Source: a bacterium (GTDB taxonomy: Bacteria > Vulcanimicrobiota > Vulcanimicrobiia > Vulcanimicrobiales > Vulcanimicrobiaceae). Taken from it: 61,667 nucleotides of DNA. A program made the position numbers and the translations under genes. The notes beneath the pieces are model-generated. The model was not told where the DNA came from. It was given only the letters and a program-made list of their open reading frames with translations, and did no database searches. The stretch covers positions 1-61,667 of the forward strand of contig JAJYFL010000014.1 in assembly GCA_021790935.1 (NCBI GenBank), written 5' to 3'. Of the stretch, positions 1 to 61,667 are shown piece by piece (within the stretch, counting starts at the first letter, position 1; the number at the start of each line of letters is the position of its first letter).

Positions 1-278
1 TTCGCCTCGGGAGAGTGCCGAGCGTCGAAGAGATCGAGCACCGTCTGCAGGTTGATCCAAAGAGCGTCGCTCGTCTCGAAGACGCGGGCCAAGCGCATCG
101 CCGTGTCGGGGGTGATTCCCCGGCGTCCATTGAGGATTTCGTTGAGCCGAACGTATGAAATGTCCATTGCGGTCGCGAGATCGCGGCACGTCATCCCAAG
201 CGGGTCCATGTAGAGTTCGCGAATAATCTCTCCCGGATGCGGCGGGCGTTTTTTTGTAGGAACGGTCAGGTCTTTCAC
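1..278 (-). CDS. higA: HigA-type antitoxin (XRE HTH), cut by window edge
   Basis: Reading the minus strand from a GTG at 278 gives a HigA-like HTH protein: a lead with HPGEIIRELYMDPLGMT, then the HigA signature RLNEILNGRRGITPDTAMRL and the tail SDALWINLQTVLDLFDA. The frame is open to the window edge, so the C-terminus is missing. A GAGGAGG ribosome site lies about 5 nt before the GTG. The gene follows the HigB toxin with a 10-bp gap, the toxin-first order typical of HigBA. In this family the antitoxin binds the toxin and represses the shared promoter. A homologous HigA is present at 57239. Confidence 0.88.
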   Translation of the reverse strand, partial: MKDLTVPTKKRPPHPGEIIRELYMDPLGMTCRDLATAMDISYVRLNEILNGRRGITPDTAMRLARVFETSDALWINLQTVLDLFDARHSPEA

Positions 279-288
279 GTTCGCCTCC

Positions 289-579
289 TCAATGGTAATC
301 GGTAATCTCGATTTTACGGGCTCCCTCGACACTCCACGCGAAGCAGATGCGGTATCGATCGTTGATTCGAATGCTGTGCTGGCCCTTTCGGGCACCCTCC
401 AGTCTCTCTAAACGATTCGAGGCGGGGATTCTCAGATCGTTGATCGTCGCGGCGGTCGTCAGAACGAGAAGCATCATTCGGGTGCGGCGGTGCAGCGTCG
501 AGGGAAGCGTCCTACGTGCATCCTTCGAGTAGATGCCCTCGAAGATGTCTGCCGTTCCTTTATCGGAGAACTGCCTCAC
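289..579 (-). CDS. higB: HigB/RelE-family toxin
   Basis: A 96-residue protein of the HigB (RelE fold) mRNA-interferase family. Visible family traits are the early GTADIFEG, the middle LRIPASNRLERLEG and the C-terminal core HSIRINDRYRICFAW followed by the basic end ARKIEITDYH. HigB enzymes cleave mRNA on the ribosome and are neutralised by the HigA encoded next. The start is GTG at 579, chosen because it lies 7 nt after a near-consensus -10 box, so the message is probably leaderless. Family call is good; toxicity is inferred. Confidence 0.88.
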   Translation of the reverse strand: MRQFSDKGTADIFEGIYSKDARRTLPSTLHRRTRMMLLVLTTAATINDLRIPASNRLERLEGARKGQHSIRINDRYRICFAWSVEGARKIEITDYH

Positions 580-585
580 CGGTTA

Positions 586-614
586 ACTATAATGTATACC
601 GTTATACGTGTCAA
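586..614 (-). promoter_or_regulatory. Promoter of higBA (TTGACA-17-TATAGT)
   Basis: On the minus strand a perfect -35 TTGACA (614-609), a 17-bp spacer and -10 TATAGT (591-586) stand 6 nt before the higB GTG. The spacer holds the near-palindrome GTATAACGGTATAC, a plausible HigA operator. The distance leaves no room for a Shine-Dalgarno site, so the transcript should begin at or next to the start codon. Confidence 0.75.
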
Positions 615-678
615 GGCGTGGGCGACGAAGTTGTGGCCATCTCTTGCGACGCGATAGCGAGCGTGGTAATTTAGTGGT

Positions 679-1560
679 ATGAAGCGGATGGTGATCGTAG
701 CGGCATTTCTCGCGCTGTGCGTTGTCGGCTCGCCGCGTCGGGCGCAGGCGATGATCGAGTTTTGTCCGGCGGTGCTGCATCGGGCGCTGGTCGGAGCGCC
801 AGACCCGAAGGGCCCGCTGCCGGCCGCAGCGCTCTACGGTTTCGATTTAAGCGCGCTCGGCCCGCGCTCTCTCGAAAGCGCGACGCTCGCATTCGACACC
901 ACGGCCGGCTGGTTTACGGCGAAGGTCCTGGCAGTTGCTATCGGTGAGAAGCTGCGGCACTACACGAGCGCCACGGTACGGTTCGTGCGGCACGACTGGG
1001 TCTCGCCGATCATGTACGTGCGGTTTCCGGCTGCGCTGAAGATCTCGCACGCGTGGGTGTTCAACGCACAAGTGCATGGCGATGGCCCGTTCGGATGGGA
1101 GGCCAAGGGCGACGTGGCGTGCAGTCCGCCGTCGACCGCTGAAACTCGGGCCGGCCGAAACGACATCAGGCTCGACCCGAAGTTGGACGCGAAGGATGAG
1201 GATGCGTTGTGGCTTCCCCCGGGCCCCGCGTCGATCGTTCTCGACGCCCAATCGGCAAAGGCGCTCGAGATGAACTCGTGCGGCGATCCGTTTCGCCCTG
1301 CCACCGTAGTGTACGCGGCGCAACCGGCGTATCCGGACGAATTGAAGGCTCAGGCCCCTAGCGGAGAGACGTTGGTGGTGGTGGCGATCAACCGGGACGG
1401 TTCGCGCGCCGACGCTTGGGTTTGGGCGCCGTCCGGGTACGCGGCGTTCGACGAAGCAGCGTTGAATGCGGCGAAGGCATCGAGATTTGAGAATGCGCGC
1501 TCGTACTGCACGGACGTACCCGGGCAGTACCTGTTCAAAGTCACGTTTCTCCCGCACTGA
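679..1560 (+). CDS. Secreted protein with C-terminal TonB domain
   Basis: A 293-residue protein with a Sec signal peptide (basic start, hydrophobic core, cleavage likely after RRAQA near residue 24). The last 80 or so residues match the TonB C-terminal fold: AQPAYPDELKAQAPSGETLV, then VVVAINRDGS and FDEAALNAAKASRFENA. Such domains contact outer-membrane receptors in true TonB, but many secreted proteins carry the domain as a stand-alone module, and no transmembrane anchor or proline-rich linker is seen here. Residues 25-200 were not recognised. A TAATTT -10 box lies 6 nt before the ATG (TTGCGA 17 bp further up), suggesting a leaderless message. The gene stands alone between higBA and the IS607 element. 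Confidence 0.72.
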   Translation: MKRMVIVAAFLALCVVGSPRRAQAMIEFCPAVLHRALVGAPDPKGPLPAAALYGFDLSALGPRSLESATLAFDTTAGWFTAKVLAVAIGEKLRHYTSATVRFVRHDWVSPIMYVRFPAALKISHAWVFNAQVHGDGPFGWEAKGDVACSPPSTAETRAGRNDIRLDPKLDAKDEDALWLPPGPASIVLDAQSAKALEMNSCGDPFRPATVVYAAQPAYPDELKAQAPSGETLVVVAINRDGSRADAWVWAPSGYAAFDEAALNAAKASRFENARSYCTDVPGQYLFKVTFLPH

Positions 1561-1604
1561 ACGGGCGGGAGGGTATAGGCTGCCGCCTGTCCGATACCCC
1601 TGTA

Positions 1605-1634
1605 TAGACAAACATATGTTCGTATGTTAGTCTA
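1605..1634 (+). promoter_or_regulatory. 30-bp palindrome overlapping the IS607 tnpA promoter
   Basis: The sequence is an imperfect palindrome with 24 of 30 positions symmetric (arms TAGAC/GTCTA outside, AACATA/TATGTT inside). It also reads as a promoter: TAGACA (1605-1610), 17 bp, TAGTCT (1628-1633), then 6 nt to the tnpA ATG at 1640. A transposase-binding site that also autoregulates tnpA is a reasonable inference; it may lie at or near the element's left end. Confidence 0.5.
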
Positions 1635-1639
1635 AGGGC

Positions 1640-2215
1640 ATGCGTTTGGTTGATTGGGCGCGGCGTCAAGGCATCTCGTACAAGACGGCTTGGCGCTGGG
1701 TCAAAGATGATGCAATGCCGATTCCCTGGCGTAAAACGCCAAGCGGAATGATTCTTGTCGATGCGGCAATAGACGAAAAGCCGTCTGCCGTCGCGCTCTA
1801 TGCGCGCGTGAGCAGTCACGATCAACGTAGCGACCTTGACCGACAGTTGGCGCGCCTTTCAACCTATGCCGCCGAGCGAGAATTGCACGTCGTCGAAGCA
1901 GTTGCGGAAATCGGTTCTGGGTTGAATGGAAAGCGCCGCAAGTTGCTGCGGCTTCTTTCGGACGCAAACATCGGTGCGGTCGTCGTCGAACACCGCGACC
2001 GTTTTGCCCGATTCGGTTCGGAGTATCTCGAAGCGGCGCTCGCCGCGTCAGGACGCCGGTTAATCGTGGTCGATTCCGCCGAAATGAACGACGATCTCGT
2101 GCCGGACATGATTTCAATCCTCACAAGTTTCTGCGCGCGGCTTTACGGGCGTCGTTCGGCTCGCAATCGCGCCATTAGCATTGAGCGCGCATTAGCGCGG
2201 GTAGCCGCTCCATGA
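1640..2215 (+). CDS. tnpA: IS607-family serine transposase TnpA
   Basis: A 191-residue protein. Residues 1-50 form a MerR-like HTH (LVDWARRQGISYKTAWRWVK), followed by a small serine-recombinase domain starting ALYARVSSHDQRSDLDRQ, where the Ser of VSSHDQ is the expected nucleophile and nearby Arg and Asp residues are conserved. VVVEHRDRFARFGSEYLEAAL is the second signature of IS607 resolvases. The enzyme cuts and rejoins the transposon through a serine-DNA intermediate. Its stop overlaps the tnpB start (ATGA). Length is normal for the family, with no frameshift. Confidence 0.93.
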   Translation: MRLVDWARRQGISYKTAWRWVKDDAMPIPWRKTPSGMILVDAAIDEKPSAVALYARVSSHDQRSDLDRQLARLSTYAAERELHVVEAVAEIGSGLNGKRRKLLRLLSDANIGAVVVEHRDRFARFGSEYLEAALAASGRRLIVVDSAEMNDDLVPDMISILTSFCARLYGRRSARNRAISIERALARVAAP

Positions 2216-3432
2216 TTGTGTCGCACAAGATTCGGCTCGTTCCATCCAGCGCGCAAGAACAGGTATTTCGTCGTGCTTGCGGGACCGCACGCTTCGCCTA
2301 CAATTGGGCGCTCGCGCGATGGCAAACCGACTACCTTGCCGGAGGCAAGCCGAGTGAGGCTGCACTTCGTAAGCAGCTCAATGCGCTGAAGGCAACCGCG
2401 TTTCCGTGGATGTGCGAACTACCAAAGACCGTCGTACAATATGCCATCAAGAATCTTGGGTTGGCGTATAAGAATTTCTTTGACGATCTGGCTAGAGTGA
2501 ACCGAGGCGAGCTTAATGCCAAACAGCTTCGCAGGCCACGCTTTAAGAAAAAAGGCCATCACGATAGCTTCCGCGTCGATAACGGCACGGATAAAGGCCA
2601 TCCGAATGCGGTGACCGTGGTGGGTAAGCTCGTCAAGCTCGCACGCATCGGGTGGGTCTGCATGCGTGAGGAAGTCCGCTTCGCGGGAACAATCCGTTCT
2701 GCGACGATCTCACGTGAGGCTGATGCGTGGTACTGCTCGTTCGCGGTCGATGTTGGTGGGCTTGCGGCCGAAGGAACGGCGAGAGGAATCGTTGGCGTTG
2801 ACCTCGGAATCGCTCACCTCGCAACACTTTCGGATGGTTCGACACCGATTGAATCGCCGAAGCCGCTACGGAGGTTACTCGGCAAACTCAAACGACTCAA
2901 TCGTTCACTCCATCGAAAAGTCAAAGGCTCGTGCAATCGTGCACACGCGAAAACCAAGCTCGCACGACTTCACGCACGAATCGCCCATATCCGCGAAGAC
3001 GCATTGCATAAGCTGACAACGCACCTCATCCAACGCTTCGGCACGGTCGTTATCGAGGACCTCAACGTGCGCGGAATGCTTGCAAATCGAAAACTATCAC
3101 GGGCCATCGCGGACATTGGATTCTTCGAGTTTCGGCGACAGTTGGAGTATAAAGCGAAGATGGCTGGCGCAGCCGTGATCGTTGCTGATCGCTGGTTTCC
3201 ATCTTCGAAACTCTGCTCGACATGCGATGCGAAGAACGAATCACTCGCGCTCTGCGAGCGTGCCTGGACGTGCCTATCGTGCGGCGCGACCCACGACCGC
3301 GATTTCAACGCGGCCGTGAATCTAGCGCGCCTTGTCCCCGAAGGGGGATACCCCGAGAGTTCACCGGGGTTAGTCTGTGGAGCGGACGGCTCTGGCGACG
3401 AGAGCGATCTCGCCGTGAAACCAGCCGCGTAG
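2212..3432 (+). CDS. tnpB: IS607-associated RNA-guided nuclease TnpB
   Basis: A full-length TnpB of 406 residues. The N-terminal part carries RLVPSSAQEQVFRRACGTAR and FAYNWALARW. The RuvC catalytic residues are visible: Asp near 197 in GVDLGIAHLA, Glu near 282 in VVIEDLNVRGM, and Asp near 364 in HDRDFNAAVN. A four-cysteine zinc ribbon (CSTC...CLSC) sits between the last two. TnpB proteins are omega-RNA-guided DNA endonucleases, relatives of Cas12, that help the element persist at the donor site. All key residues are present, so activity is plausible. The start ATG overlaps the tnpA stop. Confidence 0.93.
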   Translation: MIVSHKIRLVPSSAQEQVFRRACGTARFAYNWALARWQTDYLAGGKPSEAALRKQLNALKATAFPWMCELPKTVVQYAIKNLGLAYKNFFDDLARVNRGELNAKQLRRPRFKKKGHHDSFRVDNGTDKGHPNAVTVVGKLVKLARIGWVCMREEVRFAGTIRSATISREADAWYCSFAVDVGGLAAEGTARGIVGVDLGIAHLATLSDGSTPIESPKPLRRLLGKLKRLNRSLHRKVKGSCNRAHAKTKLARLHARIAHIREDALHKLTTHLIQRFGTVVIEDLNVRGMLANRKLSRAIADIGFFEFRRQLEYKAKMAGAAVIVADRWFPSSKLCSTCDAKNESLALCERAWTCLSCGATHDRDFNAAVNLARLVPEGGYPESSPGLVCGADGSGDESDLAVKPAA

Positions 3433-3470
3433 AAGCAGAAAGAAAGGTTTGGAATAGATGGCCATTCATT
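3330..3470 (+). ncRNA. Possible omega-RNA region at the tnpB 3' end
   Basis: In this family the guide RNA comes from the 3' end of tnpB plus the transposon right end. Here the region holds three hairpins: CCCC/GGGG at 3336-3346, ACCCCG/CGGGGT at 3350-3370 and CGAGA/TCTCG at 3399-3412. The overlap with tnpB is as expected, but the RNA boundaries and guide start cannot be read from the sequence alone. Confidence 0.35.
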
Positions 3471-3944
3471 TCAGAACGGCGTACCACCCATGTCGATCGG
3501 CTTGCCTTGGGCCAGTGAGGTGATGTAGGCCACGAGGTCGCGCATGGCGTTGCTGTCGTAGGCCGGCGGAGTCCCGCGCAAGCCTGCCTTCACGCAATGG
3601 GTTAGTTGGTCTTGTAACGTCCACACGCCATTACCGTGAACTCTTGGGAAGATTGCCGCAGCATTCATGAGGCTCGGCAGCTTCATTCCGTTGGGAGCTC
3701 TGCCGGCTGTGGTACCGCCGGCCGAGTGGCAGGTTTCGCAGGTTCGCCCGTTACCACCGAAAGTGGGATGGTAGAAAAGATCTTTGCCGCGGTGCACGGC
3801 CTGGCGAAGCGTTTCCGGGAGGGCGCCGTTGGAAACGGCGGTACTCTTGACGCCGCCGCAGCCCGCCAATGCGAGCAATGCCACGGCTGCGACCGCGGCG
3901 GTCCGCAGAGTAATCGAGGTTCTTTCATTGACGGTAATAGCCAT
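3471..3944 (-). CDS. Lipoprotein cytochrome c (monohaem)
   Basis: A 157-residue lipoprotein. Residues 1-30 are a lipoprotein signal ending in the lipobox LALAGC. One CETCH haem-binding site sits in the middle (NGRTCETCHSAGG), with candidate distal Met ligands in NGMKLPSLMN and a C-terminal helix DLVAYITSLAQG typical of class I cytochromes. It probably carries electrons on the outer face of the cytoplasmic membrane; the partner is unknown. The start at 3944 was chosen for the AAAGGA ribosome site and the signal peptide; a longer open frame reaches 4253 but only shadows the divergent enoyl-CoA hydratase gene. Confidence 0.85.
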   Translation of the reverse strand: MAITVNERTSITLRTAAVAAVALLALAGCGGVKSTAVSNGALPETLRQAVHRGKDLFYHPTFGGNGRTCETCHSAGGTTAGRAPNGMKLPSLMNAAAIFPRVHGNGVWTLQDQLTHCVKAGLRGTPPAYDSNAMRDLVAYITSLAQGKPIDMGGTPF

Positions 3945-4083
3945 ACCGTTCCTTTCCGTGTGCGAGTGCGTCTTTCCATTCGACTCGACGGCGAGCCATG
4001 CCCCTGTGTGCCGGATTCCAGGGGCGCCCGGGTGCGCGAGGAGAACGTACGAGTAGACTACCGGCGAACCATCGAGGCACGAA

Positions 4084-4869
4084 ATGCAGATTGCTCCGTA
4101 CCGTTTCATAACCGTCGAGCGTGGCGGCGATGGCATCGTTACGCTGACGATGAACCGTCCCGAGAGACGCAACGCGCTCTCGCTCGAACTCATGCTCGAG
4201 TTGACCGCCGCTCTGCGCGCCGCAGGGGCTAGCCGCGAGAACCGCGCCGTCATTCTGCGCGGCGAGGGGCCGGCCTTCAGCGCCGGTCACGATCTGCGCG
4301 AGATGCTCGGCCGCGACGTCGAGGCGTACCGCGAGATCTTCGACACCTGCGTGGATCTGATGGAGACCATCCAGCGCATCCCCCAACCCGTCATCGCGGA
4401 AGTCGCGGCGGTCGCGACGGCCGCCGGCTGCCAGTTGGTCGCGACCTGCGATCTCGCCATCGCCTCGAGCGAGGCCACCTTCGCGACTCCGGGCGTGCGG
4501 ATCGGACTCTTCTGCACGACGCCGATGGTGGCGCTCACGCGCGCGATCGGCCGCAAGCGTGCGATGGAGATGCTGCTGACCGGCGCGGCGATCGACGCGG
4601 CCACGGCGGCGCAGTGGGGGCTCGTCAACCGCGTCGTTCCTCCGGAACGGCTGCGCGCCGAGACGCTCGCGCTCGCGGGCAGCGTAGCTCGGGCCGCCCG
4701 CACCGTCGTCGGGATCGGTAAGGCGGCGTTCTATGCCCAGATCGATTTGGAGCAGCCGAAGGCCTACGCCTACGCCAAGGAGATCATGAGCATGAACGCG
4801 ATGGCCGAGGACGCGCAGGAGGGGATGGGGGCCTTCTTGGACAAACGAGAGCCCTCTTGGAAGGCCTAA
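4084..4869 (+). CDS. Enoyl-CoA hydratase/isomerase family protein
   Basis: A 261-residue crotonase-fold enzyme. Typical segments are VTLTMNRPERRNALS at the N-terminus, the oxyanion-hole stretch GEGPAFSAGHDLREM, and AGCQLVATCDLAIASSEATF. The usual second catalytic Glu position reads GVRIGLFCTTP, resembling the ECHDC3-like subgroup rather than the classical hydratase with Glu in GV.LG..P; the exact reaction is therefore uncertain. Family members add water to, or isomerise, CoA-linked double bonds. The gene diverges from the cytochrome gene and is followed by a structured RNA, so it seems to be a single-gene unit. Confidence 0.85.
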   Translation: MQIAPYRFITVERGGDGIVTLTMNRPERRNALSLELMLELTAALRAAGASRENRAVILRGEGPAFSAGHDLREMLGRDVEAYREIFDTCVDLMETIQRIPQPVIAEVAAVATAAGCQLVATCDLAIASSEATFATPGVRIGLFCTTPMVALTRAIGRKRAMEMLLTGAAIDAATAAQWGLVNRVVPPERLRAETLALAGSVARAARTVVGIGKAAFYAQIDLEQPKAYAYAKEIMSMNAMAEDAQEGMGAFLDKREPSWKA

Positions 4870-5063
4870 AAAAATTCGGTCGGGACCCCAAAGGGAAACC
4901 GAGCCGAGTGCCTAACGAGTGAGGACGCCTCGCAAGCACACCGTGGGCGGTGCTGTGAAGGCCGAGACCCCGCAAGGGAACGACGTCGCCCACACCCGGT
5001 ATGCGGGCAACCGCATACGCGACGGCAGTGAGGGCTCGCCTACGGCGGGCCTTCCTGTTTTTT
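4870..5063 (+). ncRNA. Structured RNA leader, unassigned class (candidate riboswitch/attenuator)
   Basis: A 190-nt gap contains many stable helices: CGGT/ACCG near 4881-4903, GTGAGG/CCTCGC near 4919-4933, TGGGCG/CGCCCA, and a perfect GTATGCGG/CCGCATAC hairpin at 4999-5018. Two similar CCC-loop-GGGAA hairpins (GACCCC..AAGGGAA) appear near 4888 and 4968. The region ends in an intrinsic terminator just before the DUF5693-csaB-ileS operon, so a transcription-attenuation element is likely. It did not match the cobalamin, c-di-AMP, TPP, T-box, RNase P or tmRNA core motifs I compared by eye. Confidence 0.5.
5033..5063 (+). terminator. Intrinsic terminator closing the leader RNA
   Basis: GGCTCGCC (5033-5040), loop TAC and GGCGGGCC (5044-5051) form an 8-bp stem, followed by TTCCTG and six T (5058-5063). 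It stands directly before the first plausible start codons (5070, 5082) of the operon, as in attenuator-type control. Confidence 0.75.
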
Positions 5064-5069
5064 GCGCGA

Positions 5070-7091
5070 ATGCTCGGCCACGTGAAATTCGTTCCGACTA
5101 GAACGCGCTACGCCGCATTCGTGCTTTTGGTTGCCCTGCTGGCTTCGTTGCTCGTCGCGGCGTTTCGCGTTCGCGTCGAAGGGCAGACTCGTCGCGTCGA
5201 GATCGCGATGGACTACAACGACTTCCTGACGCTCGCCCATGCCTACGATTACAACCCCGAGGCGTTTCTGGTCGAGCTGCGGCGGGCGGGTCTCACGTCG
5301 CTAGCACTGGCCGAGGAGCTCGGCAGTGCGGTCGGTACGTCGAAGAGCGCGTACGTCACCTCTGGCGTAGGCTTGTTGGACGCCGCACGCATCTCGCCGC
5401 TCGCCGACCCGACGCTCGCCGCGCTCGTGCGCGGCAACCGGATTCACCCGAATGCGGTCTACCTGCTGGTCTACGACCGATCCACCTTCAAGCGTTTCAT
5501 GCAGCAGTTGCCCCTGCACTTCGAACGCTCGGGGATACGCGTTCTGCACGCGAGCCTTCCCTACGTGATCTCGGTGCGCACGCAGATCGATTACTTCAAT
5601 ACCGTCGCTTTGGGGATTCCGCACCGCGAGATCGCGCTGACGCGCAAGCTCGGCTTATTCGTGATTCCGCGCTTCCAAAACGACGAGCGGCTGCGCCGGC
5701 CGCAGATGGAACAGATGATCCGCGATCTGCACGCCGGCAAGTGGATATCCACCATCATCTTTTTCGGGATGCGCAATCAGGTGCTGGGCTACCCGGATCA
5801 CATCAAGGGCGCGGCCGCCGTCTTCAAGACGCACGCGTTCAATTACGGCGAGATCGAGACGTACGACCCGAGCCAAGTGCAGAAAGGCAACGTCTCGCTC
5901 GCACGGTTGATTCCCGGCCGCATCGTGCGCGTGCAGGCCATCGCGAAACCCGAACTCGACAAGCTCACGATCCCCGAGATCGTCGCGCGCTACGAACTCG
6001 GCGTGCGCGAACGCAATATCCGCGTCGTCTACCTGCGCCCGATCTCCCATCGCTATCGCGGCCTCTCGATCGAGAAATCGAACGTCGAGATGGTCCGCGA
6101 TATCGCGACCGCGCTGAAATCGCAAGGCTTTAAATTAGGCCGCGCGACGCCGATACCGCTCTATCGCGGCAACAACGCGATCCTCGTCGGGCTGGCGGCG
6201 CTGGCGGTTCCCTCTATATTCGTGCTGCTGCTCGACTGGTACGGCTGGTACCGCCGCCGGCTCGCCGCCGCGGCCTACGGGTTGACGCTCCTGCTCTACC
6301 TTGCAGGCGTAGCGACGCATCACGACATCATCGCGCGGTCGCTGATCGCGCTCGCGGGCGCGTTGCTCTTCGCCGCCGCGGCCTTTACGGCCATCGGGCC
6401 CGCATTCTACGAGGAACCGGCGCGCGGCGGCGGCACGCAACTGCTGCGCAGCCTGCGCTGGACGCTTGTGGCAACCGGGGTGGCGATGCTGGGAGCGCTG
6501 GTCGTCATCGGCGTGATGAGCTCGCCGCTCGTCATGGAGGAAGTCGAACCGTTTCGCGGCGTGAAGTTGCTCCTGGCGACGCCGCCGCTCGCTGCGCTCC
6601 TGCTCTACGTCCTAACCGACCGCTTCAACGCGCGGGTGGGCGACGCGAAAGCAGCATTTGCGGCACCCGTCCGCATCTATCAGTTGCTCGTGGGGATCGC
6701 GGTGCTCGCGGCCGGCCTGTTCGTCTTAATGCGTAGCGGCAACCAGAGCGAGATCGCTCCTTCGGCGATCGAACTGTGGCTGCGCGCCCACCTTACCGAA
6801 TGGCTGAGCGTTCGGCCGCGCTTCAAGGAGTTTCTGCTCGGCTTCCCGTTGCTGATGCTGCTGCCGGCGCTGCGCGGAACGCACCGCCGAGCGGTCGGCA
6901 TCTTGTTCGCGCTCGGCATCGGGGTGAGCCTCGGCGACATGATCGATACCTTCTCTCACCTGCACACGCCCGTGCTGGTCGCGGTGCTGCGGATCTTCAA
7001 CGGCCTCGTGCTCGGAGCGATCGTCGGCGCGATAGCGATCTGGATCTATCGCAGTATCGTGCGCCGCTACGCGCCGCCCGCATCGTCCTAG
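5070..7091 (+). CDS. DUF5693 family membrane protein
   Basis: About 673 residues. An N-terminal membrane anchor (YAAFVLLVALLASLLVAAF) precedes a soluble extracytoplasmic domain of about 330 residues, then at least seven C-terminal transmembrane segments (for example ILVGLAALAVPSIFVLLL). The pairing with csaB downstream is the known DUF5693-CsaB arrangement of Firmicutes and cyanobacteria and suggests a role in making or exporting a pyruvylated cell-surface polymer; the molecular function is unknown. The start is uncertain: ATG 5070 or GTG 5082 lie after the terminator, while an in-frame ATG at 5001 falls inside the RNA hairpin. Confidence 0.82.
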   Translation: MLGHVKFVPTRTRYAAFVLLVALLASLLVAAFRVRVEGQTRRVEIAMDYNDFLTLAHAYDYNPEAFLVELRRAGLTSLALAEELGSAVGTSKSAYVTSGVGLLDAARISPLADPTLAALVRGNRIHPNAVYLLVYDRSTFKRFMQQLPLHFERSGIRVLHASLPYVISVRTQIDYFNTVALGIPHREIALTRKLGLFVIPRFQNDERLRRPQMEQMIRDLHAGKWISTIIFFGMRNQVLGYPDHIKGAAAVFKTHAFNYGEIETYDPSQVQKGNVSLARLIPGRIVRVQAIAKPELDKLTIPEIVARYELGVRERNIRVVYLRPISHRYRGLSIEKSNVEMVRDIATALKSQGFKLGRATPIPLYRGNNAILVGLAALAVPSIFVLLLDWYGWYRRRLAAAAYGLTLLLYLAGVATHHDIIARSLIALAGALLFAAAAFTAIGPAFYEEPARGGGTQLLRSLRWTLVATGVAMLGALVVIGVMSSPLVMEEVEPFRGVKLLLATPPLAALLLYVLTDRFNARVGDAKAAFAAPVRIYQLLVGIAVLAAGLFVLMRSGNQSEIAPSAIELWLRAHLTEWLSVRPRFKEFLLGFPLLMLLPALRGTHRRAVGILFALGIGVSLGDMIDTFSHLHTPVLVAVLRIFNGLVLGAIVGAIAIWIYRSIVRRYAPPASS

Positions 7092-7114
7092 GCGCGCCGA
7101 AGGTTTGGCGTGGG

Positions 7115-8218
7115 ATGCGTTTCTTGCTTAGCGGGTACTATGGTTTCGGCAATCTCGGCGACGAAGCGCTCCTCGAAGTGATCGTCTCGCAGCTTCGCAC
7201 GCGCTATCCGTATGCCGAGATCGACGTGCTCTCGGCGCAGCCGCAGGTGACGGCGCACGAGCTGCGCGTCGAGTCGACCCCGCGCATGGATATCGCAGGA
7301 GTGCGCGAAGCGATTTTGCGGGCCGACGTCGTGCTCTCCGGCGGCGGCGGCTTGCTGCAGAACGGTACGAGCCTGCGCAGCTTGTTGTATTACGCGGGGA
7401 TTCTGCGCTCGGCGGTGCGCGCGAAACGCGCCGCGATGATCTTCGCGCAGTCGGTCGGCCCGCTCGATTTTTGGGGGAGGCGAATCGTACGCGAATGGTG
7501 CAAGGGCGTCAACCGGGCGACCGTGCGCGATGGCCGCTCGCGCGAACTGCTCGCGACGCTCCTGCCGGGAACGGCGGTCGTGCAGACGGCCGATCCGGTC
7601 TTTCTCTACGAAGCGCCCGATACGGACGGCGATCTGCATTTCGAAGGCTTGGGGCCGGGCAGCGATCCGCTGGTGGTCGTCAGCGTGCGTAAGATGCCGA
7701 GCGCGCGCGTAGGGGTCGAGATTATCGCGCGAGCCGTCGACCGGCTCGCCGACCGCTACGGAGCGCGCGTCGCGTTCTTGCCGCTCGGCGGTGCGGCCGA
7801 TGCCGAGGTCTCGACGCTCGTCATTCGCAAGTGCAAGAGCGCTCCCGTGCTGCTGCCCGAAGCGCCGCTGGCCAAAGCGGCCGGCATCATTCGCCGAGCG
7901 AAGGCCGTGATCGGCACGCGCTTGCACGCCATCATCTTGGCCGCCCGCTATGCCGTTCCGTTCATCGCAGTGCCCTACGATCCCAAAGTCGCCGCGCTCT
8001 GCGAGGACCTCGCCTATCCGCTCGCCCCCTTGTTCGTGCCGGGCGCTGCCGAGCGCCCGAGCTTCGACGAGACGGATGCCCTCGTCGACCGGCTTTGGTC
8101 GCAGCGCGACGAGCTCTCCGCGCACTTAGCGGCGGCCTCGGCGCGCTTGCGCGAGCTGGCCGCGCGCAACTTCGAGGTACTCGACGAACTCGTAGCCGAA
8201 AGAACGCCGAACCGATGA
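7115..8218 (+). CDS. csaB: Polysaccharide pyruvyl transferase CsaB
   Basis: A 367-residue member of the polysaccharide pyruvyl transferase family. Clear features are the N-terminal GYYGFGNLGDEALLEVIV, the glycine-rich LSGGGGLLQN, FAQSVGPL, and the C-terminal RAKAVIGTRLHAIILAA motif with its conserved His. CsaB adds ketal-linked pyruvate to cell-wall polymers that anchor S-layer proteins. The ATG at 7115 starts the conserved fold; the open frame reaches further upstream but only shadows the DUF5693 gene. It lies 23 bp after DUF5693 and overlaps ileS by 4 bp, so the three form one operon. Confidence 0.92.
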   Translation: MRFLLSGYYGFGNLGDEALLEVIVSQLRTRYPYAEIDVLSAQPQVTAHELRVESTPRMDIAGVREAILRADVVLSGGGGLLQNGTSLRSLLYYAGILRSAVRAKRAAMIFAQSVGPLDFWGRRIVREWCKGVNRATVRDGRSRELLATLLPGTAVVQTADPVFLYEAPDTDGDLHFEGLGPGSDPLVVVSVRKMPSARVGVEIIARAVDRLADRYGARVAFLPLGGAADAEVSTLVIRKCKSAPVLLPEAPLAKAAGIIRRAKAVIGTRLHAIILAARYAVPFIAVPYDPKVAALCEDLAYPLAPLFVPGAAERPSFDETDALVDRLWSQRDELSAHLAAASARLRELAARNFEVLDELVAERTPNR

Positions 8219-11037
8219 ACGACGATCCCGTGCAACGCGACTACCGCGATACGCTGAACCTTCCGAAGACGGCCTTCCCGATGAAGGCCGATCTCGCCCG
8301 GAGCGAGCCCGAGCGCGTCCGCTGGTGGCGGGAGCGCGGCGTCTACGCGCGCAGGCTCGAGCGCAACCGCGGCAACGCCCCGTGGATACTGCACGACGGC
8401 CCGCCCTACGCCAACGGCGATCTGCACATGGGCCATTTCCTCAACATGGTCCTCAAAGACGTCTTCGTGAAGATCGCGCTGCTCGAAGGGCGCTGGGCGG
8501 AGTTCGTGCCGGGCTGGGACATGCACGGTCTGCCCATCGAACTCGAGACGCTCAAGCATCTGAAGGTCAAGGATTTTCACGAGATCGATCCGCTCGAGCT
8601 GCGCGAGAAGTGCAAAGAACGCGCGCTGTACTGGCTCGACCGGCAGCGTGAGACGCGGATGCGCATGGGCACGTTTGGCGAATACGATCGCCCCTATCGC
8701 ACGATCGATCCGGCCTTCGAAGCCACCATCGTCGAAGCGCTCGCGATCCTGGCCGAGAAGAACCAGATCTACAAAGGTTTACGCGCGACCTTGTGGTGCA
8801 TCCACGACGAGACCGCGCTAGCCGAAGCCGAGATCGAGTACCGGGAGAAGACCTCGCCGTCAGTCTACGTCCGCTTCACCGCCACCCCCGCCCAACGCGC
8901 CGCCCTCCTCGGACCGATGCTTCGACAGGCTGCGCATGACACTGTGGCTGCGCGTGACGCGGATGTGCGCGTCTCCGTGCTGATTTGGACGACGACGCCG
9001 TGGACTCTGCCGGGGAACGTCGCGATCGCGCTGCGCGCGGACGCGCAGTACGGCCTCTATCGTTACGGCGACGAGGCGCTGATCGTAGCCGAGGCGCTCG
9101 CACCGCAGGCGCTGGGTACGCGCTTCGCCGAGGCGCGCCGGATCGCGAGCGCGCCCGGCGCGGCGCTCGAGGGTCTCGCGGTGCGCCATCCGTTTCTCGA
9201 TCGCGATTCGAAGATCGTGCTTGCGTCGTACGTCGATCTCGAAACCGGTACGGGGGCCGTGCACACCGCGCCCGGGCACGGCGCCGACGATTTCGAGACC
9301 GGCGCCGCCTACGGTCTGCCCGTGCTTAGCCCCGTCGATTCGCGCGGCGTCTTCACCGCCGATGCCGGCCCGTACGCCGGTCTGCACGTCTGGAAGGCCA
9401 ATCCGAAGATCGTCGAGGATCTGCGCGCGAGCGGCGCGCTCTGGGAGGCGTTCGACTACGCGCACAGCTACCCGCACTGCTGGCGCTGCCACAATCCGGT
9501 GATCTTTCGCGCGACCGCGCAATGGTTCATCGCCATGGATCGCAACCGCTTGCGCGAGCGCGCCATCGAGGCCGCGCGTGCGGTTGCCTACACGCCGGAG
9601 TGGGGCGAGAGCCGGTTGATCGCGATGCTCGAAAACCATCCCGAGTGGTGCATCTCGCGCCAGCGAACGTGGGGAACCCCGATCCCGGCACTGCTATGCA
9701 CCGCATGCCGCGAGCCGGTGCTCGACGCACGCGTCGCACGCGTGGCGGCGCGGCGTTTTCTTGCCGAAGGTGCGGGCACGTGGTGGCGAGATCCGGTGGA
9801 GACGTTTCTTCCGCCGGGGTTCGTCTGCCCGTCGTGCGGCGGAGCGAGCTTCGAGAAAGAGAAGAACATCGTCGACATCTGGTTCGAGTCGGGCGTCACG
9901 CACCTCGCGGTCCTCGCGAAGAACGGGCTGCCGTGGCCTTCCGATCTGGTCCTCGAAGGCGGCGATCAATACCGCGGCTGGTTCCGCAGCTCTCTCGTGA
10001 CGGCGGTCGCCATCGAAGGTGCCGCACCCTACAAGCACGTCGTGAAGAACGGCTGGGTGAACGACGAGCAGGGGCGGCCCATGAGCAAGTCGCTCGGCAC
10101 CGGCATCGACGCGCAGGACGCCATGCAGAAGTGGGGCGCCGACGTCTTGCGCCTGTGGGCCGCGTCGGTCGAGTTCGTAGACGACGTACGCTTCGGCCCG
10201 CACGTCGTGGAGCAGGTGAGCCGCGTCTATCGCAACGTCCGCAACCGCCTGCGCTTCATGCTCGGCAACCTCGACGATCTTCCGGCGGATGCGATCGTCT
10301 CGCGCGACCGGATGGAACCGATCGATGCGCTGGCGTGCGACGTCACCGACGATTTCGTCGCTCGCGTCAAGCGTTGCTACGACGCGTTCGAGATTCACGG
10401 CGCATATCTGCTCGTGGTCGATTTCGAGAGCGCGATGTCGAGCTTCTATCTGGACGCACTCAAGGATCCGCTCTATTCGTGCGCCGCCGCTTCGCCGCGG
10501 CGCCGCAGCGCGCAGTCGGCGATCCTCTACGTGCTGCAACGCTTCCTGACCGCCCTCGCACCGGTGCTCCCGTTTACGGCGGAAGAGGCGTGGCAGGCGT
10601 TGCCCGAGGGTTTGCGCGCCGGCTGCGAGAGCGTTTTCGACGCGATCCTTGCCGGCGGCGATCGGGGACCGGAGAACGCAGCGGAGCGTCTCTCGCTCTG
10701 GCAGCGGGTCAGATCGGAACGGGCGGAGATTGCGGCGTCGCAGGGCAAACGCGACTACGAGCTCGCGGCCGTGCTGAAGGCCGCTCCCGATCTCTACGAG
10801 CGCCTCTCCGCGCTTGGAGACAACCTGCGCGAGGCGCTCGTGGTCTCCGCACTCACGTTGGAGCGCGACGAGACGCTCCCCGAGAATGGAACCACCCGCA
10901 CGCTCTCCGCGGCCGAGGGCGAGAAGTGCCGGCGCTGCTGGAAGTATCTGCCGCTAGGCGGCGATGCGCGGCATCCGGCGATCTGCGAAGCGTGCGCGCG
11001 GATCGTCCGCGAACTCGACGCGCCGACGGCCTCCTAG
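8215..11037 (+). CDS. ileS: Isoleucyl-tRNA synthetase
   Basis: A class I synthetase of 940 residues, the normal size. It charges tRNA-Ile with isoleucine. The HIGH-type motif is HMGH (71-74) after ILHDGPPYANGDL, the KMSKS loop is MSKS (623-626), and the editing domain shows TTTPWTLPGN and TAPGHGADDFETG. A zinc ribbon closes the protein (CRRCWKY near 905, CEAC near 924), as in the bacterial type. ATGA overlap with csaB fixes the start. At residues 235-243 the coding sequence includes a degenerate REP-like repeat within an insertion in the editing domain. Confidence 0.97.
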   Translation: MNDDPVQRDYRDTLNLPKTAFPMKADLARSEPERVRWWRERGVYARRLERNRGNAPWILHDGPPYANGDLHMGHFLNMVLKDVFVKIALLEGRWAEFVPGWDMHGLPIELETLKHLKVKDFHEIDPLELREKCKERALYWLDRQRETRMRMGTFGEYDRPYRTIDPAFEATIVEALAILAEKNQIYKGLRATLWCIHDETALAEAEIEYREKTSPSVYVRFTATPAQRAALLGPMLRQAAHDTVAARDADVRVSVLIWTTTPWTLPGNVAIALRADAQYGLYRYGDEALIVAEALAPQALGTRFAEARRIASAPGAALEGLAVRHPFLDRDSKIVLASYVDLETGTGAVHTAPGHGADDFETGAAYGLPVLSPVDSRGVFTADAGPYAGLHVWKANPKIVEDLRASGALWEAFDYAHSYPHCWRCHNPVIFRATAQWFIAMDRNRLRERAIEAARAVAYTPEWGESRLIAMLENHPEWCISRQRTWGTPIPALLCTACREPVLDARVARVAARRFLAEGAGTWWRDPVETFLPPGFVCPSCGGASFEKEKNIVDIWFESGVTHLAVLAKNGLPWPSDLVLEGGDQYRGWFRSSLVTAVAIEGAAPYKHVVKNGWVNDEQGRPMSKSLGTGIDAQDAMQKWGADVLRLWAASVEFVDDVRFGPHVVEQVSRVYRNVRNRLRFMLGNLDDLPADAIVSRDRMEPIDALACDVTDDFVARVKRCYDAFEIHGAYLLVVDFESAMSSFYLDALKDPLYSCAAASPRRRSAQSAILYVLQRFLTALAPVLPFTAEEAWQALPEGLRAGCESVFDAILAGGDRGPENAAERLSLWQRVRSERAEIAASQGKRDYELAAVLKAAPDLYERLSALGDNLREALVVSALTLERDETLPENGTTRTLSAAEGEKCRRCWKYLPLGGDARHPAICEACARIVRELDAPTAS
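8919..8942 (-). repeat. REP-like repeat inside ileS (degenerate)
   Basis: The plus strand reads CTTCGACAGGCTGCGCATGA here, close to the inverse of the element at 41430 and 49427 (CATCCTGAGCCTGTCGAAG). It is read in frame as part of ileS between YVRFTATPAQ and VSVLIWTTTPWT. Confidence 0.5.
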
Positions 11038-11047
11038 CGTCGCCGCG

Positions 11048-11320
11048 CTAGCGGCGCCGCGGCTTTTTCGGCGGCCGGTCCGAGGCGCGCATGACGGTCA
11101 GATCCTTCCCGTCGATCTCGAACGCGTCGAATGCCGCGATCGCGGCCGCGGCCGCATTGTCGTCGGCGACGTTGACGTAGGCGAAGCCTTTCTTGCGGCG
11201 CGAGCGGCGATCGCGCGGGAACGTGACGTCGTCCTCGCCGGCGCCGAACTGTTTGAAGAGTTGCAGCAAGTCGGCCTTGCTGGCCTCGCGCGGATATCCC
11301 GCGACGAACAGGCGAATCAT
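11048..11320 (-). CDS. RRM-type RNA-binding protein
   Basis: A 90-residue single RNA-recognition-motif protein. RNP2 is RLFVAGYP at the start and RNP1 is KKGFAYVNVA with its two expected aromatics. The tail PPKKPRRR is basic. Small RRM proteins of this cyanobacterial-like type bind RNA and are often linked to cold response or mRNA localisation; the target is not known here. The ATG overlaps the tgt stop by 4 bp, so it is co-transcribed as the last gene of the tgt operon. It converges on ileS with only a 10-bp gap. Confidence 0.88.
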   Translation of the reverse strand: MIRLFVAGYPREASKADLLQLFKQFGAGEDDVTFPRDRRSRRKKGFAYVNVADDNAAAAAIAAFDAFEIDGKDLTVMRASDRPPKKPRRR

Positions 11321-12414
11321 TCAGCAGTAGTCTCCAAGAGCGTCCTATCGCGGAACGCTTGCCAAGTACCTGCCTCGATCGCGAGGCGGGCCTCCCGCAT
11401 GAGGTCGTTGAGCAGGTAGACGTTGTGGTAGGAGAGCAGGCGCGGTCCCAGCATCTCGCGGGCGCGGAAGAGGTGCGAAAGATACGCGCGCGTGAACGTC
11501 GTGCAGACGTAGCAGCCGCAGCGCGGATCGACCGGCTTGAAATCGCGTGCGTAGGCGGCATTGCGAATGTGGAACTCCCCGTCGCGCGTCATCGCACGCC
11601 CGTTGCGCCCGCAGCGCGTCGGGTAGACGCAGTCGAACATATCGATGCCGCAGTCGATCGCGACGACGAGATCGCGCACGGTTCCGACGCCCATCAGATA
11701 GCGGGGTTTTTCGGCCGGCAAGAGCGCGGCGGTGAAGCGCGCCATGCGGTACATCTCTTCGCGCGTCTCGCCGACCGAGAGCCCGCCGATCGCGTAGCCG
11801 GGCAGATCGAGTTCCACGATGCTGCTCGCGCTGCGCTTGCGGGCACCTTCGTCCAACGCGCCCTGCACGATGCCGAAGAGTTGCGTCTGCGGCCGCGAGC
11901 GCGATGCCGCGCAGCGCCGCGCCCACAGGGTGGTGAGGCGTACGGCTTCGTCGATCTCCGGCTGCGCCGCGGGGAGTTTCACGCAGACGTCCAGCGCCAT
12001 CGCGATGTCGACGCCGATATCTTCTTGGAACGCGACGACCGTCTCCGGGGTGAAGCGGTGCAGGCTCCCGTCGATATGCGATTTGAACGCTACGCCGTCG
12101 TCGTCGAGATTCCGCCGGCGCTCCAAACTGAAGACCTGGAAGCCGCCGCTGTCGGTGAGGATCGGCCCCGGCCACTGCATGAATCGGTGCAGGCCGCCCG
12201 CCTCGGTCAGCAGCTCCCGCCCCGGGCGCAGCCACAGATGATAGATGTTCGCGAGCACGATCTGCGTCTGCGCCTCGCGCAGCTCGTCCGGCGTCAAGCC
12301 CTTGACGGTTGCGGCGGTACCGACCGGCATGAACGTCGGCGTCTCCACCGGGCCGTGATGCAGGCGCAGCGTGCCGCGCCGCGCGTCGCCATCCGTCGTG
12401 ATTAGCGCGAACAC
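11317..12414 (-). CDS. tgt: tRNA-guanine(34) transglycosylase
   Basis: A 365-residue TGT enzyme that swaps G34 for preQ1 in queuosine tRNAs. Catalytic and binding features are clear: LTDSGGFQVFSL with the catalytic-base Asp, GIVQGA, GGLSVGE, the nucleophilic Asp in DMFDCVYPTRCGRNG, and the zinc site CGCYVC followed by a downstream His. The GTG at 12414 gives the family start VFALITTDGDARRG; an in-frame extension to 12519 would overlap rluD by 118 bp and shows no homology. Its first codons overlap the rluD end by 13 bp. Confidence 0.95.
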   Translation of the reverse strand: MFALITTDGDARRGTLRLHHGPVETPTFMPVGTAATVKGLTPDELREAQTQIVLANIYHLWLRPGRELLTEAGGLHRFMQWPGPILTDSGGFQVFSLERRRNLDDDGVAFKSHIDGSLHRFTPETVVAFQEDIGVDIAMALDVCVKLPAAQPEIDEAVRLTTLWARRCAASRSRPQTQLFGIVQGALDEGARKRSASSIVELDLPGYAIGGLSVGETREEMYRMARFTAALLPAEKPRYLMGVGTVRDLVVAIDCGIDMFDCVYPTRCGRNGRAMTRDGEFHIRNAAYARDFKPVDPRCGCYVCTTFTRAYLSHLFRAREMLGPRLLSYHNVYLLNDLMREARLAIEAGTWQAFRDRTLLETTAE

Positions 12415-13307
12415 GTTTCGCCTTTCAGCAACGCTTTGGCGGCGAGATACTCGGCGGGCGGATCGCTTTGGAACTCGAGCTCGTCCTTCGTTCGCGGATG
12501 TCGAAACGTCAAGCGCCACGCGTGCAGCGCTTGGCCCGGCAGCGTGAAGCGCGGCTCGGACTTTCCGTAGATCGGGTCGTTGACGATCGGGTGACCGAGC
12601 GCGGCCGCGTGGACGCGGATCTGGTGCGTGCGCCCGGTCTCCAAGGAAAAAAGCAGCTCCGCGGCGCCGTGCAGCCGTTCGCGGATCTCGTAGTGCGTCG
12701 TCGCCGGTCTGCCGCCGGCGACGATCGCAAAGCGCAGGCGATTTTGCGGATCGCGCCCGATCGCGCCGTCGATCGTGCCCTTCGCGTGCGCCGGAATGCC
12801 GCGAACCAGGCCAAGGTACTCGCGCTTGATCTGGCGTGCCTTGATCGCTTGGGCGAGCGCGGCGAGCGCCGCATCGTTTTTTGCGACGACCAGCAGCCCG
12901 GAGGTATCGCGATCGAGCCGGTGCACCAAGCCCGGGCGGAGCGCGTCGCCGGGCAGCGCCGGCACGTGCGCGAGCAGTGCGTTGACGAGCGTGCCGCCGG
13001 TCGCACCGCGCGCGGGATGCGTCACCATGCCGGCCGGTTTATCGACGACGACGAGATCGTCGTCTTCGTAGACGATCGAGAGATCGATCGCCTCCGCCTC
13101 GGCCACCAGCTGCGGGCGCTCGCGCAGTTCGAATGCGAGGAGTTCCCCTTCGCTCAAAACGTAGCTGCCCTTGACGGGCGCGCCGCCGACGCGGACGCCG
13201 CCGCGCGCGACCGCCTCCGCAACGAGCGAGCGTGGGAAACCGGTCAGGTGCGCGACGACGAGATCGGCGCGCTTTCCCGCCTCTTCAGCGGTGACGACGC
13301 GTTCCAA
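12402..13307 (-). CDS. rluD: RluD-family pseudouridine synthase
   Basis: A 301-residue RluA-family pseudouridine synthase. Residues 10-60 form an S4 RNA-binding domain (LVAEAVARGGVRVGGAPVKG); the catalytic domain carries the signature VHRLDRDTSGLLVVAKN with its catalytic Asp, and ends with LETGRTHQIRVHAAALGHPI. It probably modifies 23S rRNA uridines; the exact site is not readable. Its start overlaps the lspA stop by 23 bp, the lspA-rluD (ylyB) order common in Gram-positive bacteria. Confidence 0.93.
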   Translation of the reverse strand: MERVVTAEEAGKRADLVVAHLTGFPRSLVAEAVARGGVRVGGAPVKGSYVLSEGELLAFELRERPQLVAEAEAIDLSIVYEDDDLVVVDKPAGMVTHPARGATGGTLVNALLAHVPALPGDALRPGLVHRLDRDTSGLLVVAKNDAALAALAQAIKARQIKREYLGLVRGIPAHAKGTIDGAIGRDPQNRLRFAIVAGGRPATTHYEIRERLHGAAELLFSLETGRTHQIRVHAAALGHPIVNDPIYGKSEPRFTLPGQALHAWRLTFRHPRTKDELEFQSDPPAEYLAAKALLKGETCSR

Positions 13308-13758
13308 GGCTCGACAAAATCAAGAGGATCACGCCGGTCGTGATGCACGCGTCGGCGACGTTGAAAATATTCGGCCACACCTTATAGAAATCGATGAAAT
13401 CGACGACGTAATGGTAATGCAGCCGGTCGACGATGTTGCCGATCGCGCCGCCGAGGATCATGCCGAAGGCGATGCGCACGACGGTGTGGCGGCGTGCGGC
13501 GTCGCGAAACGATACCCAGAATATCAGCAGCACGAGGACCGCCATCCCGACGAGCAGGACCGGCGAGTCGCCGAATAGGCCGAACGCACCGTGGCGGTTC
13601 GGCTCGTACGTCCAGCGCAGCAGCTGCGGAACGACGGTCCGGCTCTGCCCGGGGAGGAAGTGGGTGACGATCAGCCGCTTGGTCCACTGATCGAGCGCGA
13701 GCACGAGAGCCGCGACGATCAGCAGCTGCGTGGTGTCAGAGTTTCGGCGTCGGGACAA
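13285..13758 (-). CDS. lspA: Prolipoprotein signal peptidase II
   Basis: About 157 residues with four membrane segments. Lsp motifs are present: LALDQWTKRLIV near the start, EPNRHGAFGLF, GGAIGNIVDRL and VVDFIDFY...NIFNVADACI, giving the two catalytic aspartates (GNIVDR and NVAD). It cleaves signal peptides of diacylglyceryl-modified prolipoproteins, working after Lgt encoded 0.8 kb away. No ATG is available: a TTG at 13758 is the best start but overlaps ccdA by 23 bp; a GTG inside the first helix would shorten it. Start uncertain, family call firm. Confidence 0.9.
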   Translation of the reverse strand: MSRRRNSDTTQLLIVAALVLALDQWTKRLIVTHFLPGQSRTVVPQLLRWTYEPNRHGAFGLFGDSPVLLVGMAVLVLLIFWVSFRDAARRHTVVRIAFGMILGGAIGNIVDRLHYHYVVDFIDFYKVWPNIFNVADACITTGVILLILSSLGTRRHR

Positions 13759-14467
13759 ATTGATAAAACCATCCTGCGATGCGGAGGAACGAGTTCGTGA
13801 AGAGCACGACTCCGGCGAGTACCAAGAAGGCGCCTGCCGCGAACTCGATCGCGGGCAGGAAGCGCTTGATGCGGTTAAGTGCTGGCAAGACCGCGCCGAT
13901 CGCCAGCGCCGTGAGAAAGAACGGTAGCGCGAGGCCCATCGAGTAGACCAGGAGCAGCGCGGCACCCTGGCCGACGCTTCCGGCCTGCGAGGCAAGGGCA
14001 AGAATGCCGGCGAGGATGGGGCCGATGCAGGGCGACCATCCCGCAGCGAAGGCCAAGCCGACCAGCGCCGAAGCGACGTAGGAGCGGTTGGCCGACGGAA
14101 GGTGGAGCCGCTTGTCCATCGCCAGGAACGGCAGGCGCAGCACGCCCATCATCTGCAGGCCGAGCACGATGACGACGATCCCGCCGATCTGCGCGATGAG
14201 CCGCTGGTAATCGCGCAGCGCGCTGCCGATCGCGCTGGCCGAAGCCCCGAGCGCTACGAAGACCAGCGTGAAGCCGGCGATGAACGCGAGGGCATGGAGC
14301 AGCACGCGCAAGCGCGCCGCAGTCCCGATGCCTGCCTTCAGTTCCTCGAGGCTCGACCCCGTGAGAAACGAGAGGTATGCCGGAACCAGCGGAAGGACGC
14401 ACGGAGAGACAAAGGAAACCAGGCCCGCCAGGAAGGCGATCCCAACGGTGAGATGCGTGCCGGCCAC
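13736..14467 (-). CDS. ccdA: CcdA-type thiol:disulfide membrane protein
   Basis: A 243-residue six-helix protein of the CcdA/DsbD family. It shows the paired cysteine motifs FVSPCVLPLVPAYLSFL in helix 1 and AAGWSPCIGPILAGIL in helix 4. CcdA moves reducing power across the membrane for cytochrome c maturation; the lipoprotein cytochrome at 3471 is one possible client. It is the first gene of the minus-strand ccdA-lspA-rluD-tgt-RRM operon and diverges from lgt. Confidence 0.93.
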   Translation of the reverse strand: MAGTHLTVGIAFLAGLVSFVSPCVLPLVPAYLSFLTGSSLEELKAGIGTAARLRVLLHALAFIAGFTLVFVALGASASAIGSALRDYQRLIAQIGGIVVIVLGLQMMGVLRLPFLAMDKRLHLPSANRSYVASALVGLAFAAGWSPCIGPILAGILALASQAGSVGQGAALLLVYSMGLALPFFLTALAIGAVLPALNRIKRFLPAIEFAAGAFLVLAGVVLFTNSFLRIAGWFYQFVPTPKL

Positions 14468-14539
14468 GATCCTCTCATTTAGACGGAACCCCGGCCAGGC
14501 CTGTATCCACCCACCCTTCGCCCCTCGAAGGAAGCATCA

Positions 14540-15382
14540 GTGCACCACTGGTTCAGATACCCGCACGTCAATCCCATCGCGATTCCATTTCACATCGGCC
14601 CATTCGACGGCGTCCACTGGTATGGCATCTCGTATCTCGTCGGGTTCGTCGTCGTCTATCTGTGGATGAGCCGGCACGCGGGACGGCTGCGCTTGGGACT
14701 GACCAGGGAGCAGATTCAGGATTTTCTGGTCTACGCTCTGGTCGGCGTGCTGGTCGGCGGGCGCACGTTCTTCGTCATCAACGACATCATCAGCAAGCAC
14801 GACGCCTCGTTTTACTTCCAGAACCCGATCAACTTCATCGCGGTCTGGAACGGCGGCATGGCCTTTCACGGCGGCATGGTCGGCGTCATCGTCGCCATCG
14901 TGCTCTTCCTGCGCAAGCACAAAGGCCTGACGTTCTCGGTCCTCGGCGACGAAGTCGTGGTGCTGCTCCCGATCGGCATCGCGCTCACGCGCGTCGTGAA
15001 CTTCATCAACGACGAGCTCTGGGGCGACGTCTGCCATCCGGACCGTCCGTGGTGCATGAAGTTTCCGCTCGCGCCCGACGGCGGCACGCTCTACCGCCAT
15101 CCCTCGCAGATCTACGAAGCGATTCTCGATATCTTGACGTTGCCGGTGGTGCTCTATCTCTACAAGCGGCGGCTTCCCGACGGCGTGGTGGCGTGGTCGT
15201 GGTTCACGATGTACGGCATCACGCGTTCCATTGCCGAGATGTGGCGCCACGCCGATTTCGTGTGGTACGGCATCACCGGCGGCCAGCTCTACGCGCTGCC
15301 GATGATCGTCATCGGCGCGATCGGCATCTACGTCTGCGTCCGCGCCGGCACGCGCACCGACGTACGAACCATCCGGTCCTAA
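14540..15382 (+). CDS. lgt: Prolipoprotein diacylglyceryl transferase
   Basis: A 280-residue, multi-pass Lgt. Segments typical of the family are FDGVHWYGISYLVGFV, GGRTFFVIND, WNGGMAFHGGMVGVI (with the essential His) and GRLGNFIN-equivalent ALTRVVNFINDELWGD; then HPSQIYEA. The usual Gly-Arg of the GRLGNF motif is varied here, but an Arg remains (TRVVNF). It transfers diacylglycerol from phosphatidylglycerol to the lipobox cysteine. The start is GTG at 14540. The stop codon lies inside the left arm of an inverted repeat. Confidence 0.94.
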   Translation: MHHWFRYPHVNPIAIPFHIGPFDGVHWYGISYLVGFVVVYLWMSRHAGRLRLGLTREQIQDFLVYALVGVLVGGRTFFVINDIISKHDASFYFQNPINFIAVWNGGMAFHGGMVGVIVAIVLFLRKHKGLTFSVLGDEVVVLLPIGIALTRVVNFINDELWGDVCHPDRPWCMKFPLAPDGGTLYRHPSQIYEAILDILTLPVVLYLYKRRLPDGVVAWSWFTMYGITRSIAEMWRHADFVWYGITGGQLYALPMIVIGAIGIYVCVRAGTRTDVRTIRS

Positions 15383-15545
15383 CAGGTTGCGGGGAAAGCC
15401 CCGCACCAATCCCGCGGGCGCTTTTGGACGCTTTCTTCGTTGCTCATCAGTCACAACGCTATGGCGTTGCTCCTTCTTCGCGCCTCGAAATCGCCCGAAA
15501 ATCGCTCCGCGGATATTGGCACGCGGCTTTTCCCGCAACCTGTTA
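15380..15545. repeat. MITE-like element with 21-bp terminal inverted repeats
   Basis: Arms at 15380-15400 (TAACAGGTTGCGGGGAAAGCC without its last base as a 20-mer: TAACAGGTTGCGGGGAAAGC) and 15525-15545 match as inverted repeats at 20 of 21 positions. The inner sequence folds further (CCGCGGGCGC near 15413 against GCTCCGCGG near 15504). The 166-bp element contains no gene, supplies the lgt stop codon and separates lgt from yggS. It could be a small non-autonomous transposable element or a large hairpin. Confidence 0.6.
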
Positions 15546-15583
15546 GCATGACCGCACCGGAACGTAAGCGAAGAAGACGGGTT

Positions 15584-16318
15584 ATGGAGCTCGGTCTGCG
15601 CGAACGGTACCGGTTGCTCGAGCGAGAGCTCGCCGAGGTAAGCCGCGCGGCGGGGCGCGACCCGCGTGCGGTCGCCGTGGTTGCGGTCACCAAGGCGCAG
15701 CCCGCAGCCGCCGTTCGCGAAGCCGTCGCGGCCGGCATCGCGGAGATCGGAGAAAACTACCTCCAAGAGGCCCGCGCGAAATTCGAAGAGCTCGCTTCGC
15801 AGCCGGGCGTAGCGATGCCGCGCAAGCACTTTATCGGTCACCTCCAGACCAATAAGGCCGCCGCCATCGCCGCCATCTTCGATCTCGTGCAGAGCGTCGA
15901 CCGGATCGAAGCCGGCCGGGCCCTGGCCAAGGCCGCGCGCTCGCTCGGCAAGGTCTTGCCGGTGCTCGTGCAGGTCAACGTCTCGGCGAGCCCGCGCTAT
16001 GGCTGCGATCCGGAGCGGGCAGAGGCGCTGGCCGAGGCGCTACGCGCCGAGCAGGGGCTCGCCGTGGACGGGGTCATGGCGATCGGTCCGCTGGCGGCCG
16101 ACCGGGAGAGCATCGCGCGTTCTTTTGAAGCCGCCGCAAAGACCTTCCGGCGAGTGGGCGGAAAGACGCTCTCCATGGGCATGTCCGGCGATTGGCGTGA
16201 GGCCGTGCGCCACGGCTCGACGATGATTCGCATCGGTACGGCGCTCTTTGGGCCGCGCCCGGTCTCCCTTACCTACGGCACCGCACCGGGCAACGAAGAA
16301 ACGAGGCTCGTCTCATGA
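15584..16318 (+). CDS. yggS: YggS/PROSC family PLP-binding protein
   Basis: A 244-residue PLP homeostasis protein. The lysine that binds PLP is in VAVTKAQPAAAVREAV, followed by IGENYLQEARAKFEEL, HFIGHLQTNKAAA, VQVNVSASPRYGCDPE and LSMGMSGDWREAVRHGSTMIRIGTALFG. It buffers pyridoxal phosphate in the cytosol. The ATG at 15584 aligns with family starts; earlier in-frame ATGs lie in or beside the repeat element. The order yggS-sepF-...-divIVA is that of the ylm cell-division cluster. ATGA overlap with sepF. Confidence 0.93.
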   Translation: MELGLRERYRLLERELAEVSRAAGRDPRAVAVVAVTKAQPAAAVREAVAAGIAEIGENYLQEARAKFEELASQPGVAMPRKHFIGHLQTNKAAAIAAIFDLVQSVDRIEAGRALAKAARSLGKVLPVLVQVNVSASPRYGCDPERAEALAEALRAEQGLAVDGVMAIGPLAADRESIARSFEAAAKTFRRVGGKTLSMGMSGDWREAVRHGSTMIRIGTALFGPRPVSLTYGTAPGNEETRLVS

Positions 16319-16728
16319 GTATGTTCACCAAGATCGGCTCTTTCTTTTCGTTAGGCGATGACGAGGAACCGTATGAAGACGAGGCGTCCTCGAGGCGCAC
16401 CGTCGTCCCCCTCTCGGGCGCGGCCCGGCGCACCGGGACCGAGGTAAGCGTCTACGCACCGCGCAGCTTCGGCGACGTCACCGAGATCGCCGATGCGCTC
16501 CGAGCCCGGCAAGTGGTGATCGTGAACCTTCAAAACGCCGACCGCTCGCTGCTCCAGCGCGTCGTAGATTTTACGTCGGGCGTCGCCTATACCATCGACG
16601 GCAAGATCCAGAAACTCGCAGAGGCGATCTACCTGGTCGTTCCGGCGGGGGTCGTCGTCAACGCGCAAGGGCTGCGCGATTCGATGTCCTCGGACGGTAC
16701 GCTTGACTTCATGTCGAACAGAGGATGA
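16315..16728 (+). CDS. sepF: Cell division protein SepF
   Basis: A 137-residue SepF. An amphipathic N-terminus (MSMFTKIGSFFSLG) for membrane binding is followed by an acidic linker and the SepF core: VYAPRSFGDVTEIADALRA, VVIVNLQNADRSLLQRVVDF and SGVAYTIDGKIQKLAEAIYL. SepF tethers FtsZ to the membrane and arranges septal filaments in Gram-positive bacteria and cyanobacteria. It overlaps yggS and divIVA by 4 bp each, so the three are one transcript. Confidence 0.95.
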   Translation: MSMFTKIGSFFSLGDDEEPYEDEASSRRTVVPLSGAARRTGTEVSVYAPRSFGDVTEIADALRARQVVIVNLQNADRSLLQRVVDFTSGVAYTIDGKIQKLAEAIYLVVPAGVVVNAQGLRDSMSSDGTLDFMSNRG

Positions 16729-17279
16729 GCATGCAGAAGATTACGCCGGTCGACATCCAGCATAAGACGTTCAAGAAGGCGCTTCAGGGATACGATCGCA
16801 TCGAGGTCGATCAATTCCTCGACGATCTTATCGAAACGCTCGAAGACGACGCGCAGCGCCAAGCCGCGCTCGAGGCCGAGATCGCGGATCTGAAAGAACG
16901 CATCAGTCATTTCAAAGCGATGGAAGAGTCTCTGCACAACACGCTCGTCCTGGCGCAGCGCACGGCCGACGAGGTCAAGGCATCGGCGCACAAAGAAGCC
17001 GATCTCATCAAGGAGCGCGCGCGCCTGGCCGCCGAGCGCGACATCGCGCAGTTTAACGAAGCGACCGCCGAAGCTCGCCGCGATCATCAGCGCGCGGCCG
17101 AGGCGATGGAGAAGGCCAAGAGCGAACTGCGCAGCCTGCTGACGACGCATTTGGCGCTGCTCGAACGCACCGAACCGGTCTCTGCGCCGTCGCCGGCGCC
17201 GGCGCTCGCGCAGAGTGCCGACGAAGCCGCGGCGCCCGTCGAGGAGCCCCGGCAGCCCGAGCGCATCACCGTATATTAG
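16725..17279 (+). CDS. divIVA: DivIVA-domain protein
   Basis: A 184-residue coiled-coil protein. The N-terminal DivIVA signature is ITPVDIQHKTFKKALQGYD followed by RIEVDQFLDDL, then a long coiled coil (residues 35-140) and a Pro/Ala/Glu-rich tail. DivIVA marks curved membranes at poles and septa and recruits division or growth proteins. It overlaps sepF by 4 bp and is followed 2 bp later by leuB. Confidence 0.94.
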   Translation: MSMQKITPVDIQHKTFKKALQGYDRIEVDQFLDDLIETLEDDAQRQAALEAEIADLKERISHFKAMEESLHNTLVLAQRTADEVKASAHKEADLIKERARLAAERDIAQFNEATAEARRDHQRAAEAMEKAKSELRSLLTTHLALLERTEPVSAPSPAPALAQSADEAAAPVEEPRQPERITVY

Positions 17280-17281
17280 GC

Positions 17282-18346
17282 GTGCCACCAACGATAGCCG
17301 TACTGCCCGGCGACGGAATCGGGCCCGAGGTCACGCGCGCCGCGGTGCGCGTCTTGCGCGCCGTGCGGCCGGATCTCGACTGCGTCGAGACGCGGGTCGG
17401 TGCGGCGGCGCTGCGCGCCGGGGAGCCGGCGCTGCCCGACGCCGCGCGCGCGTTGTGCGATCGCAGCGACGCGGTCCTCTTCGGTTCGGTGGGGCTGCCG
17501 GAGTACGAAGCGAAACCGATGGCGGAACGTCCCGAATACGCGCTCTTCCTGCTGCGTCGCGACTACGAGTTATACGCGAACGTCAGGCCGGTGCGCGTCT
17601 TTGCGGGGCTCGAGAGCGCCTCGAGCCTTTTGCCGGAGCTCGTGCGCGGCTTGGATCTGGTCGTGATCCGCGAGTTGACCGGCGGCATCTATTACGGCCG
17701 CCCCAAGGAGCAGCGTACGGGTCCCGATGGCGTGGAAGAGGCGGTCGATACGATGTTCTACCGCGCGCCGGAGATCGAGCGCATCGCCCGCGTCGCCTTC
17801 GAACTCGCGCGCAAGCGCCGCAAGCACGTCACGTCGGTGGACAAGCAGAATATTCTCGAGACCTCGCGCTTGTGGCGCCGCGTCGTCGAGCGCGTCGCGC
17901 TCGAGTACCCCGGCGTCACCCTCGCACACATGCTGGTCGACAACGCGGCGATGCAGCTCGTGCGCCGCCCGCGCGATTTCGACGTGATCCTCACCGAGAA
18001 CATGTTCGGCGACATCCTCTCCGACGAAGCCGCGATCCTCACCGGTTCGGTCGGGAACCTGCCGAGCGCGAGCCTCGGAACGCGCGCGCATTTTGGGCTC
18101 TACGAACCGATCGGCGGTACCGCACCGGATATCGCGGGCAAGGGCATTGCGAATCCAACCGCCGCGATACTCTCGGCCGCGATGCTGCTGCGCCACAGTC
18201 TCGACGACGATGCGAACGCATCGCGCATCGAGGCGGCGGTCGAGCGGGTGTTCGCGAGTGGTGCGCGCACGGCAGAACTCGCGCGCGGCGGCGAGCCGGC
18301 CTTAGATACGCTCGCGTTCTTGCAACGCGTTCTCGCCCAGCTGTGA
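17282..18346 (+). CDS. leuB: 3-isopropylmalate dehydrogenase
   Basis: A 354-residue NAD-dependent decarboxylating dehydrogenase acting in leucine biosynthesis. Motifs: IAVLPGDGIGPEVTRAAVRV, VLFGSVGLPEYE, the active-site stretch VVIRELTGGIYYGRPKEQ, VDKQNILETSRLWR with the catalytic Lys, and ENMFGDILSDEAAILTGSVG with the metal-binding aspartates. The family's C-terminal GTAPDIAGKGIANPTA is also seen. The start is GTG, 2 bp after divIVA, so it may be read through from the division operon. No other leu genes are in the window. Confidence 0.95.
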   Translation: MPPTIAVLPGDGIGPEVTRAAVRVLRAVRPDLDCVETRVGAAALRAGEPALPDAARALCDRSDAVLFGSVGLPEYEAKPMAERPEYALFLLRRDYELYANVRPVRVFAGLESASSLLPELVRGLDLVVIRELTGGIYYGRPKEQRTGPDGVEEAVDTMFYRAPEIERIARVAFELARKRRKHVTSVDKQNILETSRLWRRVVERVALEYPGVTLAHMLVDNAAMQLVRRPRDFDVILTENMFGDILSDEAAILTGSVGNLPSASLGTRAHFGLYEPIGGTAPDIAGKGIANPTAAILSAAMLLRHSLDDDANASRIEAAVERVFASGARTAELARGGEPALDTLAFLQRVLAQL

Positions 18347-18365
18347 GCGGGCGCGCTGCGGCGCG

Positions 18366-18737
18366 CTATACCTTCGTTTTTTCGGAGTAGACGGTCTTGC
18401 CGTAGTAGTCGCGCAAGCGTACGTAGAGCGTGGCGTGCCGGTGCGGGTGCGCCGCGCTCCACGCTTCGCGCCACAGCTGCAGCGCTTTGGCCTGCATGGT
18501 GTTTTCGCTGTCGACGTCCATCGAGTCCAGCCCGTTGATGTCGACGAAGACCGAGAGCAGCGTCCCCTTCGCATCGACGCCCATCACGACGCCTTTGTAT
18601 TCGCTCTTCAGCCGTGCGACGTGTTGCAGTTCGCGGGCCCGCGCGATCGCCGCCGGTGACGGCGGGCGGTTCGGCGCGCATCCGGAGGCCAGCAGGAGCG
18701 CCGCGCAGAGCATCGTCGCGAACCGTACGCTCGTCAT
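18366..18737 (-). CDS. Small lipoprotein of unknown function
   Basis: A 123-residue protein with a lipoprotein signal: hydrophobic ATMLCAALLLASGC, lipobox LASGC, then a Pro-rich stretch. The mature part (SEYKGVVMGVDAKGTLLSVF onward) has a predicted mixed alpha/beta character and ends YVRLRDYYGKTVYSEKTKV. I do not recognise the family. It converges with leuB and diverges from the flagellar gene at 18782. Confidence 0.65.
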   Translation of the reverse strand: MTSVRFATMLCAALLLASGCAPNRPPSPAAIARARELQHVARLKSEYKGVVMGVDAKGTLLSVFVDINGLDSMDVDSENTMQAKALQLWREAWSAAHPHRHATLYVRLRDYYGKTVYSEKTKV

Positions 18738-18781
18738 AACCCGGTCACGATTCGGTCACGAACCACGCGTATCATGCGCCC

Positions 18782-19300
18782 ATGGATGGAATCGGATGGG
18801 CCGCCTCGGCGATGGCGGCCGCGCGCAGGCGCCTGGAGATCGCGACCCAGAACCTCGCCAATAGTTCGAGCGACGGCTTTCGCCGGGCCGACGCGCACGG
18901 GTTCTTGACGGCTGCGGGCGTCCGGGTCGAGACCGTCACGGACGAGCGCCAAGGAGCGCTTCGCCGCACGGGGCGCAGCGACGACCGGGCGATCGTCGGG
19001 CCGGGCTACTTCGTCGTGCGCGACGCGCGCGGGAGCCTCGCGCATACGCGCGCCGGCGCCTTCGTTCGCGGCCGCGACGGCCTCTACTACGACGATGCCG
19101 GGCGGCGGCTGATCGGTACGCATCTGGCTGCCGGCTCGAGCGTTCGTCGCGGTTTCCTCGAGAGCTCGAACGTCAACTCGATCGGCGAGATGATCGACGT
19201 GCTTGCAGCGCAGCGGTCGTTCGAGACCGCGCAGCAGACCATCTCCGCCATCGATCGCACGCGGCAGAAAGCCGACAACGACGTCCCGCGCCTGAAGTAA
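18782..19300 (+). CDS. Short flagellar rod/hook-basal-body protein (FlgF/FlgG family)
   Basis: A 172-residue protein with both ends of the flagellar rod family: N-terminal SAMAAARRRLEIATQNLANS (the LDxxxNNLANxxT-like helix) and C-terminal GFLESSNVNSIGEMIDVLAA followed by QRSFETAQQTISAIDR. The middle is much shorter than in FlgG (about 260 residues), nearer FlgC in length. It is probably a rod component of the flagellar basal body. A TATCAT box 6 nt before the ATG, preceded by two CGGTCACGA repeats, makes up its promoter region. Confidence 0.8.
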   Translation: MDGIGWAASAMAAARRRLEIATQNLANSSSDGFRRADAHGFLTAAGVRVETVTDERQGALRRTGRSDDRAIVGPGYFVVRDARGSLAHTRAGAFVRGRDGLYYDDAGRRLIGTHLAAGSSVRRGFLESSNVNSIGEMIDVLAAQRSFETAQQTISAIDRTRQKADNDVPRLK

Positions 19301-19333
19301 GGCGCTCTTCCCACACGGGAGACGAGGAGCCCC

Positions 19334-20062
19334 ATGAATCGTGCCTTGTACGCCGCCGCCAGCGGCATGGCCGCGCAGCAGTTGAACCTGGAGATCATCG
19401 CCGACAATCTCGCGAACGCCGACGTCGCGGGTTTCAAAGGTGCGACCGCGTCGTTCACCGATCTCGCGGCGCCCGGAACCGTGGGCCTCGGCACGACCGT
19501 GCTTGGAACGCATCCGGTCTTCGTGCAGGGGAAGCTCGTGAAGAGCGGCGGCCCTTTCGATCTGGCGATCGACGGGCCGGGCTTCTTCGCGGTTGCCGAC
19601 GCGCGCGGCCGGCGCGCCTTCACGCGCGACGGAGAGTTTTCGCGCGCGCCCGACGGGACGCTGCGGAACGCGCAAGGCTGGCGGCTGGCGGGCGTGCGCG
19701 TTCCCGCCGACGCGCTCTCGGCCGCCGTGGCGGAGAACGGCGCCGTGACGGCCGCTACGCCGCACGGAACGCGGCGATGCGGCCGCATCGAGATCGCCGA
19801 GTTTGCCTCACCCGAACGGCTCGACTCGATCGGCGGCACGCTCTTCATGCAGACGCACGATTCGGGGCGGGCGCGCATGGTCGCACCCGGCAGGCGCCAC
19901 GGCCCGCGCGTGGCCTTCGGCATGCTCGAGCGCTCCAACGTCTCGATCGTCGAAGCGATGATGGAGATTCTGGCGGCGCAGCGCGCCTACGAGGCTAACG
20001 CCAAGGGCGTGCAGGCGGCCGACGAGATGCTGCGCATTGCGGATAACCTCAGCCGTGGATAG
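19334..20062 (+). CDS. flgG: Flagellar distal rod protein FlgG
   Basis: A 242-residue rod protein. N-terminal LYAAASGMAAQQLNLEIIAD, then NLANADVAGFKGA is the classical flg_bb_rod motif; GPFDLAIDGPGFFAVADARG and AFTRDGEFSRAPDGTL mark the central domain; the C-terminus GMLERSNVSIVEAMMEILAA, QRAYEANAKGVQAADEML is typical of FlgG. A GGAGACGAGGAG ribosome site precedes the ATG. It is placed between a shorter rod paralogue and a FlgJ-like ORF. Confidence 0.92.
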   Translation: MNRALYAAASGMAAQQLNLEIIADNLANADVAGFKGATASFTDLAAPGTVGLGTTVLGTHPVFVQGKLVKSGGPFDLAIDGPGFFAVADARGRRAFTRDGEFSRAPDGTLRNAQGWRLAGVRVPADALSAAVAENGAVTAATPHGTRRCGRIEIAEFASPERLDSIGGTLFMQTHDSGRARMVAPGRRHGPRVAFGMLERSNVSIVEAMMEILAAQRAYEANAKGVQAADEMLRIADNLSRG

Positions 20063-20252
20063 CGGCGCGGCTCGCCTGATCGGCGCGCGCTTCGAGGCCT
20101 TGCTCCTCGAGCGCGCGCTCTCACCGATGAAGGGATCGTTCGGTGGATTCGGATCGATCGCCGTCGGCGCGCTCGCCGAGTCGATTGCGCAGCGCGACCG
20201 CGGCGGCTTCGGCTCGCAGCTCGCCGCGCTGCTGGAGCGCCGCCATGGCTGA
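20055..20252 (+). CDS. FlgJ N-terminal-like rod-assembly mini protein
   Basis: A 65-residue protein read from GTG 20055 (TTG 20037 is an alternative), overlapping the flgG end. It resembles the rod-binding N-terminal domain of FlgJ: ARFEALLLERAL, then FGSIAVGALAESIAQRDRGG and LAALLER, comparable with FEALFLQQMLK...GLA of FlgJ. No muramidase domain follows. In this context it likely helps rod assembly; the assignment rests on a short match plus context. Its end overlaps the sigma factor start by 8 bp. Confidence 0.6.
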   Translation: MDSGAARLIGARFEALLLERALSPMKGSFGGFGSIAVGALAESIAQRDRGGFGSQLAALLERRHG

Positions 20253-20928
20253 AGCGGGTGCCGATCGCGAAGCCGTCATTCGGGCGCTCTTTCCGCTGGT
20301 GAAGACGATCGCGCGGCGCGTGCAGCGCATGGTTCCGGTCGGCGAGATCGACGATCTCATCGGCGACGGCTGCATTGGTTTGATCCGCGCCGTCGACTCG
20401 TTCGACCCGCAGCGCGGTCCGACGCTCGAGCAGTACGCGGCGCGCGTCGCCGCCGGTGCGATGCTCAACGGCCTGCGGCGCCTCGACCCCGTCTCCGAAC
20501 GCGTCCGCCGCGAAGTGCGCGAAGCCGAGCGCGAGCGCTACGAACTCGCCACGCAGCGCGGCGAGATGCCGACCCTGCGCGAACTCGAGCAACGCCGCCC
20601 GGCGCTTCACCGCGCGTCCGTGCATGCCTATCGCTACACGCCGCTCTCGCTCGACGGACCGCTCCCGTCGGGGGAGCATATGGACGGCGATTGGAGCGCA
20701 GATCCCGCAGCCGTCGCGATCGCGAACGCGCGCCGCGGCGAGGTCCGCAAGGCGCTCGCGCGCCTGCCTGCGCGGCAGCGCACCGTCCTCGCGCTGCATT
20801 ACTTCGGAGAGCTCTCGCTGCACCAGATCGGCGAACGGCTCGCGATATCCCCGCAGCGGACCTCGCAGCTGCACCTGGCTGCGCTTCGCAATCTGCGGAA
20901 GGGCTTCGATGTTTCGGCCGCGGGTTGA
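20245..20928 (+). CDS. fliA: Sigma-28 (FliA/WhiG-type) RNA polymerase sigma factor
   Basis: A 227-residue group 3 sigma factor. Region 2 reads LFPLVKTIARRVQRMVPVGE, then IDDLIGDGCIGLIRAVDSFD, RGPTLEQYAARVAAGAMLNG and LRRLDPVSERVRREVRE (the FliA LRxxDWVPR-like segment is altered). Region 4 is VRKALARLPARQRTVLALHY followed by the HTH LSLHQIGERLAISPQRTSQL. It should direct flagellar or motility genes. The ATG at 20245 lies inside the end of the FlgJ-like ORF. Confidence 0.88.
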   Translation: MAEAGADREAVIRALFPLVKTIARRVQRMVPVGEIDDLIGDGCIGLIRAVDSFDPQRGPTLEQYAARVAAGAMLNGLRRLDPVSERVRREVREAERERYELATQRGEMPTLRELEQRRPALHRASVHAYRYTPLSLDGPLPSGEHMDGDWSADPAAVAIANARRGEVRKALARLPARQRTVLALHYFGELSLHQIGERLAISPQRTSQLHLAALRNLRKGFDVSAAG

Positions 20929-21208
20929 ATCGGAGCGCGGCCGCGCTCTCGTCGCGCCGGTCTTCCAAACGCCCGCGCTCTACCCGGTGCTGCCCGAAGA
21001 CGAGCTCGAGACGCCGCCGCTGCCGCAGGATCATCCGCCGTGGGTGAAAGATGCCGCCGCCGTCTCGAAGCGCGCGCGCCGGCTGATCGCGAGCCTAAAG
21101 CCGGTAGTCGTGCGCGTCCTCAATTTTTGGGACCATCACGTGCGTTCCATCGTCGTGCGCGGGCGGACCGTGAGCGTCGACGCCGCCGGAAGCTACCGCA
21201 TCGACTGA
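20909..21208 (+). CDS. Hypothetical protein following the sigma factor
   Basis: A 99-residue protein whose ATG lies 20 bp inside the end of the sigma gene. It is Pro- and Arg-rich at first (TPALYPVLPEDELETPPLPQ) and then has a basic amphipathic helix (AAAVSKRARRLIASLKPVVV) and a short beta-like end. No family recognised. The translational overlap suggests it belongs to the flagellar operon; an anti-sigma role would be speculation. Confidence 0.5.
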   Translation: MFRPRVESERGRALVAPVFQTPALYPVLPEDELETPPLPQDHPPWVKDAAAVSKRARRLIASLKPVVVRVLNFWDHHVRSIVVRGRTVSVDAAGSYRID

Positions 21209-21221
21209 AAATGCGCTATTT

Positions 21222-22004
21222 TCACCTCAGGACGGCGTCGATGATATCGGCCACCCGCGCGGATGCCGCCCTCGCTACCGCCGTGACCTCCGCATGCGTG
21301 GTATCCAAAGCGCCGGCGCTGTTGGTGATTAAACTCAAGCCGAGCACCTCCATCCCGTGCGCGCGCGCTAAGATCGTCTCGAGCACCGTCGACATGCCGA
21401 CGGCATCGGCACCGATCGTTCGCAGGAAGCGCGATTCCGCAGGCGTTTCATACGTGGGGCCGAGGAGACCGGCATAGACGCCTTCGCGAAGTTGCGCGGC
21501 GCCGGAAGCCTTCGCGATCTCGCGCAGGCGCGGTGCGTAGGCGTTCGTCATATCGACGAACGGGTTTTCGAGGCCGCTCCCGAGCAGCGGATTGCTTCCC
21601 GTCAGATTGATGTGGTCGGAGATCAGCATCAGGTCTCCCGGCCGGTACGAAGGGTCGAGCGCTCCTGCGGCGTTGGTGACGACGAGCAGTTTCGCGCCCG
21701 CCTCCGCCGCGAGCGCCACGCTGTAGGTGACGTCTTGCGCCCCGAACCCTTGGTAGAGGTGGACGCGCCCCGCAAAGACGAGCGCGCGCTTGCCGCGCCA
21801 CGTTCCGACGAGCGCCTCGCCGGCATGCCCCGCGAGCGGCGCGACCGGCATCCCGAGTTCCGCGTAGGGCAGCCGCGTGAAGCGCGCCTTCTGCGAGACG
21901 GCGTCGGAGAGCCCGCTCCCGAGCACGATCGCCACCTCCACCGAACCGCCGCTCTCCGCGACGATTCGCTCCGCACCCGCCGCCAATCGATCCGGCATCA
22001 CCAA
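21222..22004 (-). CDS. punA: Purine nucleoside phosphorylase (trimeric type)
   Basis: A 260-residue PNP that splits purine nucleosides with phosphate. Family segments: VAIVLGSGLSDAVSQ (phosphate loop), GRVHLYQGFGAQDVTYSVAL, VVTNAAGALDPSYRPGDLML, ISDHINLTGSNPL, YAGLLGPTYETPAE (the Glu that binds base) and VGMSTVLETILARAHGMEVL. LITNSAGALD has the position where Asn selects purine. The GGAGG site sits 6 nt before the start. It lies 40 bp after gpmI and ends convergently with the flagellar cluster. Confidence 0.94.
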   Translation of the reverse strand: MVMPDRLAAGAERIVAESGGSVEVAIVLGSGLSDAVSQKARFTRLPYAELGMPVAPLAGHAGEALVGTWRGKRALVFAGRVHLYQGFGAQDVTYSVALAAEAGAKLLVVTNAAGALDPSYRPGDLMLISDHINLTGSNPLLGSGLENPFVDMTNAYAPRLREIAKASGAAQLREGVYAGLLGPTYETPAESRFLRTIGADAVGMSTVLETILARAHGMEVLGLSLITNSAGALDTTHAEVTAVARAASARVADIIDAVLR

Positions 22005-22044
22005 CTCCTCCGCGCCCGTTGTGTTACGTCCCGTCCCACCGTTG

Positions 22045-23601
22045 TCATCCTGGCAACAACGCGGCGTGGAAGAGGTTTCGGCCGGTCATCTGGGCGGGGA
22101 TGGGCAGGCCTGCCAGCGTGAGGAGCGTGGGGGCGACGTCGCCCAGGCGGCCGCCGGGCGTGAACTCGCCGGCGATGCCGTGCGCGATCAATACGAACGG
22201 AACGGGGTTGGTCGTGTGCGCGGTGAGCGGGTTGCCGTCCTTGTCGATCTTCTGCTCCGCGTTGCCGTGATCGGCCGTGAGCGCAAGCAGCCCGCCCGCC
22301 TGCAGCACCGCGCCGGCGAGCCGGTGCAGGCATTGGTCGAGCACCTCCAGCGCCTCGATCGTCGGCTCCCATCTGCCGGTATGCCCGATCATGTCGGCGT
22401 TGGCGTAGTTCATGATGATGACGTCGTGCCTGCCGGCCGCAATCGTCTCGAGCGCGTAGTCGGTGATCTCTCGCGCGCGCATCGCGGGAGCGAGATCGTA
22501 CGTCGCGACGCTCCGGTCCGACGCGATCAGATGGCGGTCTTCGCCCGCGAACACCTCTTCGCGTCCGCCGTTGAAGAAGTAGGTGACGTGCGCGTACTTC
22601 TCGGTCTCCGCCAAACGCAGCTGCCGCAGCCCCTCGCGCGCGATCGCGTCGCCGAACGTATCGAACTGCGGGCGCGGCCCGAAGAGCACCGGGTTCGGGA
22701 ACGTCTCTTCGTAGCGCGTCATCGTCGCAAACAAGAAATCGCGATAGCGATGGACGGGAAACGGCACCGAGGCGGCCCCTTGCGCGCCCTCCGGGGTGAA
22801 GGCGAGCGTCAGCTGCCGCGCGCGGTCGGGGCGAAAGTTGAAGAAGATGCAGGCGTCGCCGTCGCGTACCGGCTGCGGAACGCCGACGATCGTCGGCCGC
22901 ACGAATTCGTCGTCCTCGCCGCGCGCGTAACCTTGGCGCAGGGCGCCGAGCGCATCCGCCGCGGTAAACTCGGCGCGCCCGTCGGCGATCGCGTCGTATG
23001 CTCTCTGCGTGCGCTCCCATCTGCCGTCGCGGTCCATCGCGTAGTAGCGCCCGATCACCGTCTTGATCGCGCCGGTTCGCCCGATGCGCTCGAGCCTCTC
23101 CTCGACTATGCCGAGATAGGCGGCGGCCGATCGCGGCGGCGTATCGCGCCCGTCGAGAAACGCGTGAATCGCAAGCGGTGCACCGGCCGCGTGCGCGCTG
23201 TCGATGAGGGCGAGCAGGTGCACGAGCGAGCTGTGGACTTGGCCGTCGGAGAGCAGCCCCATCAGGTGCAGCGTGCCGCCGTGCGCCTTCACGTGCTCTA
23301 GGCAGCGCTGCAGCGTTTCATTCTTAACGAAGTCGCCCGCTGCGATATCGGCATCGATGATCGTTACGCCCTGCGGTACCACGCGCCCGCTCCCGAGATT
23401 CATGTGGCCGACTTCGCTGTTGCCCATGATGCCTTTGGGTAGGCCGACGTCCTCGCCGCTGGCCTGCAGCGTCGTCCAAGGGTAGCGTGCGAGCAGCTCG
23501 TGCCAATTCGGCAGGTGCGCGGCTGCGATCGCGTTTCCGTACGCATCGCTGCTGCAGCCCCAGCCATCGAGCACGGCGAGCACCATCGGGCGATAGTTCA
23601 T
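22045..23601 (-). CDS. gpmI: 2,3-bisphosphoglycerate-independent phosphoglycerate mutase
   Basis: A 518-residue iPGM of the alkaline phosphatase superfamily, converting 3- to 2-phosphoglycerate. Motifs: VLAVLDGWG (metal Asp), [14 protein letters not shown] with the catalytic Ser, [51 protein letters not shown], and the second metal site TADHGNAE. The ATG at 23601 overlaps the tpiA stop by 4 bp, placing it in the gap-pgk-tpi operon. Confidence 0.96.
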
Positions 23602-24347
23602 CTTGGAACGTACGCGCTCGCGATGAGTGCGGCAAAGGCATTCGGGTCGAGCGAGGCTCCGCCGACGAGCGCGCCGTCGATCTCGCCGCAGGCCGCGTAC
23701 GCTGCGACATTTTCGGGCTTGACGCTGCCGCCGTAGAGGATCGGCGCCTCCGCGAGCCCCTCGACCGCGCCGCGGATCGCGCGCATCACCTCGTTGGCCG
23801 CCTCCGGATCGCAGTTGCGCCCGGTGCCGATCGCCCAGATCGGTTCGTAGGCCATTACGATCTTGGCGACGGCGCCGGCGGGCAACCCTTCGAGCGCCGC
23901 TTGCGTCTGCGCGACCACCCGCGCCGTCGTCAGCCCGGCATCGCGTTCGGCCGCCGTCTCGCCGACCGCGACGATCGGCGTCAAGCCGTGCGCCAGCGCC
24001 GCGGCCGTCTTCCGGCGGACGCCGTCGTCGGTCTCGCCGAAGAGCGTGCGCCGTTCGGAGTGGCCCAGAATCACGTAGGCAACGCCGAGGTCTACGAGCA
24101 TCGGCGGGGAGATCTCTCCGGTGTAGGCGCCGCAATCTTCCCAGTGCATGTTCTGCGCGCCGAGCCGCACTCGCGTGCGGCGCACGCGTTGACCCACCGC
24201 GAAGAGCGCGCTGAACGGCGGGCACAAGACGATCTCCACGCCGGCGGGCAGCGCGCCCAGCCTATCGAGGAATGCGTCGACGAAGAGCGCCGCCTCGTGC
24301 GTGTCCTTGTACATCTTCCAGTTGCCGGCTACGATCGTGCGTCTCAT
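23598..24347 (-). CDS. tpiA: Triosephosphate isomerase
   Basis: A 249-residue TIM barrel. Catalytic residues are in place: Lys in [10 protein letters not shown], His in VILGHSERR, and Glu in [13 protein letters not shown], with loop 6 and the phosphate site [11 protein letters not shown] and [11 protein letters not shown]. It interconverts DHAP and glyceraldehyde 3-phosphate. It overlaps pgk and gpmI by 4 bp on each side. Confidence 0.97.
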
Positions 24348-25546
24348 GCCATCAGCGCCGCGACGCCGGGCAGCGTCTTGCCTTCCAAAAACTCGAGCGT
24401 CGCGCCGCCGCCCGTGCTCACGTGCGTCATCTTCGATGCGAAGCCCAGCTCGTGCGCCGCGGCGGCCGCATCTCCGCCGCCGACCACGCTCGTTGCTCCG
24501 CGCGCCGTCGCGCGCGCGATCGCGTCGCCGACCACCTGCGTGCCCTGCCGGTAGGGCGCCTTTTCGTAAACGCCCATCGGTCCGTTGAAGACGATCGTCT
24601 CCGCGCGTTCGATGGCGGCGGCGTACGCACGCGCGGTCTGCGGCCCGATGTCGAGAATCATCGCGTCGCCAACCGAGCCGATCTCGGCAACCCGCGCGCC
24701 CGCGTCGTCGTCGAACGAACTCGAGACGACGGCGTCTACCGGCAGAAGAAGGGCGACGCCGCTGCGCCGCGCCTCTTCAAGGATGCGGCTTGCCGGGCCG
24801 AGATCGTCGTCGCGCAGCGAGCGCCCGACGCCGACGCCTTGCGCGGCCAGAAACGTGTTCGCCATTCCGCCGCCGATGCAGAAGGTCCGCACGCGCCGCA
24901 TCAGATTGGTGAAGACGCCGACCTTGTCTTTGACCTTCGCACCGCCGATGGCGCAGACGAACGGCTGCTTCGGATCGTGCACGAGCGCCGAGAGAGCCGC
25001 GATCTCGGCCTCCATCAAGAGCCCCGCAACGGCGGGCAGGAGGTGCGCGATGCCTTCGGTCGATGCGTGCGCGCGGTGCGCCGTTCCGAACGCGTCGTTC
25101 ACGTAGATCTCGCCGAGTTCGGCGAGGCGCGCGGCGAACGCCGGATCGTTACGCTCCTCCCCGGCGTGAAAGCGCACGTTCTCCAAGAGGAGCACGTCGC
25201 CGTCGCACATCGCGTCGACGGCCTTGCGCGCCGGTTCGCCGACGCAGTCCGCGGCAAACGCAACCGCCGTGCCGAGCCGCGCGGAGAGCGCGCGTGCGAC
25301 CGGCTCTAACGAATAGTTCGGATCGCGCCGGCCCTCCGGGCGCCCGAGATGCGAGAGCACGATCGTCTTCGCGCCGCGCTCGCGCAGGTAGCGCAGCGTC
25401 GGCAGCGCCGCATCGATCCGCGTGTAGTCGGCGATCTCGGGCGGCGCGCTGCGGCTCACCGGCACGTTCAGATCCTCGCGTACCAGCACGCGCCGCCCGC
25501 CAACCCGTGCGTCCTGCAAGCGGGCAAGTTGCATCGATTCGCTCAC
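24344..25546 (-). CDS. pgk: Phosphoglycerate kinase
   Basis: A 400-residue PGK. Typical stretches are [81 protein letters not shown] and the C-terminal nucleotide loop [11 protein letters not shown] followed by [14 protein letters not shown]. It makes ATP from 1,3-bisphosphoglycerate. The GTG at 25546 forms a GTGA overlap with the peptidase stop, supporting this start over ATG 25534. Confidence 0.96.
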
Positions 25547-27543
25547 AGATAGCGCTCGAGCCAGGCGATCCAGTGCCGGTAGACGTCCGCGATGCGCACC
25601 GGATCGCTCGGGAAGTGGCCGTGCACGGGCCATTCGTAGAACGCGACCGGCACCCCGCGATCGTGGAGCGCGTGGTAGAAGACGTAGGATTGCGCGGCCG
25701 GCACCCGCACGTCGTAGGTGTCGGCCAGGATGAGCGTCGGCGTGCGCACGTTGCGATAGTACGTGAAGGGCGAGACCTTGCGATAGAGTGCCATGTTCTT
25801 GCCGACGAAAGGCGAGCCGGGCATCGATTCGCGGTCCGCGCTGATGTCGTCGGCCAGCGAGTAATCGTAGACGAGATCGTTGACGGCCGCACCGGAGACC
25901 GCGCAGCGCCAGTCGTGATACTGCGTGATGAGCCACGACGTAAGCATGCCGCCGTACGACCAGCCGCTCGCGCAGACGCGCGTCGGATCGATCGGGGCCA
26001 GGCGCTCTACGGCGGCGAGACCGGCGCGAATGTCTTCGCCCGGCCCGCGCGTGGCGTCGATATAGATGGCATGCTGGTAAGCGTTGCCGAGGTTGTCGCT
26101 TCCGCGGTAGTTCGGTTCGAAGACGAACCACCCGTGAGCCGCCATGATCTGCGCGAGCTGATCGAACGATGCGGTGCTCGCGCCGGTCGGGCCGCCGTGG
26201 ATGAGCAGCACCAGCGGGTAACGCTTCGCGCTCGCTCCGCCGCGCGCGTGCGGGAAGCCCACGGGGTAGGTCAGCACGCCGTCCTCGTGGTAACCGGCGA
26301 ACGTCCAGGCGACCGGGCGCACGCGCCCGAGATTCAGACCGGCGATCGCCGCGTTGTAATCGGTCATGCGCTGCGGCTTGCCGCGCGGTGAAGCGAGGTA
26401 GTAGATCTCGGCCGGATGATGCGGCGTTACGCCGACGAACGCGATCGCGCCGTTGCGCGCGATGCTGCCGTCGAAGTTTCCGAAGGCGCTGACGTCGCCG
26501 AGATCGAGTTTGCGGAAGCGGCCGTCGAGGCGCACGCGCCAGAGCGCGCGCTGCGTTCCGTCGTCGCCGGCGACGAGCAGGCTGCGGCCGTTGGGGAACC
26601 ACGCGTAATCGCCCGTGTTGCGATCTATGCCGCGCGTGACGTCGACGCCCGGGCCGCCTCCGTTCGAAACGAAGATATCCGCATCGTTCATCGGCACGCC
26701 CCCGCGTGGGTACGTGTACGCAACGCGCGTGCCGGCCGGGGAGATGCGCGGGTTAAACTCGTAACGCGTGCCCCCGGTGAGGGAGCGGCTGCGCTTGCCG
26801 GCGACGTCGAGCAGTTCCACCACCGAGCGGTTCGCGTCGCCGAGCAGCGCGTCGGGCAAGCGCACGTAGGCGATCGTCTTGCCGTGGGGCGACCACGAGA
26901 TCGTCGATTCGGCATCGCCCGCCGCGACGCTCCACGAGCCGCCGGTCAGCCGCTGCGCGGGCCTTCCCGGAACGGCGAGCCACAGATGCGACGGCGGAAA
27001 GGGGCCCGGCGTCAGATACGCGTTATCGGTTACGCGGTAGCTGTCTTGAAAGCGCGCGGCGCCCGTCTTCTTCGGCAGCGAGTCGGTGGTGAGATACGCG
27101 ATCGCGCCGCCGTCGGGGCGCCACGCATACTCTTGCACGCCCTGCGGCGCGCGCGTCACCTGCCGCGCATCTCCGCCGTCCATCGGCATCACGAATATCT
27201 GCTCGGTCTTGCCGGCCGCTTGCGCGAGAAACGCGATGCGCCGGCCGTGGGGCGACCAGATCGGGTCGGCGACGCCGAGGCGGCCGTAGGTCAACTGCCG
27301 CGCGCGCTTCGTCGCGACGTTCAAGAGCACCAGTTCGCCGATGCGCCGGTCGTTTTGCACGTCGACGCGCGAGCGCACGAAGAGCAGCGATCGCCCGTCG
27401 GGCGAGATCCGCGGAGCGCTCAGCCCCGCGATCGCGTACGTATCGTCGATCGTGAACGGTGCCGCGCTCGCGGCCGCGCTTGCGCTCGCGAAGGACGCCA
27501 ACAGCATCGCGCAGCACCACAGCGCGCGGCGAAGCGGTCTCAT
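25543..27543 (-). CDS. S9-family peptidase (prolyl oligopeptidase type), exported
   Basis: A 666-residue S9 protease with a signal peptide (ALWCCAMLLASFASASAAAS). Residues 25-400 contain WD40-like/propeller repeats (for example PRISPDGRSLLFVRSR and DPIWSPHGRRIAFLAQ). The C-terminal alpha/beta hydrolase has the nucleophile Ser in ASGWSYGGMLTSW, an Asp in LILADTYDVRVPAAQS and a His in WPVHGHFP. It probably trims peptides outside the cytoplasm. Its place inside the glycolytic operon, with 4-bp overlaps to gap and pgk, is unusual. Confidence 0.9.
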   Translation of the reverse strand: MRPLRRALWCCAMLLASFASASAAASAAPFTIDDTYAIAGLSAPRISPDGRSLLFVRSRVDVQNDRRIGELVLLNVATKRARQLTYGRLGVADPIWSPHGRRIAFLAQAAGKTEQIFVMPMDGGDARQVTRAPQGVQEYAWRPDGGAIAYLTTDSLPKKTGAARFQDSYRVTDNAYLTPGPFPPSHLWLAVPGRPAQRLTGGSWSVAAGDAESTISWSPHGKTIAYVRLPDALLGDANRSVVELLDVAGKRSRSLTGGTRYEFNPRISPAGTRVAYTYPRGGVPMNDADIFVSNGGGPGVDVTRGIDRNTGDYAWFPNGRSLLVAGDDGTQRALWRVRLDGRFRKLDLGDVSAFGNFDGSIARNGAIAFVGVTPHHPAEIYYLASPRGKPQRMTDYNAAIAGLNLGRVRPVAWTFAGYHEDGVLTYPVGFPHARGGASAKRYPLVLLIHGGPTGASTASFDQLAQIMAAHGWFVFEPNYRGSDNLGNAYQHAIYIDATRGPGEDIRAGLAAVERLAPIDPTRVCASGWSYGGMLTSWLITQYHDWRCAVSGAAVNDLVYDYSLADDISADRESMPGSPFVGKNMALYRKVSPFTYYRNVRTPTLILADTYDVRVPAAQSYVFYHALHDRGVPVAFYEWPVHGHFPSDPVRIADVYRHWIAWLERYL

Positions 27544-28559
27544 GGTTTGGCGGGCATGCTCTGCAGCACCATCGCCGTCAGGTCGGCGAGGCGGCACGAG
27601 TACCCCCATTCGTTGTCGTACCACGCTGCGATCTGCACCAGGTCGCCGTTTGCGCCGGTGAGTTTGGCGTCGACGATCGAGCTGTACGGCGAATGCTTGA
27701 AGTCGCTGGAGACGAGCTCTTCATCGCAATACCGCACGTAGGCTCTGAGCTCTCCCTCGGCCGCGCGCTTGAGGATCGCGTTGAGTTCGTCCTTCGTCGT
27801 CTCTTTCTTGACTTGCGCGACCAGGTAGACCATCGAGACGGTCTGCGTCGGAACGCGCAGCGCGAAGCCGTCGAACGTGCCCTCGACCTCCGGTATCGTC
27901 AGGTAGAGCGCCTTGGCGGCGCCGGTCGAGGTCGGGATGATGTTGGTCGCGGCGTTGCGCGCGCGGCGCAGATCCTTGTGCGGGGCGTCGAGGATGTTCT
28001 GGTCGTTCGTGTAGGAGTGGATCGTCGACATGAAGCCTTTGACCCAGCCCAAAGAATCGACGACCGGTTTGACCGCCGTGGCCAGGCAGTTCGTCGTGCA
28101 CGATGCGTTCGAGATGACGTGATGCTTTTCGGGATCGTACCGTGCGTGGTTGACGCCCAGTACGATGGTGAGGTCTTCGCCCTTCGCCGGTGCCGAGATC
28201 AGGACTTTGCGCGCTCCGCCGCCGTCGATATGCGCGCGCGCGCGGCTCGCGTCGGTAAATAAGCCGGTCGATTCGATCACGACGTCGACGCCGAGCTGCC
28301 GCCACGGAATCTTTGCCGGGTCGCGCTCGGCGAGCACGGCGACTCGCCGCTCGCCGATGACGATCTTATCGCCGTCGGCGGCGACGTGCCCGCCATATGT
28401 TCCATAGTTCGAATCGTACTTGAAGAGGTGCGCGCACTCGGCCGCGCTCGTCAGATCGTTGACGGCCGCGATCTCGATGCCGGGGTGGCGCGCGATGAGC
28501 GATTTGGCAAAATTTCTACCGATACGGCCGAAGCCGTTGATCCCGATACGCATGTGCAT
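27540..28559 (-). CDS. gap: Glyceraldehyde-3-phosphate dehydrogenase
   Basis: A 339-residue phosphorylating GAPDH. The NAD-binding start is RIGINGFGRIGRNFAKSL, the active-site Cys lies in SNASCTTNCLATAVKP with the His in GFMSTIHSYTNDQN, and RRARNAATNIIPTSTGAAKA and WYDNEWGYSCRLADL complete the family. Starts at 28559 or the second Met at 28553 are both possible; a GGAG lies upstream. First enzyme of the gap-peptidase-pgk-tpiA-gpmI unit, directly after whiA. Confidence 0.96.
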   Translation of the reverse strand: MHMRIGINGFGRIGRNFAKSLIARHPGIEIAAVNDLTSAAECAHLFKYDSNYGTYGGHVAADGDKIVIGERRVAVLAERDPAKIPWRQLGVDVVIESTGLFTDASRARAHIDGGGARKVLISAPAKGEDLTIVLGVNHARYDPEKHHVISNASCTTNCLATAVKPVVDSLGWVKGFMSTIHSYTNDQNILDAPHKDLRRARNAATNIIPTSTGAAKALYLTIPEVEGTFDGFALRVPTQTVSMVYLVAQVKKETTKDELNAILKRAAEGELRAYVRYCDEELVSSDFKHSPYSSIVDAKLTGANGDLVQIAAWYDNEWGYSCRLADLTAMVLQSMPAKP

Positions 28560-28613
28560 CTCCGTTGAAGAACAGACTCCGGCTTTTACGCCCTCGAACT
28601 GCCCGGCTCATTC

Positions 28614-29501
28614 TCAATCGCGCAAGGAAGTTCGGCTCTCGCGGCCCCGCTGCAGGCGTGCCGCGAGGCGCGTGAGGGCCGCGAGCCGGCTGCTGACCGT
28701 CGGTTTCCCGACCGGCGGGTTGCAGCGGCGCCCGAGCTCGGCCAGATTCTCCTCCGGATGGGCCAGGCGCAGCGCCGCGATCTCCCGCAGTACCGGGCTG
28801 ACGTTGCGCAGCCCGTAGGCGCTCTCCACGTACTGGATCGTGCGGCACGCGGCCGCGGCGGCGGCGGCCGTGCGCTCGAGGTTGGCGGCCTCCGTGTTCA
28901 CCAGCCGGTGGATACGGTTCTTCGTCTCTTTCAGCGCGTGAATATCGGAAAGGTGCAGCACCGCGCCGTGCGCTCCGACGATGGTCAGCACGTCCACGAT
29001 CGCTTCGAAGTCCTTATAGTAGAGAACGTCTCGGTGCTTGCGCTCCATCCGTTTGGGCGGAAGCGCGAGCGCGCGCAGCATCCATGCCAGGCGCTCGGCG
29101 CGCTCGCGGTCGCGCAGCACGAACTCGAGGTGGTAGCCTTGCCTGCCGGCCGATACGCAACCGCAGGCGAGAAAGGCGCCGCGAATCTCCATCACGCGAT
29201 CGCATCTGTGCATCGGTTTCGGCGGTATCGCGCGCAGGCGTTCGGGGACGTCGATACGGTAGCCGACGGCGCGCATCAGGCGAGCGTCGGCCACCTTCAC
29301 GATGCTGCGGCGTTCGTCCAGCGCGAGCGAACGGAAGAGGCGTGCGACGGCGTTGCGATGCGTGACGAACGCATTCGCACCGGTGCCGCAGCCGTATACG
29401 GCGAGGCTGGCGAGCAGCGCCTCGCGGCAATGCGGCGCCTCCGGCACGTCGCGCGCGAGCGCGTCCTTGGCATCGGCAGAAAACGAAGAGTTCACACCCA
29501 T
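28614..29501 (-). CDS. whiA: WhiA-family DNA-binding protein
   Basis: A 295-residue WhiA. The middle LAGLIDADG-like domain shows RGAFLACGCVS and YHLEFVLRDRERAERLAWML; the C-terminal part has KETKNRIHRLVNTEAANLER followed by a HTH (NLAELGRRCNPPVGKPTVSS, then RLAALTRLA). WhiA is a transcription factor controlling division and sporulation in actinobacteria and affecting division in Bacillus. Finding it directly upstream of gap-pgk-tpi parallels actinobacterial gene order. It overlaps the S4 protein gene by 10 bp. Confidence 0.93.
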   Translation of the reverse strand: MGVNSSFSADAKDALARDVPEAPHCREALLASLAVYGCGTGANAFVTHRNAVARLFRSLALDERRSIVKVADARLMRAVGYRIDVPERLRAIPPKPMHRCDRVMEIRGAFLACGCVSAGRQGYHLEFVLRDRERAERLAWMLRALALPPKRMERKHRDVLYYKDFEAIVDVLTIVGAHGAVLHLSDIHALKETKNRIHRLVNTEAANLERTAAAAAAACRTIQYVESAYGLRNVSPVLREIAALRLAHPEENLAELGRRCNPPVGKPTVSSRLAALTRLAARLQRGRESRTSLRD

Positions 29502-29767
29502 TCGGAGGGCTCGTCGCGGCGCTGGTCGAGGACCTCGTAGAGATCGCTCGGCGTAAGGCGCGGCGTGAGGCGCAGGGGAACTTCGCGCACGCGCACCGTT
29601 ACGTATTTCGTCGCGTAGTGGATCTCGAGCACGTCGCCCGGCCGCACCTGGTAGCCAGGTTTGAGGGCGCGGCCATCCTTCGTAATGCGGCCGTGCTCGA
29701 GCGCCTCGTGTGCTTCGCTGCGCCGCTTCGAGAGCCGCGCGATCTTCATGAACTTATCGAGCCGCAT
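29492..29767 (-). CDS. S4-domain RNA-binding protein (RqcP/Hsp15-like)
   Basis: A 91-residue protein made of one S4 domain: MRLDKFMKIARLSKRRSEAH, then EALEHGRITKDGRALKPGYQ and VRPGDVLEIHYATKYVTVRV. This is the Hsp15/RqcP (YabO) pattern of proteins that bind stalled or recycled large ribosomal subunits. The tail RDEPSEWV is short and acidic. First gene of the whiA-gap transcript; the ATG at 29767 begins the domain. Confidence 0.85.
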   Translation of the reverse strand: MRLDKFMKIARLSKRRSEAHEALEHGRITKDGRALKPGYQVRPGDVLEIHYATKYVTVRVREVPLRLTPRLTPSDLYEVLDQRRDEPSEWV

Positions 29768-29848
29768 TGTGCTGCAGGCTGGCTTCGCCCAGAGCGGCAC
29801 CGCTCCCCCGCGGCGCGCACACGGAAACGTGCTTAACTCCGACGCCTC

Positions 29849-30514
29849 CTAGTACTCCATATGGCCTAGCAGCGCGTACTGTCTTACGTCTTCTGCCGCC
29901 TGCGGATCGCCGAGATGGCGTACCACGACGTTTACGACGTCTTCTACCGCGGTGGCATCGAGGCGTCCGAGCATGCGTTCGATATCGGCCTGGTCCTGGC
30001 CGCGCGATGCATCCATTTTCATCAACACAAGGTAGGGGAGGGCGATAACGCGCAGCCCCGTCTGGTCGCGCGAGTCGATCATGAGAGCCTCGTGGACCCA
30101 ATCCTGTTCGCTCGATATGAGGTCGATTCTAGCGTCGGCCTTCTGCCAAGCGCGGCCAAAGAGACCAAGGGCGGAGTTACCAAAGAAGAGATCGTCACGC
30201 TTTCGAACCGCTTCGTATCCCGCCTTCGATAGGCGCTCCTCGGCGGACTCAAAGTCGCACGCATTCACGAGGATGTCCACGTCTTTGGTGCTACGCTCGG
30301 GCATATACGCTCTCGTTGCAACGCCGCCGACGGTGCAGAACGGAATCTCTCCCAAGAGTTCTTGCGGGTTCATCGCGAGTTTTCCGCGCGGAAGATCCAT
30401 CAACTCCTCGACGGCGCTTCCGCTCCTGGGAACCCGCTTTTTCAGGCCGCGCTCGATAAAAAAGCGCCGGCGGTCACGACCAAGGCGGAAATCTAGCGTA
30501 CGGTTACGCGGCAT
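29849..30514 (-). CDS. Nucleotidyltransferase-fold protein (AbiEii/MNT-like)
   Basis: About 221 residues. The nucleotidyltransferase core is GGVATRAYMPERSTKDVDI, with the paired acidic residues DVD; later ADARIDLISSEQDWVHEAL and VIALPYLVLMKMDASRGQDQ, then ADIERMLGRL are typical of stand-alone NTase proteins of the AbiEii/DUF1814-like type. The N-terminal 45 residues are basic and may be an extension (an alternative start is the Met of MNPQELLG). No partner antitoxin gene is next to it, so a toxin role is not supported. Confidence 0.7.
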   Translation of the reverse strand: MPRNRTLDFRLGRDRRRFFIERGLKKRVPRSGSAVEELMDLPRGKLAMNPQELLGEIPFCTVGGVATRAYMPERSTKDVDILVNACDFESAEERLSKAGYEAVRKRDDLFFGNSALGLFGRAWQKADARIDLISSEQDWVHEALMIDSRDQTGLRVIALPYLVLMKMDASRGQDQADIERMLGRLDATAVEDVVNVVVRHLGDPQAAEDVRQYALLGHMEY

Positions 30515-30577
30515 AGTGGTGCGCTGCACGGTTCTTCGCGGAGCGCGGGTTCCCTGCGGCAAAGGCAGCAAGCCCGG

Positions 30578-30979
30578 TCACACGATACGTTTCTTGGCTT
30601 TGGGGGTGACGCAGGTTCCGGATGCGCGGCAGACGACGATGGGCGGATCGAGAGCGTCGGCCGCGCTTTCGCTTACGTCGGTGCGCGCCGCGATGACTTT
30701 GCGCGCCTCGAACGACATCGTGCGCGAGGTGTTGCCGACGCCGACGATGCGGCCTTCGGCCTCGATGTAGTCGCCGGCGTAGACCGGTGCGAGGAACTCT
30801 ACGCCATCGTACGCGACGAACAAACCTTCGTCGCCGTCCATGCGGACGAGCAGTTCCGTTGCGACATCGCCGAAGAGCGCGAGCATGCGCGCGCCGTCAA
30901 CCAGATTGCCGCCGTAGTGCGCGTCGTGTGCGCTCATGCGCACCCGAATCAGGCTGCTTGAATCTTTGCTAGTTGCCAT
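30578..30979 (-). CDS. kal: 3-aminobutyryl-CoA ammonia-lyase-like hotdog protein
   Basis: A 133-residue hotdog-fold protein. It closely follows the 3-aminobutyryl-CoA ammonia-lyase pattern: [60 protein letters not shown] and [15 protein letters not shown]. Kal acts in anaerobic lysine fermentation; here no other genes of that pathway are nearby, so a related CoA-ester role is equally possible. The start at 30979 overlaps mazG by 31 bp; GTG 30943 or ATG 30937 would cut into the conserved N-terminus. Confidence 0.75.
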
Positions 30980-32100
30980 AGCTCCTCGAGTTCGTCGAGC
31001 GACATATCGGAGAGGGCCTTGCCGTTCTGCGCGGCTCGGCGTTCCATGAACGAGAACCGCCGGTAAAACTTCTCGTTGGCTTCGCGTACCGCAGTTTCGG
31101 CGTCGATGCCGAGCGAGCGCGAAAGGTTGACGAGCGTGAAGAAGACGTCGCCCAGTTCTTCGCGCACGTGCGCGTCGTCCTGCCGTTCGCGCCGCGCTTC
31201 GGCGAGTTCGGCGAGCTCTTCGACGAGCTTCTCGAGCACCCGGCTCGGCGACGGCCAGTCGAAGCCCACGCGCGCCGCCTTCTCTTGCATGCGTTGGCCG
31301 CGCTGCAGGGCGCCGAGATGCACGGGGATGCCGTCTAGCCGGCTCTTGCGCTGCCGCCCGGTCTTCTCTTGGGATTTGAGATGCTCCCAGTTGCGCCACT
31401 GCGCGTCCACGTCTTCGATGACTGCGCCGGCGAAGACGTGCGGGTGCCGGCGAATCATCTTGTTCGAAAGCGCGTCGATCACGTCGGCGATGGTGAACTT
31501 GCCGGTCTCGGTTGCGAGCTGCGCGTGGAAGACGATCTGCAGCAGCAGATCGCCGAGCTCTTCGCAGAGCCCATCGAGATCCGGCGCTTCGATCGCTTCG
31601 ACGACTTCGTAGGTCTCCTCGATGAGATAGGGCACGAGCGTGCGATGCGTCTGCTCGCGATCCCACGGGCACGCGCCGCGCAGCCGCGCCATGATCTCGA
31701 CGAGGTCGTTCCAACTACGATGCTCCGACGCGGGCGGGAGCGGAAGCGGCATCCCCGGCACGATCTCGGTGCGCGCGCCCCCGCGTTCGAGCGCCCGCAG
31801 CAAGAGCGGCAGCCCCGGAAAATCCGAGAGCGGATTCCCCAGCACCCCAATCGCAACTCCGGAGAGCGCGAGGAGGCGCGCGGCGAACGCGTCGATCGCT
31901 TCGGCGCTGCCGCGAACGACGAGCGGCGCGTCGCCGTCGTCATCGCGCACGATCTCAACGCCGTGGCCGGCGAGATACTTGGTGAGCTCGCGCGGCGCCA
32001 TCAGGGTGACGGCGCGGCCGGTAGCCCGCAGCGCGTCGAGGCTTCCGAGCGTCAGCAGAGCGGGATCGCCCGGGCCCAATCCCACGATTCGAACCAGCAT
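30949..32100 (-). CDS. mazG: YabN-type fused tetrapyrrole methylase-like/MazG NTP pyrophosphohydrolase
   Basis: A 383-residue two-domain protein. Residues 1-130 resemble a SAM-dependent tetrapyrrole methylase ([37 protein letters not shown]). The C-terminal MazG part has two halves: [20 protein letters not shown], then [23 protein letters not shown], and later [11 protein letters not shown] with [15 protein letters not shown]. MazG hydrolyses non-canonical NTPs. The ATG at 32100 begins the methylase domain; the upstream frame runs through a terminator-like hairpin. Confidence 0.92.
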
Positions 32101-32128
32101 GTACGGACGCCGTATTCGCCTCGCAATG

Positions 32129-32160
32129 CAAAGGGCCCCGGCAACCGCCGGAGCCCTTTG
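32129..32160 (-). terminator. Strong hairpin between prsA-like gene and mazG
   Basis: CAAAGGGC-c-CCGGC, loop AACC, GCCGG-a-GCCCTTTG forms a 13-bp stem with one mismatch. It lies between two minus-strand genes. There is no long T-run after it, so it may be a weak terminator or an mRNA-stabilising hairpin rather than a full intrinsic terminator. Confidence 0.55.
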
Positions 32161-32184
32161 CAGCACGCCGTAGCGAGCCTCTCG

Positions 32185-33150
32185 TTACTTCGTCGCGGCC
32201 GGTGCCGGTGCAGCCGGTGCGGCGGGTGCCGGTGCGGCGGGTGCGGCCGACGGCAGCGGCGCGGGCGTCGGGAAGAGCGACGCGAAGGCCGGGTCGTTCA
32301 CGACGATCTTCGCCTTCTGTTGCAGCGAAGCCAGGAACGGCTGCACCAGCGGCGCCTCCTGTTGCTGGCGCAGAGCCTGCACGATCTGGTCGTGCGCGCT
32401 CGCGAGCGTCGCCTTCTTTCCGGGCTTGCGAGCCTGGACTTGGATGATGTGGTAGCCGAACGCCGACTTGATCGGCGGGCTGATCTTGCCGATCGGCGCG
32501 GAGAAGGCGTACTTCTCGACCGACGGTACCATCTGCCCGCGGCGGAACCAGCCGAGCTCGCCGCCCTTCGTGCGGCTGCCCGGATCCTGCGAATACTGCT
32601 TGGCCAGCGCCGAGAAGTGTTGGCCGGCCTTGAGGTCGGCTTCGATCTTCTGGGCCGTCGCGAGGTCCGGAACGAGAATGTGGCGCGCCTTTACCTCGGC
32701 ATGCACGTCGAACGCGGCGTGATTCTTTTTGAAGAACGCGGCCACGTCCGATTCCGGAATCGTGATGTTGCCACCGACCGCCTGGTCGAGGACCAACTGG
32801 CGGCGGATCAGATTGCGCACGTCGTTTTCGGTGAGCCCGCGCGCCTTGAGCAACGAGGAGAATTGGCCCGGAGGATACTGCGCCTTGTACTGGTTTTCAA
32901 CTTTGTCGATCTGCGCGGGCGTGATCGTGATGTGGTTTTGGGTCGCATACTGGTCGATCAGAAGATTCATCACTTCTTGCTGAAGAATGTTCCGCGAAAC
33001 GGGGTTGTTCTCGAGCTTTTTATCGAACGTAGCATGGCTGATCGCTTGGCCGTTCACGGTGACGACGCTGCCGCCGCCCGAACAGGAGGCGAGCGCGACG
33101 GTCAACAGTGCAGTGGCGATGCCCGCAATCAGGCGGGTGGCTTTCGGCAT
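32185..33150 (-). CDS. PrsA/SurA-like peptidyl-prolyl isomerase lipoprotein
   Basis: A 321-residue lipoprotein. Signal with lipobox (LLTVALASC), a SurA_N-like helical domain (VNGQAISHATFDKKLE onward), and a parvulin domain (VKARHILVPDLATAQKIEAD, QYSQDPGSRTKGGELGWFRR, IGKISPPIKSAFGYHIIQVQ). The C-terminus is an Ala-Pro repeat region of about 40 residues. It likely folds exported proteins at the outer face of the membrane. ATG 33150 has a GGAGCGG site; the upstream in-frame ATG 33162 does not. Confidence 0.9.
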   Translation of the reverse strand: MPKATRLIAGIATALLTVALASCSGGGSVVTVNGQAISHATFDKKLENNPVSRNILQQEVMNLLIDQYATQNHITITPAQIDKVENQYKAQYPPGQFSSLLKARGLTENDVRNLIRRQLVLDQAVGGNITIPESDVAAFFKKNHAAFDVHAEVKARHILVPDLATAQKIEADLKAGQHFSALAKQYSQDPGSRTKGGELGWFRRGQMVPSVEKYAFSAPIGKISPPIKSAFGYHIIQVQARKPGKKATLASAHDQIVQALRQQQEAPLVQPFLASLQQKAKIVVNDPAFASLFPTPAPLPSAAPAAPAPAAPAAPAPAATK

Positions 33151-33285
33151 TATCCGCTCCAAACTGGAAAATCGTATCGTAAGCGTAAAAACTGCGAAGG
33201 CGCTGTGCCATCCGCAACCGTCCGCGGATTCGCGCCCGGCGCCCCGGCTCCTCCAATTGCAGGTGGCTCCTGCTCGCCTGCCTGG

Positions 33286-36816
<3,531 letters not shown>

Positions 36817-36884
36817 GATTCTCTCTTGCACCATGCGGCCGGGGGCGCGGCGAAACCCTTTGAGCGGCCGAAGCGTTCTAGAAA

Positions 36885-36911
36885 TTGGCAGTCCCCGGGT
36901 GGGAGTGCTAA
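36885..36911 (+). promoter_or_regulatory. CIRCE operator (HrcA site) before hsp20
   Basis: TTGGCAGTC, 9 bp, GAGTGCTAA: the right half is a perfect CIRCE half-site and the left half matches TTAGCACTC at 7 of 9 positions; the spacing is exactly the consensus 9. It lies 46 bp before the hsp20 start. HrcA, which binds CIRCE, is not encoded in the window. Confidence 0.88.
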
Positions 36912-36957
36912 TCCGCCAAGAAACGCCAAACTGAACAGACGGAGGTACAGCAACGGT

Positions 36958-37341
36958 ATGAACTCTCTCTCAACCCTGGAACGCGGGCCGAACGGCACCC
37001 TCAGCCGTCCGCTTGTCGACGTCTTTGGCTTTGACCCGTTCCGCAACTTTTTCTCCAGTCTCCCAGCCGCGATGGGCGTCGAGATCAACCGGGACGAGAC
37101 CGGTTACACGGTCGAGGTTCCGGTACCCGGCTTCAAGCCGGACGACATCGATATCACGCTGGAAAACGATACGCTGACCGTCTCCGGGAAGAGTGAGAAG
37201 CGCTCGTTCACGCGCTCGCTCCTGCTCCCCGAGGAGATCGATAGCGAGAAGATAGCCGCGAAGGTGGAGCACGGTCTCTTGACCCTGAACCTCAAACTCT
37301 CCCCCAAAGCGCAGCCCAAGAAGATCGCCATCCACGGCTGA
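36958..37341 (+). CDS. hsp20: Small heat-shock protein Hsp20
   Basis: A 127-residue alpha-crystallin-type chaperone. The alpha-crystallin domain covers residues 40-127: VEINRDETGYTVEVPVPGFK, PDDIDITLENDTLTVSGKSE and the closing KVEHGLLTLNLKLSPKAQPK. The N-terminal arm is short and contains PFRNFF. It holds unfolded proteins. A GGAGG ribosome site stands 13 nt before the ATG, and a CIRCE site upstream implies HrcA heat-shock control. Ends before a terminator. Confidence 0.94.
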   Translation: MNSLSTLERGPNGTLSRPLVDVFGFDPFRNFFSSLPAAMGVEINRDETGYTVEVPVPGFKPDDIDITLENDTLTVSGKSEKRSFTRSLLLPEEIDSEKIAAKVEHGLLTLNLKLSPKAQPKKIAIHG

Positions 37342-37374
37342 CGCCGGCGCCGGGTGCTGCATGAAGACGGGAAA

Positions 37375-37409
37375 CGCTGGGGCTCAGGCTCCGGCGCTTC
37401 TCGCTTTTT
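37375..37409 (+). terminator. Terminator after hsp20
   Basis: CGCTGGGGC, loop TCAG, GCTCCGGCG (37375-37396) forms a 9-bp stem with two G-T pairs, followed by CTTCTCGC and five T. It ends the hsp20 transcript. Confidence 0.6.
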
Positions 37410-37426
37410 GCCGTATACTATGACGT

Positions 37427-38161
37427 ATGCGAACGCTCGCGTTTCTCGTTGCGGCCGCCTCGGCGCATGCGCCTACTTGTAACGCGCATCCGGCGTACGC
37501 CCTGCGCGCGCTCGTCGTGCGCCTGCCGGTCACGCCGGCTGGGCGCGGAAGATACGAGGCCGCGGCCCGCGTGAGCTTCGTCGTCGTGACGGTGCAGCGC
37601 GCGCACGTGCCGGCGGGCAACGCTGCCATGCGCGATCACGCGCGCGGGCACGAGACGATCGCCCTCCGCTACGCGCGCGATTCGGCGGGCACCGTGACGG
37701 CCATCCGCGCCACGCCGGCGGCCGCGGCGCGCGCGCTCGCCGTGGCGATCGCGCAGTTCTCGCAGCAAACCGGCAGCGAACTACGGCGCGAGGAGACGCT
37801 CTACGACGCCGTCACGAGCGACGGCGCAACGCAGGACGAAGGGCCGCGCTACGGCTTCCCCGGCGGCCCCGACGCGACCGAGCCCTGCGGCCGGCCGTTT
37901 GGAGCGCGCGCGGCAGCGCCGGCTCCGAAGCGGAGCGCGGCGAACGGAAGGGCGAGTTCGCAGAGCGTAACGATCGCATTCACATTCGCGTTCGAAGCCG
38001 TCGTCGCGTCGGGAAGATACCGGAATACGATCGTGAGCGACGCGAGCACCAGCATCCACGCGACGCGCGACTCGATCGCTATGAACGCGACCGGCAGAAT
38101 CCATAGCGCGTACCATGGATACGGGTTAGGAATCGCGAGCCACAAGCCCAGCGCCATATAG
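37427..38161 (+). CDS. Small secreted protein; 3' part overlaps an opposing gene
   Basis: The first 150 residues look like a real exported protein: signal MRTLAFLVAAASAHAPTCNA, then ALRALVVRLPVTPAGRGRYE, DHARGHETIALRYARD and YDAVTSDGATQDEGPRYGFP. The His-rich DHARGHE resembles exported metal-dependent or DUF922-like proteins, but I cannot name the family. After residue 150 the frame runs over the 3' end of the glycosyltransferase on the other strand for 313 bp and the composition becomes that of a shadow frame; the true stop may have been lost. TATACT lies 7 nt before the ATG. Confidence 0.5.
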   Translation: MRTLAFLVAAASAHAPTCNAHPAYALRALVVRLPVTPAGRGRYEAAARVSFVVVTVQRAHVPAGNAAMRDHARGHETIALRYARDSAGTVTAIRATPAAAARALAVAIAQFSQQTGSELRREETLYDAVTSDGATQDEGPRYGFPGGPDATEPCGRPFGARAAAPAPKRSAANGRASSQSVTIAFTFAFEAVVASGRYRNTIVSDASTSIHATRDSIAMNATGRIHSAYHGYGLGIASHKPSAI

Positions 38162-39288
38162 AGCGCACCTTCGCGCGTTCCGCGCGCCGCGAGCACGACG
38201 CCGTAGCACGCCAGCGCTCCCGCGGCGGTCAGCACGAGCGCCGCGCCCAGCGGCACGGCGAGCGCCGGCGGAACGACCGCGTGCAACGCGCGCGCGAGGA
38301 GATACTGCGCCGAGAACTGCGGCTCGTAATGCCCGTGCGGAACCAGCACGTTGCGCACGCCCCATTCGAACGGAAGGGAGACGATCGCGACGAAGAGCGC
38401 GCCGGCCGCCGCGCCAGCGACGACGCGCGCGAATCTCGAGCGATCGCGCCATTCGAAGGCGGCGAGCGCCGCCGCGGCCGCGAGGCCGGGCGCTTTGATC
38501 AGCGCCGACGCCGCGATTGCAAACGCACCGCTCGCTAGCCGGCCGCGCCGTGCGAGCACGAAGCCGGCCAACACCACCGCCAGCAAAAGCGCGTCGTTGT
38601 GGCCCTCCGCAGCCGACCAGATCGCGACGGGGTTGAGCGCGATGCCGATCGCCGCGGCGACGCGATGGGTAGGCGGGAATCCCACCATCGCCGCGTAGAG
38701 CAGCGGTGCGCAGGCGACCAGCGCGAGCGATGCGAGTATGCGTAATCCGAGGAGTTGCGCGGCAACGCCGCAACCGTGCAGCGCGCCGACGACGAGGCTC
38801 GCGATCCAGACGAACGCCGGGCCGTAGACGCAGACCGGCGGCGGGTTGCCCCACTGCCAGATCGCGGCGGCGAAGAGCGGGTCGTGCGCCGTGAGGCGCA
38901 GGTGGGCGTAGGGGTCGATGCCGTGCAGCGCCATCGCGCCGTACGCGCCGTACGCGTAGGCGTCGCTCGAGAAGATGACGGGAAAGGCGAGTGCCGCCGC
39001 GAGTGCGAGCGCGCTCGCGATGCAGGCGTCGCGCACCGCCGCGCGCGCGCCGGCGTACTCGCCGCGCAGCGCCGCGCGCAGCAGGAGCGCGTAGACCGCG
39101 CTCGCGGCGGCGACCGCGATGAAGAGCGCGAGCCACATCCACGCGCCGAAGCTCTGCCAGTAGGTGACGACCGCGACCGGCTGCGCGAGGCCGGCCGCCG
39201 CCGCCGCAGGCGCGCCGGCGAGCCAGTAACGGCACGCGAGGCCGCCCACGACGAACGAGAGCGGTACCAGCAGCATGGCGCGCATCAT
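37849..39288 (-). CDS. GT-C fold membrane glycosyltransferase (mannosyltransferase-like)
   Basis: About 479 residues with roughly 11 transmembrane segments. FSSDAYAYGAYGAMALHGID, then PYAHLRLTAHDPLF is the loop signature of polyprenol-phosphate-mannose-dependent alpha-mannosyltransferases and related GT-C enzymes, with the acidic residue after the first helix. SAAEGHNDALLLAVVLAGF and LAIPNPYPWYALWILPVAFI are also typical. It likely adds a sugar to a surface glycan. It overlaps the O-antigen ligase-like gene by 4 bp and reaches the end of the opposing gene at 37427. Confidence 0.8.
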   Translation of the reverse strand: MMRAMLLVPLSFVVGGLACRYWLAGAPAAAAAGLAQPVAVVTYWQSFGAWMWLALFIAVAAASAVYALLLRAALRGEYAGARAAVRDACIASALALAAALAFPVIFSSDAYAYGAYGAMALHGIDPYAHLRLTAHDPLFAAAIWQWGNPPPVCVYGPAFVWIASLVVGALHGCGVAAQLLGLRILASLALVACAPLLYAAMVGFPPTHRVAAAIGIALNPVAIWSAAEGHNDALLLAVVLAGFVLARRGRLASGAFAIAASALIKAPGLAAAAALAAFEWRDRSRFARVVAGAAAGALFVAIVSLPFEWGVRNVLVPHGHYEPQFSAQYLLARALHAVVPPALAVPLGAALVLTAAGALACYGVVLAARGTREGALYMALGLWLAIPNPYPWYALWILPVAFIAIESRVAWMLVLASLTIVFRYLPDATTASNANVNAIVTLCELALPFAALRFGAGAAARAPNGRPQGSVASGPPGKP

Positions 39289-40598
39289 GCGTGCGTTCGC
39301 GCGGTTCGCGCAAGCTCGGCGGCGCCGAGCGCGAGCACGACGAACCACCAGCCTCCGACCTTTGGATAGAAAATCAGGTAGTCGACGATCTGGTGCAGCG
39401 CGAGAGCGATGCTGGCGGCGAAGGCCCCGGCGATCAAGGGTGCCGCAGCGCGTTCGCGCGCGAAGCTTGCGATCGAGCTCCACACCATATACAGCGTCGC
39501 CGCGAGCGACGGAATGCCGCCTTCAACGAGCGATTGGATGTAGAGGCTGTTCGCGTGCGTGCGAACGCCGTGCAGGCCGACCAACGGCAGTTCGAGCTGG
39601 TAGTTCCCCGCGCCGACGCCGAAGAACGGTCGGCGGCGCCAGAGGTCGTAGGCCGCGCGCCACAGTTCGGCGCGCGTGCCGACGCCGCCGGAGTAGTTCG
39701 TGCCGTGGATCGCACCGCCGCGAAAGAACGGGGAGGCGTGGGTGCTGTAATCCCAAAGGCTGGCGACCGTGCCACCGACCGCGAGGCCGCCGAGCATCGC
39801 CAGTAGCGGCGCCCCCAAATTACGGCGATAGACCAGTGCGATCGTGAGCGTCCCTGCAAGCGCGCCGATGGCTCCGGCCCGCGAAAACGTGAGCACGTCG
39901 GTACAGACTGCGAGGAAGAGCGCGATCAGCAGCGCGGGCGTCGCTTCTTCGATGGCGAGCGCGAAGAGTAGCGGCAGCGAGATATCGAGATACCCGGCGA
40001 GTTGATTGGGCCCTTCCAGCGGGCCGGCGATGCGCGGCGCCGGGTGCCCGTTGAGGTACAGGCCCGAGGGCGCGCCGAGGAGTTCTTGCGAAAGGGCGAG
40101 CAGCGTGACGGCAATGCTTACGCCGACGATCGCGGCGCGCAGCATGCGCGGATTGGGATCCGAGCGATAGGCCGCATAGACCGTCGCAAAGAGCGCGGCG
40201 TATTCGAGCGCCTTCAACGTTTCGCGCAGCGCCGGGCGTAGGTAGGTGGCCTGCGCGATGGAGAGCGCGGTCGCCGCCGCCACCAGCAGCGCCGCGATCA
40301 GGAGCCGCCGTGCTGCGGGTTCGCGCAGCGATGCGAAGGCCCCCGGCCGCGCGCTCAGCCCGAGGATGGCCGCGAGCAGCACGACTTTTGGGAACGTGAT
40401 CGTGGTGCCGAAGATATCGCGGTAGAACGCGAACGGCTGGATGGCTACCAGCGCGCAGACGCCGTAGGACGGCCGCCGCATCGTCACGAGCGTTACGGCG
40501 ATTGCGACGGCGACGTACGCGATCGCCGCGAGCGTTCCGAGCGGCGCGTACGTAATTGCGTGATAGACGACCGGATGCAGCAGAGCCTGAATGGGCAC
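39285..40598 (-). CDS. O-antigen ligase/Wzy family membrane protein
   Basis: A 437-residue multi-pass protein. The family Wzy_C segment is LTFSRAGAIGALAGTLTIAL, a large periplasmic loop follows (YSTHASPFFRGGAIHGTNYS, RRRPFFGVGAGNYQLELPLV), and THANSLYIQSLVEGGIPSLA is the usual H-x-x-xL motif. Members join O-antigen or other glycans to a lipid carrier, or polymerise them. With the GT-C gene next to it, it forms a small surface-polysaccharide operon, divergent from the pyrimidine phosphorylase gene. Confidence 0.82.
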   Translation of the reverse strand: MPIQALLHPVVYHAITYAPLGTLAAIAYVAVAIAVTLVTMRRPSYGVCALVAIQPFAFYRDIFGTTITFPKVVLLAAILGLSARPGAFASLREPAARRLLIAALLVAAATALSIAQATYLRPALRETLKALEYAALFATVYAAYRSDPNPRMLRAAIVGVSIAVTLLALSQELLGAPSGLYLNGHPAPRIAGPLEGPNQLAGYLDISLPLLFALAIEEATPALLIALFLAVCTDVLTFSRAGAIGALAGTLTIALVYRRNLGAPLLAMLGGLAVGGTVASLWDYSTHASPFFRGGAIHGTNYSGGVGTRAELWRAAYDLWRRRPFFGVGAGNYQLELPLVGLHGVRTHANSLYIQSLVEGGIPSLAATLYMVWSSIASFARERAAAPLIAGAFAASIALALHQIVDYLIFYPKVGGWWFVVLALGAAELARTARTHA

Positions 40599-40640
40599 GC
40601 AGCGGGCTTCGCTGGAAGTCTGGAGAAACCCACGCGCACG

Positions 40641-41918
40641 ATGGATGAAACGAGCATGCGGCGCGCGATCGAGCGCAAGCGCGAGGGCGAGACGCTCTCA
40701 GGCGGCGACTGGGAGGCGATCGTCGCCGGCTTCATGGCCGGTTCGGTCGACGACGCGCAGATGGCGGCGCTCTGCATGGCCTGCCTCTGGCGCGGCATGA
40801 CCTTCGAAGAGGCTTACGCGTTGACGCGCGCGATGGTCGATAGCGGCGAGACGATCGCGTTCGACGGGCCCGCAACGGTCGTCGACAAGCACAGCAGCGG
40901 CGGCGTAAGCGACATCGTCTCGCTGGTAGCCGTTCCGCTGGCAGCCGCGTGCGGCGTGCGCGTCGCCAAGCTTTCGGGCCGCGCGCTCGGCCATACCGGC
41001 GGCACGATCGACAAGCTCGAAACGATTCCCGGCTTCAACGTGAACCTCTCGATCGACGCGTTCAAGCGGCAGGTCGAGCGCGTCGGCTGCGCGATCGCCG
41101 CGCAAAGCGAGACGCTAGTCCCCGCCGACAAGCGCATCTATCGCTTGCGCGACCACACCGGCACGGTGCCGGTGATGGGCTTGATGGCCGCATCGATCGT
41201 CTCGAAGAAGATCGCCGGCGGCGCGCAGGCGTTCGTCTTCGACGTAAAGACCGGCCGCGGTGGATTCATGCAGGACGCGCGCGCCGCTCGCGAGCTCGCC
41301 GGGTGGCTGGTCGAGATCGCGCGCCGTTTCGGCCGCCGCGCGACCGCATTCGTCACGAACATGGACGAGCCGCTCGGCCACTCCATCGGCACCGGCATCG
41401 AAATAATCGAAGCCCGCAACTTCCTCTCCTGTCATCCTGAGCCTGTCGAAGGACAAGAGCCCCCCGAAGGACGCGAGCACACGCTCGTGCTGCGCATCGT
41501 TGAAGCGATGCTCGAAGCGGCCGGCATCGAGGGCGGCGCAGGCCGCGTGCGCGCCGCGTTGCAGAGCGGTGCCGGATACGAGAAGCTCGTCGAGATGGTC
41601 GAGGCGCAGGGCAGTTCGCGCGCCGCGCTCGAGTCGCTGCACGTTGACGCAAATCCAAGCGTGGTTGCGAGCTCGCGCGCGGGCTGGGTGCGCGCGATGG
41701 ACGTCGTGCGTCTCGGAAACGTCGGCCGCCGTCTTGCCGAACACGACCCGGCCGGCGGTCTGCGCGTCGCCGTGCGCATCGGCGACCACGTCGAACGCGG
41801 CGCGCCCCTCGCCTACGTCTTCGGCACCGATCGCGATGCCGCGCGCTCCCTCGAATCCGCCTTCGAGATCGTCCCCGAAGTTGTCGCCCCCACCCCCGTC
41901 ATCGTGAGCTCGTCGTGA
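40641..41918 (+). CDS. deoA: Pyrimidine-nucleoside (thymidine) phosphorylase
   Basis: A 425-residue enzyme of nucleoside phosphorylase family II. Motifs: VDKHSSGGVSDIVSLVAVPL, AKLSGRALGHTGGTIDKLET, IPGFNVNLSIDAF, YRLRDHTGTVPVMGLMAASI, VSKKIAGGAQAFVFDVKTGR and TNMDEPLGHSIGTGIEIIEA. It cleaves pyrimidine nucleosides with phosphate. The REP-like repeat at 41430 is translated in frame as LSCHPEPVEGQ, a peptide insertion in the C-terminal part. Start at 40641 is preferred; the frame is open up to 40560 but would cross into the opposing gene. Confidence 0.93.
   Translation: MDETSMRRAIERKREGETLSGGDWEAIVAGFMAGSVDDAQMAALCMACLWRGMTFEEAYALTRAMVDSGETIAFDGPATVVDKHSSGGVSDIVSLVAVPLAAACGVRVAKLSGRALGHTGGTIDKLETIPGFNVNLSIDAFKRQVERVGCAIAAQSETLVPADKRIYRLRDHTGTVPVMGLMAASIVSKKIAGGAQAFVFDVKTGRGGFMQDARAARELAGWLVEIARRFGRRATAFVTNMDEPLGHSIGTGIEIIEARNFLSCHPEPVEGQEPPEGREHTLVLRIVEAMLEAAGIEGGAGRVRAALQSGAGYEKLVEMVEAQGSSRAALESLHVDANPSVVASSRAGWVRAMDVVRLGNVGRRLAEHDPAGGLRVAVRIGDHVERGAPLAYVFGTDRDAARSLESAFEIVPEVVAPTPVIVSSS
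41430..41453 (+). repeat. REP-like repeat inside pyrimidine phosphorylase gene
   Basis: GTCATCCTGAGCCTGTCGAA at 41431-41450, followed by GGA, is the widely known bacterial REP-like sequence. It is in frame (peptide CHPEPVEG), so the gene tolerates it as an insertion. Another near-identical copy is at 49427 and degenerate ones in ileS and mfd. Confidence 0.75.
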
Positions 41919-41936
41919 CATGCGGGTAGCACCGCG

Positions 41937-42209
41937 TTACTGTCGGCGATAGATGTCTTTGCGGGGGCCGACTTTGAGGACGAACACGCGCAGCACCTCG
42001 TCGGCCACCGCGTAAATCACACGGTAATCTCCGATGCGCAGGCGCATCTCCCCGCCGCCGCCTTCGAGCTGCTTGGAACCGGGCGGACGCGGCTCTCCCG
42101 CAAGTTTGCCGATCTTTTTCAGGATGCGGCGCTGCACGTTTGACGGCAGTCTCTCAAGCGTCTTGAAGGCGGAGGGCGCGTATTCGATGCTATAGGCCGA
42201 GTCGCGCCT
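41937..42209 (-). CDS. RelE/ParE-family toxin, start codon unresolved
   Basis: The frame reads SIEYAPSAFKTLERLPSNVQ at the N-terminus and LRIGDYRVIYAVADEVLRVF, then VLKVGPRKDIYRR at the C-terminus, a RelE-type toxin of about 85 residues. It overlaps the antitoxin stop. No ATG, GTG or TTG precedes the conserved N-terminus: the open frame begins at 42209 after a TGA; the nearest codon in the right place is ATC at 42188, and a GTG at 42137 would drop the first strand and helix. Either a rare start is used, coupled to antitoxin translation, or the gene is decaying. Confidence 0.65.
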   Translation of the reverse strand, partial: RRDSAYSIEYAPSAFKTLERLPSNVQRRILKKIGKLAGEPRPPGSKQLEGGGGEMRLRIGDYRVIYAVADEVLRVFVLKVGPRKDIYRRQ

Positions 42210-42456
42210 TCACTTCCTCATGCGAAAGGGTGCCGTGCTGCCTGATCTCTTCGCGGGCGGCACGGGCATCCGCAACGTCTTCCGCGTCTTCCAGCCTGTG
42301 CAGCGCCTCTAGCGCCGCAAGCGACACGAGCGCCGCGATCGGCTTGCCACGCCGCGTAAGAACGAGCTCCTCGTCGCCGAACGCGACGCGATTGACGATC
42401 TCGCTGCTATGCACGCGCAGGTCGGTCGTCGGGATAGTAGTGTATTTTATAGCCAT
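42190..42456 (-). CDS. Phd/YefM-family antitoxin
   Basis: An 88-residue antitoxin. N-terminal DNA-binding part IPTTDLRVHSSEIVNRVAFG, then DEELVLTRRGKPIAALVSLA is the Phd/YefM fold; the C-terminal half is the toxin-binding tail (EEIRQHGTLSHEEVKARLGL). ATG 42456 is used, with AGGAAC in front and a TTGACG-17-TACGTT promoter 9 nt upstream. Toxin gene follows in overlapping frame. Confidence 0.85.
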   Translation of the reverse strand: MAIKYTTIPTTDLRVHSSEIVNRVAFGDEELVLTRRGKPIAALVSLAALEALHRLEDAEDVADARAAREEIRQHGTLSHEEVKARLGL

Positions 42457-42465
42457 TTTGTTCCT

Positions 42466-42494
42466 AACGTACATTTCCACGAGGGCGCCGTCAA
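42466..42494 (-). promoter_or_regulatory. Promoter of the phd-relE pair
   Basis: Minus strand TTGACG (42494-42489), 17 bp, TACGTT (42471-42466), 9 nt before the ATG at 42456. It lies close to, and divergent from, the arsR promoter. Confidence 0.5.
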
Positions 42495-42508
42495 GGGCGC
42501 CGTAGGGC

Positions 42509-42537
42509 TTGACTATAATATGCTAATATACTAATGT
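42509..42537 (+). promoter_or_regulatory. arsR-hyf promoter with AT-rich operator
   Basis: TTGACT (42509-42514), 17 bp, TAATGT (42532-42537), 9 nt before the arsR GTG. The spacer is a 17-bp near-palindrome TATAATATGCTAATATA (42514-42530), strikingly AT-rich in this genome and well placed as an ArsR operator. A start codon this close to the -10 box implies a leaderless or very short leader. Confidence 0.65.
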
Positions 42538-42546
42538 AGTGATGTT

Positions 42547-42867
42547 GTGCTGCGCGATTTCAAGGCGGAGATGTTCAAACTGCTGGCCCATCCGATGCGG
42601 ATCGGCATCTTGGACGCGCTGCGGGATGGGGAGCTCACGGTTGGGGATCTCCAGCAACGTCTCGCCGCCGAGCAGTCGACCGTCTCGCAACACCTTGCGA
42701 TGCTGCGTACCGGGGATTTCGTGCAGGCGCGCCGGGAGGGAACCTCGGTCTGGTATACGGTCTCCGACGCCGGCGTTTGGCAACTGCTGGATACCGCCCG
42801 GTCCATCTACGAGCGCCGGCTCGAAAAGAACCATGCGATGCTCGACGCCCCGCGACCGCGCCCTTGA
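42547..42867 (+). CDS. ArsR-family transcriptional regulator of the hyf operon
   Basis: A 106-residue winged-helix repressor. KAEMFKLLAHPMRIGILDAL, then the recognition helix AEQSTVSQHLAMLRTGDFVQ and the wing ARREGTSVWYTVSD are typical of ArsR/SmtB. It has no cysteine, so it is not a cysteine-based metal sensor. Its TGA overlaps the hyfB TTG start, so it is translated with the hydrogenase genes and probably controls them. GTG 42547 is the only start in frame. Confidence 0.88.
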   Translation: MLRDFKAEMFKLLAHPMRIGILDALRDGELTVGDLQQRLAAEQSTVSQHLAMLRTGDFVQARREGTSVWYTVSDAGVWQLLDTARSIYERRLEKNHAMLDAPRPRP

Positions 42868-44732
42868 CGCTTCGAGTTAGCGGCGTCGCCCTGACGCTGG
42901 GCGTCGCGCTCCTGGCAGCCTTCCTGGCAGCCCTCAGCCTAGCCCATGGGAACCTCGCCTTCGCATCGCTCCACGGGCCGCTGCCGATGCTGCAGCTCGA
43001 TTTCGGAGTCTCGCGGCTGGCGGTCCCCTTTCTTGCCGTCCTCGCTCTGCTGGCGACGGCGGTCGCGCTGTGGAGCCTGCGCCGCGGCGCGCCGATCGAC
43101 GCCGCGCTGATCGGCCTCTTCGCAGGCGCCATGCTCTTGGTTCTCATCGCGCAGAGCGTCGCTTCGTTCTTCGTGGCATGGGAGGCGATGTCGCTGGTCT
43201 CGGCGTTCCTCGTCGCCGCGCACCACGAGCAACGCCGCGTGCGGCGCGCGACCTTCGTCTATCTCGCGGTCGCGCAGACCGGTGCGCTCTGCGTCCTGGT
43301 GGCGCTCGCGATCCTCGCGCTGCAGGCGGGGAGCCCGTCTTTTGCCGCAATCGCTCACGCCGCGCCGGCGCTCTCGGCGGCTACGCGCAACGCGGTCTTC
43401 GTCCTGGCGCTGCTCGGCTTCGGTTCGAAAGCCGGCTTGCTGCCGCTGCATTTTTGGCTGCCGCGCGCGCATCCGGTCGCTCCCGCCAACGCATCGGCGA
43501 TGCTCTCGGGTGCGATGCTGAAGGTAGCGCTCTACGGATTGTGCTTGGTCGTCTTCGAACTCGCCGCCCCCGCAACCGCCGCCTGGGGAGTCGCACTCGT
43601 ACTCGTTGGAACGGCGAGCGCGGTCGGCGGCGTTCTCTACGCGCTCGTTGACCACGATCTCAAGCGGCTGCTCGCGTATCACTCCGTCGAGAACGTCGGC
43701 ATCATCGTCATCGGGATCGGCGTCGCCGTCGTCGGGCTCGCCTCCGGCAACGCTGCTGTGGCGGCCCTCGCGCTGACTGCGGCGCTCTTTCATACGATCA
43801 ATCATGGCCTCTTCAAGGGGCTGCTCTTCTTGGGCGCGGGGACGGTGATCGATGCGGAGGGGACGGCCGATTTGGAGCGTCTCGGCGGCGTCTGGGCTCG
43901 CCTCGTCTGGACCGCGCCGCTCTTTCTCATCGGTTGCGCCGCGATCGCCGGCCTTCCGCCGTTCAACGGTTTCGCTTCGGAGTGGATGACCTTCCAAAGC
44001 CTCGTCGCCGGCCTGCACCTCGGAACGCTCTCGGTGCGGCTGGTGCTCCTTGCGTCGATAGCCGGCTTCGCCTTGACGGGCGGCCTCGCCGCCGCCTGCT
44101 TCGTGAAGGTCTTCGGCGTCGTCTTTCTCGGCCGCGCCCGCCGCGCGCTGCCGCCGGCCACCGCCGCCCGCGAACGCGTTGACGCGTCAACTTTCGGTCT
44201 AGGCTTTCTCGCCGCGCTCTGCACGCTCTTGGGGCTCGCGCCGATGCTGGCCGTCGCTCCGCTCGAACGCATCGCCGCGGGGATCGTGGGCGGCGTGCCG
44301 ATAGCGCTGCCGGCACTTCCCACGCTGCCGCTGACGTTGGCGATCGTGCCGCTGCTCGGAGCCGTGGCCGCCGCGGTTCTGGCCGCACGGCGGGGCGTGC
44401 GCCGCGTCTCGACCTGGACCTGCGGCTCACCGGTTACCGCGGCGGCGCAATATACGGCCACCGCTTTCTCGAAGCCGCTGCGGACGATCTTCGCGTTCGT
44501 GCTCTTTCCGGAACGCCGCCGCGTGCTCGAGGCCGGGACCTCTCCGTGGTTCCCGCTGCAGATCCGTTACCGTACCGAGAGCCGCTACGTGATCGACGAG
44601 GTCGCGCGCCGCCTCTCGGGCGCGGCCTTGCGCCTCTCGCGCCGCACGCGCGCGCTTCAGAGCGGAAGTTTGCGGCTCTACGTCGCCTATGCGCTGGCGG
44701 CGCTCGTCTTGGCGGTAGCGCTCGCCCGATGA
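42864..44732 (+). CDS. hyfB: Hydrogenase-4 component B (NuoL/N-like antiporter subunit)
   Basis: A 622-residue membrane protein with about 15 helices, of the proton antiporter-like family. LLPLHFWLPRAHPVAPANAS, then AMLSGAMLKVALYGL, DHDLKRLLAYHSVENVGIIV and HTINHGLFKGLLFLGAG are the canonical HyfB/HycC stretches with the ion-path Lys and His. The C-terminal part (TWTCGSPVTAAAQYTATAFS) is specific to HyfB-type subunits. Start TTG 42864 gives a TTGA overlap with arsR; upstream frame is the arsR shadow. Confidence 0.92.
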   Translation: MTLRVSGVALTLGVALLAAFLAALSLAHGNLAFASLHGPLPMLQLDFGVSRLAVPFLAVLALLATAVALWSLRRGAPIDAALIGLFAGAMLLVLIAQSVASFFVAWEAMSLVSAFLVAAHHEQRRVRRATFVYLAVAQTGALCVLVALAILALQAGSPSFAAIAHAAPALSAATRNAVFVLALLGFGSKAGLLPLHFWLPRAHPVAPANASAMLSGAMLKVALYGLCLVVFELAAPATAAWGVALVLVGTASAVGGVLYALVDHDLKRLLAYHSVENVGIIVIGIGVAVVGLASGNAAVAALALTAALFHTINHGLFKGLLFLGAGTVIDAEGTADLERLGGVWARLVWTAPLFLIGCAAIAGLPPFNGFASEWMTFQSLVAGLHLGTLSVRLVLLASIAGFALTGGLAAACFVKVFGVVFLGRARRALPPATAARERVDASTFGLGFLAALCTLLGLAPMLAVAPLERIAAGIVGGVPIALPALPTLPLTLAIVPLLGAVAAAVLAARRGVRRVSTWTCGSPVTAAAQYTATAFSKPLRTIFAFVLFPERRRVLEAGTSPWFPLQIRYRTESRYVIDEVARRLSGAALRLSRRTRALQSGSLRLYVAYALAALVLAVALAR

Positions 44733-45613
44733 GCTACCTTCAAGCGATAGCGATCTTCCAAGCGATAGCGATCGTCGCGCTCGCGCCGCTGCTGCAGGGT
44801 GCGATGAAACGGCTGCGCGCGCGGCTGCAAGGGCGTCCCGGGCCGAACGTCATCCAGCCCTATCGCGATCTGATCAAACTGTGGGGGAAGGAGGCGCTCT
44901 TACCCGAGGGTGCCTCGATGCTCGCGGTTATCGCGCCGGGGGTCGTGCTCGGCGTCGCGCTAACGTTCGCAGCCGCGATTCCGCTCGCCGCGCCCGCTGC
45001 CGCGAGCGTCATCGATATCGTCGCGCTCGTCTTTCTGCTTGCGCTCGGGCGATTCGTGCTCGGCTTGGCCGCGCTCGATACGCGCAGCGCCTTTGCCGGA
45101 ATGGCGGCGAGCCGCGAGATGACTTTCAGCAGCCTCGTCGAGCCGGCGCTGCTCCTTGCGCTGCTCGGCGGCGCCGCGCTCGGCTACGGCACGGGATTCT
45201 CCGCGCTGCTGCGCGCGCCGTTCGGGCTGGCCGGCCTGCTGGCGTTCGCCGCATTCTTTCTCGTTCTGCTGGCGGAGACGGCGCGCGTCCCCATCGACAA
45301 TCAAGAGACGCACTACGAGCTCACGATGATTCATGAAGGGCTCGTCCTCGAATATGCCGGCTGGCAGCTCGCGGGGCTGCAGCTCGCGGCCTACGTGCGG
45401 CAGCTGAGCTGGTTGCTGCTGGCCGCGTTCTTGCTTCCCGGCAGTGCGTGGTGGGCGCACGTTCTGTACGTCCCCGCTCTGGCCGCCGCAATAACGCTCG
45501 TCGAGAACGCCTCCGCGAAGGTGCGGTTGTTCGAAGTGCCCCAGCTGCTGCTCATCGCCTTTATCCTGGCGGCGACGAGCATCGGGCTGCGCCTGCTGGG
45601 AGTGCTCGCGTGA
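44729..45613 (+). CDS. hyfC: Hydrogenase-4 component C (NuoH-like)
   Basis: A 294-residue NuoH/HycD-like subunit. RLQGRPGPNVIQPYRDLIKL, AFAGMAASREMTFSSLVEPA, and the quinone-site-like FLVLLAETARVPIDNQETHY followed by ELTMIHEGLVLEYAGWQLA are diagnostic. It anchors the soluble hydrogenase arm to the membrane. ATGA overlap with hyfB; the stop shares one base with the hyfE start. Confidence 0.93.
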   Translation: MSYLQAIAIFQAIAIVALAPLLQGAMKRLRARLQGRPGPNVIQPYRDLIKLWGKEALLPEGASMLAVIAPGVVLGVALTFAAAIPLAAPAAASVIDIVALVFLLALGRFVLGLAALDTRSAFAGMAASREMTFSSLVEPALLLALLGGAALGYGTGFSALLRAPFGLAGLLAFAAFFLVLLAETARVPIDNQETHYELTMIHEGLVLEYAGWQLAGLQLAAYVRQLSWLLLAAFLLPGSAWWAHVLYVPALAAAITLVENASAKVRLFEVPQLLLIAFILAATSIGLRLLGVLA

Positions 45614-46221
45614 TGGTCGATCTCCTCATGCTCTTCGCGGGCGCGCTCTTGATCGTCGAGAGGCGGACTCCCCGGATTCTCATTGCGTACGTCGTGCTGG
45701 CCGCCACCGCCAGCATCTTCATCCTGCCCTCGGCGCTGGAGTCGCCGCTCGCGCTCGCGCTCTTTGCGCTCTCGTCGCTGGTGAAACTCGTCGTCGTTCC
45801 GGTGGGCATCCTCTTGTTTCTGCGCGCGAATCCGGCTGCGAGCGATCTGCGGCCATCGATCGGATTGCCCGCGCGGATCGTGCTGGTCGTCGCGTTCGCG
45901 TCGATCGCTCGCGCCGTCGGCCACTCCGCGGCGCTCGCGCCGGTTCCGATGCAAGGCATGGTCGCCTACATCGTACTCTGCAGCGTCGGGATGCTGATCG
46001 TGCACCGCAATCTGCTCGCGCAGGTGATGGGGCTGCTGGCGCTCGGAGCGGGGATCACGCTCGCGGGTGCTACGCTCGCCCCGGCTCTTCCGGAATCGGT
46101 CGAGCTCGGCGCGACCTTCGACGCGCTGGTCGCCACGTTCATCGGGCTCGCGCTCGTGCGCGCCTTCGTCGCGGAGAATCCGGTGCTCGACGTCGAGTCG
46201 CTGCGAAGGCTGCGCGGATGA
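45613..46221 (+). CDS. hyfE: Hydrogenase-4 component E (NuoK-like)
   Basis: A 202-residue membrane protein with six predicted helices. ALSSLVKLVVVPVGILLFLR and the following helices fit HyfE, which is distantly related to NuoK; LLVIHRNLLAQVMGLLALGA-like and FIGLALVRAFVAENPVLDVE near the end are typical. GTG 45610 is an alternative start that would give a 4-bp overlap. Position between hyfC and hyfF is that of hydrogenase-4 operons. Confidence 0.85.
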   Translation: MVDLLMLFAGALLIVERRTPRILIAYVVLAATASIFILPSALESPLALALFALSSLVKLVVVPVGILLFLRANPAASDLRPSIGLPARIVLVVAFASIARAVGHSAALAPVPMQGMVAYIVLCSVGMLIVHRNLLAQVMGLLALGAGITLAGATLAPALPESVELGATFDALVATFIGLALVRAFVAENPVLDVESLRRLRG

Positions 46222-47636
46222 TCGGCGTGGCGATCGCAGCGCCGTTGCTGGGCGCGCTTATCGCGCTGGCGTTCCGCGTGCGCGCGCAACGGCAGGCGGT
46301 GCGCATCGCGCTCGCCGTCGCCGCGGCGCTCCTGCCGGTGACGCTCGCCGGCAGCGTCGACGCGCTCTCGCTGCTCTTCGCGGCGCTCGTATCGATCTTG
46401 GGGCTCTTGGCCACGGTCTTCTCCGCCGGAGCGGAATCTCTGGATTGGGGCAGCGGCGAAGCCGTCTGGTCGCGCAAGCCGGTCTACTTCGTTTTGCTCG
46501 GAGCGTTCTGGAGCGCGATGCTGGTGGTCGTGCTCGCCGATAACTTCGCGCTGCTGTGGCTCGGAATCTCGGCGACGACGCTTGCAACGGCCTTCCTCGT
46601 CGGCTTCAGCGGCGAGGCCGCCGCGCTCGAAGCGGCGTGGAAATATCTCGTGCTGTGCAGCGTCGGCATCGCGCTCGCGCTGCTCGGCATCGTCGTGCTG
46701 GGGCACGTTACCATGGCAGCGGGATTGAGCCCACTGCAAGCGCTTTCGTGGACGAGCATCGCCGCGCACGCGCCGGCGACGGCGCTGCCGCTCGCGCGGC
46801 TGGCGACCGCGCTCATGGCGATCGGATTCGCCACCAAAGCGGGCCTCGTTCCCATGCACGCGTGGCTCCCCGACGCGCACTCGAAGGCTCCCGCGCCGAT
46901 CAGCGGGCTGCTCTCGGGTGTGCTCGTTTCGTGCGCGCTCTACGCGATCGTGCGAACGCTCTCCGTCGCTGCGGTACTCGGCGCGGGGCCGGTGATTCAC
47001 ACGCTGCTGCTGGTGCTGGGCTCGCTGTCCACGGTCGTCGCCGGTACGCTGATGCTGAGCCAGCGCGATCTGAAGCGCTTGCTCGCGTACTCGACCGTCG
47101 AACACGCCGGCATCGTCGCGCTGGCGCTGGGTTTCGGGGGCCCGATCGGCCTCTTCGCGGCGCTCTTTCACATCGTCGCCCACGCATTCGCGAAGTCCGC
47201 CGCCTTCTTCGCCGCCGGAATGGTGCAGCGGGAACGGCGAACGACCGAGTTGGGAGCGCTGCACGGGCTCATCTCCACCGGCGCCGGCGGGCGCTTCTTG
47301 CTCGGCGCGATGACCGCCCTCTGCGGCATGCCGCCGTTCGGGCTCTTCATCAGCGAGCTTTTGCTCGTCGCGGCCGGGGTCGCATCGCGGCAGTGGATTC
47401 CGCTCGGGTTCGGTCTGCTCGGCATCGCTCTCGGTTTCATCGCGCTCTCGCGCGCGGCGATCGAGATCGAAGGCGGACGCGCCAAAGCTGCGCCGCAGCG
47501 CCCAGCCACCTCGCGGCTCTCGGCGATCGCGGCCGGGCTCGCGCTCGCCGGCGCTCTGCTCGCGATCGCCGTCCCATGGACGCCGCTCGGAACCGTGCTC
47601 CACGCGACCTCGTCGCGTATCGAAGGAGCGCCGTGA
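46218..47636 (+). CDS. hyfF: Hydrogenase-4 component F (NuoN/L-like)
   Basis: A 472-residue proton-channel subunit. GFATKAGLVPMHAWLPDAHS, KAPAPISGLLSGVLVSCALY, LSQRDLKRLLAYSTVEHAGI, and FHIVAHAFAKSAAFFAAGMV carry the conserved Lys, Glu and His of the antiporter family. HyfF pairs with HyfB in hydrogenase-4. ATGA overlap with hyfE; the hyfG GTG overlaps its stop. Confidence 0.92.
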   Translation: MIGVAIAAPLLGALIALAFRVRAQRQAVRIALAVAAALLPVTLAGSVDALSLLFAALVSILGLLATVFSAGAESLDWGSGEAVWSRKPVYFVLLGAFWSAMLVVVLADNFALLWLGISATTLATAFLVGFSGEAAALEAAWKYLVLCSVGIALALLGIVVLGHVTMAAGLSPLQALSWTSIAAHAPATALPLARLATALMAIGFATKAGLVPMHAWLPDAHSKAPAPISGLLSGVLVSCALYAIVRTLSVAAVLGAGPVIHTLLLVLGSLSTVVAGTLMLSQRDLKRLLAYSTVEHAGIVALALGFGGPIGLFAALFHIVAHAFAKSAAFFAAGMVQRERRTTELGALHGLISTGAGGRFLLGAMTALCGMPPFGLFISELLLVAAGVASRQWIPLGFGLLGIALGFIALSRAAIEIEGGRAKAAPQRPATSRLSAIAAGLALAGALLAIAVPWTPLGTVLHATSSRIEGAP

Positions 47637-49033
47637 ACGGCGTGCACGCTATCGCTGCGGAGCGTTTCGCGGATCGCGTGGAGGCCGAGTGCCTCACCGC
47701 GCTTCCGCTCGGCGCGTACGCGCGCGCCGAGGAGGTGCGCTACCTGTTCCTCGCCGCGAGCGGTCCCTACGCGCTCGCGCACCCGCGCGAGGCGGAGGCG
47801 CCGCTGCGAGCCGTCTCCGGAACGTTTCCGCTCTTCTCGTGGGACGAACGCGAGATGGCGCAAGAGTGGGGCGTGCGCTTCGACGCGCTCCCGGATGCGC
47901 GCCCTCTGCGCGGAACCGCCGGCGAGATGCCGCCGGCGATCGTCGCGCAGGGCGCCGGCCTCATGCGTTTCGTCGTCGGGCCGGTGCATGCGGGGATCAA
48001 CGAGCCGGGGCGGTTCACCTTCAGCTCGGGCGGTGAAACGATCGTGCATCTGGATGCGCAGCTCTCCTACGCGCATCGCGGCGTCGAACGGCACGTCGAG
48101 GGGCTCGGCGCGTTGCAGGCTGCGCCGCTCGTAGCGCGGATCTGCGGCAGTTGCAGCGCCGCGCGCTCGTTCGCGTACGCGCGTGCGCTCGAGCAGCTCG
48201 CCGGAATCGAGCTCGCGCGCGAGGTAGAGCTCGCGCGTCTCGTTCTCGCCGAGTTCGAGCGCATCTACAATCATCTCGGGGATCTGGCCGCGAGCGCCGC
48301 CGGCGCCGGTTGGGGACCCGGCTTTGCTAGCGGTATGGCGCTCAAAGAACGCGCCATACGCCTCTGCCGGCTCGCAGGCGGCCACCGGCTGCTCTTCGAC
48401 GCGATCGTTCCCGGCGGCGTCGGCGCGCAGACGCTGCGCGAACGCCCCCGCATCGCCCGCGAGCTCGCCGATCTCGCGCGCGATATCGAAGCGTACCTGA
48501 CGAGGCTATTCGCCCAATCGTCGACGGTCGCGCGCTGGCAGCGTGCGGGCGTGGTCTCGCGCGAGTCGGCCCACGCGTTCGGCGCCGTCGGCCCCGCACA
48601 TCGCGCATCGCGCGGCGAGATCGACGTTCGAACCTTCGCTCCGTACGGCGCATACCGCGAGTTTGCGGTGCGTATCGCGCACGCTTCGGGCGGCGACTCG
48701 TTCGGGCGCCTTCGCGTGAAGCGCGACGAGATCCGCGAATCGCTGCGCCTGATCGGCGCGGCGCTCGCGGAGATCGGCGATGCCGCGCTGCCGGATCCGC
48801 AGCCGATGGCCGTTCCGGCGGGCGACGCCACCGCGGTGGTCGAGGGGCCGCGCGGCAGCGAGGTTGTAGCGCTTCACACCGGCGGCGACGGGATCCTCAC
48901 GCGGCTGCACGTCATCTCCGCGTCGTACCGCAACTGGCCGCTGGTCGCGCGCGCGATGGACGGCAACATCGTTCCGGATTTTCCGCTCGTCAATAAGAGT
49001 TTCAATCTCTGCTACGCGTGTGCGGACCGATGA
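47633..49033 (+). CDS. hyfG: Group 4 [NiFe]-hydrogenase large subunit (HyfG/HycE)
   Basis: A 466-residue NuoC-NuoD fusion as in HycE. Residues 1-110 are NuoC-like (PLFSWDEREMAQEWGVRF); the rest is the large subunit (HLDAQLSYAHRGVERHVEGL). Both nickel cysteine pairs are kept: RICGSC (C171, C174) and the C-terminal LCYACADR (C460, C463). The His that normally follows the first pair (RxCGxCxxxH) is Arg here, and the C-terminal DPC is NLC, so it is a divergent hydrogenase; retained Cys pairs argue it is not a complex I NuoD. A nearly identical partial copy lies at 50951. Confidence 0.9.
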   Translation: MNGVHAIAAERFADRVEAECLTALPLGAYARAEEVRYLFLAASGPYALAHPREAEAPLRAVSGTFPLFSWDEREMAQEWGVRFDALPDARPLRGTAGEMPPAIVAQGAGLMRFVVGPVHAGINEPGRFTFSSGGETIVHLDAQLSYAHRGVERHVEGLGALQAAPLVARICGSCSAARSFAYARALEQLAGIELAREVELARLVLAEFERIYNHLGDLAASAAGAGWGPGFASGMALKERAIRLCRLAGGHRLLFDAIVPGGVGAQTLRERPRIARELADLARDIEAYLTRLFAQSSTVARWQRAGVVSRESAHAFGAVGPAHRASRGEIDVRTFAPYGAYREFAVRIAHASGGDSFGRLRVKRDEIRESLRLIGAALAEIGDAALPDPQPMAVPAGDATAVVEGPRGSEVVALHTGGDGILTRLHVISASYRNWPLVARAMDGNIVPDFPLVNKSFNLCYACADR

Positions 49034-49437
49034 AGCGCGAGACGTTTCGCAAGTCGCTTGGCGTGCGCCACGTTGCCTGCGGCAGCTGCAACGGCTGCGA
49101 GCACGAGATGAACGCGCTCTCGAACGCGTTTTACGACATCACGCAAGACGGCTACGATATCGTCGCGTCGCCGCGCCACGCCGATATCGTAACGGTGACG
49201 GGCCCGATGACGCCAGCGATGCGCGCCGCAGCCCGCGAGACGCTCGACGCCGTGCCGCGCCCGCGCATCGTCGTCGCGATCGGCGATTGTGCCGCCGGCG
49301 AAGGCCCCTGGTCCGGCGCTCCATCCGCCGGCCCCGGAGCCGGAATCGAGTTACAAGCCACAATCACCGTCCGCGGCTGTCCCCCCACCCCCGAAGAGAT
49401 CCGCGCCGCCCTAAAATCCCTCCCCCTGTCATCCTGA
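49030..49437 (+). CDS. hyfI: Group 4 [NiFe]-hydrogenase small subunit (HyfI/HycG)
   Basis: A 135-residue NuoB-like subunit holding the proximal 4Fe-4S cluster. Cluster ligands: CNGCEHEM (C20, C23), the Cys in VAIGDCAAG and the Cys in TVRGCPPTPEE. An extra Cys pair CGSC lies just before. It is far shorter than E. coli HyfI (about 250) but near minimal NuoB size. Its stop codon is provided by the REP-like repeat at 49427, so the C-terminus may have been trimmed by repeat insertion. No ferredoxin-like subunit (HyfH) follows. Confidence 0.9.
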   Translation: MKRETFRKSLGVRHVACGSCNGCEHEMNALSNAFYDITQDGYDIVASPRHADIVTVTGPMTPAMRAAARETLDAVPRPRIVVAIGDCAAGEGPWSGAPSAGPGAGIELQATITVRGCPPTPEEIRAALKSLPLSS

Positions 49438-49450
49438 GCCTGTCGAAGGA
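49427..49450 (+). repeat. REP-like repeat at the end of hyfI
   Basis: GTCATCCTGAGCCTGTCGAA (49428-49447) followed by GGA, a near-identical copy of the repeat at 41430. The TGA in CCTGAG ends hyfI, so the repeat overlaps the last codons. Confidence 0.75.
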
Positions 49451-49487
49451 CTAGTCAACTAGGCTGAAAGTGTGATACGATCGCTCC

Positions 49488-49727
49488 GTGAAGAGAGTCG
49501 GGGTATTTGAGGGCAAGACACACTTCTCGGCGCTGATCGAAGAGGCCAAGAACGGTGAAACAATTATCGTTACGAAGAACGGTCAGGCGGTTGCGCAGAT
49601 TGGCCCCGTAAGCTTAAAGGCGTCAATCAATACCGCCGAAGGGGCGATGAAGCGGATCCTCTCGAGTAAGGCGACGCTCGGTAAAGCCACCATCCGACAG
49701 CTCATTGAAACGGGCCGCCGCTATTAG
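49488..49727 (+). CDS. Phd/YefM-type antitoxin of a VapBC-like pair
   Basis: A 79-residue antitoxin. VGVFEGKTHFSALIEEAKNG, then ETIIVTKNGQAVAQIGPVS is the Phd fold (N-terminal DNA-binding half); the C-terminal half (AMKRILSSKATLGKATIRQL) should contact the toxin. GTG 49488 lies 6 nt after TACGAT, giving a leaderless message. It overlaps the PIN toxin gene by 23 bp. Confidence 0.85.
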   Translation: MKRVGVFEGKTHFSALIEEAKNGETIIVTKNGQAVAQIGPVSLKASINTAEGAMKRILSSKATLGKATIRQLIETGRRY

Positions 49728-50139
49728 GCCCGCCGCCGTACTCGACGCGTCCACCGCACTGTCGTGGCTCTTTGAAGACGAGCGCGATGAGGAAGCGATA
49801 GCGATGGCAAACGCCGTGGTCGTGAATGGTGCGATCGTACCGCCCTTGTTTCGTTGGGAGATACAGAATGCGCTCTTGGCGGCCGTTCGTCGGAAACGCA
49901 TTTCGCTCGATCGAGCTACGGAAAGCCTGGCCGCCCTTGACGAGTTGGGCATTGCGGTGGATGGGTTTATCTTGACGTCGCCGCTTGCAACTGGCTTAGG
50001 ATTCACCCAACGATTCGGATTGACGGCGTACGACGCAGCGTATTTGGAATTGGCCGTGCGCCGTTCCGTGCCGCTTATGACGCGCGACGAGAAGTTGAAG
50101 CGGGCCGCTACCGATCTGCGTCTCCTATGGAAGCCGTGA
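49705..50139 (+). CDS. vapC: PIN-domain toxin (VapC family)
   Basis: A 144-residue PIN ribonuclease. The acidic active site is formed by the first Asp in VLDASTALSWLFED, Glu in FRWEIQNALL, and the Asp pair in GLTAYDAAYLELAVRR and LMTRDEKLKRAA. Family members cut tRNA or rRNA and are blocked by the antitoxin made just before. The only start upstream of the fold is TTG 49705, inside the antitoxin gene. Its end overlaps the HD-GYP gene on the other strand by 15 bp. Confidence 0.87.
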   Translation: MKRAAAIRPAAVLDASTALSWLFEDERDEEAIAMANAVVVNGAIVPPLFRWEIQNALLAAVRRKRISLDRATESLAALDELGIAVDGFILTSPLATGLGFTQRFGLTAYDAAYLELAVRRSVPLMTRDEKLKRAATDLRLLWKP

Positions 50140-50745
50140 CTGGTACGTGCTCTCGGGGCGTGCCTTCAATGGGCTGGTTTCGATCATTCTTGCGAAGACT
50201 TCAAAGCATTTGGGATCGCTAAACGCCCCACACTCGGCATCCATGATCGCCATCGTCTCTTCGTGAGAGGCGGCCGGACGATAGACTCTCGTTTGCGTGA
50301 GAGCATCGTAGCAATCGGCGACGAGAAGAATCCTTGCCCATAGAGGGATCTCATCGCCCTTCAGGCCATCCGGATAGCCGGAGCCGTCGTAATGTTCGTG
50401 ATGGTGCCGCACCGCCTTGACGATCTCGACGGCCGCTCCTGCCTTTTCACGAGAGAGATTTGATTGCGCTGCGATGATGCGCTCTCCACGCAGGCTATGG
50501 CTTTTTATGATCTCCCATTCTTCGGCGTCCAGCTTTCCGGGGTTTAGGAGGATCCTATCCGGGATGCCGATCTTTCCGACGTCATGGACGAAGCCGGCTT
50601 CTCGCAACGGTACGAGCGCGATCTCCGGCAAGTTCATCGCCTGGCCCAACGCTTCAGCCAGGTAACCGACGCTGAAATCATGCCGCGCCGTGTGCTCGTC
50701 TCTCTCTTCGGTGGCGACATGAATCGCTCGATCTACGTAATGCAT
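50125..50745 (-). CDS. HD-GYP domain phosphodiesterase-like protein
   Basis: A 206-residue protein almost wholly made of an HD-GYP domain: the metal site AGFVHDVGKIGIPDRILLNP, LNPGKLDAEEWEIIKSHSLR, VRHHHEHYDGSGYPDGLKGD and ILLVADCYDALTQTRVYR. HD-GYP enzymes hydrolyse cyclic di-GMP. All HD and GYP residues are present (GSGYPDG). No sensor or receiver domain is attached, and the frame does not extend further upstream, so either it is a short stand-alone enzyme or its N-terminal part was lost. Confidence 0.85.
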   Translation of the reverse strand: MHYVDRAIHVATEERDEHTARHDFSVGYLAEALGQAMNLPEIALVPLREAGFVHDVGKIGIPDRILLNPGKLDAEEWEIIKSHSLRGERIIAAQSNLSREKAGAAVEIVKAVRHHHEHYDGSGYPDGLKGDEIPLWARILLVADCYDALTQTRVYRPAASHEETMAIMDAECGAFSDPKCFEVFARMIETSPLKARPESTYQSRLP

Positions 50746-50832
50746 CGCGATACTCCGTCGGAATGCCCGGCAGGATGACGTATTCTACCGCACTCGTGCA
50801 CGAGCCCTCCGTCCGTGGTCTATTTCGAGGAC

Positions 50833-50950
50833 GCGGAGCGTTCTATCTCGGCGACGAGGTAGAGTGGGCGGGCTTTTACTTCGTCGTAGATGCGGCCGAT
50901 ATATTCGCCGAGGATGCCGATGCCGATGAGCTGGATGCCGCCGAGGAAGG
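50833..50950 (-). pseudogene. Copied 3' fragment of the GT2 gene
   Basis: 118 bp matching 52498-52615 with about two substitutions; the minus frame reads [20 protein letters not shown], then [17 protein letters not shown], the same as the C-terminus of the glycosyltransferase at 52470. It joins directly, without spacer, to the hyfG copy. Not a functional gene. Confidence 0.85.
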
Positions 50951-51424
50951 CGGCATGGCGCTCAAGGAGCGCGCCATGCGCCTCTGCCGGCTCGCAGGCG
51001 GCCACCGGCTGCTCTTCGACGCGATCGTTCCCGGCGGCGTCGGCGCGCAGACGCTGCGCGAACGCCCCCGCATCGCGCGCGAGCTCGCCGATCTCGCGCG
51101 CGATCTCGAAGCGTACCTGACGAGGCTATTCGCGCAATCGTCGACGGTCGCGCGCTGGCAGCGTGCGGGCGTGGTCTCGCGCGAGTCGGCGCGCGCGTTC
51201 GGCGCCGTCGGCCCCGCACATCGCGCATCGCGCGGCGAGATCGACGTTCGAACCTTCGCTCCGTACGGCGCATACCGCGAGTTTGCCGTGCGTATCGCGC
51301 ACGCTTCGGGCGGCGACTCGTTCGGGCGCCTTCGCGTGAAGCGCGACGAGATCCGCGAATCGCTGCGCCTGATCGGCGCGGCAGCGAGGTTGTAGCGCTT
51401 CACACCGGCGGCGACGGGATCCTC
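50951..51424 (+). pseudogene. Partial copy of hyfG with 94-bp deletion
   Basis: Matches 48331-48898 with roughly ten substitutions in 474 bp. The frame from the ATG at 50955 reads [20 protein letters not shown] onward, like HyfG residues 235 and up, until a 94-bp deletion between two GCGCGGC repeats (48756-48762 and 48850-48856 in hyfG) shifts the frame and stops it (RL, then TAG). Lacks both nickel cysteine pairs. Non-functional duplicate. Confidence 0.88.
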
Positions 51425-51430
51425 TAGGCG

Positions 51431-52402
51431 TTACGGTTGCGGGGTCGCCGGCGGAACGAAGCCGGGGCCGACGGTGGGCGGTCGCCACCCGTTCGCCGAC
51501 GGTGCTCCGAGAACGATGTGTCGTTTGTCGCGGATCAGCGAGAACTGCAGAGCGTTCGCGAAGCGCGCGACGAGATCGGCAAACTGCCCAACCGTCGCGC
51601 ACGAGCGGCCGTTCACCGCGGTGACGATGTCCGCGCGCCGTAGGCCTGCGGAGGCTGCGCGCCCGTTCGGGTCGATCTCCGCGACGAAGATGCCGCGGAT
51701 TGAGTACGCTGCAGCGTGCGCGTGAAAAAGCCGTAAGAACTCAGGCGTTATCGTCCATGCCGCGATGCCCATCGAGGGCACGGGGACGAGCCAGGCGCGC
51801 AGGTTCGCCCGTGCTTGCGGCGTGTCCCAGGAGGGCGTTGAAGGCGCCGCCGTTGCGGGCGCCGACGCAGTCGCTTGATTCGGCCGTACGCTCTGCGAAG
51901 TGTGCAGCGGCGGCGCCGTGAGTGTCACGCGATAGGATCGCCCCGGTCGCAAAATGGTGACGCGGCCGATTGCAACCTTCGCCATGCCGGAATCGACGAC
52001 CAGCCAGTAGGTGAATCCGGCCGGCGCGCAGAGACTCGTGTGAATCTCGCTCCCCATGCCTTCCGCCGGCTGGTAAAACGGGCCGCCGGAATGACTCTTA
52101 AGAAATCGCGAGAGATTGTCGCTCAGGGGAAGCAGCTCAGCGTTGTTCACCCATTCGCCGTAGCCGCCGTACGACGACGGAAAGCGAATCGTCGCCAAGA
52201 GCATCGACCAGCCGGCCGGAAGCGGATGACAGCCGCCGAAATTGCCGCTCTGCAATGCGTGCATCATGACGCGCCTTGCCGCCGCCGCTGCATCGGCGTT
52301 CATCCCGGCCGCCGTCGCCGGAGCCACCTGCGCGGCCACCGGCGGGGCCAAGAGTAGCGAAAACGTTGCCGCGAGGAGCACACTGAAGGGTCTGTTGAGC
52401 AT
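51431..52402 (-). CDS. Secreted PDZ-domain protein
   Basis: A 323-residue exported protein: signal VLLAATFSLLLAPPVAAQVA, an N-terminal domain of unknown kind (SGNFGGCHPLPAGWSMLLAT, FTYWLVVDSGMAKVAIGRVT), a Pro/Ala/Thr-rich linker, and a C-terminal PDZ domain (GIFVAEIDPNGRAASAGLRR, ADIVTAVNGRSCATVGQFAD). No protease residues are seen, so it may bind other envelope proteins. It ends just after the chimeric duplicate and follows the GT2 gene. Confidence 0.75.
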   Translation of the reverse strand: MLNRPFSVLLAATFSLLLAPPVAAQVAPATAAGMNADAAAAARRVMMHALQSGNFGGCHPLPAGWSMLLATIRFPSSYGGYGEWVNNAELLPLSDNLSRFLKSHSGGPFYQPAEGMGSEIHTSLCAPAGFTYWLVVDSGMAKVAIGRVTILRPGRSYRVTLTAPPLHTSQSVRPNQATASAPATAAPSTPSWDTPQARANLRAWLVPVPSMGIAAWTITPEFLRLFHAHAAAYSIRGIFVAEIDPNGRAASAGLRRADIVTAVNGRSCATVGQFADLVARFANALQFSLIRDKRHIVLGAPSANGWRPPTVGPGFVPPATPQP

Positions 52403-52469
52403 GAGAACCTCCCAAGCGCCGGTTGAAGAGGCGCCATGAAGCGAGCATTCGACGGTTCGCTTCGCCGGC

Positions 52470-53465
52470 CTATCGCCCGCCGGCGATGGCAGGGGGGGCG
52501 GAGCGTTCTATCTCGGCGACGAGGTAGAGTGGGCGGGCTTTTACTTCGTCGTAGATGCGGCCGATGTATTCGCCGAGGATGCCGATGCCGATGAGTTGGA
52601 TGCCGCCGAGGAAGAGGACGGTGACGATCGTCGAGGCCCAGCCGCGTTCGAAGCCGGGGATGCCTTTGATATCGAAGAGGCGCACGACGATGACGAAGAT
52701 GCCGTAGAGAAAGGCGAAGGTGCTCGCGATGAAACCGAGATAGGACGCAAAGCGCAGCGGCACGTCGGAGAACGAGGTGATGCCGTCGATCGCGAACGAG
52801 AGCATCTTCGAAAACGGGTACTTCGTGGTGCCCGAACGGCGCTCGTCGCGATCGTACTCGATGCCGGTTTGATTGTAGCCGATCCAACTCACCATGCCGC
52901 GCAAGAAACGATGGCGCTCGCGCGAGCGCTTGAGCGCCTCGACGACGCGCCGGCTCATCAGGCGGAAGTCACCGGCGTCGACCGGTATCGCGACGTTGGT
53001 CAAACGCTTGATGGTGCGGTAGAAGAGCCGCGCCGTCGCGAGTTTGAACGCGCTCTCGCCTTTGCGCGAGCGCCGCACGGCGTAGACGACATCGTATCCG
53101 GCACGCCAGCGCTCGACGAACCGCTCGATGAGTTCCGGCGGATCCTGCAGATCGCCATCCATCAGCACGACGGCGTCGCCGCGCGCGGCGTCGATGCCGG
53201 CGGTGGCGGCGAGCTGGTGGCCGAAGTTGCGCGAGAGGTTCAGCAGCACCAGATTGGGGCGCCGGAGCAGTTGCTCGCGGATGCGCGCGAGCGTGCCGTC
53301 GCGGCTGCCGTCGTTGACCAGCACGATCTCGTACGACGGGTTACCGGGTAAGCGTTCGACGATGCCGGCGATGCGCTCGAGCAACGGGTCGACGTTCGCC
53401 TCCTCGTTGAAGAGCGGTACGACGATGCTGAGCGCGATGCTCTCCTGCGGTGGGGCAGCTACCAT
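52470..53465 (-). CDS. GT2 polyprenyl-phosphate glycosyltransferase (DPM1/GtrB-like)
   Basis: A 331-residue enzyme. The GT2 domain shows LSIVVPLFNEEANVDPLLER, YEIVLVNDGSRDGTLARI, LLNLSRNFGHQLAATAGIDA, and the metal site VVLMDGDLQDPPELI; then VDAGDFRLMSRRVVEAL. Two C-terminal membrane segments (LGFIASTFAFLYGIFVIVV and the [16 protein letters not shown] helix) are typical of bactoprenol-glucosyl or ArnC-type enzymes. It makes a polyprenyl-phosphate sugar, which could feed the GT-C enzyme at 37849. Part of its 3' end is copied at 50833. Confidence 0.93.
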   Translation of the reverse strand: MVAAPPQESIALSIVVPLFNEEANVDPLLERIAGIVERLPGNPSYEIVLVNDGSRDGTLARIREQLLRRPNLVLLNLSRNFGHQLAATAGIDAARGDAVVLMDGDLQDPPELIERFVERWRAGYDVVYAVRRSRKGESAFKLATARLFYRTIKRLTNVAIPVDAGDFRLMSRRVVEALKRSRERHRFLRGMVSWIGYNQTGIEYDRDERRSGTTKYPFSKMLSFAIDGITSFSDVPLRFASYLGFIASTFAFLYGIFVIVVRLFDIKGIPGFERGWASTIVTVLFLGGIQLIGIGILGEYIGRIYDEVKARPLYLVAEIERSAPPAIAGGR

Positions 53466-53557
53466 GGCCCCGCTCGTTCGACGCGCGGTCGAGCTTCGCT
53501 TGCGAGCAGGAACGCAACCATAGCGGGGGACAAACCGTTTACCGAACCTGAGGTTAC

Positions 53558-54154
53558 ATGAAGAGCCGTAAAATCATACCCGTCGTTGCGTTGGCCGTTA
53601 TCGCGGCCGGCATCGCAGCGCTGGAGTTGTACTCCTGGTCGCAGCGCAATCTCTCGGACCCGCCTGCGGCAAGCGTTGCCGCGGGGCCGACGGCGTTGCC
53701 CAGCGTGCCGCCGAGCGCTGCGCCCACGAGTGCTCCACCCGCGAGCGCTCCACCCACGAGCGCGCGGCCGACGAGCGCCCCGACCGCGGCTCCCGCTGCG
53801 GCGACCCCGGCTACGCCGGTCGCCACGGCGGCGCCCGCCAGCCAACCGGCCGTCCCGATGGTTGCGCCGCAGGCTCCGCCGAAGATTACCGGCATCTCGC
53901 TCAGCACGAGCGTCGCCCACCCGGGGCAGATCGTCTCGGGGACGGTCACGACCTCGTCGAACGTCGCCAGCGTCGTCGCGCGCATCGCGGGCTACGCGCA
54001 TCCCCTCGCCAAAGTCGCCGTCGGCCGCTTCGTGCTGACCTACCAGGTGCCGAACCTGCCGCCGTTTCTGCGGCGCACCTACACCATCGAGGTGATCGCG
54101 CGCAACACCGCCGGTGCCGCGGTAACCGGCGGCATCCCAATCACGATACGTTAG
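53558..54154 (+). CDS. Membrane-anchored protein with Pro/Ala-rich linker
   Basis: A 198-residue protein: one N-terminal transmembrane helix (IIPVVALAVIAAGIAALELY), a low-complexity stalk of SAPPTSA/PTSAPTAAP-like repeats (residues 40-105), and a C-terminal beta-rich domain of about 90 residues (PPKITGISLSTSVAHPGQIV onward), probably Ig-like. Extracytoplasmic by topology; function unknown. Good AGG site before the ATG. Divergent from the GT2 gene. Confidence 0.72.
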   Translation: MKSRKIIPVVALAVIAAGIAALELYSWSQRNLSDPPAASVAAGPTALPSVPPSAAPTSAPPASAPPTSARPTSAPTAAPAAATPATPVATAAPASQPAVPMVAPQAPPKITGISLSTSVAHPGQIVSGTVTTSSNVASVVARIAGYAHPLAKVAVGRFVLTYQVPNLPPFLRRTYTIEVIARNTAGAAVTGGIPITIR

Positions 54155-54184
54155 CAGCCGATACGCCGCTGCCGCCGGCGCGCG

Positions 54185-54991
54185 CTATGGCGAGGGCGGC
54201 GGCGTTGGGAGGTTCGGGAACGGCGCGGGGTTGTAGGGCGTGGGGAACGCCTGCGGAGCCGAGAGGTTGCCGTGCTGCTCGTCGCCCCAGTGGTAGATCG
54301 TTCGGGTGTAGGCCTGCACGGTCGAGTCGCCGACGCACAGCAGATACGGCTGCTGCTGAAGACCGTTCTCGCCGCGCTGGATCGATTGTGTCGAGCCGCG
54401 GTCGAAGAGCACGTGCATCACGGTACCCGAGAGCAACTGCAGCACCAGGCGGTACTGCATCGCGTTGATGCGCGTCAACAGGTAGGCCTGCGGGTTCCAC
54501 GCGCTGATATCGGTCGTCATGTAGACCTGGTCGGTGGGCGCGGTGTCGGGCGGCACCTGTACCGTGATGGTGACCGGTACCAACTTACCGGGCACGGTGT
54601 TCGCGCAGTAGCCGCCTCCGTGCTTGGGAACGAGCGCGGGATTGGCCACCGGCGGCGAGAGGGCGACCGCAAACTTGTGCGCGGCGGCATAGTCGCCGGC
54701 GAAGGTAAGCGGCGCGCGCGAAAGATCGAGCTCGCTCACGTCACCGGCCGCGTCGAACGTGGCGCGCGCGTACATGCGCGCCTGCGGCTGCAGCGCGGTC
54801 GGGCCGCCCGTCTTATAGCTGCGCAGGCGCAGATCCGGCGCGACGCGGAAGCCGTCGCCGGTGGTGAAGAAGACGTAGCCCTTCTCGTAGTCGAGCAACT
54901 GCCCGGTAATCGAAAGGGCGCCGGTCCCCGCGCCGAGCGCGCAGATGACGAGCGCTAGCGCCATGGCGCGCATGAGCCGCGTGCGCATCAT
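54185..54991 (-). CDS. Exported protein with CBM20-like (starch-binding fold) domain
   Basis: A 268-residue secreted protein: signal MALALVICALGAGTGALS, a beta-rich N-terminal part (LLDYEKGYVFFTTGDGFRVA), then from about residue 135 a stretch like a CBM20/glycogen-binding fold: VTITVQVPPDTAPTDQVYMT, TDISAWNPQAYLLTRINAMQ, YRLVLQLLSGTVMHVLFDRG. The usual carbohydrate-binding Trp is at SAWNP. Its start overlaps the stop of the OstA/LptD-like gene by 4 bp. May bind a surface glycan; the domain call is moderate. Confidence 0.68.
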   Translation of the reverse strand: MMRTRLMRAMALALVICALGAGTGALSITGQLLDYEKGYVFFTTGDGFRVAPDLRLRSYKTGGPTALQPQARMYARATFDAAGDVSELDLSRAPLTFAGDYAAAHKFAVALSPPVANPALVPKHGGGYCANTVPGKLVPVTITVQVPPDTAPTDQVYMTTDISAWNPQAYLLTRINAMQYRLVLQLLSGTVMHVLFDRGSTQSIQRGENGLQQQPYLLCVGDSTVQAYTRTIYHWGDEQHGNLSAPQAFPTPYNPAPFPNLPTPPPSP

Positions 54992-56784
54992 TGCATTACC
55001 TGGAAGATGAACTGCGGCGTCCAGCGCAGATTCTCGTAATTGAAATAGTACGAACGCGAGATGTCGATCGACATGTGCGGGTTCAGGCGGAAGCGCAGGT
55101 CCCCGGTGATATCGAACGCCGGCTGGCCCAGGAAGTTCGGGTAGAGGAACTGGCCGAGCACGTTGGTCGGCGGCAGCGGGAACAGAAACGGAATCGGCGC
55201 CGGAAAATCCTTGTGCTGGCGCGCCAGGAGCGAGAACGTGAAGTAGTCCAGATTCGTATAGGTCGCTCCGAGGCTCAGCGTGCGGAGCGTAGCCTGCCCG
55301 TGAAAGGCCGCGTAGCCGGGATAGCTGCTCCCGTTGAGCGCCGGAACGAAGGGTGCGTAGGCGACCGACTGCAAGCCGTTCGTATAGTAATCCCCGGTGT
55401 TGTTGACGTTGTACATCAGGTAGCTGGAGAGATGCTGGTTGAACGTCTTGCTCAGGCTGAACGTCGTGCTGGTGGTATCGATGTAGTGCGGCGTCGAGTT
55501 CCAGGTGCGCTGCTTATCGAGGATCGCGTTGAGGTAGAGATCGGTGAAGCGCTTCATGGGGCTACCGATGCGGATCGGATTGCTATATATGGTGAAGCCC
55601 GCGTAATGGTCCCAAATCGTCGTGTACGGGACGCCGCCGATCGTTTGCAGGCCGTACGAATTGTGCTGGAAGCCGAAGCCAAAGCGCATCCGCTCGAAGA
55701 ACGGCAGTTTGCCGAACTGCTCGTCGGAGGTGCTTATGCCGAGCGACGCGTTGGAGGGATGGTAGGGGAAGAACGCATTGATTGCGCCGGCGTTGATATT
55801 GGGTGCGAACGGCGCCAAGAGGCTGGCGTTGAAAAACTGGTAGTTCCCCTGCAGAAACGCGCGCTTCAGTGCCTGGGTGAGCTGCACGTTGGTCACCTGC
55901 TGCGCCTGGAACGGCTGGCCCAATCCGTATTGGACCGTGTGCAGCTGCGTGAAGGTTTGGATCTCGAAGGTTTTCGAGGGGCGGTCGTCCAGCAGCAGGT
56001 TCCAGTACTTCGACGTCGTCGTCGCCGGATTGAGCGAGAAGACCGCATACGCGTTCTTTGAACTCAAGTGCTGTTCGAATGAGAGGTAGGCTTTATTGAC
56101 CGTGTCGTACCGCACGTGCACCGCGCTGATGGCGTTCGCGTTGCCGGCAAACTGATACGTGCCGTCAAAGTTCGCCCCGGCGAGCGAGTTGGCTCCGAGG
56201 TTCTGGTTGGTCGAGAAGTTCAGGTAATACGAGGGAAACGGCACATAGGCGTGGCCGACGAGCGCGACGCGGCTCGGCCCGAAGCGCACGAACGCTTGCG
56301 CCCCGATCACCGCGCTGCGGGCGTAGAGATAGACGCGCGCGTGCGCCAGATCGGGGAAGTAAAACGTATCCCCCGGCATCACCAATCCCTTAACGGGATG
56401 CTTGAAATCCCCGTTAATAAACGTCCACCGGTCGGGTTCCGTGGTTATGGGTACGAAATAGACGCGGTTGAAGCTGAGGAAATCGGCGAGCGCGGCGCCA
56501 TCTTGCGAACCGGACGGCGAATCGACGTGCACGTGGCCGGCGACCATGAAGCGGTTCAACCGCAGATCCATCGTGAAGGCCTGGCCCGTCACCGTCATGC
56601 CGTCGCTCGTCTGCACGCGCACGTTGCCGTCGGCCTCGATCAGAAAGCGATCGTAATAGAAGGCGATGCGGTTGGCATGCAAGCGAACGATCGTCGCCGC
56701 CCCCGCGGGCGCGCAGAGCGCCAGAGCGAAGAGCGCAAGAACGGCAAGCCTCAACGAAAGACGCCGCAGTGGCACATCACTCAT
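54988..56784 (-). CDS. OstA/LptD-like outer-membrane barrel protein
   Basis: About 598 residues with a signal (LALCAPAGAATIVRLH). Residues 25-120 fit the OstA_N/LptA-type beta-jellyroll (IAFYYDRFLIEADGNVRVQT, SDGMTVTGQAFTMDLRLNRF), and the rest is rich in amphipathic strands with aromatic ends (FYFPDLAHARVYLYARSAVI, NYENLRWTPQFIFQVMQ), as in LptD. It suggests a Gram-negative-type outer membrane with some form of lipid or glycan export. ATG 56784 is preferred over 56802 because it begins the signal sequence. Confidence 0.72.
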   Translation of the reverse strand: MSDVPLRRLSLRLAVLALFALALCAPAGAATIVRLHANRIAFYYDRFLIEADGNVRVQTSDGMTVTGQAFTMDLRLNRFMVAGHVHVDSPSGSQDGAALADFLSFNRVYFVPITTEPDRWTFINGDFKHPVKGLVMPGDTFYFPDLAHARVYLYARSAVIGAQAFVRFGPSRVALVGHAYVPFPSYYLNFSTNQNLGANSLAGANFDGTYQFAGNANAISAVHVRYDTVNKAYLSFEQHLSSKNAYAVFSLNPATTTSKYWNLLLDDRPSKTFEIQTFTQLHTVQYGLGQPFQAQQVTNVQLTQALKRAFLQGNYQFFNASLLAPFAPNINAGAINAFFPYHPSNASLGISTSDEQFGKLPFFERMRFGFGFQHNSYGLQTIGGVPYTTIWDHYAGFTIYSNPIRIGSPMKRFTDLYLNAILDKQRTWNSTPHYIDTTSTTFSLSKTFNQHLSSYLMYNVNNTGDYYTNGLQSVAYAPFVPALNGSSYPGYAAFHGQATLRTLSLGATYTNLDYFTFSLLARQHKDFPAPIPFLFPLPPTNVLGQFLYPNFLGQPAFDITGDLRFRLNPHMSIDISRSYYFNYENLRWTPQFIFQVMQ

Positions 56785-56936
56785 AACTCGGAACGCTCGC
56801 ACCCGCTATCGGTTGTGCACGGAGTTCCCGGAGGCCTCCTCTCTAGAGACCGGGGCCGCGCGGCGAATGTTTACATATTGACAACATAAGGGAATCTGGT
56901 ACCATTCTGCTTGGTTTCACACCGGGTTTATCAAGC

Positions 56937-56965
56937 TTGTAACTAGTCCCGTTACATGGTATAAT
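56937..56965 (+). promoter_or_regulatory. Promoter of the second higBA (TTGTAA-17-TATAAT)
   Basis: TTGTAA (56937-56942), 17 bp, TATAAT (56960-56965), then 6 nt to the higB GTG at 56972. The -10 box is perfect and the same -10-to-start distance is seen in the first higBA. Confidence 0.75.
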
Positions 56966-56971
56966 CACGTC

Positions 56972-57232
56972 GTGAAGGAGCGGTTTGCGAGCGAGGAAGC
57001 ATGGCTGATCTGGAACGGAGAGACCACGAAAGCCACGCGTCGAGTCTTACCGCAAGACCTGCACAGAAAGGCTCGGATGGCGCTGGAGCGAGTCGTGCTG
57101 GCAACGCAGCCTGGCGACCTCGCACACAGAGGCGATTTCGAAATCGACGGCGGCTATCGCGTTCGATTCGAGTGGGAACACGGCCGCGCGGTGCGGATTC
57201 GTTGCGGCGAGTTTCACGATGAGGACGAATGA
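56972..57232 (+). CDS. higB: HigB/RelE-family toxin (second copy)
   Basis: An 86-residue HigB-like toxin. [60 protein letters not shown] and WEHGRAVRIRCGEFHDED fit the HigB/RelE group, though it is only a distant paralogue of the toxin at 289. Predicted leaderless (GTG 7 nt after TATAAT). The HigA gene follows 6 bp later. Confidence 0.82.
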   Translation: MKERFASEEAWLIWNGETTKATRRVLPQDLHRKARMALERVVLATQPGDLAHRGDFEIDGGYRVRFEWEHGRAVRIRCGEFHDEDE

Positions 57233-57238
57233 AGACGA

Positions 57239-57562
57239 ATGAGAATTAAGCTTGACGAGATTCCAAAACGGCGACCGTTGACTCCTGGAGATCACCTACG
57301 GGACATCATCGAGGAGAACTCTGTCACGCAACAGCAGTTTGCCGATGCCCTTGGAATCACGCGACGCCGCCTTAATGAGATTCTGAACGATAGGCGCGGC
57401 ATCACTCCGGATACCGCCCTGCGCCTTGGCCGAGTACTTAGCACGAGTGCGGAGCTATGGCTTCGTTTGCAGAGCCAACTCGAACTGTGGGATGCCGTTA
57501 ATCGCCCGAACGCTAAGGCTATTGCCAAACTTAAGCCGCTGAAACGGTTGAGTGCCGCATGA
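57239..57562 (+). CDS. higA: HigA-type antitoxin (second copy)
   Basis: A 107-residue XRE-family antitoxin: PGDHLRDIIEENSVTQQQFA then ITRRRLNEILNDRRGITPDT, ALRLGRVLSTSAELWLRLQS. It shares RLNEILN-RRGITPDTA-RL-RV with the antitoxin at 1-278. GAAGACGAATG precedes the start. It should repress the promoter in front of its toxin partner. Confidence 0.9.
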   Translation: MRIKLDEIPKRRPLTPGDHLRDIIEENSVTQQQFADALGITRRRLNEILNDRRGITPDTALRLGRVLSTSAELWLRLQSQLELWDAVNRPNAKAIAKLKPLKRLSAA

Positions 57563-57619
57563 CGGTCGAGATTCCCTGACCGGCGGGCATCGAGCGCGGC
57601 TCTCCAATGGCCGCCCGGC

Positions 57620-57636
57620 GCGGTAGTGGTCCCTTT
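57620..57636 (+). repeat. 17-bp inverted repeat, left copy
   Basis: GCGGTAGTGGTCCCTTT is repeated in inverted orientation at 58927-58943. The 1.3 kb in between holds two small ORFs and a broken NYN gene. The sequence outside each copy (CCGGCGG...TCG) also looks related. Confidence 0.7.
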
Positions 57637-57685
57637 TGAAATCGCAGCCCTTGACTTCGGCCGCCGAATCGTTCACGCTGGATCG

Positions 57686-57916
57686 ATGCCCAAGCGCTCA
57701 CGTAGACCTGGAATCCTAGAAGCCCTCCGGCGCATGATCCCACGTGTGGAATCGTCGCTCAGCCGATGGCTTGGTCCCAGTCGTCCTCCTCGCGTCACAG
57801 ACGACGACGATGATGGACTAGCAGGCGCTCTGGTTCCGAGGAAGCCCCTCCCGACCGTCCTTTCCGGCGCGGCAGCAATCGCGCTGCCGGTCGAGGAGCA
57901 CAATGAGCCGACGTAA
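57686..57916 (+). CDS. Small protein of unknown function (first of two)
   Basis: A 76-residue basic-then-acidic protein: MPKRSRRPGILEALRRMIPR, a DDDDD run, then LVPRKPLPTVLSGAAAIALP. An ATG with weak ribosome site at 57686. It overlaps the following ORF by 14 bp, so the pair is likely co-translated. Family unknown; typical of small accessory-region genes. Confidence 0.5.
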   Translation: MPKRSRRPGILEALRRMIPRVESSLSRWLGPSRPPRVTDDDDDGLAGALVPRKPLPTVLSGAAAIALPVEEHNEPT

Positions 57917-58133
57917 GCCACCATCCGCCCCGATCCTCGCCGCGAAGTCTATCCTCAACCAAGTGACCGGCGTGGTCGAGAAGCTGGAGCCGCCCCAGAA
58001 AGACCCGGCTGCGGTTACGCTAGGGCGGCGAGGCGGTCTAAAGGGCGGTCACGCTCGGGCGAAGGCATTAACGCCCGAGCAGCGCAAAGAGAGCGCCCGC
58101 AAAGCGGCAGAAGCGCGCTGGGGCAAGAAGTAG
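57903..58133 (+). CDS. Small Lys/Ala-rich conserved protein
   Basis: A 76-residue protein with the recurrent pattern PAAVTLGRRGGLKGGHARAK followed by LTPEQRKESARKAAEARWGK. This RxGGxKGGxARAxxLTPEQR...AARARW motif is common in short plasmid- and phage-borne proteins and is histone-like in composition; the function is not known. The ATG lies in the end of the previous ORF. Confidence 0.68.
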   Translation: MSRRKPPSAPILAAKSILNQVTGVVEKLEPPQKDPAAVTLGRRGGLKGGHARAKALTPEQRKESARKAAEARWGKK

Positions 58134-58165
58134 TAAGATAGACGGAGGGGAGAGCGCAGCCTAGG

Positions 58166-58724
58166 CTAGTAGGAAATGTCCCTTACAAAATCTTCGTTTA
58201 GCTGTGTTCGGTCGTCCGCTGCGGTCCATATTTCGTCATGGACCTGAGCCTTATTACCATGAAAAAGGTGGACATGCACGCCCTCGTTTTTTGCGACTTG
58301 CACCGCCGGAATGAAATCGCTGTCGCCGGTAATGAGGGCGGCGCGGTGTATGCGTCCTTTTGCGGCTAGCAATACCAAGTCGACCCCCAACATGATATCT
58401 ACGCGCTTTTGCTGGTAGATCGGTAAGCCCGTCGCCTGGTCAATCCCCCGATATGCTAACCGCCCCAGTCTCACCTCAAAACGAGGGAGGCGGTCGAGTG
58501 CGGCCACGAATCCGCGAGCCTTTGCATACCGCTTGGATTCCTCTGCCGACGGATTGCTGCCTTGATAAGGGAGGCAGTTGTAGTAGTAGGGCCCTGAACA
58601 ATTCGTCGTCGCCGGCCATCTTGATCGCTAGCTTCTGGAAATCGATCCTTGGCGCGCTAAACTCGTGCCCAAGTACCTTAACGAGGTAGCCCCCGTCGAT
58701 GAAAATGGCTGCTTGGTTTGCCAC
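58166..58724 (-). pseudogene. NYN (LabA/DUF88) PIN-like nuclease gene with frameshift
   Basis: Two frames together give one NYN protein of about 185 residues. The first, from GTG 58724 (GGAGGA site), reads VANQAAIFIDGGYLVKVLGH; the second continues YYYNCLPYQGSNPSAEESKR, YAKARGFVAALDRLPRFEVR, KRVDIMLGVDLVLLAAKG, ALITGDSDFIPAVQVAKNEG. A one-base excess in GGGCCC at 58589-58594 separates them. All acidic residues (FIDGG, VDLVLLA, TGDSDF) survive, so a sequencing error or recent mutation is possible. Confidence 0.8.
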
Positions 58725-58777
58725 GCGATTCCTCCGAGAAAAAGAAAGGGGCACGACCCGGGAGGTCGGCCCCAAAA

Positions 58778-58806
58778 TTTATACCGTTGTGCCTCAGTCG
58801 GGACAA
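58778..58806 (-). promoter_or_regulatory. Promoter of the NYN gene
   Basis: Minus strand TTGTCC (58806-58801), 17 bp, TATAAA (58783-58778). It gives a leader of about 47 nt with GGAGGA just before the GTG at 58724. Confidence 0.5.
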
Positions 58807-58926
58807 CGGTGCGGATTTATGGGTCGAGCATAGCACGGGGGAGACCCCAAAGACAAGCTGCCCTGGGCTAAGATATCGTGAGCCGTCTCCTTACCGGCAG
58901 CCGCTCCGCCGCCAAGTTGCTCTCCG

Positions 58927-58943
58927 AAAGGGACCACTACCGC
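58927..58943 (-). repeat. 17-bp inverted repeat, right copy
   Basis: AAAGGGACCACTACCGC, the exact reverse complement of 57620-57636. It lies about 28 bp outside the hairpin at the tnpB end of the IS200/IS605 relic. Confidence 0.7.
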
Positions 58944-59069
58944 CCGGCGCCGCGACCACTCGGCAGCGACGACCGCCGGCTGGGCGGTCCGACAGCAAGA
59001 CGTTGCTCCAATCCGGGACATGAACTACTCCACCTGACGCTGCGCGTACAGGGTGGAGTTTCGTGTTGC

Positions 59070-60314
59070 TCACGCGAATTGCGCGAGGCACCCGGTCGGT
59101 TCCCGGCCGGTGCGGGCTAGCGCCCATAAGAGATTTACGCGCGCGGCGTTTTGATCGCGCGAAAGAACCAAGCCGCAAGAGCAAACGTGCTGCCGTACCG
59201 AGAGCGCCTTCCCCGTGCCGTCCCGGAACGGGACAGGCTCGCGCTGCTTCCAGCAGGCGCTGCACGTTTGGCTCGGCTTGACCTTGCGCGATGGAACCTC
59301 GACGAACTCGACACCAGCTTCTACCGCTTTGTATCGGAGCATATCGAGAAATGCGCGTGGGGCCGTCGCGAGAATCTCGCGATTCAAGCCCGCCTTCTGG
59401 GCGACGTTGCGCCCCGGTGATTCGGCCGTTCCCTTGGCGGAACGGACCATATTCTTGATCGAGAGCGACTCGGTTGCGATCAGATCCACCGCCGCAACGA
59501 TCCTTGCCGAGCGTTGGTGTAAGAAGTCCAGCCGCTTGGCGGTGGTCTTGCGGTGGATCGCGCTGACGCGTCTGCGCGCCTTGGCGCGGTTGTTCGACCG
59601 CTTGGCCTTGCGTGCGAGGTCTTGCTGCGCGCTTTCGAGCCTCGCCTTCATGCGGGCGAAGAAGCGCGGGTTCTCGATGGCCGAGAAAGCCTGGTCTTCA
59701 TGCGCGAGCGTGGCGAACGTCTCGACGCCCCAATCGAGGCCAATCGCGTCGGTCCCGCCTTTACGTTGGGGCTCGCAGGCAAGCGTGAGGCTCGCATACC
59801 AGCGTCCGGCCTTGTGCGCAATCTCACACGTCTTGACTTCGCCCGGCGTTCGCGCGCGTCCGCGCACCGGGATTGTGCCGACGCCGGAGAGGCGCAGCCG
59901 GCCGTGCCGGTTACGGGCTCCAGGCACGAACCGGAAGCCGTCGCCGTGCGTCTTGTATCCCCAGCCGGAGAAACGCTCGAACGCTTTGAACCGCGGGAAA
60001 CCGGGCGTCTCGCCTCTCTTGCAACGCCGAAAGAAGGATGCGAACGCCAGATGCAGACGGTGCAGCGTGACCTGCGCCGACTGCGCGTTGAGCCCGGCAT
60101 AGCGATCATCGCTGGCGCGCAGGTCGGTGAGATCGCGCATCTGATCGTACGCCGACAGACTCTTGCGCTGGAGCCGCCAGGCCGCGATACGCTGTTCGAG
60201 TGCGGCGTTATAGAGCCGTTGGTGCAGGCCGAGCATGTCGCGCAACGCCGCCTCTTGCGAAGCGGACGGATACAGGCGATAGGCGACCTTCCGCGAGACG
60301 GGCTCCATCCTCAT
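59070..60314 (-). CDS. tnpB: IS605-type TnpB RNA-guided nuclease
   Basis: About 414 residues from ATG 60314 (MRMEPVSRKVAYRLYPSASQ). N-terminal LHQRLYNAALEQRIAAW; RuvC Asp in AIGLDWGVETFATLA, Glu in IATESLSIKNMV, zinc ribbon CSAC...CSCG and last Asp in VLSRDQNAARVNLL. All catalytic residues are intact although the partner tnpA is ruined, so this TnpB could act on DNA but the element cannot move itself. The frame is open to 60377 but earlier codons show no homology and would overlap tnpA. Confidence 0.92.
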   Translation of the reverse strand: MRMEPVSRKVAYRLYPSASQEAALRDMLGLHQRLYNAALEQRIAAWRLQRKSLSAYDQMRDLTDLRASDDRYAGLNAQSAQVTLHRLHLAFASFFRRCKRGETPGFPRFKAFERFSGWGYKTHGDGFRFVPGARNRHGRLRLSGVGTIPVRGRARTPGEVKTCEIAHKAGRWYASLTLACEPQRKGGTDAIGLDWGVETFATLAHEDQAFSAIENPRFFARMKARLESAQQDLARKAKRSNNRAKARRRVSAIHRKTTAKRLDFLHQRSARIVAAVDLIATESLSIKNMVRSAKGTAESPGRNVAQKAGLNREILATAPRAFLDMLRYKAVEAGVEFVEVPSRKVKPSQTCSACWKQREPVPFRDGTGKALSVRQHVCSCGLVLSRDQNAARVNLLWALARTGREPTGCLAQFA

Positions 60315-60330
60315 ATAGTGTACCTTCGTT

Positions 60331-60521
60331 ATGGCAGCCAAACAAGAGATGAGGGCGCTCTGCCATAGTGTTTTCAATCTCCATCTCCATTACCGTCTCG
60401 TTGCGTCTGATCCGTCTTCTGGAGCCGCTCGTGTTGCATCGTCAGTTGCGGCGGCGCTCCGCTCTCGGTGCTCAAGCAGTACGTCCAAGGCCAAGCTGGC
60501 GTGGAGAGCGGCAATCATTGA
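60331..60521 (+). pseudogene. tnpA: IS200/IS605 TnpA (Y1 transposase) internal-deletion remnant
   Basis: The N-terminus MAAKQEMRALCHSVFNLHLH, then YRLV fits a Y1 transposase start (HSVFNLHLH). About 45 bp later, in a different frame, a typical C-terminus appears: CGGAPLSVLKQYVQGQ and a stop at 60519-60521. The HUH motif and catalytic Tyr, normally between them, are gone: about 80 codons were deleted and the frame shifted. Confidence 0.75.
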
Positions 60522-60538
60522 GCGCCCTGCCGGGCGCT
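60521..60538. repeat. IS end hairpin beside the tnpA remnant
   Basis: AGCGCCC, loop TGCC, GGGCGCT; perfect 7-bp stem starting at the last base of the tnpA stop codon. The 180 bp from here to the CopG gene hold no convincing gene; one minus frame (ILVFAFEAATRD) might be a PIN-toxin fossil but is too poor to call. Confidence 0.55.
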
Positions 60539-60717
60539 GCGGCGCTTCACCACGAGCCAACGGCGGGAGACGCCGTATGGCTGGAGCACTGCGCCGCTCT
60601 TTGGTAGACCGACCACCAGGCCAGGTCGGCGTGCGTTTTCGCGGAGAAAAGGCATGCCGCCAGCGGCTGGGTGACGCTCCGATCTCGGGTCGCGGCCTCG
60701 AACGCGAAGACGAGGAT

Positions 60718-60891
60718 CTACGCCTTGCCGGGCAGTGACGATTGGATTGCGTCCGCCAGATAGTCGTCGTGCCGGCGGCTCACGTCGGGAGCATCGCTGA
60801 AGGCTCCGATCAATGCAAGCGCGGCGCGACGCGCCATCTCGCGCAGGACCCGCTCTTGCTCCTGCGTTAACTGGACTTGAATGCGGCGCAT
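60718..60891 (-). CDS. CopG-like ribbon-helix-helix antitoxin
   Basis: A 57-residue protein below usual ORF cut-offs: MRRIQVQLTQEQERVLREMA, RRAALALIGAFSDAPDVSRR, HDDYLADAIQSSLPGKA. This is the RHH pattern (beta strand RIQVQLT, then two helices) of antitoxins that pair with PIN toxins. ATG 60891 lies 6 nt after TAGCAT and within a 35-bp palindromic operator. No intact toxin follows: the next sequence is the IS end. Confidence 0.75.
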   Translation of the reverse strand: MRRIQVQLTQEQERVLREMARRAALALIGAFSDAPDVSRRHDDYLADAIQSSLPGKA

Positions 60892-60922
60892 GCCATCATG
60901 CTATCACATGCTGATGGCATGC
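60888..60922 (-). promoter_or_regulatory. Palindromic operator over the CopG start
   Basis: GCATGCCATCA, 13 bp, TGATGGCATGC: perfect 11-bp arms. It covers the start codon and the TAGCAT -10 box (60903-60898), with TTGACG (60929-60924) upstream at a long 20-bp spacing. It fits autoregulation by the RHH protein. Confidence 0.7.
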
Positions 60923-60952
60923 CGTCAAGCGCTGGTGTCCACGATCGTTCCG

Positions 60953-61558
60953 TCATCGAACCCATAGGGCATTGACCGGCACGGCCCAGAGATTTTCACC
61001 GAACGGTAGCGTGCGCTCGCCGGCGTACAGGACGATGCCGGCCCGGAATGCGGAGGCGGCGGCGCGTTGGAGAGCTCGTAGGCCCGAGAAATCGGACGCG
61101 GATACGCTGCGCGCCATCTTTACCTCGATGCCCGCCACCTGGCGATCGGCGCGCTCGATGACAAAGTCCACCTCGTGCTGCGTGCGCGTGCGGAAATGCA
61201 GGAGCGAGTACTGCTGAGCGGGTTCGAAGGAGATCAGGCGAAGGAGTTCTACGCCGACGAAGGTTTCCCAAAGGAATCCGGTGTGCGCATCGCCAGGGTG
61301 AAGGCGCAATAGGCTTGCATAGAGTCCCGAGTCCGTGATAAGCGCTTTCGGTGATTTTACAAGCCGAGCATCGATATTGCGATACCAGGCTGGAATATCC
61401 GTAACCAAGAAGGTCGATTGAAGCAACGCGATATATCGATTGATCGTCGTGTTCGGGATCCCCGTGTCCGTTGCCAGAGTTTGAATGTTGCGCGGACCAC
61501 CCGATCTGGTTGCAAGGGTTCGCAGAATGCGCAGGATCGCACCTCGGGGGGCACCCAA
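60953..61558 (-). pseudogene. C-terminal DUF4143 part of a truncated AAA ATPase
   Basis: The frame matches only the DUF4143 half of a two-domain ATPase: LATDTGIPNTTINRYIALLQ, STFLVTDIPAWYRNIDARLV, KSPKALITDSGLYASLLRL, FLWETFVGVELLRL, RTRTQHEVDFVIERADRQVA and GIEVKMARSV. The restriction-like HEVDFVIE...IEVK pattern is kept. The N-terminal ATPase domain (Walker A and B) is missing; upstream sequence changes abruptly to repeat-rich IS-like DNA at about 61550. Confidence 0.82.
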
Positions 61559-61667
61559 AACCGGCCAGCTGTGGGCAGTTGAAAACCGGCCAGTAGTCGG
61601 TGGGCAGTTCTAAATAGGCCACGGCTAGGGTCATCGTCGGCTCGGACGTTCCCGGCGCGAAAGCGCC
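61557..61667. mobile_element. Probable IS terminus (IS21-like repeats), runs off the window
   Basis: Two direct repeats, AAAACCGGCCAG-ctg-TGGGCAGTT (61557-61580) and AAAACCGGCCAG-tagtcgg-TGGGCAGTT (61582-61609), are the kind of multiple terminal binding sites found at IS21-family ends. Adjacent DNA interrupts the ATPase gene. No transposase is in view, so the family is a guess. Confidence 0.4.

Follow-up and report, generated by a model that had tools for sequence, protein, structure and literature searches.

A structured RNA family with an invariant nine-nucleotide bulge in uncultured Eremiobacterota, placed mostly before the DUF5693-csaB-ileS operon

Introduction

In the 61,667-nucleotide stretch of bacterial DNA analysed here (the window), an enoyl-CoA hydratase-like gene (ECH) is followed by a gap and then by the operon DUF5693-csaB-ileS. 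The initial annotation placed an unassigned structured RNA in this gap and gave it the layout of a riboswitch or other attenuator. We asked what the element is: a leader that controls the operon in cis, or a small RNA in its own right that happens to stand before an operon in most genomes. With the answer, a phylum for which our literature search, with most subscription journals not covered, found no report of regulatory RNAs gains a well-supported family of structured RNA. The main copy is placed so that it can restrict transcription of an operon to which the isoleucyl-tRNA synthetase gene belongs, and a second, circularly permuted RNA points to an exact 9-nt module that offers a handle on its binding partner.

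Results

Extent and parts of the element

The region 4870-5063 folds at -102.3 kcal/mol, compared with -86.1 +/- 4.65 kcal/mol for shuffled sequences (z -3.5). In a DNA search of relatives, the whole 206 nt were matched in a single genome of the same genus (G001), the remaining relatives matched the last ~85 nt only, and homologues outside the genus retain only ~4927-5063. The claim of a structured element is thus upheld by its fold, but the conserved element, as delimited by these comparisons, is 4927-5063 and not all of 4870-5063 (Table 1). Two CCC...GGGAA hairpins, initially taken as hints of a two-fold internal repeat, are present at 4887-4897 and 4969-4981. Like the ~60 nt upstream of the conserved element, they recur in one same-genus genome only (L009/L146), so the repeat is not conserved and does not belong to the conserved element. 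The perfect 8-bp hairpin, here P3, and the intrinsic terminator before the start codon were both described correctly. Across copies, the gap from P2 to the terminator is 0-2 nt in nearly all cases, and the terminator hairpin has a mean energy of -30 kcal/mol (79 copies). Copies of genus g36 (e.g. L131, L128) carry a longer hairpin insert with CCCGACAAAAAGGG in place of the P3 tetraloop, which indicates that the GNRA loop is not essential.

Table 1 Features of the element and its surroundings in the window
Feature	Position	Strand	Remarks
ECH, enoyl-CoA hydratase-like, 261 aa	4084..4869	+	from the ORF list; name is a reading of the sequence
Genus-specific leader stretch with first CCC...GGGAA hairpin	4870..4926	+	outside the conserved element; matched by G001 only (L146)
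P1 hairpin	4927..4962	+	GCCU/CGCA/GCAC pairs with GUGC/UGUG/AGGC in the fold; sequence varies between genera
GUGGGC in P1 loop	4943..4948	+	complementary to GCCCAC 4988-4993
Linker with second CCC...GGGAA hairpin, this genus only	4963..4983	+	
P2 helix	4984..5024	+	CGUCGC 4984-4989 pairs with GCGACG 5019-5024
9-nt bulge CCACACCCG between P2 and P3	4990..4998	+	same in 79 of 80 copies
P3 hairpin, perfect 8 bp	4999..5018	+	4999-5006 with 5011-5018; GCAA loop 5007-5010
Intrinsic terminator	5026..5063	+	hairpin 5026-5057, six-U run 5058-5063; one nt behind P2
DUF5693 (PF18949)	5082..7091	+	GTG start 18 nt behind the U-run; Pfam E 5.1e-123
csaB-like polysaccharide pyruvyl transferase	7088..8218	+	PF04230, E 5.6e-36
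ileS, isoleucyl-tRNA synthetase	8209..11037	+	from the ORF list; approximate start MNDDPVQRDY; name is a reading of the sequence

Covariation and sequence conservation

We scored the proposed helices in an unfitted MAFFT alignment of 28 sequences (A1) and in a model-fitted alignment of 76 distinct sequences (A2). In A1, 97.6% of cells are paired and 12 pairs have changed on both sides, with 68 double-change cells against 16 in shuffles; the corresponding values for A2 are 99.2%, 16 pairs, and 212 against 43. Sliding the partners in A2 by 1-3 columns lowers pairing to ~34-51%. The proposed helices therefore carry the compensatory changes of a structured RNA and not of a chance fold. This covariation is carried, strongly, by P3 (99.5% paired, both-side changes in 5 of 8 pairs) and by the terminator (both-side changes in 10 of 14 pairs), both counted over the 76 distinct sequences. 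P2 is paired in 99.6% of cells in the same set and is nearly invariant in sequence, so hardly any covariation support falls to it. P1, too variable for alignment, was judged by its folding energy, which is -14.7 kcal/mol against -11.3 in shuffles (71 distinct loci, Wilcoxon p 6e-13).

Of the 80 copies, 71 have the motif GTGGGC in the 70 nt before the core, usually at a distance of 24-34 nt, compared with 1.8% of background windows. In the RNA it is a partial complement of the bulge, a relationship that the initial annotation had missed, and its match to the invariant GCCCAC makes a pseudoknot or an alternative helix possible. Since both strands are invariant, the putative pairing is read from conservation and not from covariation; if complete, it would cost P2 its two inner pairs. 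Some dispersed copies (L073, L074, L081, L083, L084) have no GUGGGC and may be decaying.

Searches of Rfam 15 found no family at or above its gathering cut-off in the whole window. The element itself gave chance-level matches only at E <= 10, and so did two homologues at E <= 5. Known classes, including riboswitches, the T-box and the c-di-AMP switch, were rejected, as none reached the cut-off. The element is a new structured RNA family without an Rfam match, and the initial description of an unassigned structured RNA before DUF5693-csaB-ileS is borne out both by this search and by the strong covariation of P3 and the terminator among homologues.

Distribution

A covariance model built from A1, whose E-values are rough, found 81 strong copies (E < 1e-8); 80 complete copies were counted for context. 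Among the 99 genomes searched from the host's family, 71 have strong matches, spread over ~22 of the 38 genera covered; genus g24 is an example of family members that lack the element. The sister family has strong matches in one genome, and the rest of the phylum gave weak model matches only. A scan of 84,980 genomes for the core pattern returned mainly records titled Candidatus Eremiobacterota or WPS-2. Some 30 further pattern matches lie outside Eremiobacterota and have low model scores, the top being 33.9 bits in Georgenia; viral contigs yielded no match to the core pattern. Spread to other phyla was rejected on these low scores, and the five matches inspected sit in long open frames. The element was thus seen in one family of uncultured Eremiobacterota and in one sister-family genome, with no convincing match elsewhere. 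Because nearly all genomes come from one family, the sequence counts overstate the number of independent events. The host also carries a rearranged partial copy on contig 31 (7712-7789, L083), with an identical but longer P3 and without the bulge.

The main site

Sixty-one of the 80 copies lie between ECH and DUF5693. An ECH orthologue is found within 400 nt upstream of 66 copies, and DUF5693 follows within 300 nt in 65. Four copies precede DUF5693 with no ECH close by (L132, L115, L072, L114), and five, of which two stand at contig ends, have ECH upstream but lack DUF5693 in the next 300 nt. In the window ECH ends 57 nt before P1, and in relatives ileS orthologues adjoin csaB; neighbour names given without a family scan are readings of the sequence. 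At two loci (L097, L120) an alpha/beta hydrolase gene has become the first of the operon, ahead of DUF5693, and the element stands immediately in front of that gene. At another (L112, genome G030) the main-site copy is kept and a homoserine-acetyltransferase-like gene on the other strand separates it from DUF5693. In five members of the family without the element (L239, L240, L241, L244, L253), ECH abuts DUF5693 and leaves no room for a leader. Upstream of ECH in the window, a small serine-recombinase-like ORF (1640-2215) is directly followed by a TnpB-like ORF (2212-3432), an arrangement that by eye, from the translations, looks like an IS607-type element.

At the main site the terminator ends within ~80 nt of the first gene, with one case at 133 nt. 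No promoter fits the 18-nt gap of the window, so, barring internal promoters, read-through must account for at least some of the transcription downstream. Since read-through is needed there, a cis effect of the terminator at the main site is likely, and its position just before DUF5693 in 65 of 80 copies makes an attenuator plausible at this site.

Dispersed copies and promoter-like sites

Ten of the 80 copies have neither ECH nor DUF5693 as a neighbour. Behind most of them lies an unrelated gene on the opposite strand that runs towards the element, coding for a TonB receptor, a catalase, an alpha/beta hydrolase or proteins of unknown function. A terminator before a co-oriented gene is therefore a property of the main site and not of most dispersed copies. 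An antisense riboswitch over the convergent genes was considered and rejected, as these genes share no function. With its own terminator, and with positions that are not upstream of a regulated gene, the element has the marks of a stand-alone small RNA. One genome (G033, L073) carries two core copies 3.1 kb apart on one contig (2920-3005 and 6037-6122), each ~42 nt behind an ORF for a small, secreted-protein-like product; the two ORFs (219 and 216 aa) are related and have no Pfam match, and neither core copy has GUGGGC.

Taken over all loci, promoter-like sites upstream show a weak enrichment (Wilcoxon p 0.009). Strong-looking ones were seen at L076, L111, L114, L103, L124 and L140, that of L076 lying 25 nt before GUGGGC; no such site precedes L146, the nearly identical copy in the sister species. 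Separately, GTAAAA/TGTAAA is enriched 98-124 nt upstream of the core, at 7-9 of 79 loci compared with 0.2-0.7% of background windows, in several genera (e.g. L089, L092, L102, L147). The inverse, AAAACTTTAC, occurs upstream of the sister-family RNA described below, and the two are possibly sites of a shared factor.

A second RNA with the same bulge

We searched 41 genomes for the complement of the invariant stretch, with ~27 background matches, and found an intergenic hairpin in all four genomes of one genus of the sister family (L298-L301 in G061-G064, at ~1467-1532 of each locus). It reads GAAGCGAUCGUUGU-GCGCAA-UCUC-UUGCGC-CCACACCCG-GCAACGAUCGCUUC and is followed by a U-run. The hairpin is 98-100% identical over 66 nt (mean 99%), with ~31-35% identity downstream and 60-77% in the 80 nt upstream, where a conserved CAGAAT box lies just before the RNA. 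Of its two neighbours, the gene before it is divergent and the one after it convergent, and this RNA therefore looks free-standing. Beyond this genus, the phylum yielded no 66-nt RNA like it.

The bulges of the two RNAs have the same nine letters and the same length, with CGC/GCG pairs before, a G after and nothing opposite. A helix capped by a loop in one RNA corresponds to the open one in the other, which makes the two circularly permuted versions of each other. The shared bulge is a post hoc observation from one search for which no formal probability was computed; in our judgement a chance match is unlikely, since the bulge, its length, the flanking pairs, the intergenic position and the conservation across four genomes agree. 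Two differently built RNAs that keep an invariant bulge in a rigid frame are best read as sharing what is probably a recognition module.

Discussion

A small RNA that may also gate the operon

Our preferred reading is that the element is a small stand-alone RNA built around the bulge CCACACCCG, whose terminator also gates read-through into the operon; we give it a probability of roughly 0.55. The element would be the gene of a structured RNA, ~110-140 nt long, with its 3' end set by its own intrinsic terminator. The bulge module would be its working part, binding a protein, an RNA or a ligand, and GUGGGC may pair with the bulge region, either completing the fold as a pseudoknot or masking the bulge. 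At the main site the terminator would limit read-through into DUF5693-csaB-ileS, so that the RNA is both released and gating, whereas for the dispersed copies and the permuted sister-family RNA the free RNA would be the only working form.

We favour a free RNA because copies lie elsewhere and because the sister-family RNA carries the same bulge. We also count in its favour the covarying helices and intact terminator in 71 of 99 family genomes, the retention of L112 despite its convergent gene, the four copies before DUF5693 without ECH, and the presence of an Hfq gene in the host and most relatives. Against it, most copies are at the main site with the terminator near the first gene, as in an attenuator, promoter-like sites are weak over all loci, and some dispersed copies have no GUGGGC. 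A search for targets yielded none, with a perfect 10-nt complement of the bulge at one other site of the host genome only, beyond the element itself. A more specific proposal, that the bulge between abutting helices is a module recurrent in the order and the recognition site of an undescribed protein or ligand, is tentative and in our view doubtful. If this proposal is true, the RNA would be a global regulator of a group in whose host family 6S RNA is weak or missing.

Alternative explanations

The best-placed alternative, although we regard it as the less probable account, is that the element is a cis-acting attenuator or riboswitch of DUF5693-csaB-ileS. In this view the strength of the terminator would be set by the state of the pseudoknot-capable core, acting as an aptamer or as a protein site, and the dispersed copies would be orphans or controllers of antisense transcripts. 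The main site speaks for it: 65 of 80 copies lie directly before DUF5693, L097 and L120 directly before the hydrolase gene that heads the operon, and the window has no promoter space between terminator and start codon. The P2 strands and the base of P3 are also invariant in sequence and pairing, as in aptamers. Yet the main-site copies represent one vertically inherited position and hence one observation of gene context, while the dispersed copies stand before unrelated, mostly convergent genes, and relatives without the element manage with ECH abutting DUF5693 and no leader. The terminator starts one nt behind P2 and is not overlapped by any conserved sequence; hence no classical antiterminator can be seen. 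The upstream 60 nt pair with the terminator arm slightly better than shuffles (p 6e-4), which speaks for this view, but the signal for an antiterminator is weak. The riboswitch or attenuator of the initial annotation thus keeps its terminator before a co-oriented DUF5693 at the main site, but it is weakened by the ~10 copies elsewhere without a co-oriented gene of shared function, by the G030 copy cut off from DUF5693, by the want of a clear antiterminator and by the bulge in a stand-alone sister-family RNA.

A trans-acting antisense RNA, with CCACACCCGG as the seed that is freed when the GUGGGC pairing opens, is a specific version of the small-RNA view, its probability overlapping that of our preferred reading, and we hold it to be unlikely. 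An invariant single-stranded stretch of 9-10 nt common to two differently built RNAs is what such a seed would offer, and Hfq is present in the host. A seed, however, needs neither an exact bulge length nor invariant flanking helix sequence. Perfect 10-nt complements occur just once more in the host genome, not above a reversed control pattern, and this near-absence speaks against long perfect antisense pairing and leaves short or imperfect seeds unaffected. With that one extra site lying 3' of an ORF and within another hairpin context, an antisense target by perfect complement was rejected. Hfq dependence was rejected too, as three genomes that carry the RNA (G013, G014, G020) have no Hfq match.

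The extra copies, the rearranged partial host copy and the dispersed positions might suggest a terminator joined to a selfish or repetitive sequence without RNA function, of the REP or MITE kind, but the usual single copy per genome, the conserved site, the compensatory changes in P3 and the terminator and a bulge invariant across more than 20 genera make this very improbable.

Comparison with known RNAs

Replacement of 6S RNA (RF00013) was considered because its matches are weak or missing in the host family; no match was found in the window or the host genome. Replacement was rejected, since the element and 6S-like matches coexist in G007, G010, G011, G014 and G063. Within the same class, RF00013 scores strongly in most genomes of family f3 and less so in f2, and in the host family it is weak or absent. 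The element resembles 6S RNA in being a stand-alone structured RNA and differs from it in having no long bulged rod.

In being compact, structured, intergenic and occasionally duplicated, with its own terminator, the element is like Hfq-type and other terminator-ended small RNAs of bacteria. It differs from these in having no Rfam match and no identified target, in its long invariant bulge set in a rigid frame, and in its position inside an operon gap in most genomes.

In pseudoknot riboswitches such as preQ1-I and fluoride the aptamer can be immediately followed by a terminator, and the element shares with them a short, pseudoknot-capable core with a terminator next to it, ahead of genes. Unlike them, it has no Rfam match, its core and terminator do not overlap, some of its copies stand alone, and a downstream function is shared only within one orthologous operon.

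What the first reader, a model, noticed from the sequence alone, without database searches (positions are those of the whole stretch)
50833..51424. Chimeric segment fused from copies of two neighbouring genes
118 bp identical (bar about two bases) to the 3' end of the GT2 gene (52498-52615) is joined, with no spacer, to 474 bp copied from the middle of hyfG (48331-48898, about ten substitutions). The hyfG copy has lost 94 bp exactly between two GCGCGGC repeats. Both source genes lie within 3 kb, one on each side, and each copy keeps the orientation of its source. This is a clear record of a template-switch or tandem-duplication event, followed by insertion or retention of the TA/HD-GYP block, or of a former second hydrogenase copy.
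Basis: seen in the sequence. Interest (0 to 1): 0.75.

Follow-up and report, generated by a model that had tools for sequence, protein, structure and literature searches.

The report
Relic of a tandem gene duplication
A 592-base scar in a bacterial genome was pasted together from pieces of two neighbouring genes, apparently when the chromosome was miscopied beside what looks like a newly arrived gene; it is a well-preserved but ordinary kind of mutation and probably does nothing.

Summary
50833-50949 is a 117-bp copy (2 mismatches) of the GT2 3' end (52498-52614). It is joined without spacer or microhomology to 50950-51424, a copy of hyfG 48330-48898 (10 mismatches in 433 bp, none in the last 42) that lost 94 bp between two GCGCGGC repeats.

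One same-genus genome, G001, shows the probable starting order: hyfG-hyfI-TA-HD-GYP-GT2, without the chimera and without the PDZ-domain gene that now lies between chimera and GT2. New in the window are the hyfG piece and the PDZ gene, bracketed by the duplicated GT2 tail.

A same-strand backward jump from GT2 into hyfG (3,450 bp in G001 coordinates) is the signature of a tandem-duplication junction. Copy 2 was largely replaced by the PDZ gene, in the same or a later event. Ku was not found in 3 of 3 genus genomes, which favours template switching over end joining. Few private changes suggest the event postdates the split from G001; hyfG trees weakly say otherwise and settle nothing. No function is indicated. 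Reads could not be checked.

The parts
47633..49033 (+). hyfG-like gene (complex I 49-kDa / NiFe hydrogenase large-subunit family), source of the larger piece
   Evidence: Pfam PF00346 E 7e-33; self-BLAST
48330..48898 (+). source stretch of the hyfG copy
48756..48762 (+). first GCGCGGC repeat bounding the 94 bp missing from the copy
48850..48856 (+). second GCGCGGC repeat
49488..50139 (+). Phd/YefM antitoxin and PIN toxin genes, also present in G001 (not part of the insertion)
50125..50745 (-). HD-GYP-type (HD domain) protein gene; in G001 it follows GT2 directly
   Evidence: Pfam HD_5 E 3e-32
50833..50949 (-). copy of the GT2 3' end (115 of 117 identical to 52498-52614), continuous with the HD-GYP side as in G001
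50950..51424 (+). copy of middle hyfG (48330-48898 less 94 bp); the loss shifts the frame and the ORF ends at 51395
51376..51382 (+). single GCGCGGC left at the deletion joint
51425..52497 (-). 1,073-bp stretch without a match in G001, carrying a PDZ-domain protein gene (51431-52402, -; signal-peptide-like start judged by eye); only DNA copy in the own genome
52470..53465 (-). GT2 glycosyltransferase gene, open throughout; its last codons differ from those of G001
   Evidence: Pfam PF00535 E 6e-31
52498..52614 (-). GT2 3' end, right-hand copy of the 117-bp direct repeat

Best explanation
The segment is a non-functional scar of a same-strand backward template switch, that is, the junction of a tandem duplication. 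It formed in the window's own lineage in the block hyfG-hyfI-TA-HD-GYP-GT2. Synthesis running through HD-GYP into the GT2 3' end jumped back to mid-hyfG (3,450 bp in G001 coordinates) without homology: the joint is shown, the polymerase step is inferred. Either in the same event by further switches, or later by an insertion-deletion in the second copy, the rest of that copy (hyfG 3' part to HD-GYP, 2,764 bp in G001 coordinates) was replaced by a PDZ-domain gene, and the sequence re-entered GT2 at its tail (inferred). This left the 117-bp GT2 tail as a direct repeat around the insert. A 94-bp deletion between 7-bp repeats in the hyfG copy (slippage, inferred) put it out of frame. The segment has no evident function now.
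For: Exact joints and orientation. Of 29 GT2 loci held from other genera, 0 show HD-GYP, hyf or PDZ genes in the up to 1.5 kb flanks held, several cut short at contig ends (one search handed out loci for only part of its 89 matching genomes). The PDZ gene is patchy: 10 of 99 family genomes, own included, and 3 of 38 genera at E<=1e-60, and neither of the two other genus members. It is single-copy in the own genome. The fragment has 6 private changes in 592 bp (4 in hyfG, 2 in GT2) against 133 of 1330 fourfold sites (10.0%) differing between window and G001 over the hyf genes, so it looks younger than the split (Poisson P 1e-7 at 5% per site, 0.001 at 3%, the second near half of hyfG's own 19 of 298, computed with 599 positions, 7 counted twice). 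Ku was not found in 3 of 3 genus genomes, the control ringing in Bacillus subtilis, so classical end joining is less likely. In E. coli the authors of PMC3161906 (abstract and passages seen) explain complex duplication events by repeated template switching.
Against: Maximum-likelihood trees of the hyfG stretch place the fragment outside window-hyfG plus G001 (support 80 with 18 sequences, 71 with 4), which would make it older than the split. Three of its four private hyfG bases are the commonest outgroup base, although the nearest outgroup G093 sides with the window at one of them (48573). The AU test on 4 sequences rejects none of the three topologies (p 0.34, 0.67, 0.32). Of the 6 private changes only 1 goes towards A/T, not what one expects of a free pseudogene. 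All 40 sequenced E. coli amplification junctions in PMC3161906 had microhomology; this joint has none. Only one relative, 87% complete, shows the simpler order. Read coverage over the joints could not be seen.
Confidence: 0.78

Rival explanations
1. The window's order is the older one: the chimera and the PDZ gene were present in the common ancestor, and G001 lost them by recombination between the two 117-bp GT2 tails, which would restore exactly its order.
For: The 117-bp direct repeat makes such a deletion a single step. ML trees put the fragment outside window+G001 with 80/71 support.
Against: Only 6 private changes in 592 bp against 10% fourfold divergence of the two genomes, unless gene conversion with hyfG and GT2 kept it young. 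The PDZ gene is missing at E<=1e-60 from both other genus members and from 89 of 99 family genomes.
Confidence: 0.13
2. Assembly artefact: two strain variants or chimeric reads were joined in assembly.
For: All 15 related records are metagenome-assembled genomes, so the unnamed own genome may be one too; the hyfG copy differs from hyfG by 10 of 433 bases, in the range of strain variation; no reads are available here.
Against: The joint at 50949/50950 has no shared bases on which an assembler could cross over. The fragment has its own substitutions and a 94-bp deletion absent from the window's hyfG and from G001's. The own genome is 98.78% complete, 0.12% contaminated, in 33 contigs.
Confidence: 0.06
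3. A transposable or integron-type element carrying the PDZ gene inserted and made the 117-bp repeat as its target duplication.
For: The insert is bracketed by a direct repeat, and the PDZ gene is patchy.
Against: No inverted repeat joins the two ends of 51425-52497 among the 25 longest pairs shown of 40 (15 not shown). Pfam finds only PDZ domains in the one gene of the stretch. 117 bp is far longer than the target duplications of insertion sequences (recalled). The hyfG piece inside the repeat is not explained.
Confidence: 0.03

Closest known systems
Short-junction tandem duplications of bacteria (class name recalled; E. coli amplification junctions in PMC3161906, abstract and passages seen)
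   Same: Head-to-tail same-strand joint between two sites a few kb apart with too little homology for recombination; most of one copy absent now.
   Different: Not an intact duplication: most of copy 2 is gone and another gene stands in its place; the joint has 0 bp microhomology.
Replicative template switching / MMBIR with templated pieces (model as in passages of PMC3161906)
   Same: Pieces of nearby sequence in original orientation; re-entry slightly upstream of the departure point gives the 117-bp repeat.
   Different: Joint without microhomology; no donor of the PDZ piece found in the own genome.

Membership tests
Tandem duplication relic | Joint of unit end to unit start on the same strand | tested here: met
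   GT2 52614 joined to hyfG 48330, same orientation
Tandem duplication relic | A relative with the un-duplicated order | tested here: met
   G001, one relative only
Tandem duplication relic | The whole unit present twice, at least at first | tested here: inconclusive
   Only the two ends of the unit are found twice; the interior of copy 2 is absent
MMBIR / template switch | Microhomology at the joints | tested here: not met
   0 bp at 50949/50950; the PDZ joints cannot be assessed without the donor. The 94-bp deletion does lie between 7-bp repeats.
MMBIR / template switch | Several templated pieces in one event | tested here: inconclusive
   GT2, hyfG and PDZ pieces present; one event or several cannot be told
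NHEJ product | Ku in the genome | tested here: not met
   PF02735 in 0 of 3 genus genomes; control rings in 1 of 14 named genomes, B. subtilis
Transposon insertion | Terminal inverted repeats | tested here: inconclusive
   None in the 25 of 40 inverted-repeat pairs shown
Transposon insertion | A transposase or integrase in the insert | tested here: not met
   The one gene of the stretch gives PDZ domains only in Pfam; other ORFs of the stretch were not scanned

The most novel reading that the evidence does not exclude
The scar has gained a role. GT2, the PDZ gene and HD-GYP all lie on the minus strand, and the hyfG piece lies antisense between PDZ and HD-GYP, with no terminator-like site found in 50700-52600. 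Read-through would make an RNA complementary to about 475 nt of hyfG mRNA, a newly born trans-acting antisense regulator of the hydrogenase-like operon. Alternatively, the open 210-codon frame 50763-51395, whose hyfG part from 50952 still matches Pfam Complex1_49kDa (E 2e-23), is a newborn chimeric gene.
Probability: 0.03. Interest if true: 0.65.

Novelty: new member of a known kind. Interest (0 to 1): 0.17.

Why it matters
It is a readable example of how a gene may enter a bacterial chromosome together with a tandem-duplication scar, with a close relative showing the probable state before. The organism is probably one of the Eremiobacterota, a group with little genetics (inferred: 9 of 15 related records are named Eremiobacterota or WPS-2). 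Otherwise it is an ordinary structural mutation.

Tried and rejected
Insertion of the TA/HD-GYP block: rejected, since G001 has the block already.

A second full hydrogenase copy: not indicated. The own-genome DNA search with 50600-51700 shows no other copy of that hyfG stretch, and the surviving joint starts mid-gene.

Dating by outgroup bases: at GT2 sites 52566 and 52596 both states occur (18 G/12 A and 11 T/19 C among 30 sequences, G001 included). hyfG trees favour the older reading weakly and the AU test does not decide.

A remnant of the G001 repeat next to GT2 (52485-52497): rejected as not significant, 35 of 2000 shuffles and 111 of 816 other G001 pieces score as high or higher.

PDZ donor site: in G028 the gene lies next to a uracil-DNA-glycosylase-like gene (name recalled, not scanned). 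The own genome has that neighbour on contig 33 but its only PDZ copy is in the window. The neighbour gene was not found near the PDZ genes of G025 and G083. So no donor site is shown. G002 has only a distant PDZ match (39% over residues 194-323).

Viral contigs: no exact junction match and no PDZ relative.

Papers: three searches (listings seen) and the abstract and passages of one paper.

Full report
What is there. The window's self-comparison and base-by-base comparison confirm the finding with small corrections. 50833-50949 copies the GT2 3' end 52498-52614 with 115 of 117 bases the same. 50950-51424 copies hyfG 48330-48898, with 423 of 433 bases the same before the deletion, 42 of 42 after it, and 94 bp missing between two GCGCGGC. 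At 50949/50950 neither source shares the partner's flanking base: 0 bp microhomology. Eight of the ten hyfG differences lie at third codon positions of hyfG (binomial P 0.003), so many of them probably arose in a working gene. The own genome (G000, 33 contigs, 98.78% complete; the window is on contig 19) holds no further strong DNA copy of the segment or of the PDZ stretch.

The relative. Of the two other held genomes of the genus, G001 has the locus and G002 has no match at E<=1e-8 to 48330-53465. G001's contig has the length (40,825) and the match of JAKAPQ010000004.1, MAG YF1.bin76; 9 of the 15 loci of that scan are titled Eremiobacterota or WPS-2. In G001 the order, read in the window's direction, is hyfG, hyfI, a 754-bp stretch with an XRE-like ORF (name recalled, not scanned), antitoxin, PIN toxin, HD-GYP, GT2. 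The window's 49445-50949 aligns in one piece from the TA genes through HD-GYP into the GT2 of G001 (118 mismatches and 76 gap positions in 1,581 columns), and the window's GT2 aligns to that same place from the other side. Thus the window has the GT2 tail twice, with hyfG piece and PDZ gene between. Both hyfG pieces align to one hyfG in G001. In G001, HD-GYP follows GT2 on the same strand; in the window the PDZ gene, also on that strand, and the antisense hyfG piece separate them. GT2's last residues differ (...SAPPAIAGGR in the window...SAPPK in G001).

Wider family. Among 29 GT2 loci held from other genera (L045, L046, L050, L067-L092), 28 keep at least one of the two neighbours on the 5' side of GT2 (the ORFs at 53558 and 54185), and 0 show HD-GYP, hyf or PDZ genes in the up to 1.5 kb flanks held, some shortened by contig ends. 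Not every matching genome was handed out as a locus (89 of 99 genomes match). The PDZ gene is found at E<=1e-60 in 10 of 99 family genomes, own included, in 3 of 38 genera, the best other match being 81% identical in G028; G002 has only a distant one.

How it arose. A joint of GT2(52614) to hyfG(48330) on one strand is the head-to-tail joint of a tandem duplication whose unit measures 3,450 bp in G001 coordinates. From the second copy, 2,764 bp (G001 coordinates) are missing and the PDZ stretch stands instead. One complex event with several template switches, or a duplication followed by a replacement, fit equally well. Ku was not found in 3 of 3 genus genomes, so a replicative route is favoured; this is inference. 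In E. coli, repeated template switching is the authors' explanation for complex events; all 40 junctions sequenced there had microhomology, unlike this one, and 16 of 40 lay in REP sequences (PMC3161906, abstract and passages).

Age. In the 433-bp stretch, private changes are 6 (window hyfG), 4 (fragment) and 9 (G001); the GT2 piece has 2 private changes. Fourfold-site divergence of window and G001 is 133 of 1330 over six hyf genes and 19 of 298 in hyfG. A neutral relic older than the split should carry far more than 6 changes. Against this, outgroup-rooted trees weakly prefer the fragment as the deepest branch (80 and 71), and the AU test cannot decide. Gene conversion or a donor from another strain could explain the conflict. 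I hold the post-split reading as more likely, not proven.

Function. None is indicated. The 94-bp loss shifts the frame and the ORF ends at 51395, though its hyfG part still matches the Complex1_49kDa family. No sigma-70-promoter-like or terminator-like site was found in 50700-52600. An antisense RNA to hyfG is possible but untested.

Noticed in passing
window 48334-48358: Four of the six changes private to the window's hyfG cluster in 25 bp. 48334 (T; C in copy and G001) and 48358 (A; G in copy and G001) are partners in a short inverted repeat right beside the duplication breakpoint (stem found at 50953-50979 in the copy): a paired change, as hairpin-templated mutation would give.
   Followed up: partly
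window 50935-50956: The fusion made an inverted repeat (8-bp perfect stem, 6-nt loop) whose right arm begins one base before the joint 50949/50950; such stems gave 33 hits in the whole window, so this may be chance.
   Followed up: partly
window 41430-41453 and 49427-49450: REP-like motif TGTCATCCTGAGCNTGTCGAAGGA: 9 exact copies in the own genome, 8 in G001, 4 in G002, 0 of the reversed control. The G001/window length differences at hyfI/TA and HD-GYP/GT2 lie at partial or near copies of it.
   Followed up: partly
L037 (G001) between hyfI and the TA genes: A 754-bp stretch with an XRE-like ORF (name recalled) that the window lacks.
   Followed up: no
window 47633-49033: The HyfG-like protein scores as complex I 49-kDa and only below cut-off as NiFe hydrogenase, so whether it is a hydrogenase is open.
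   Followed up: no
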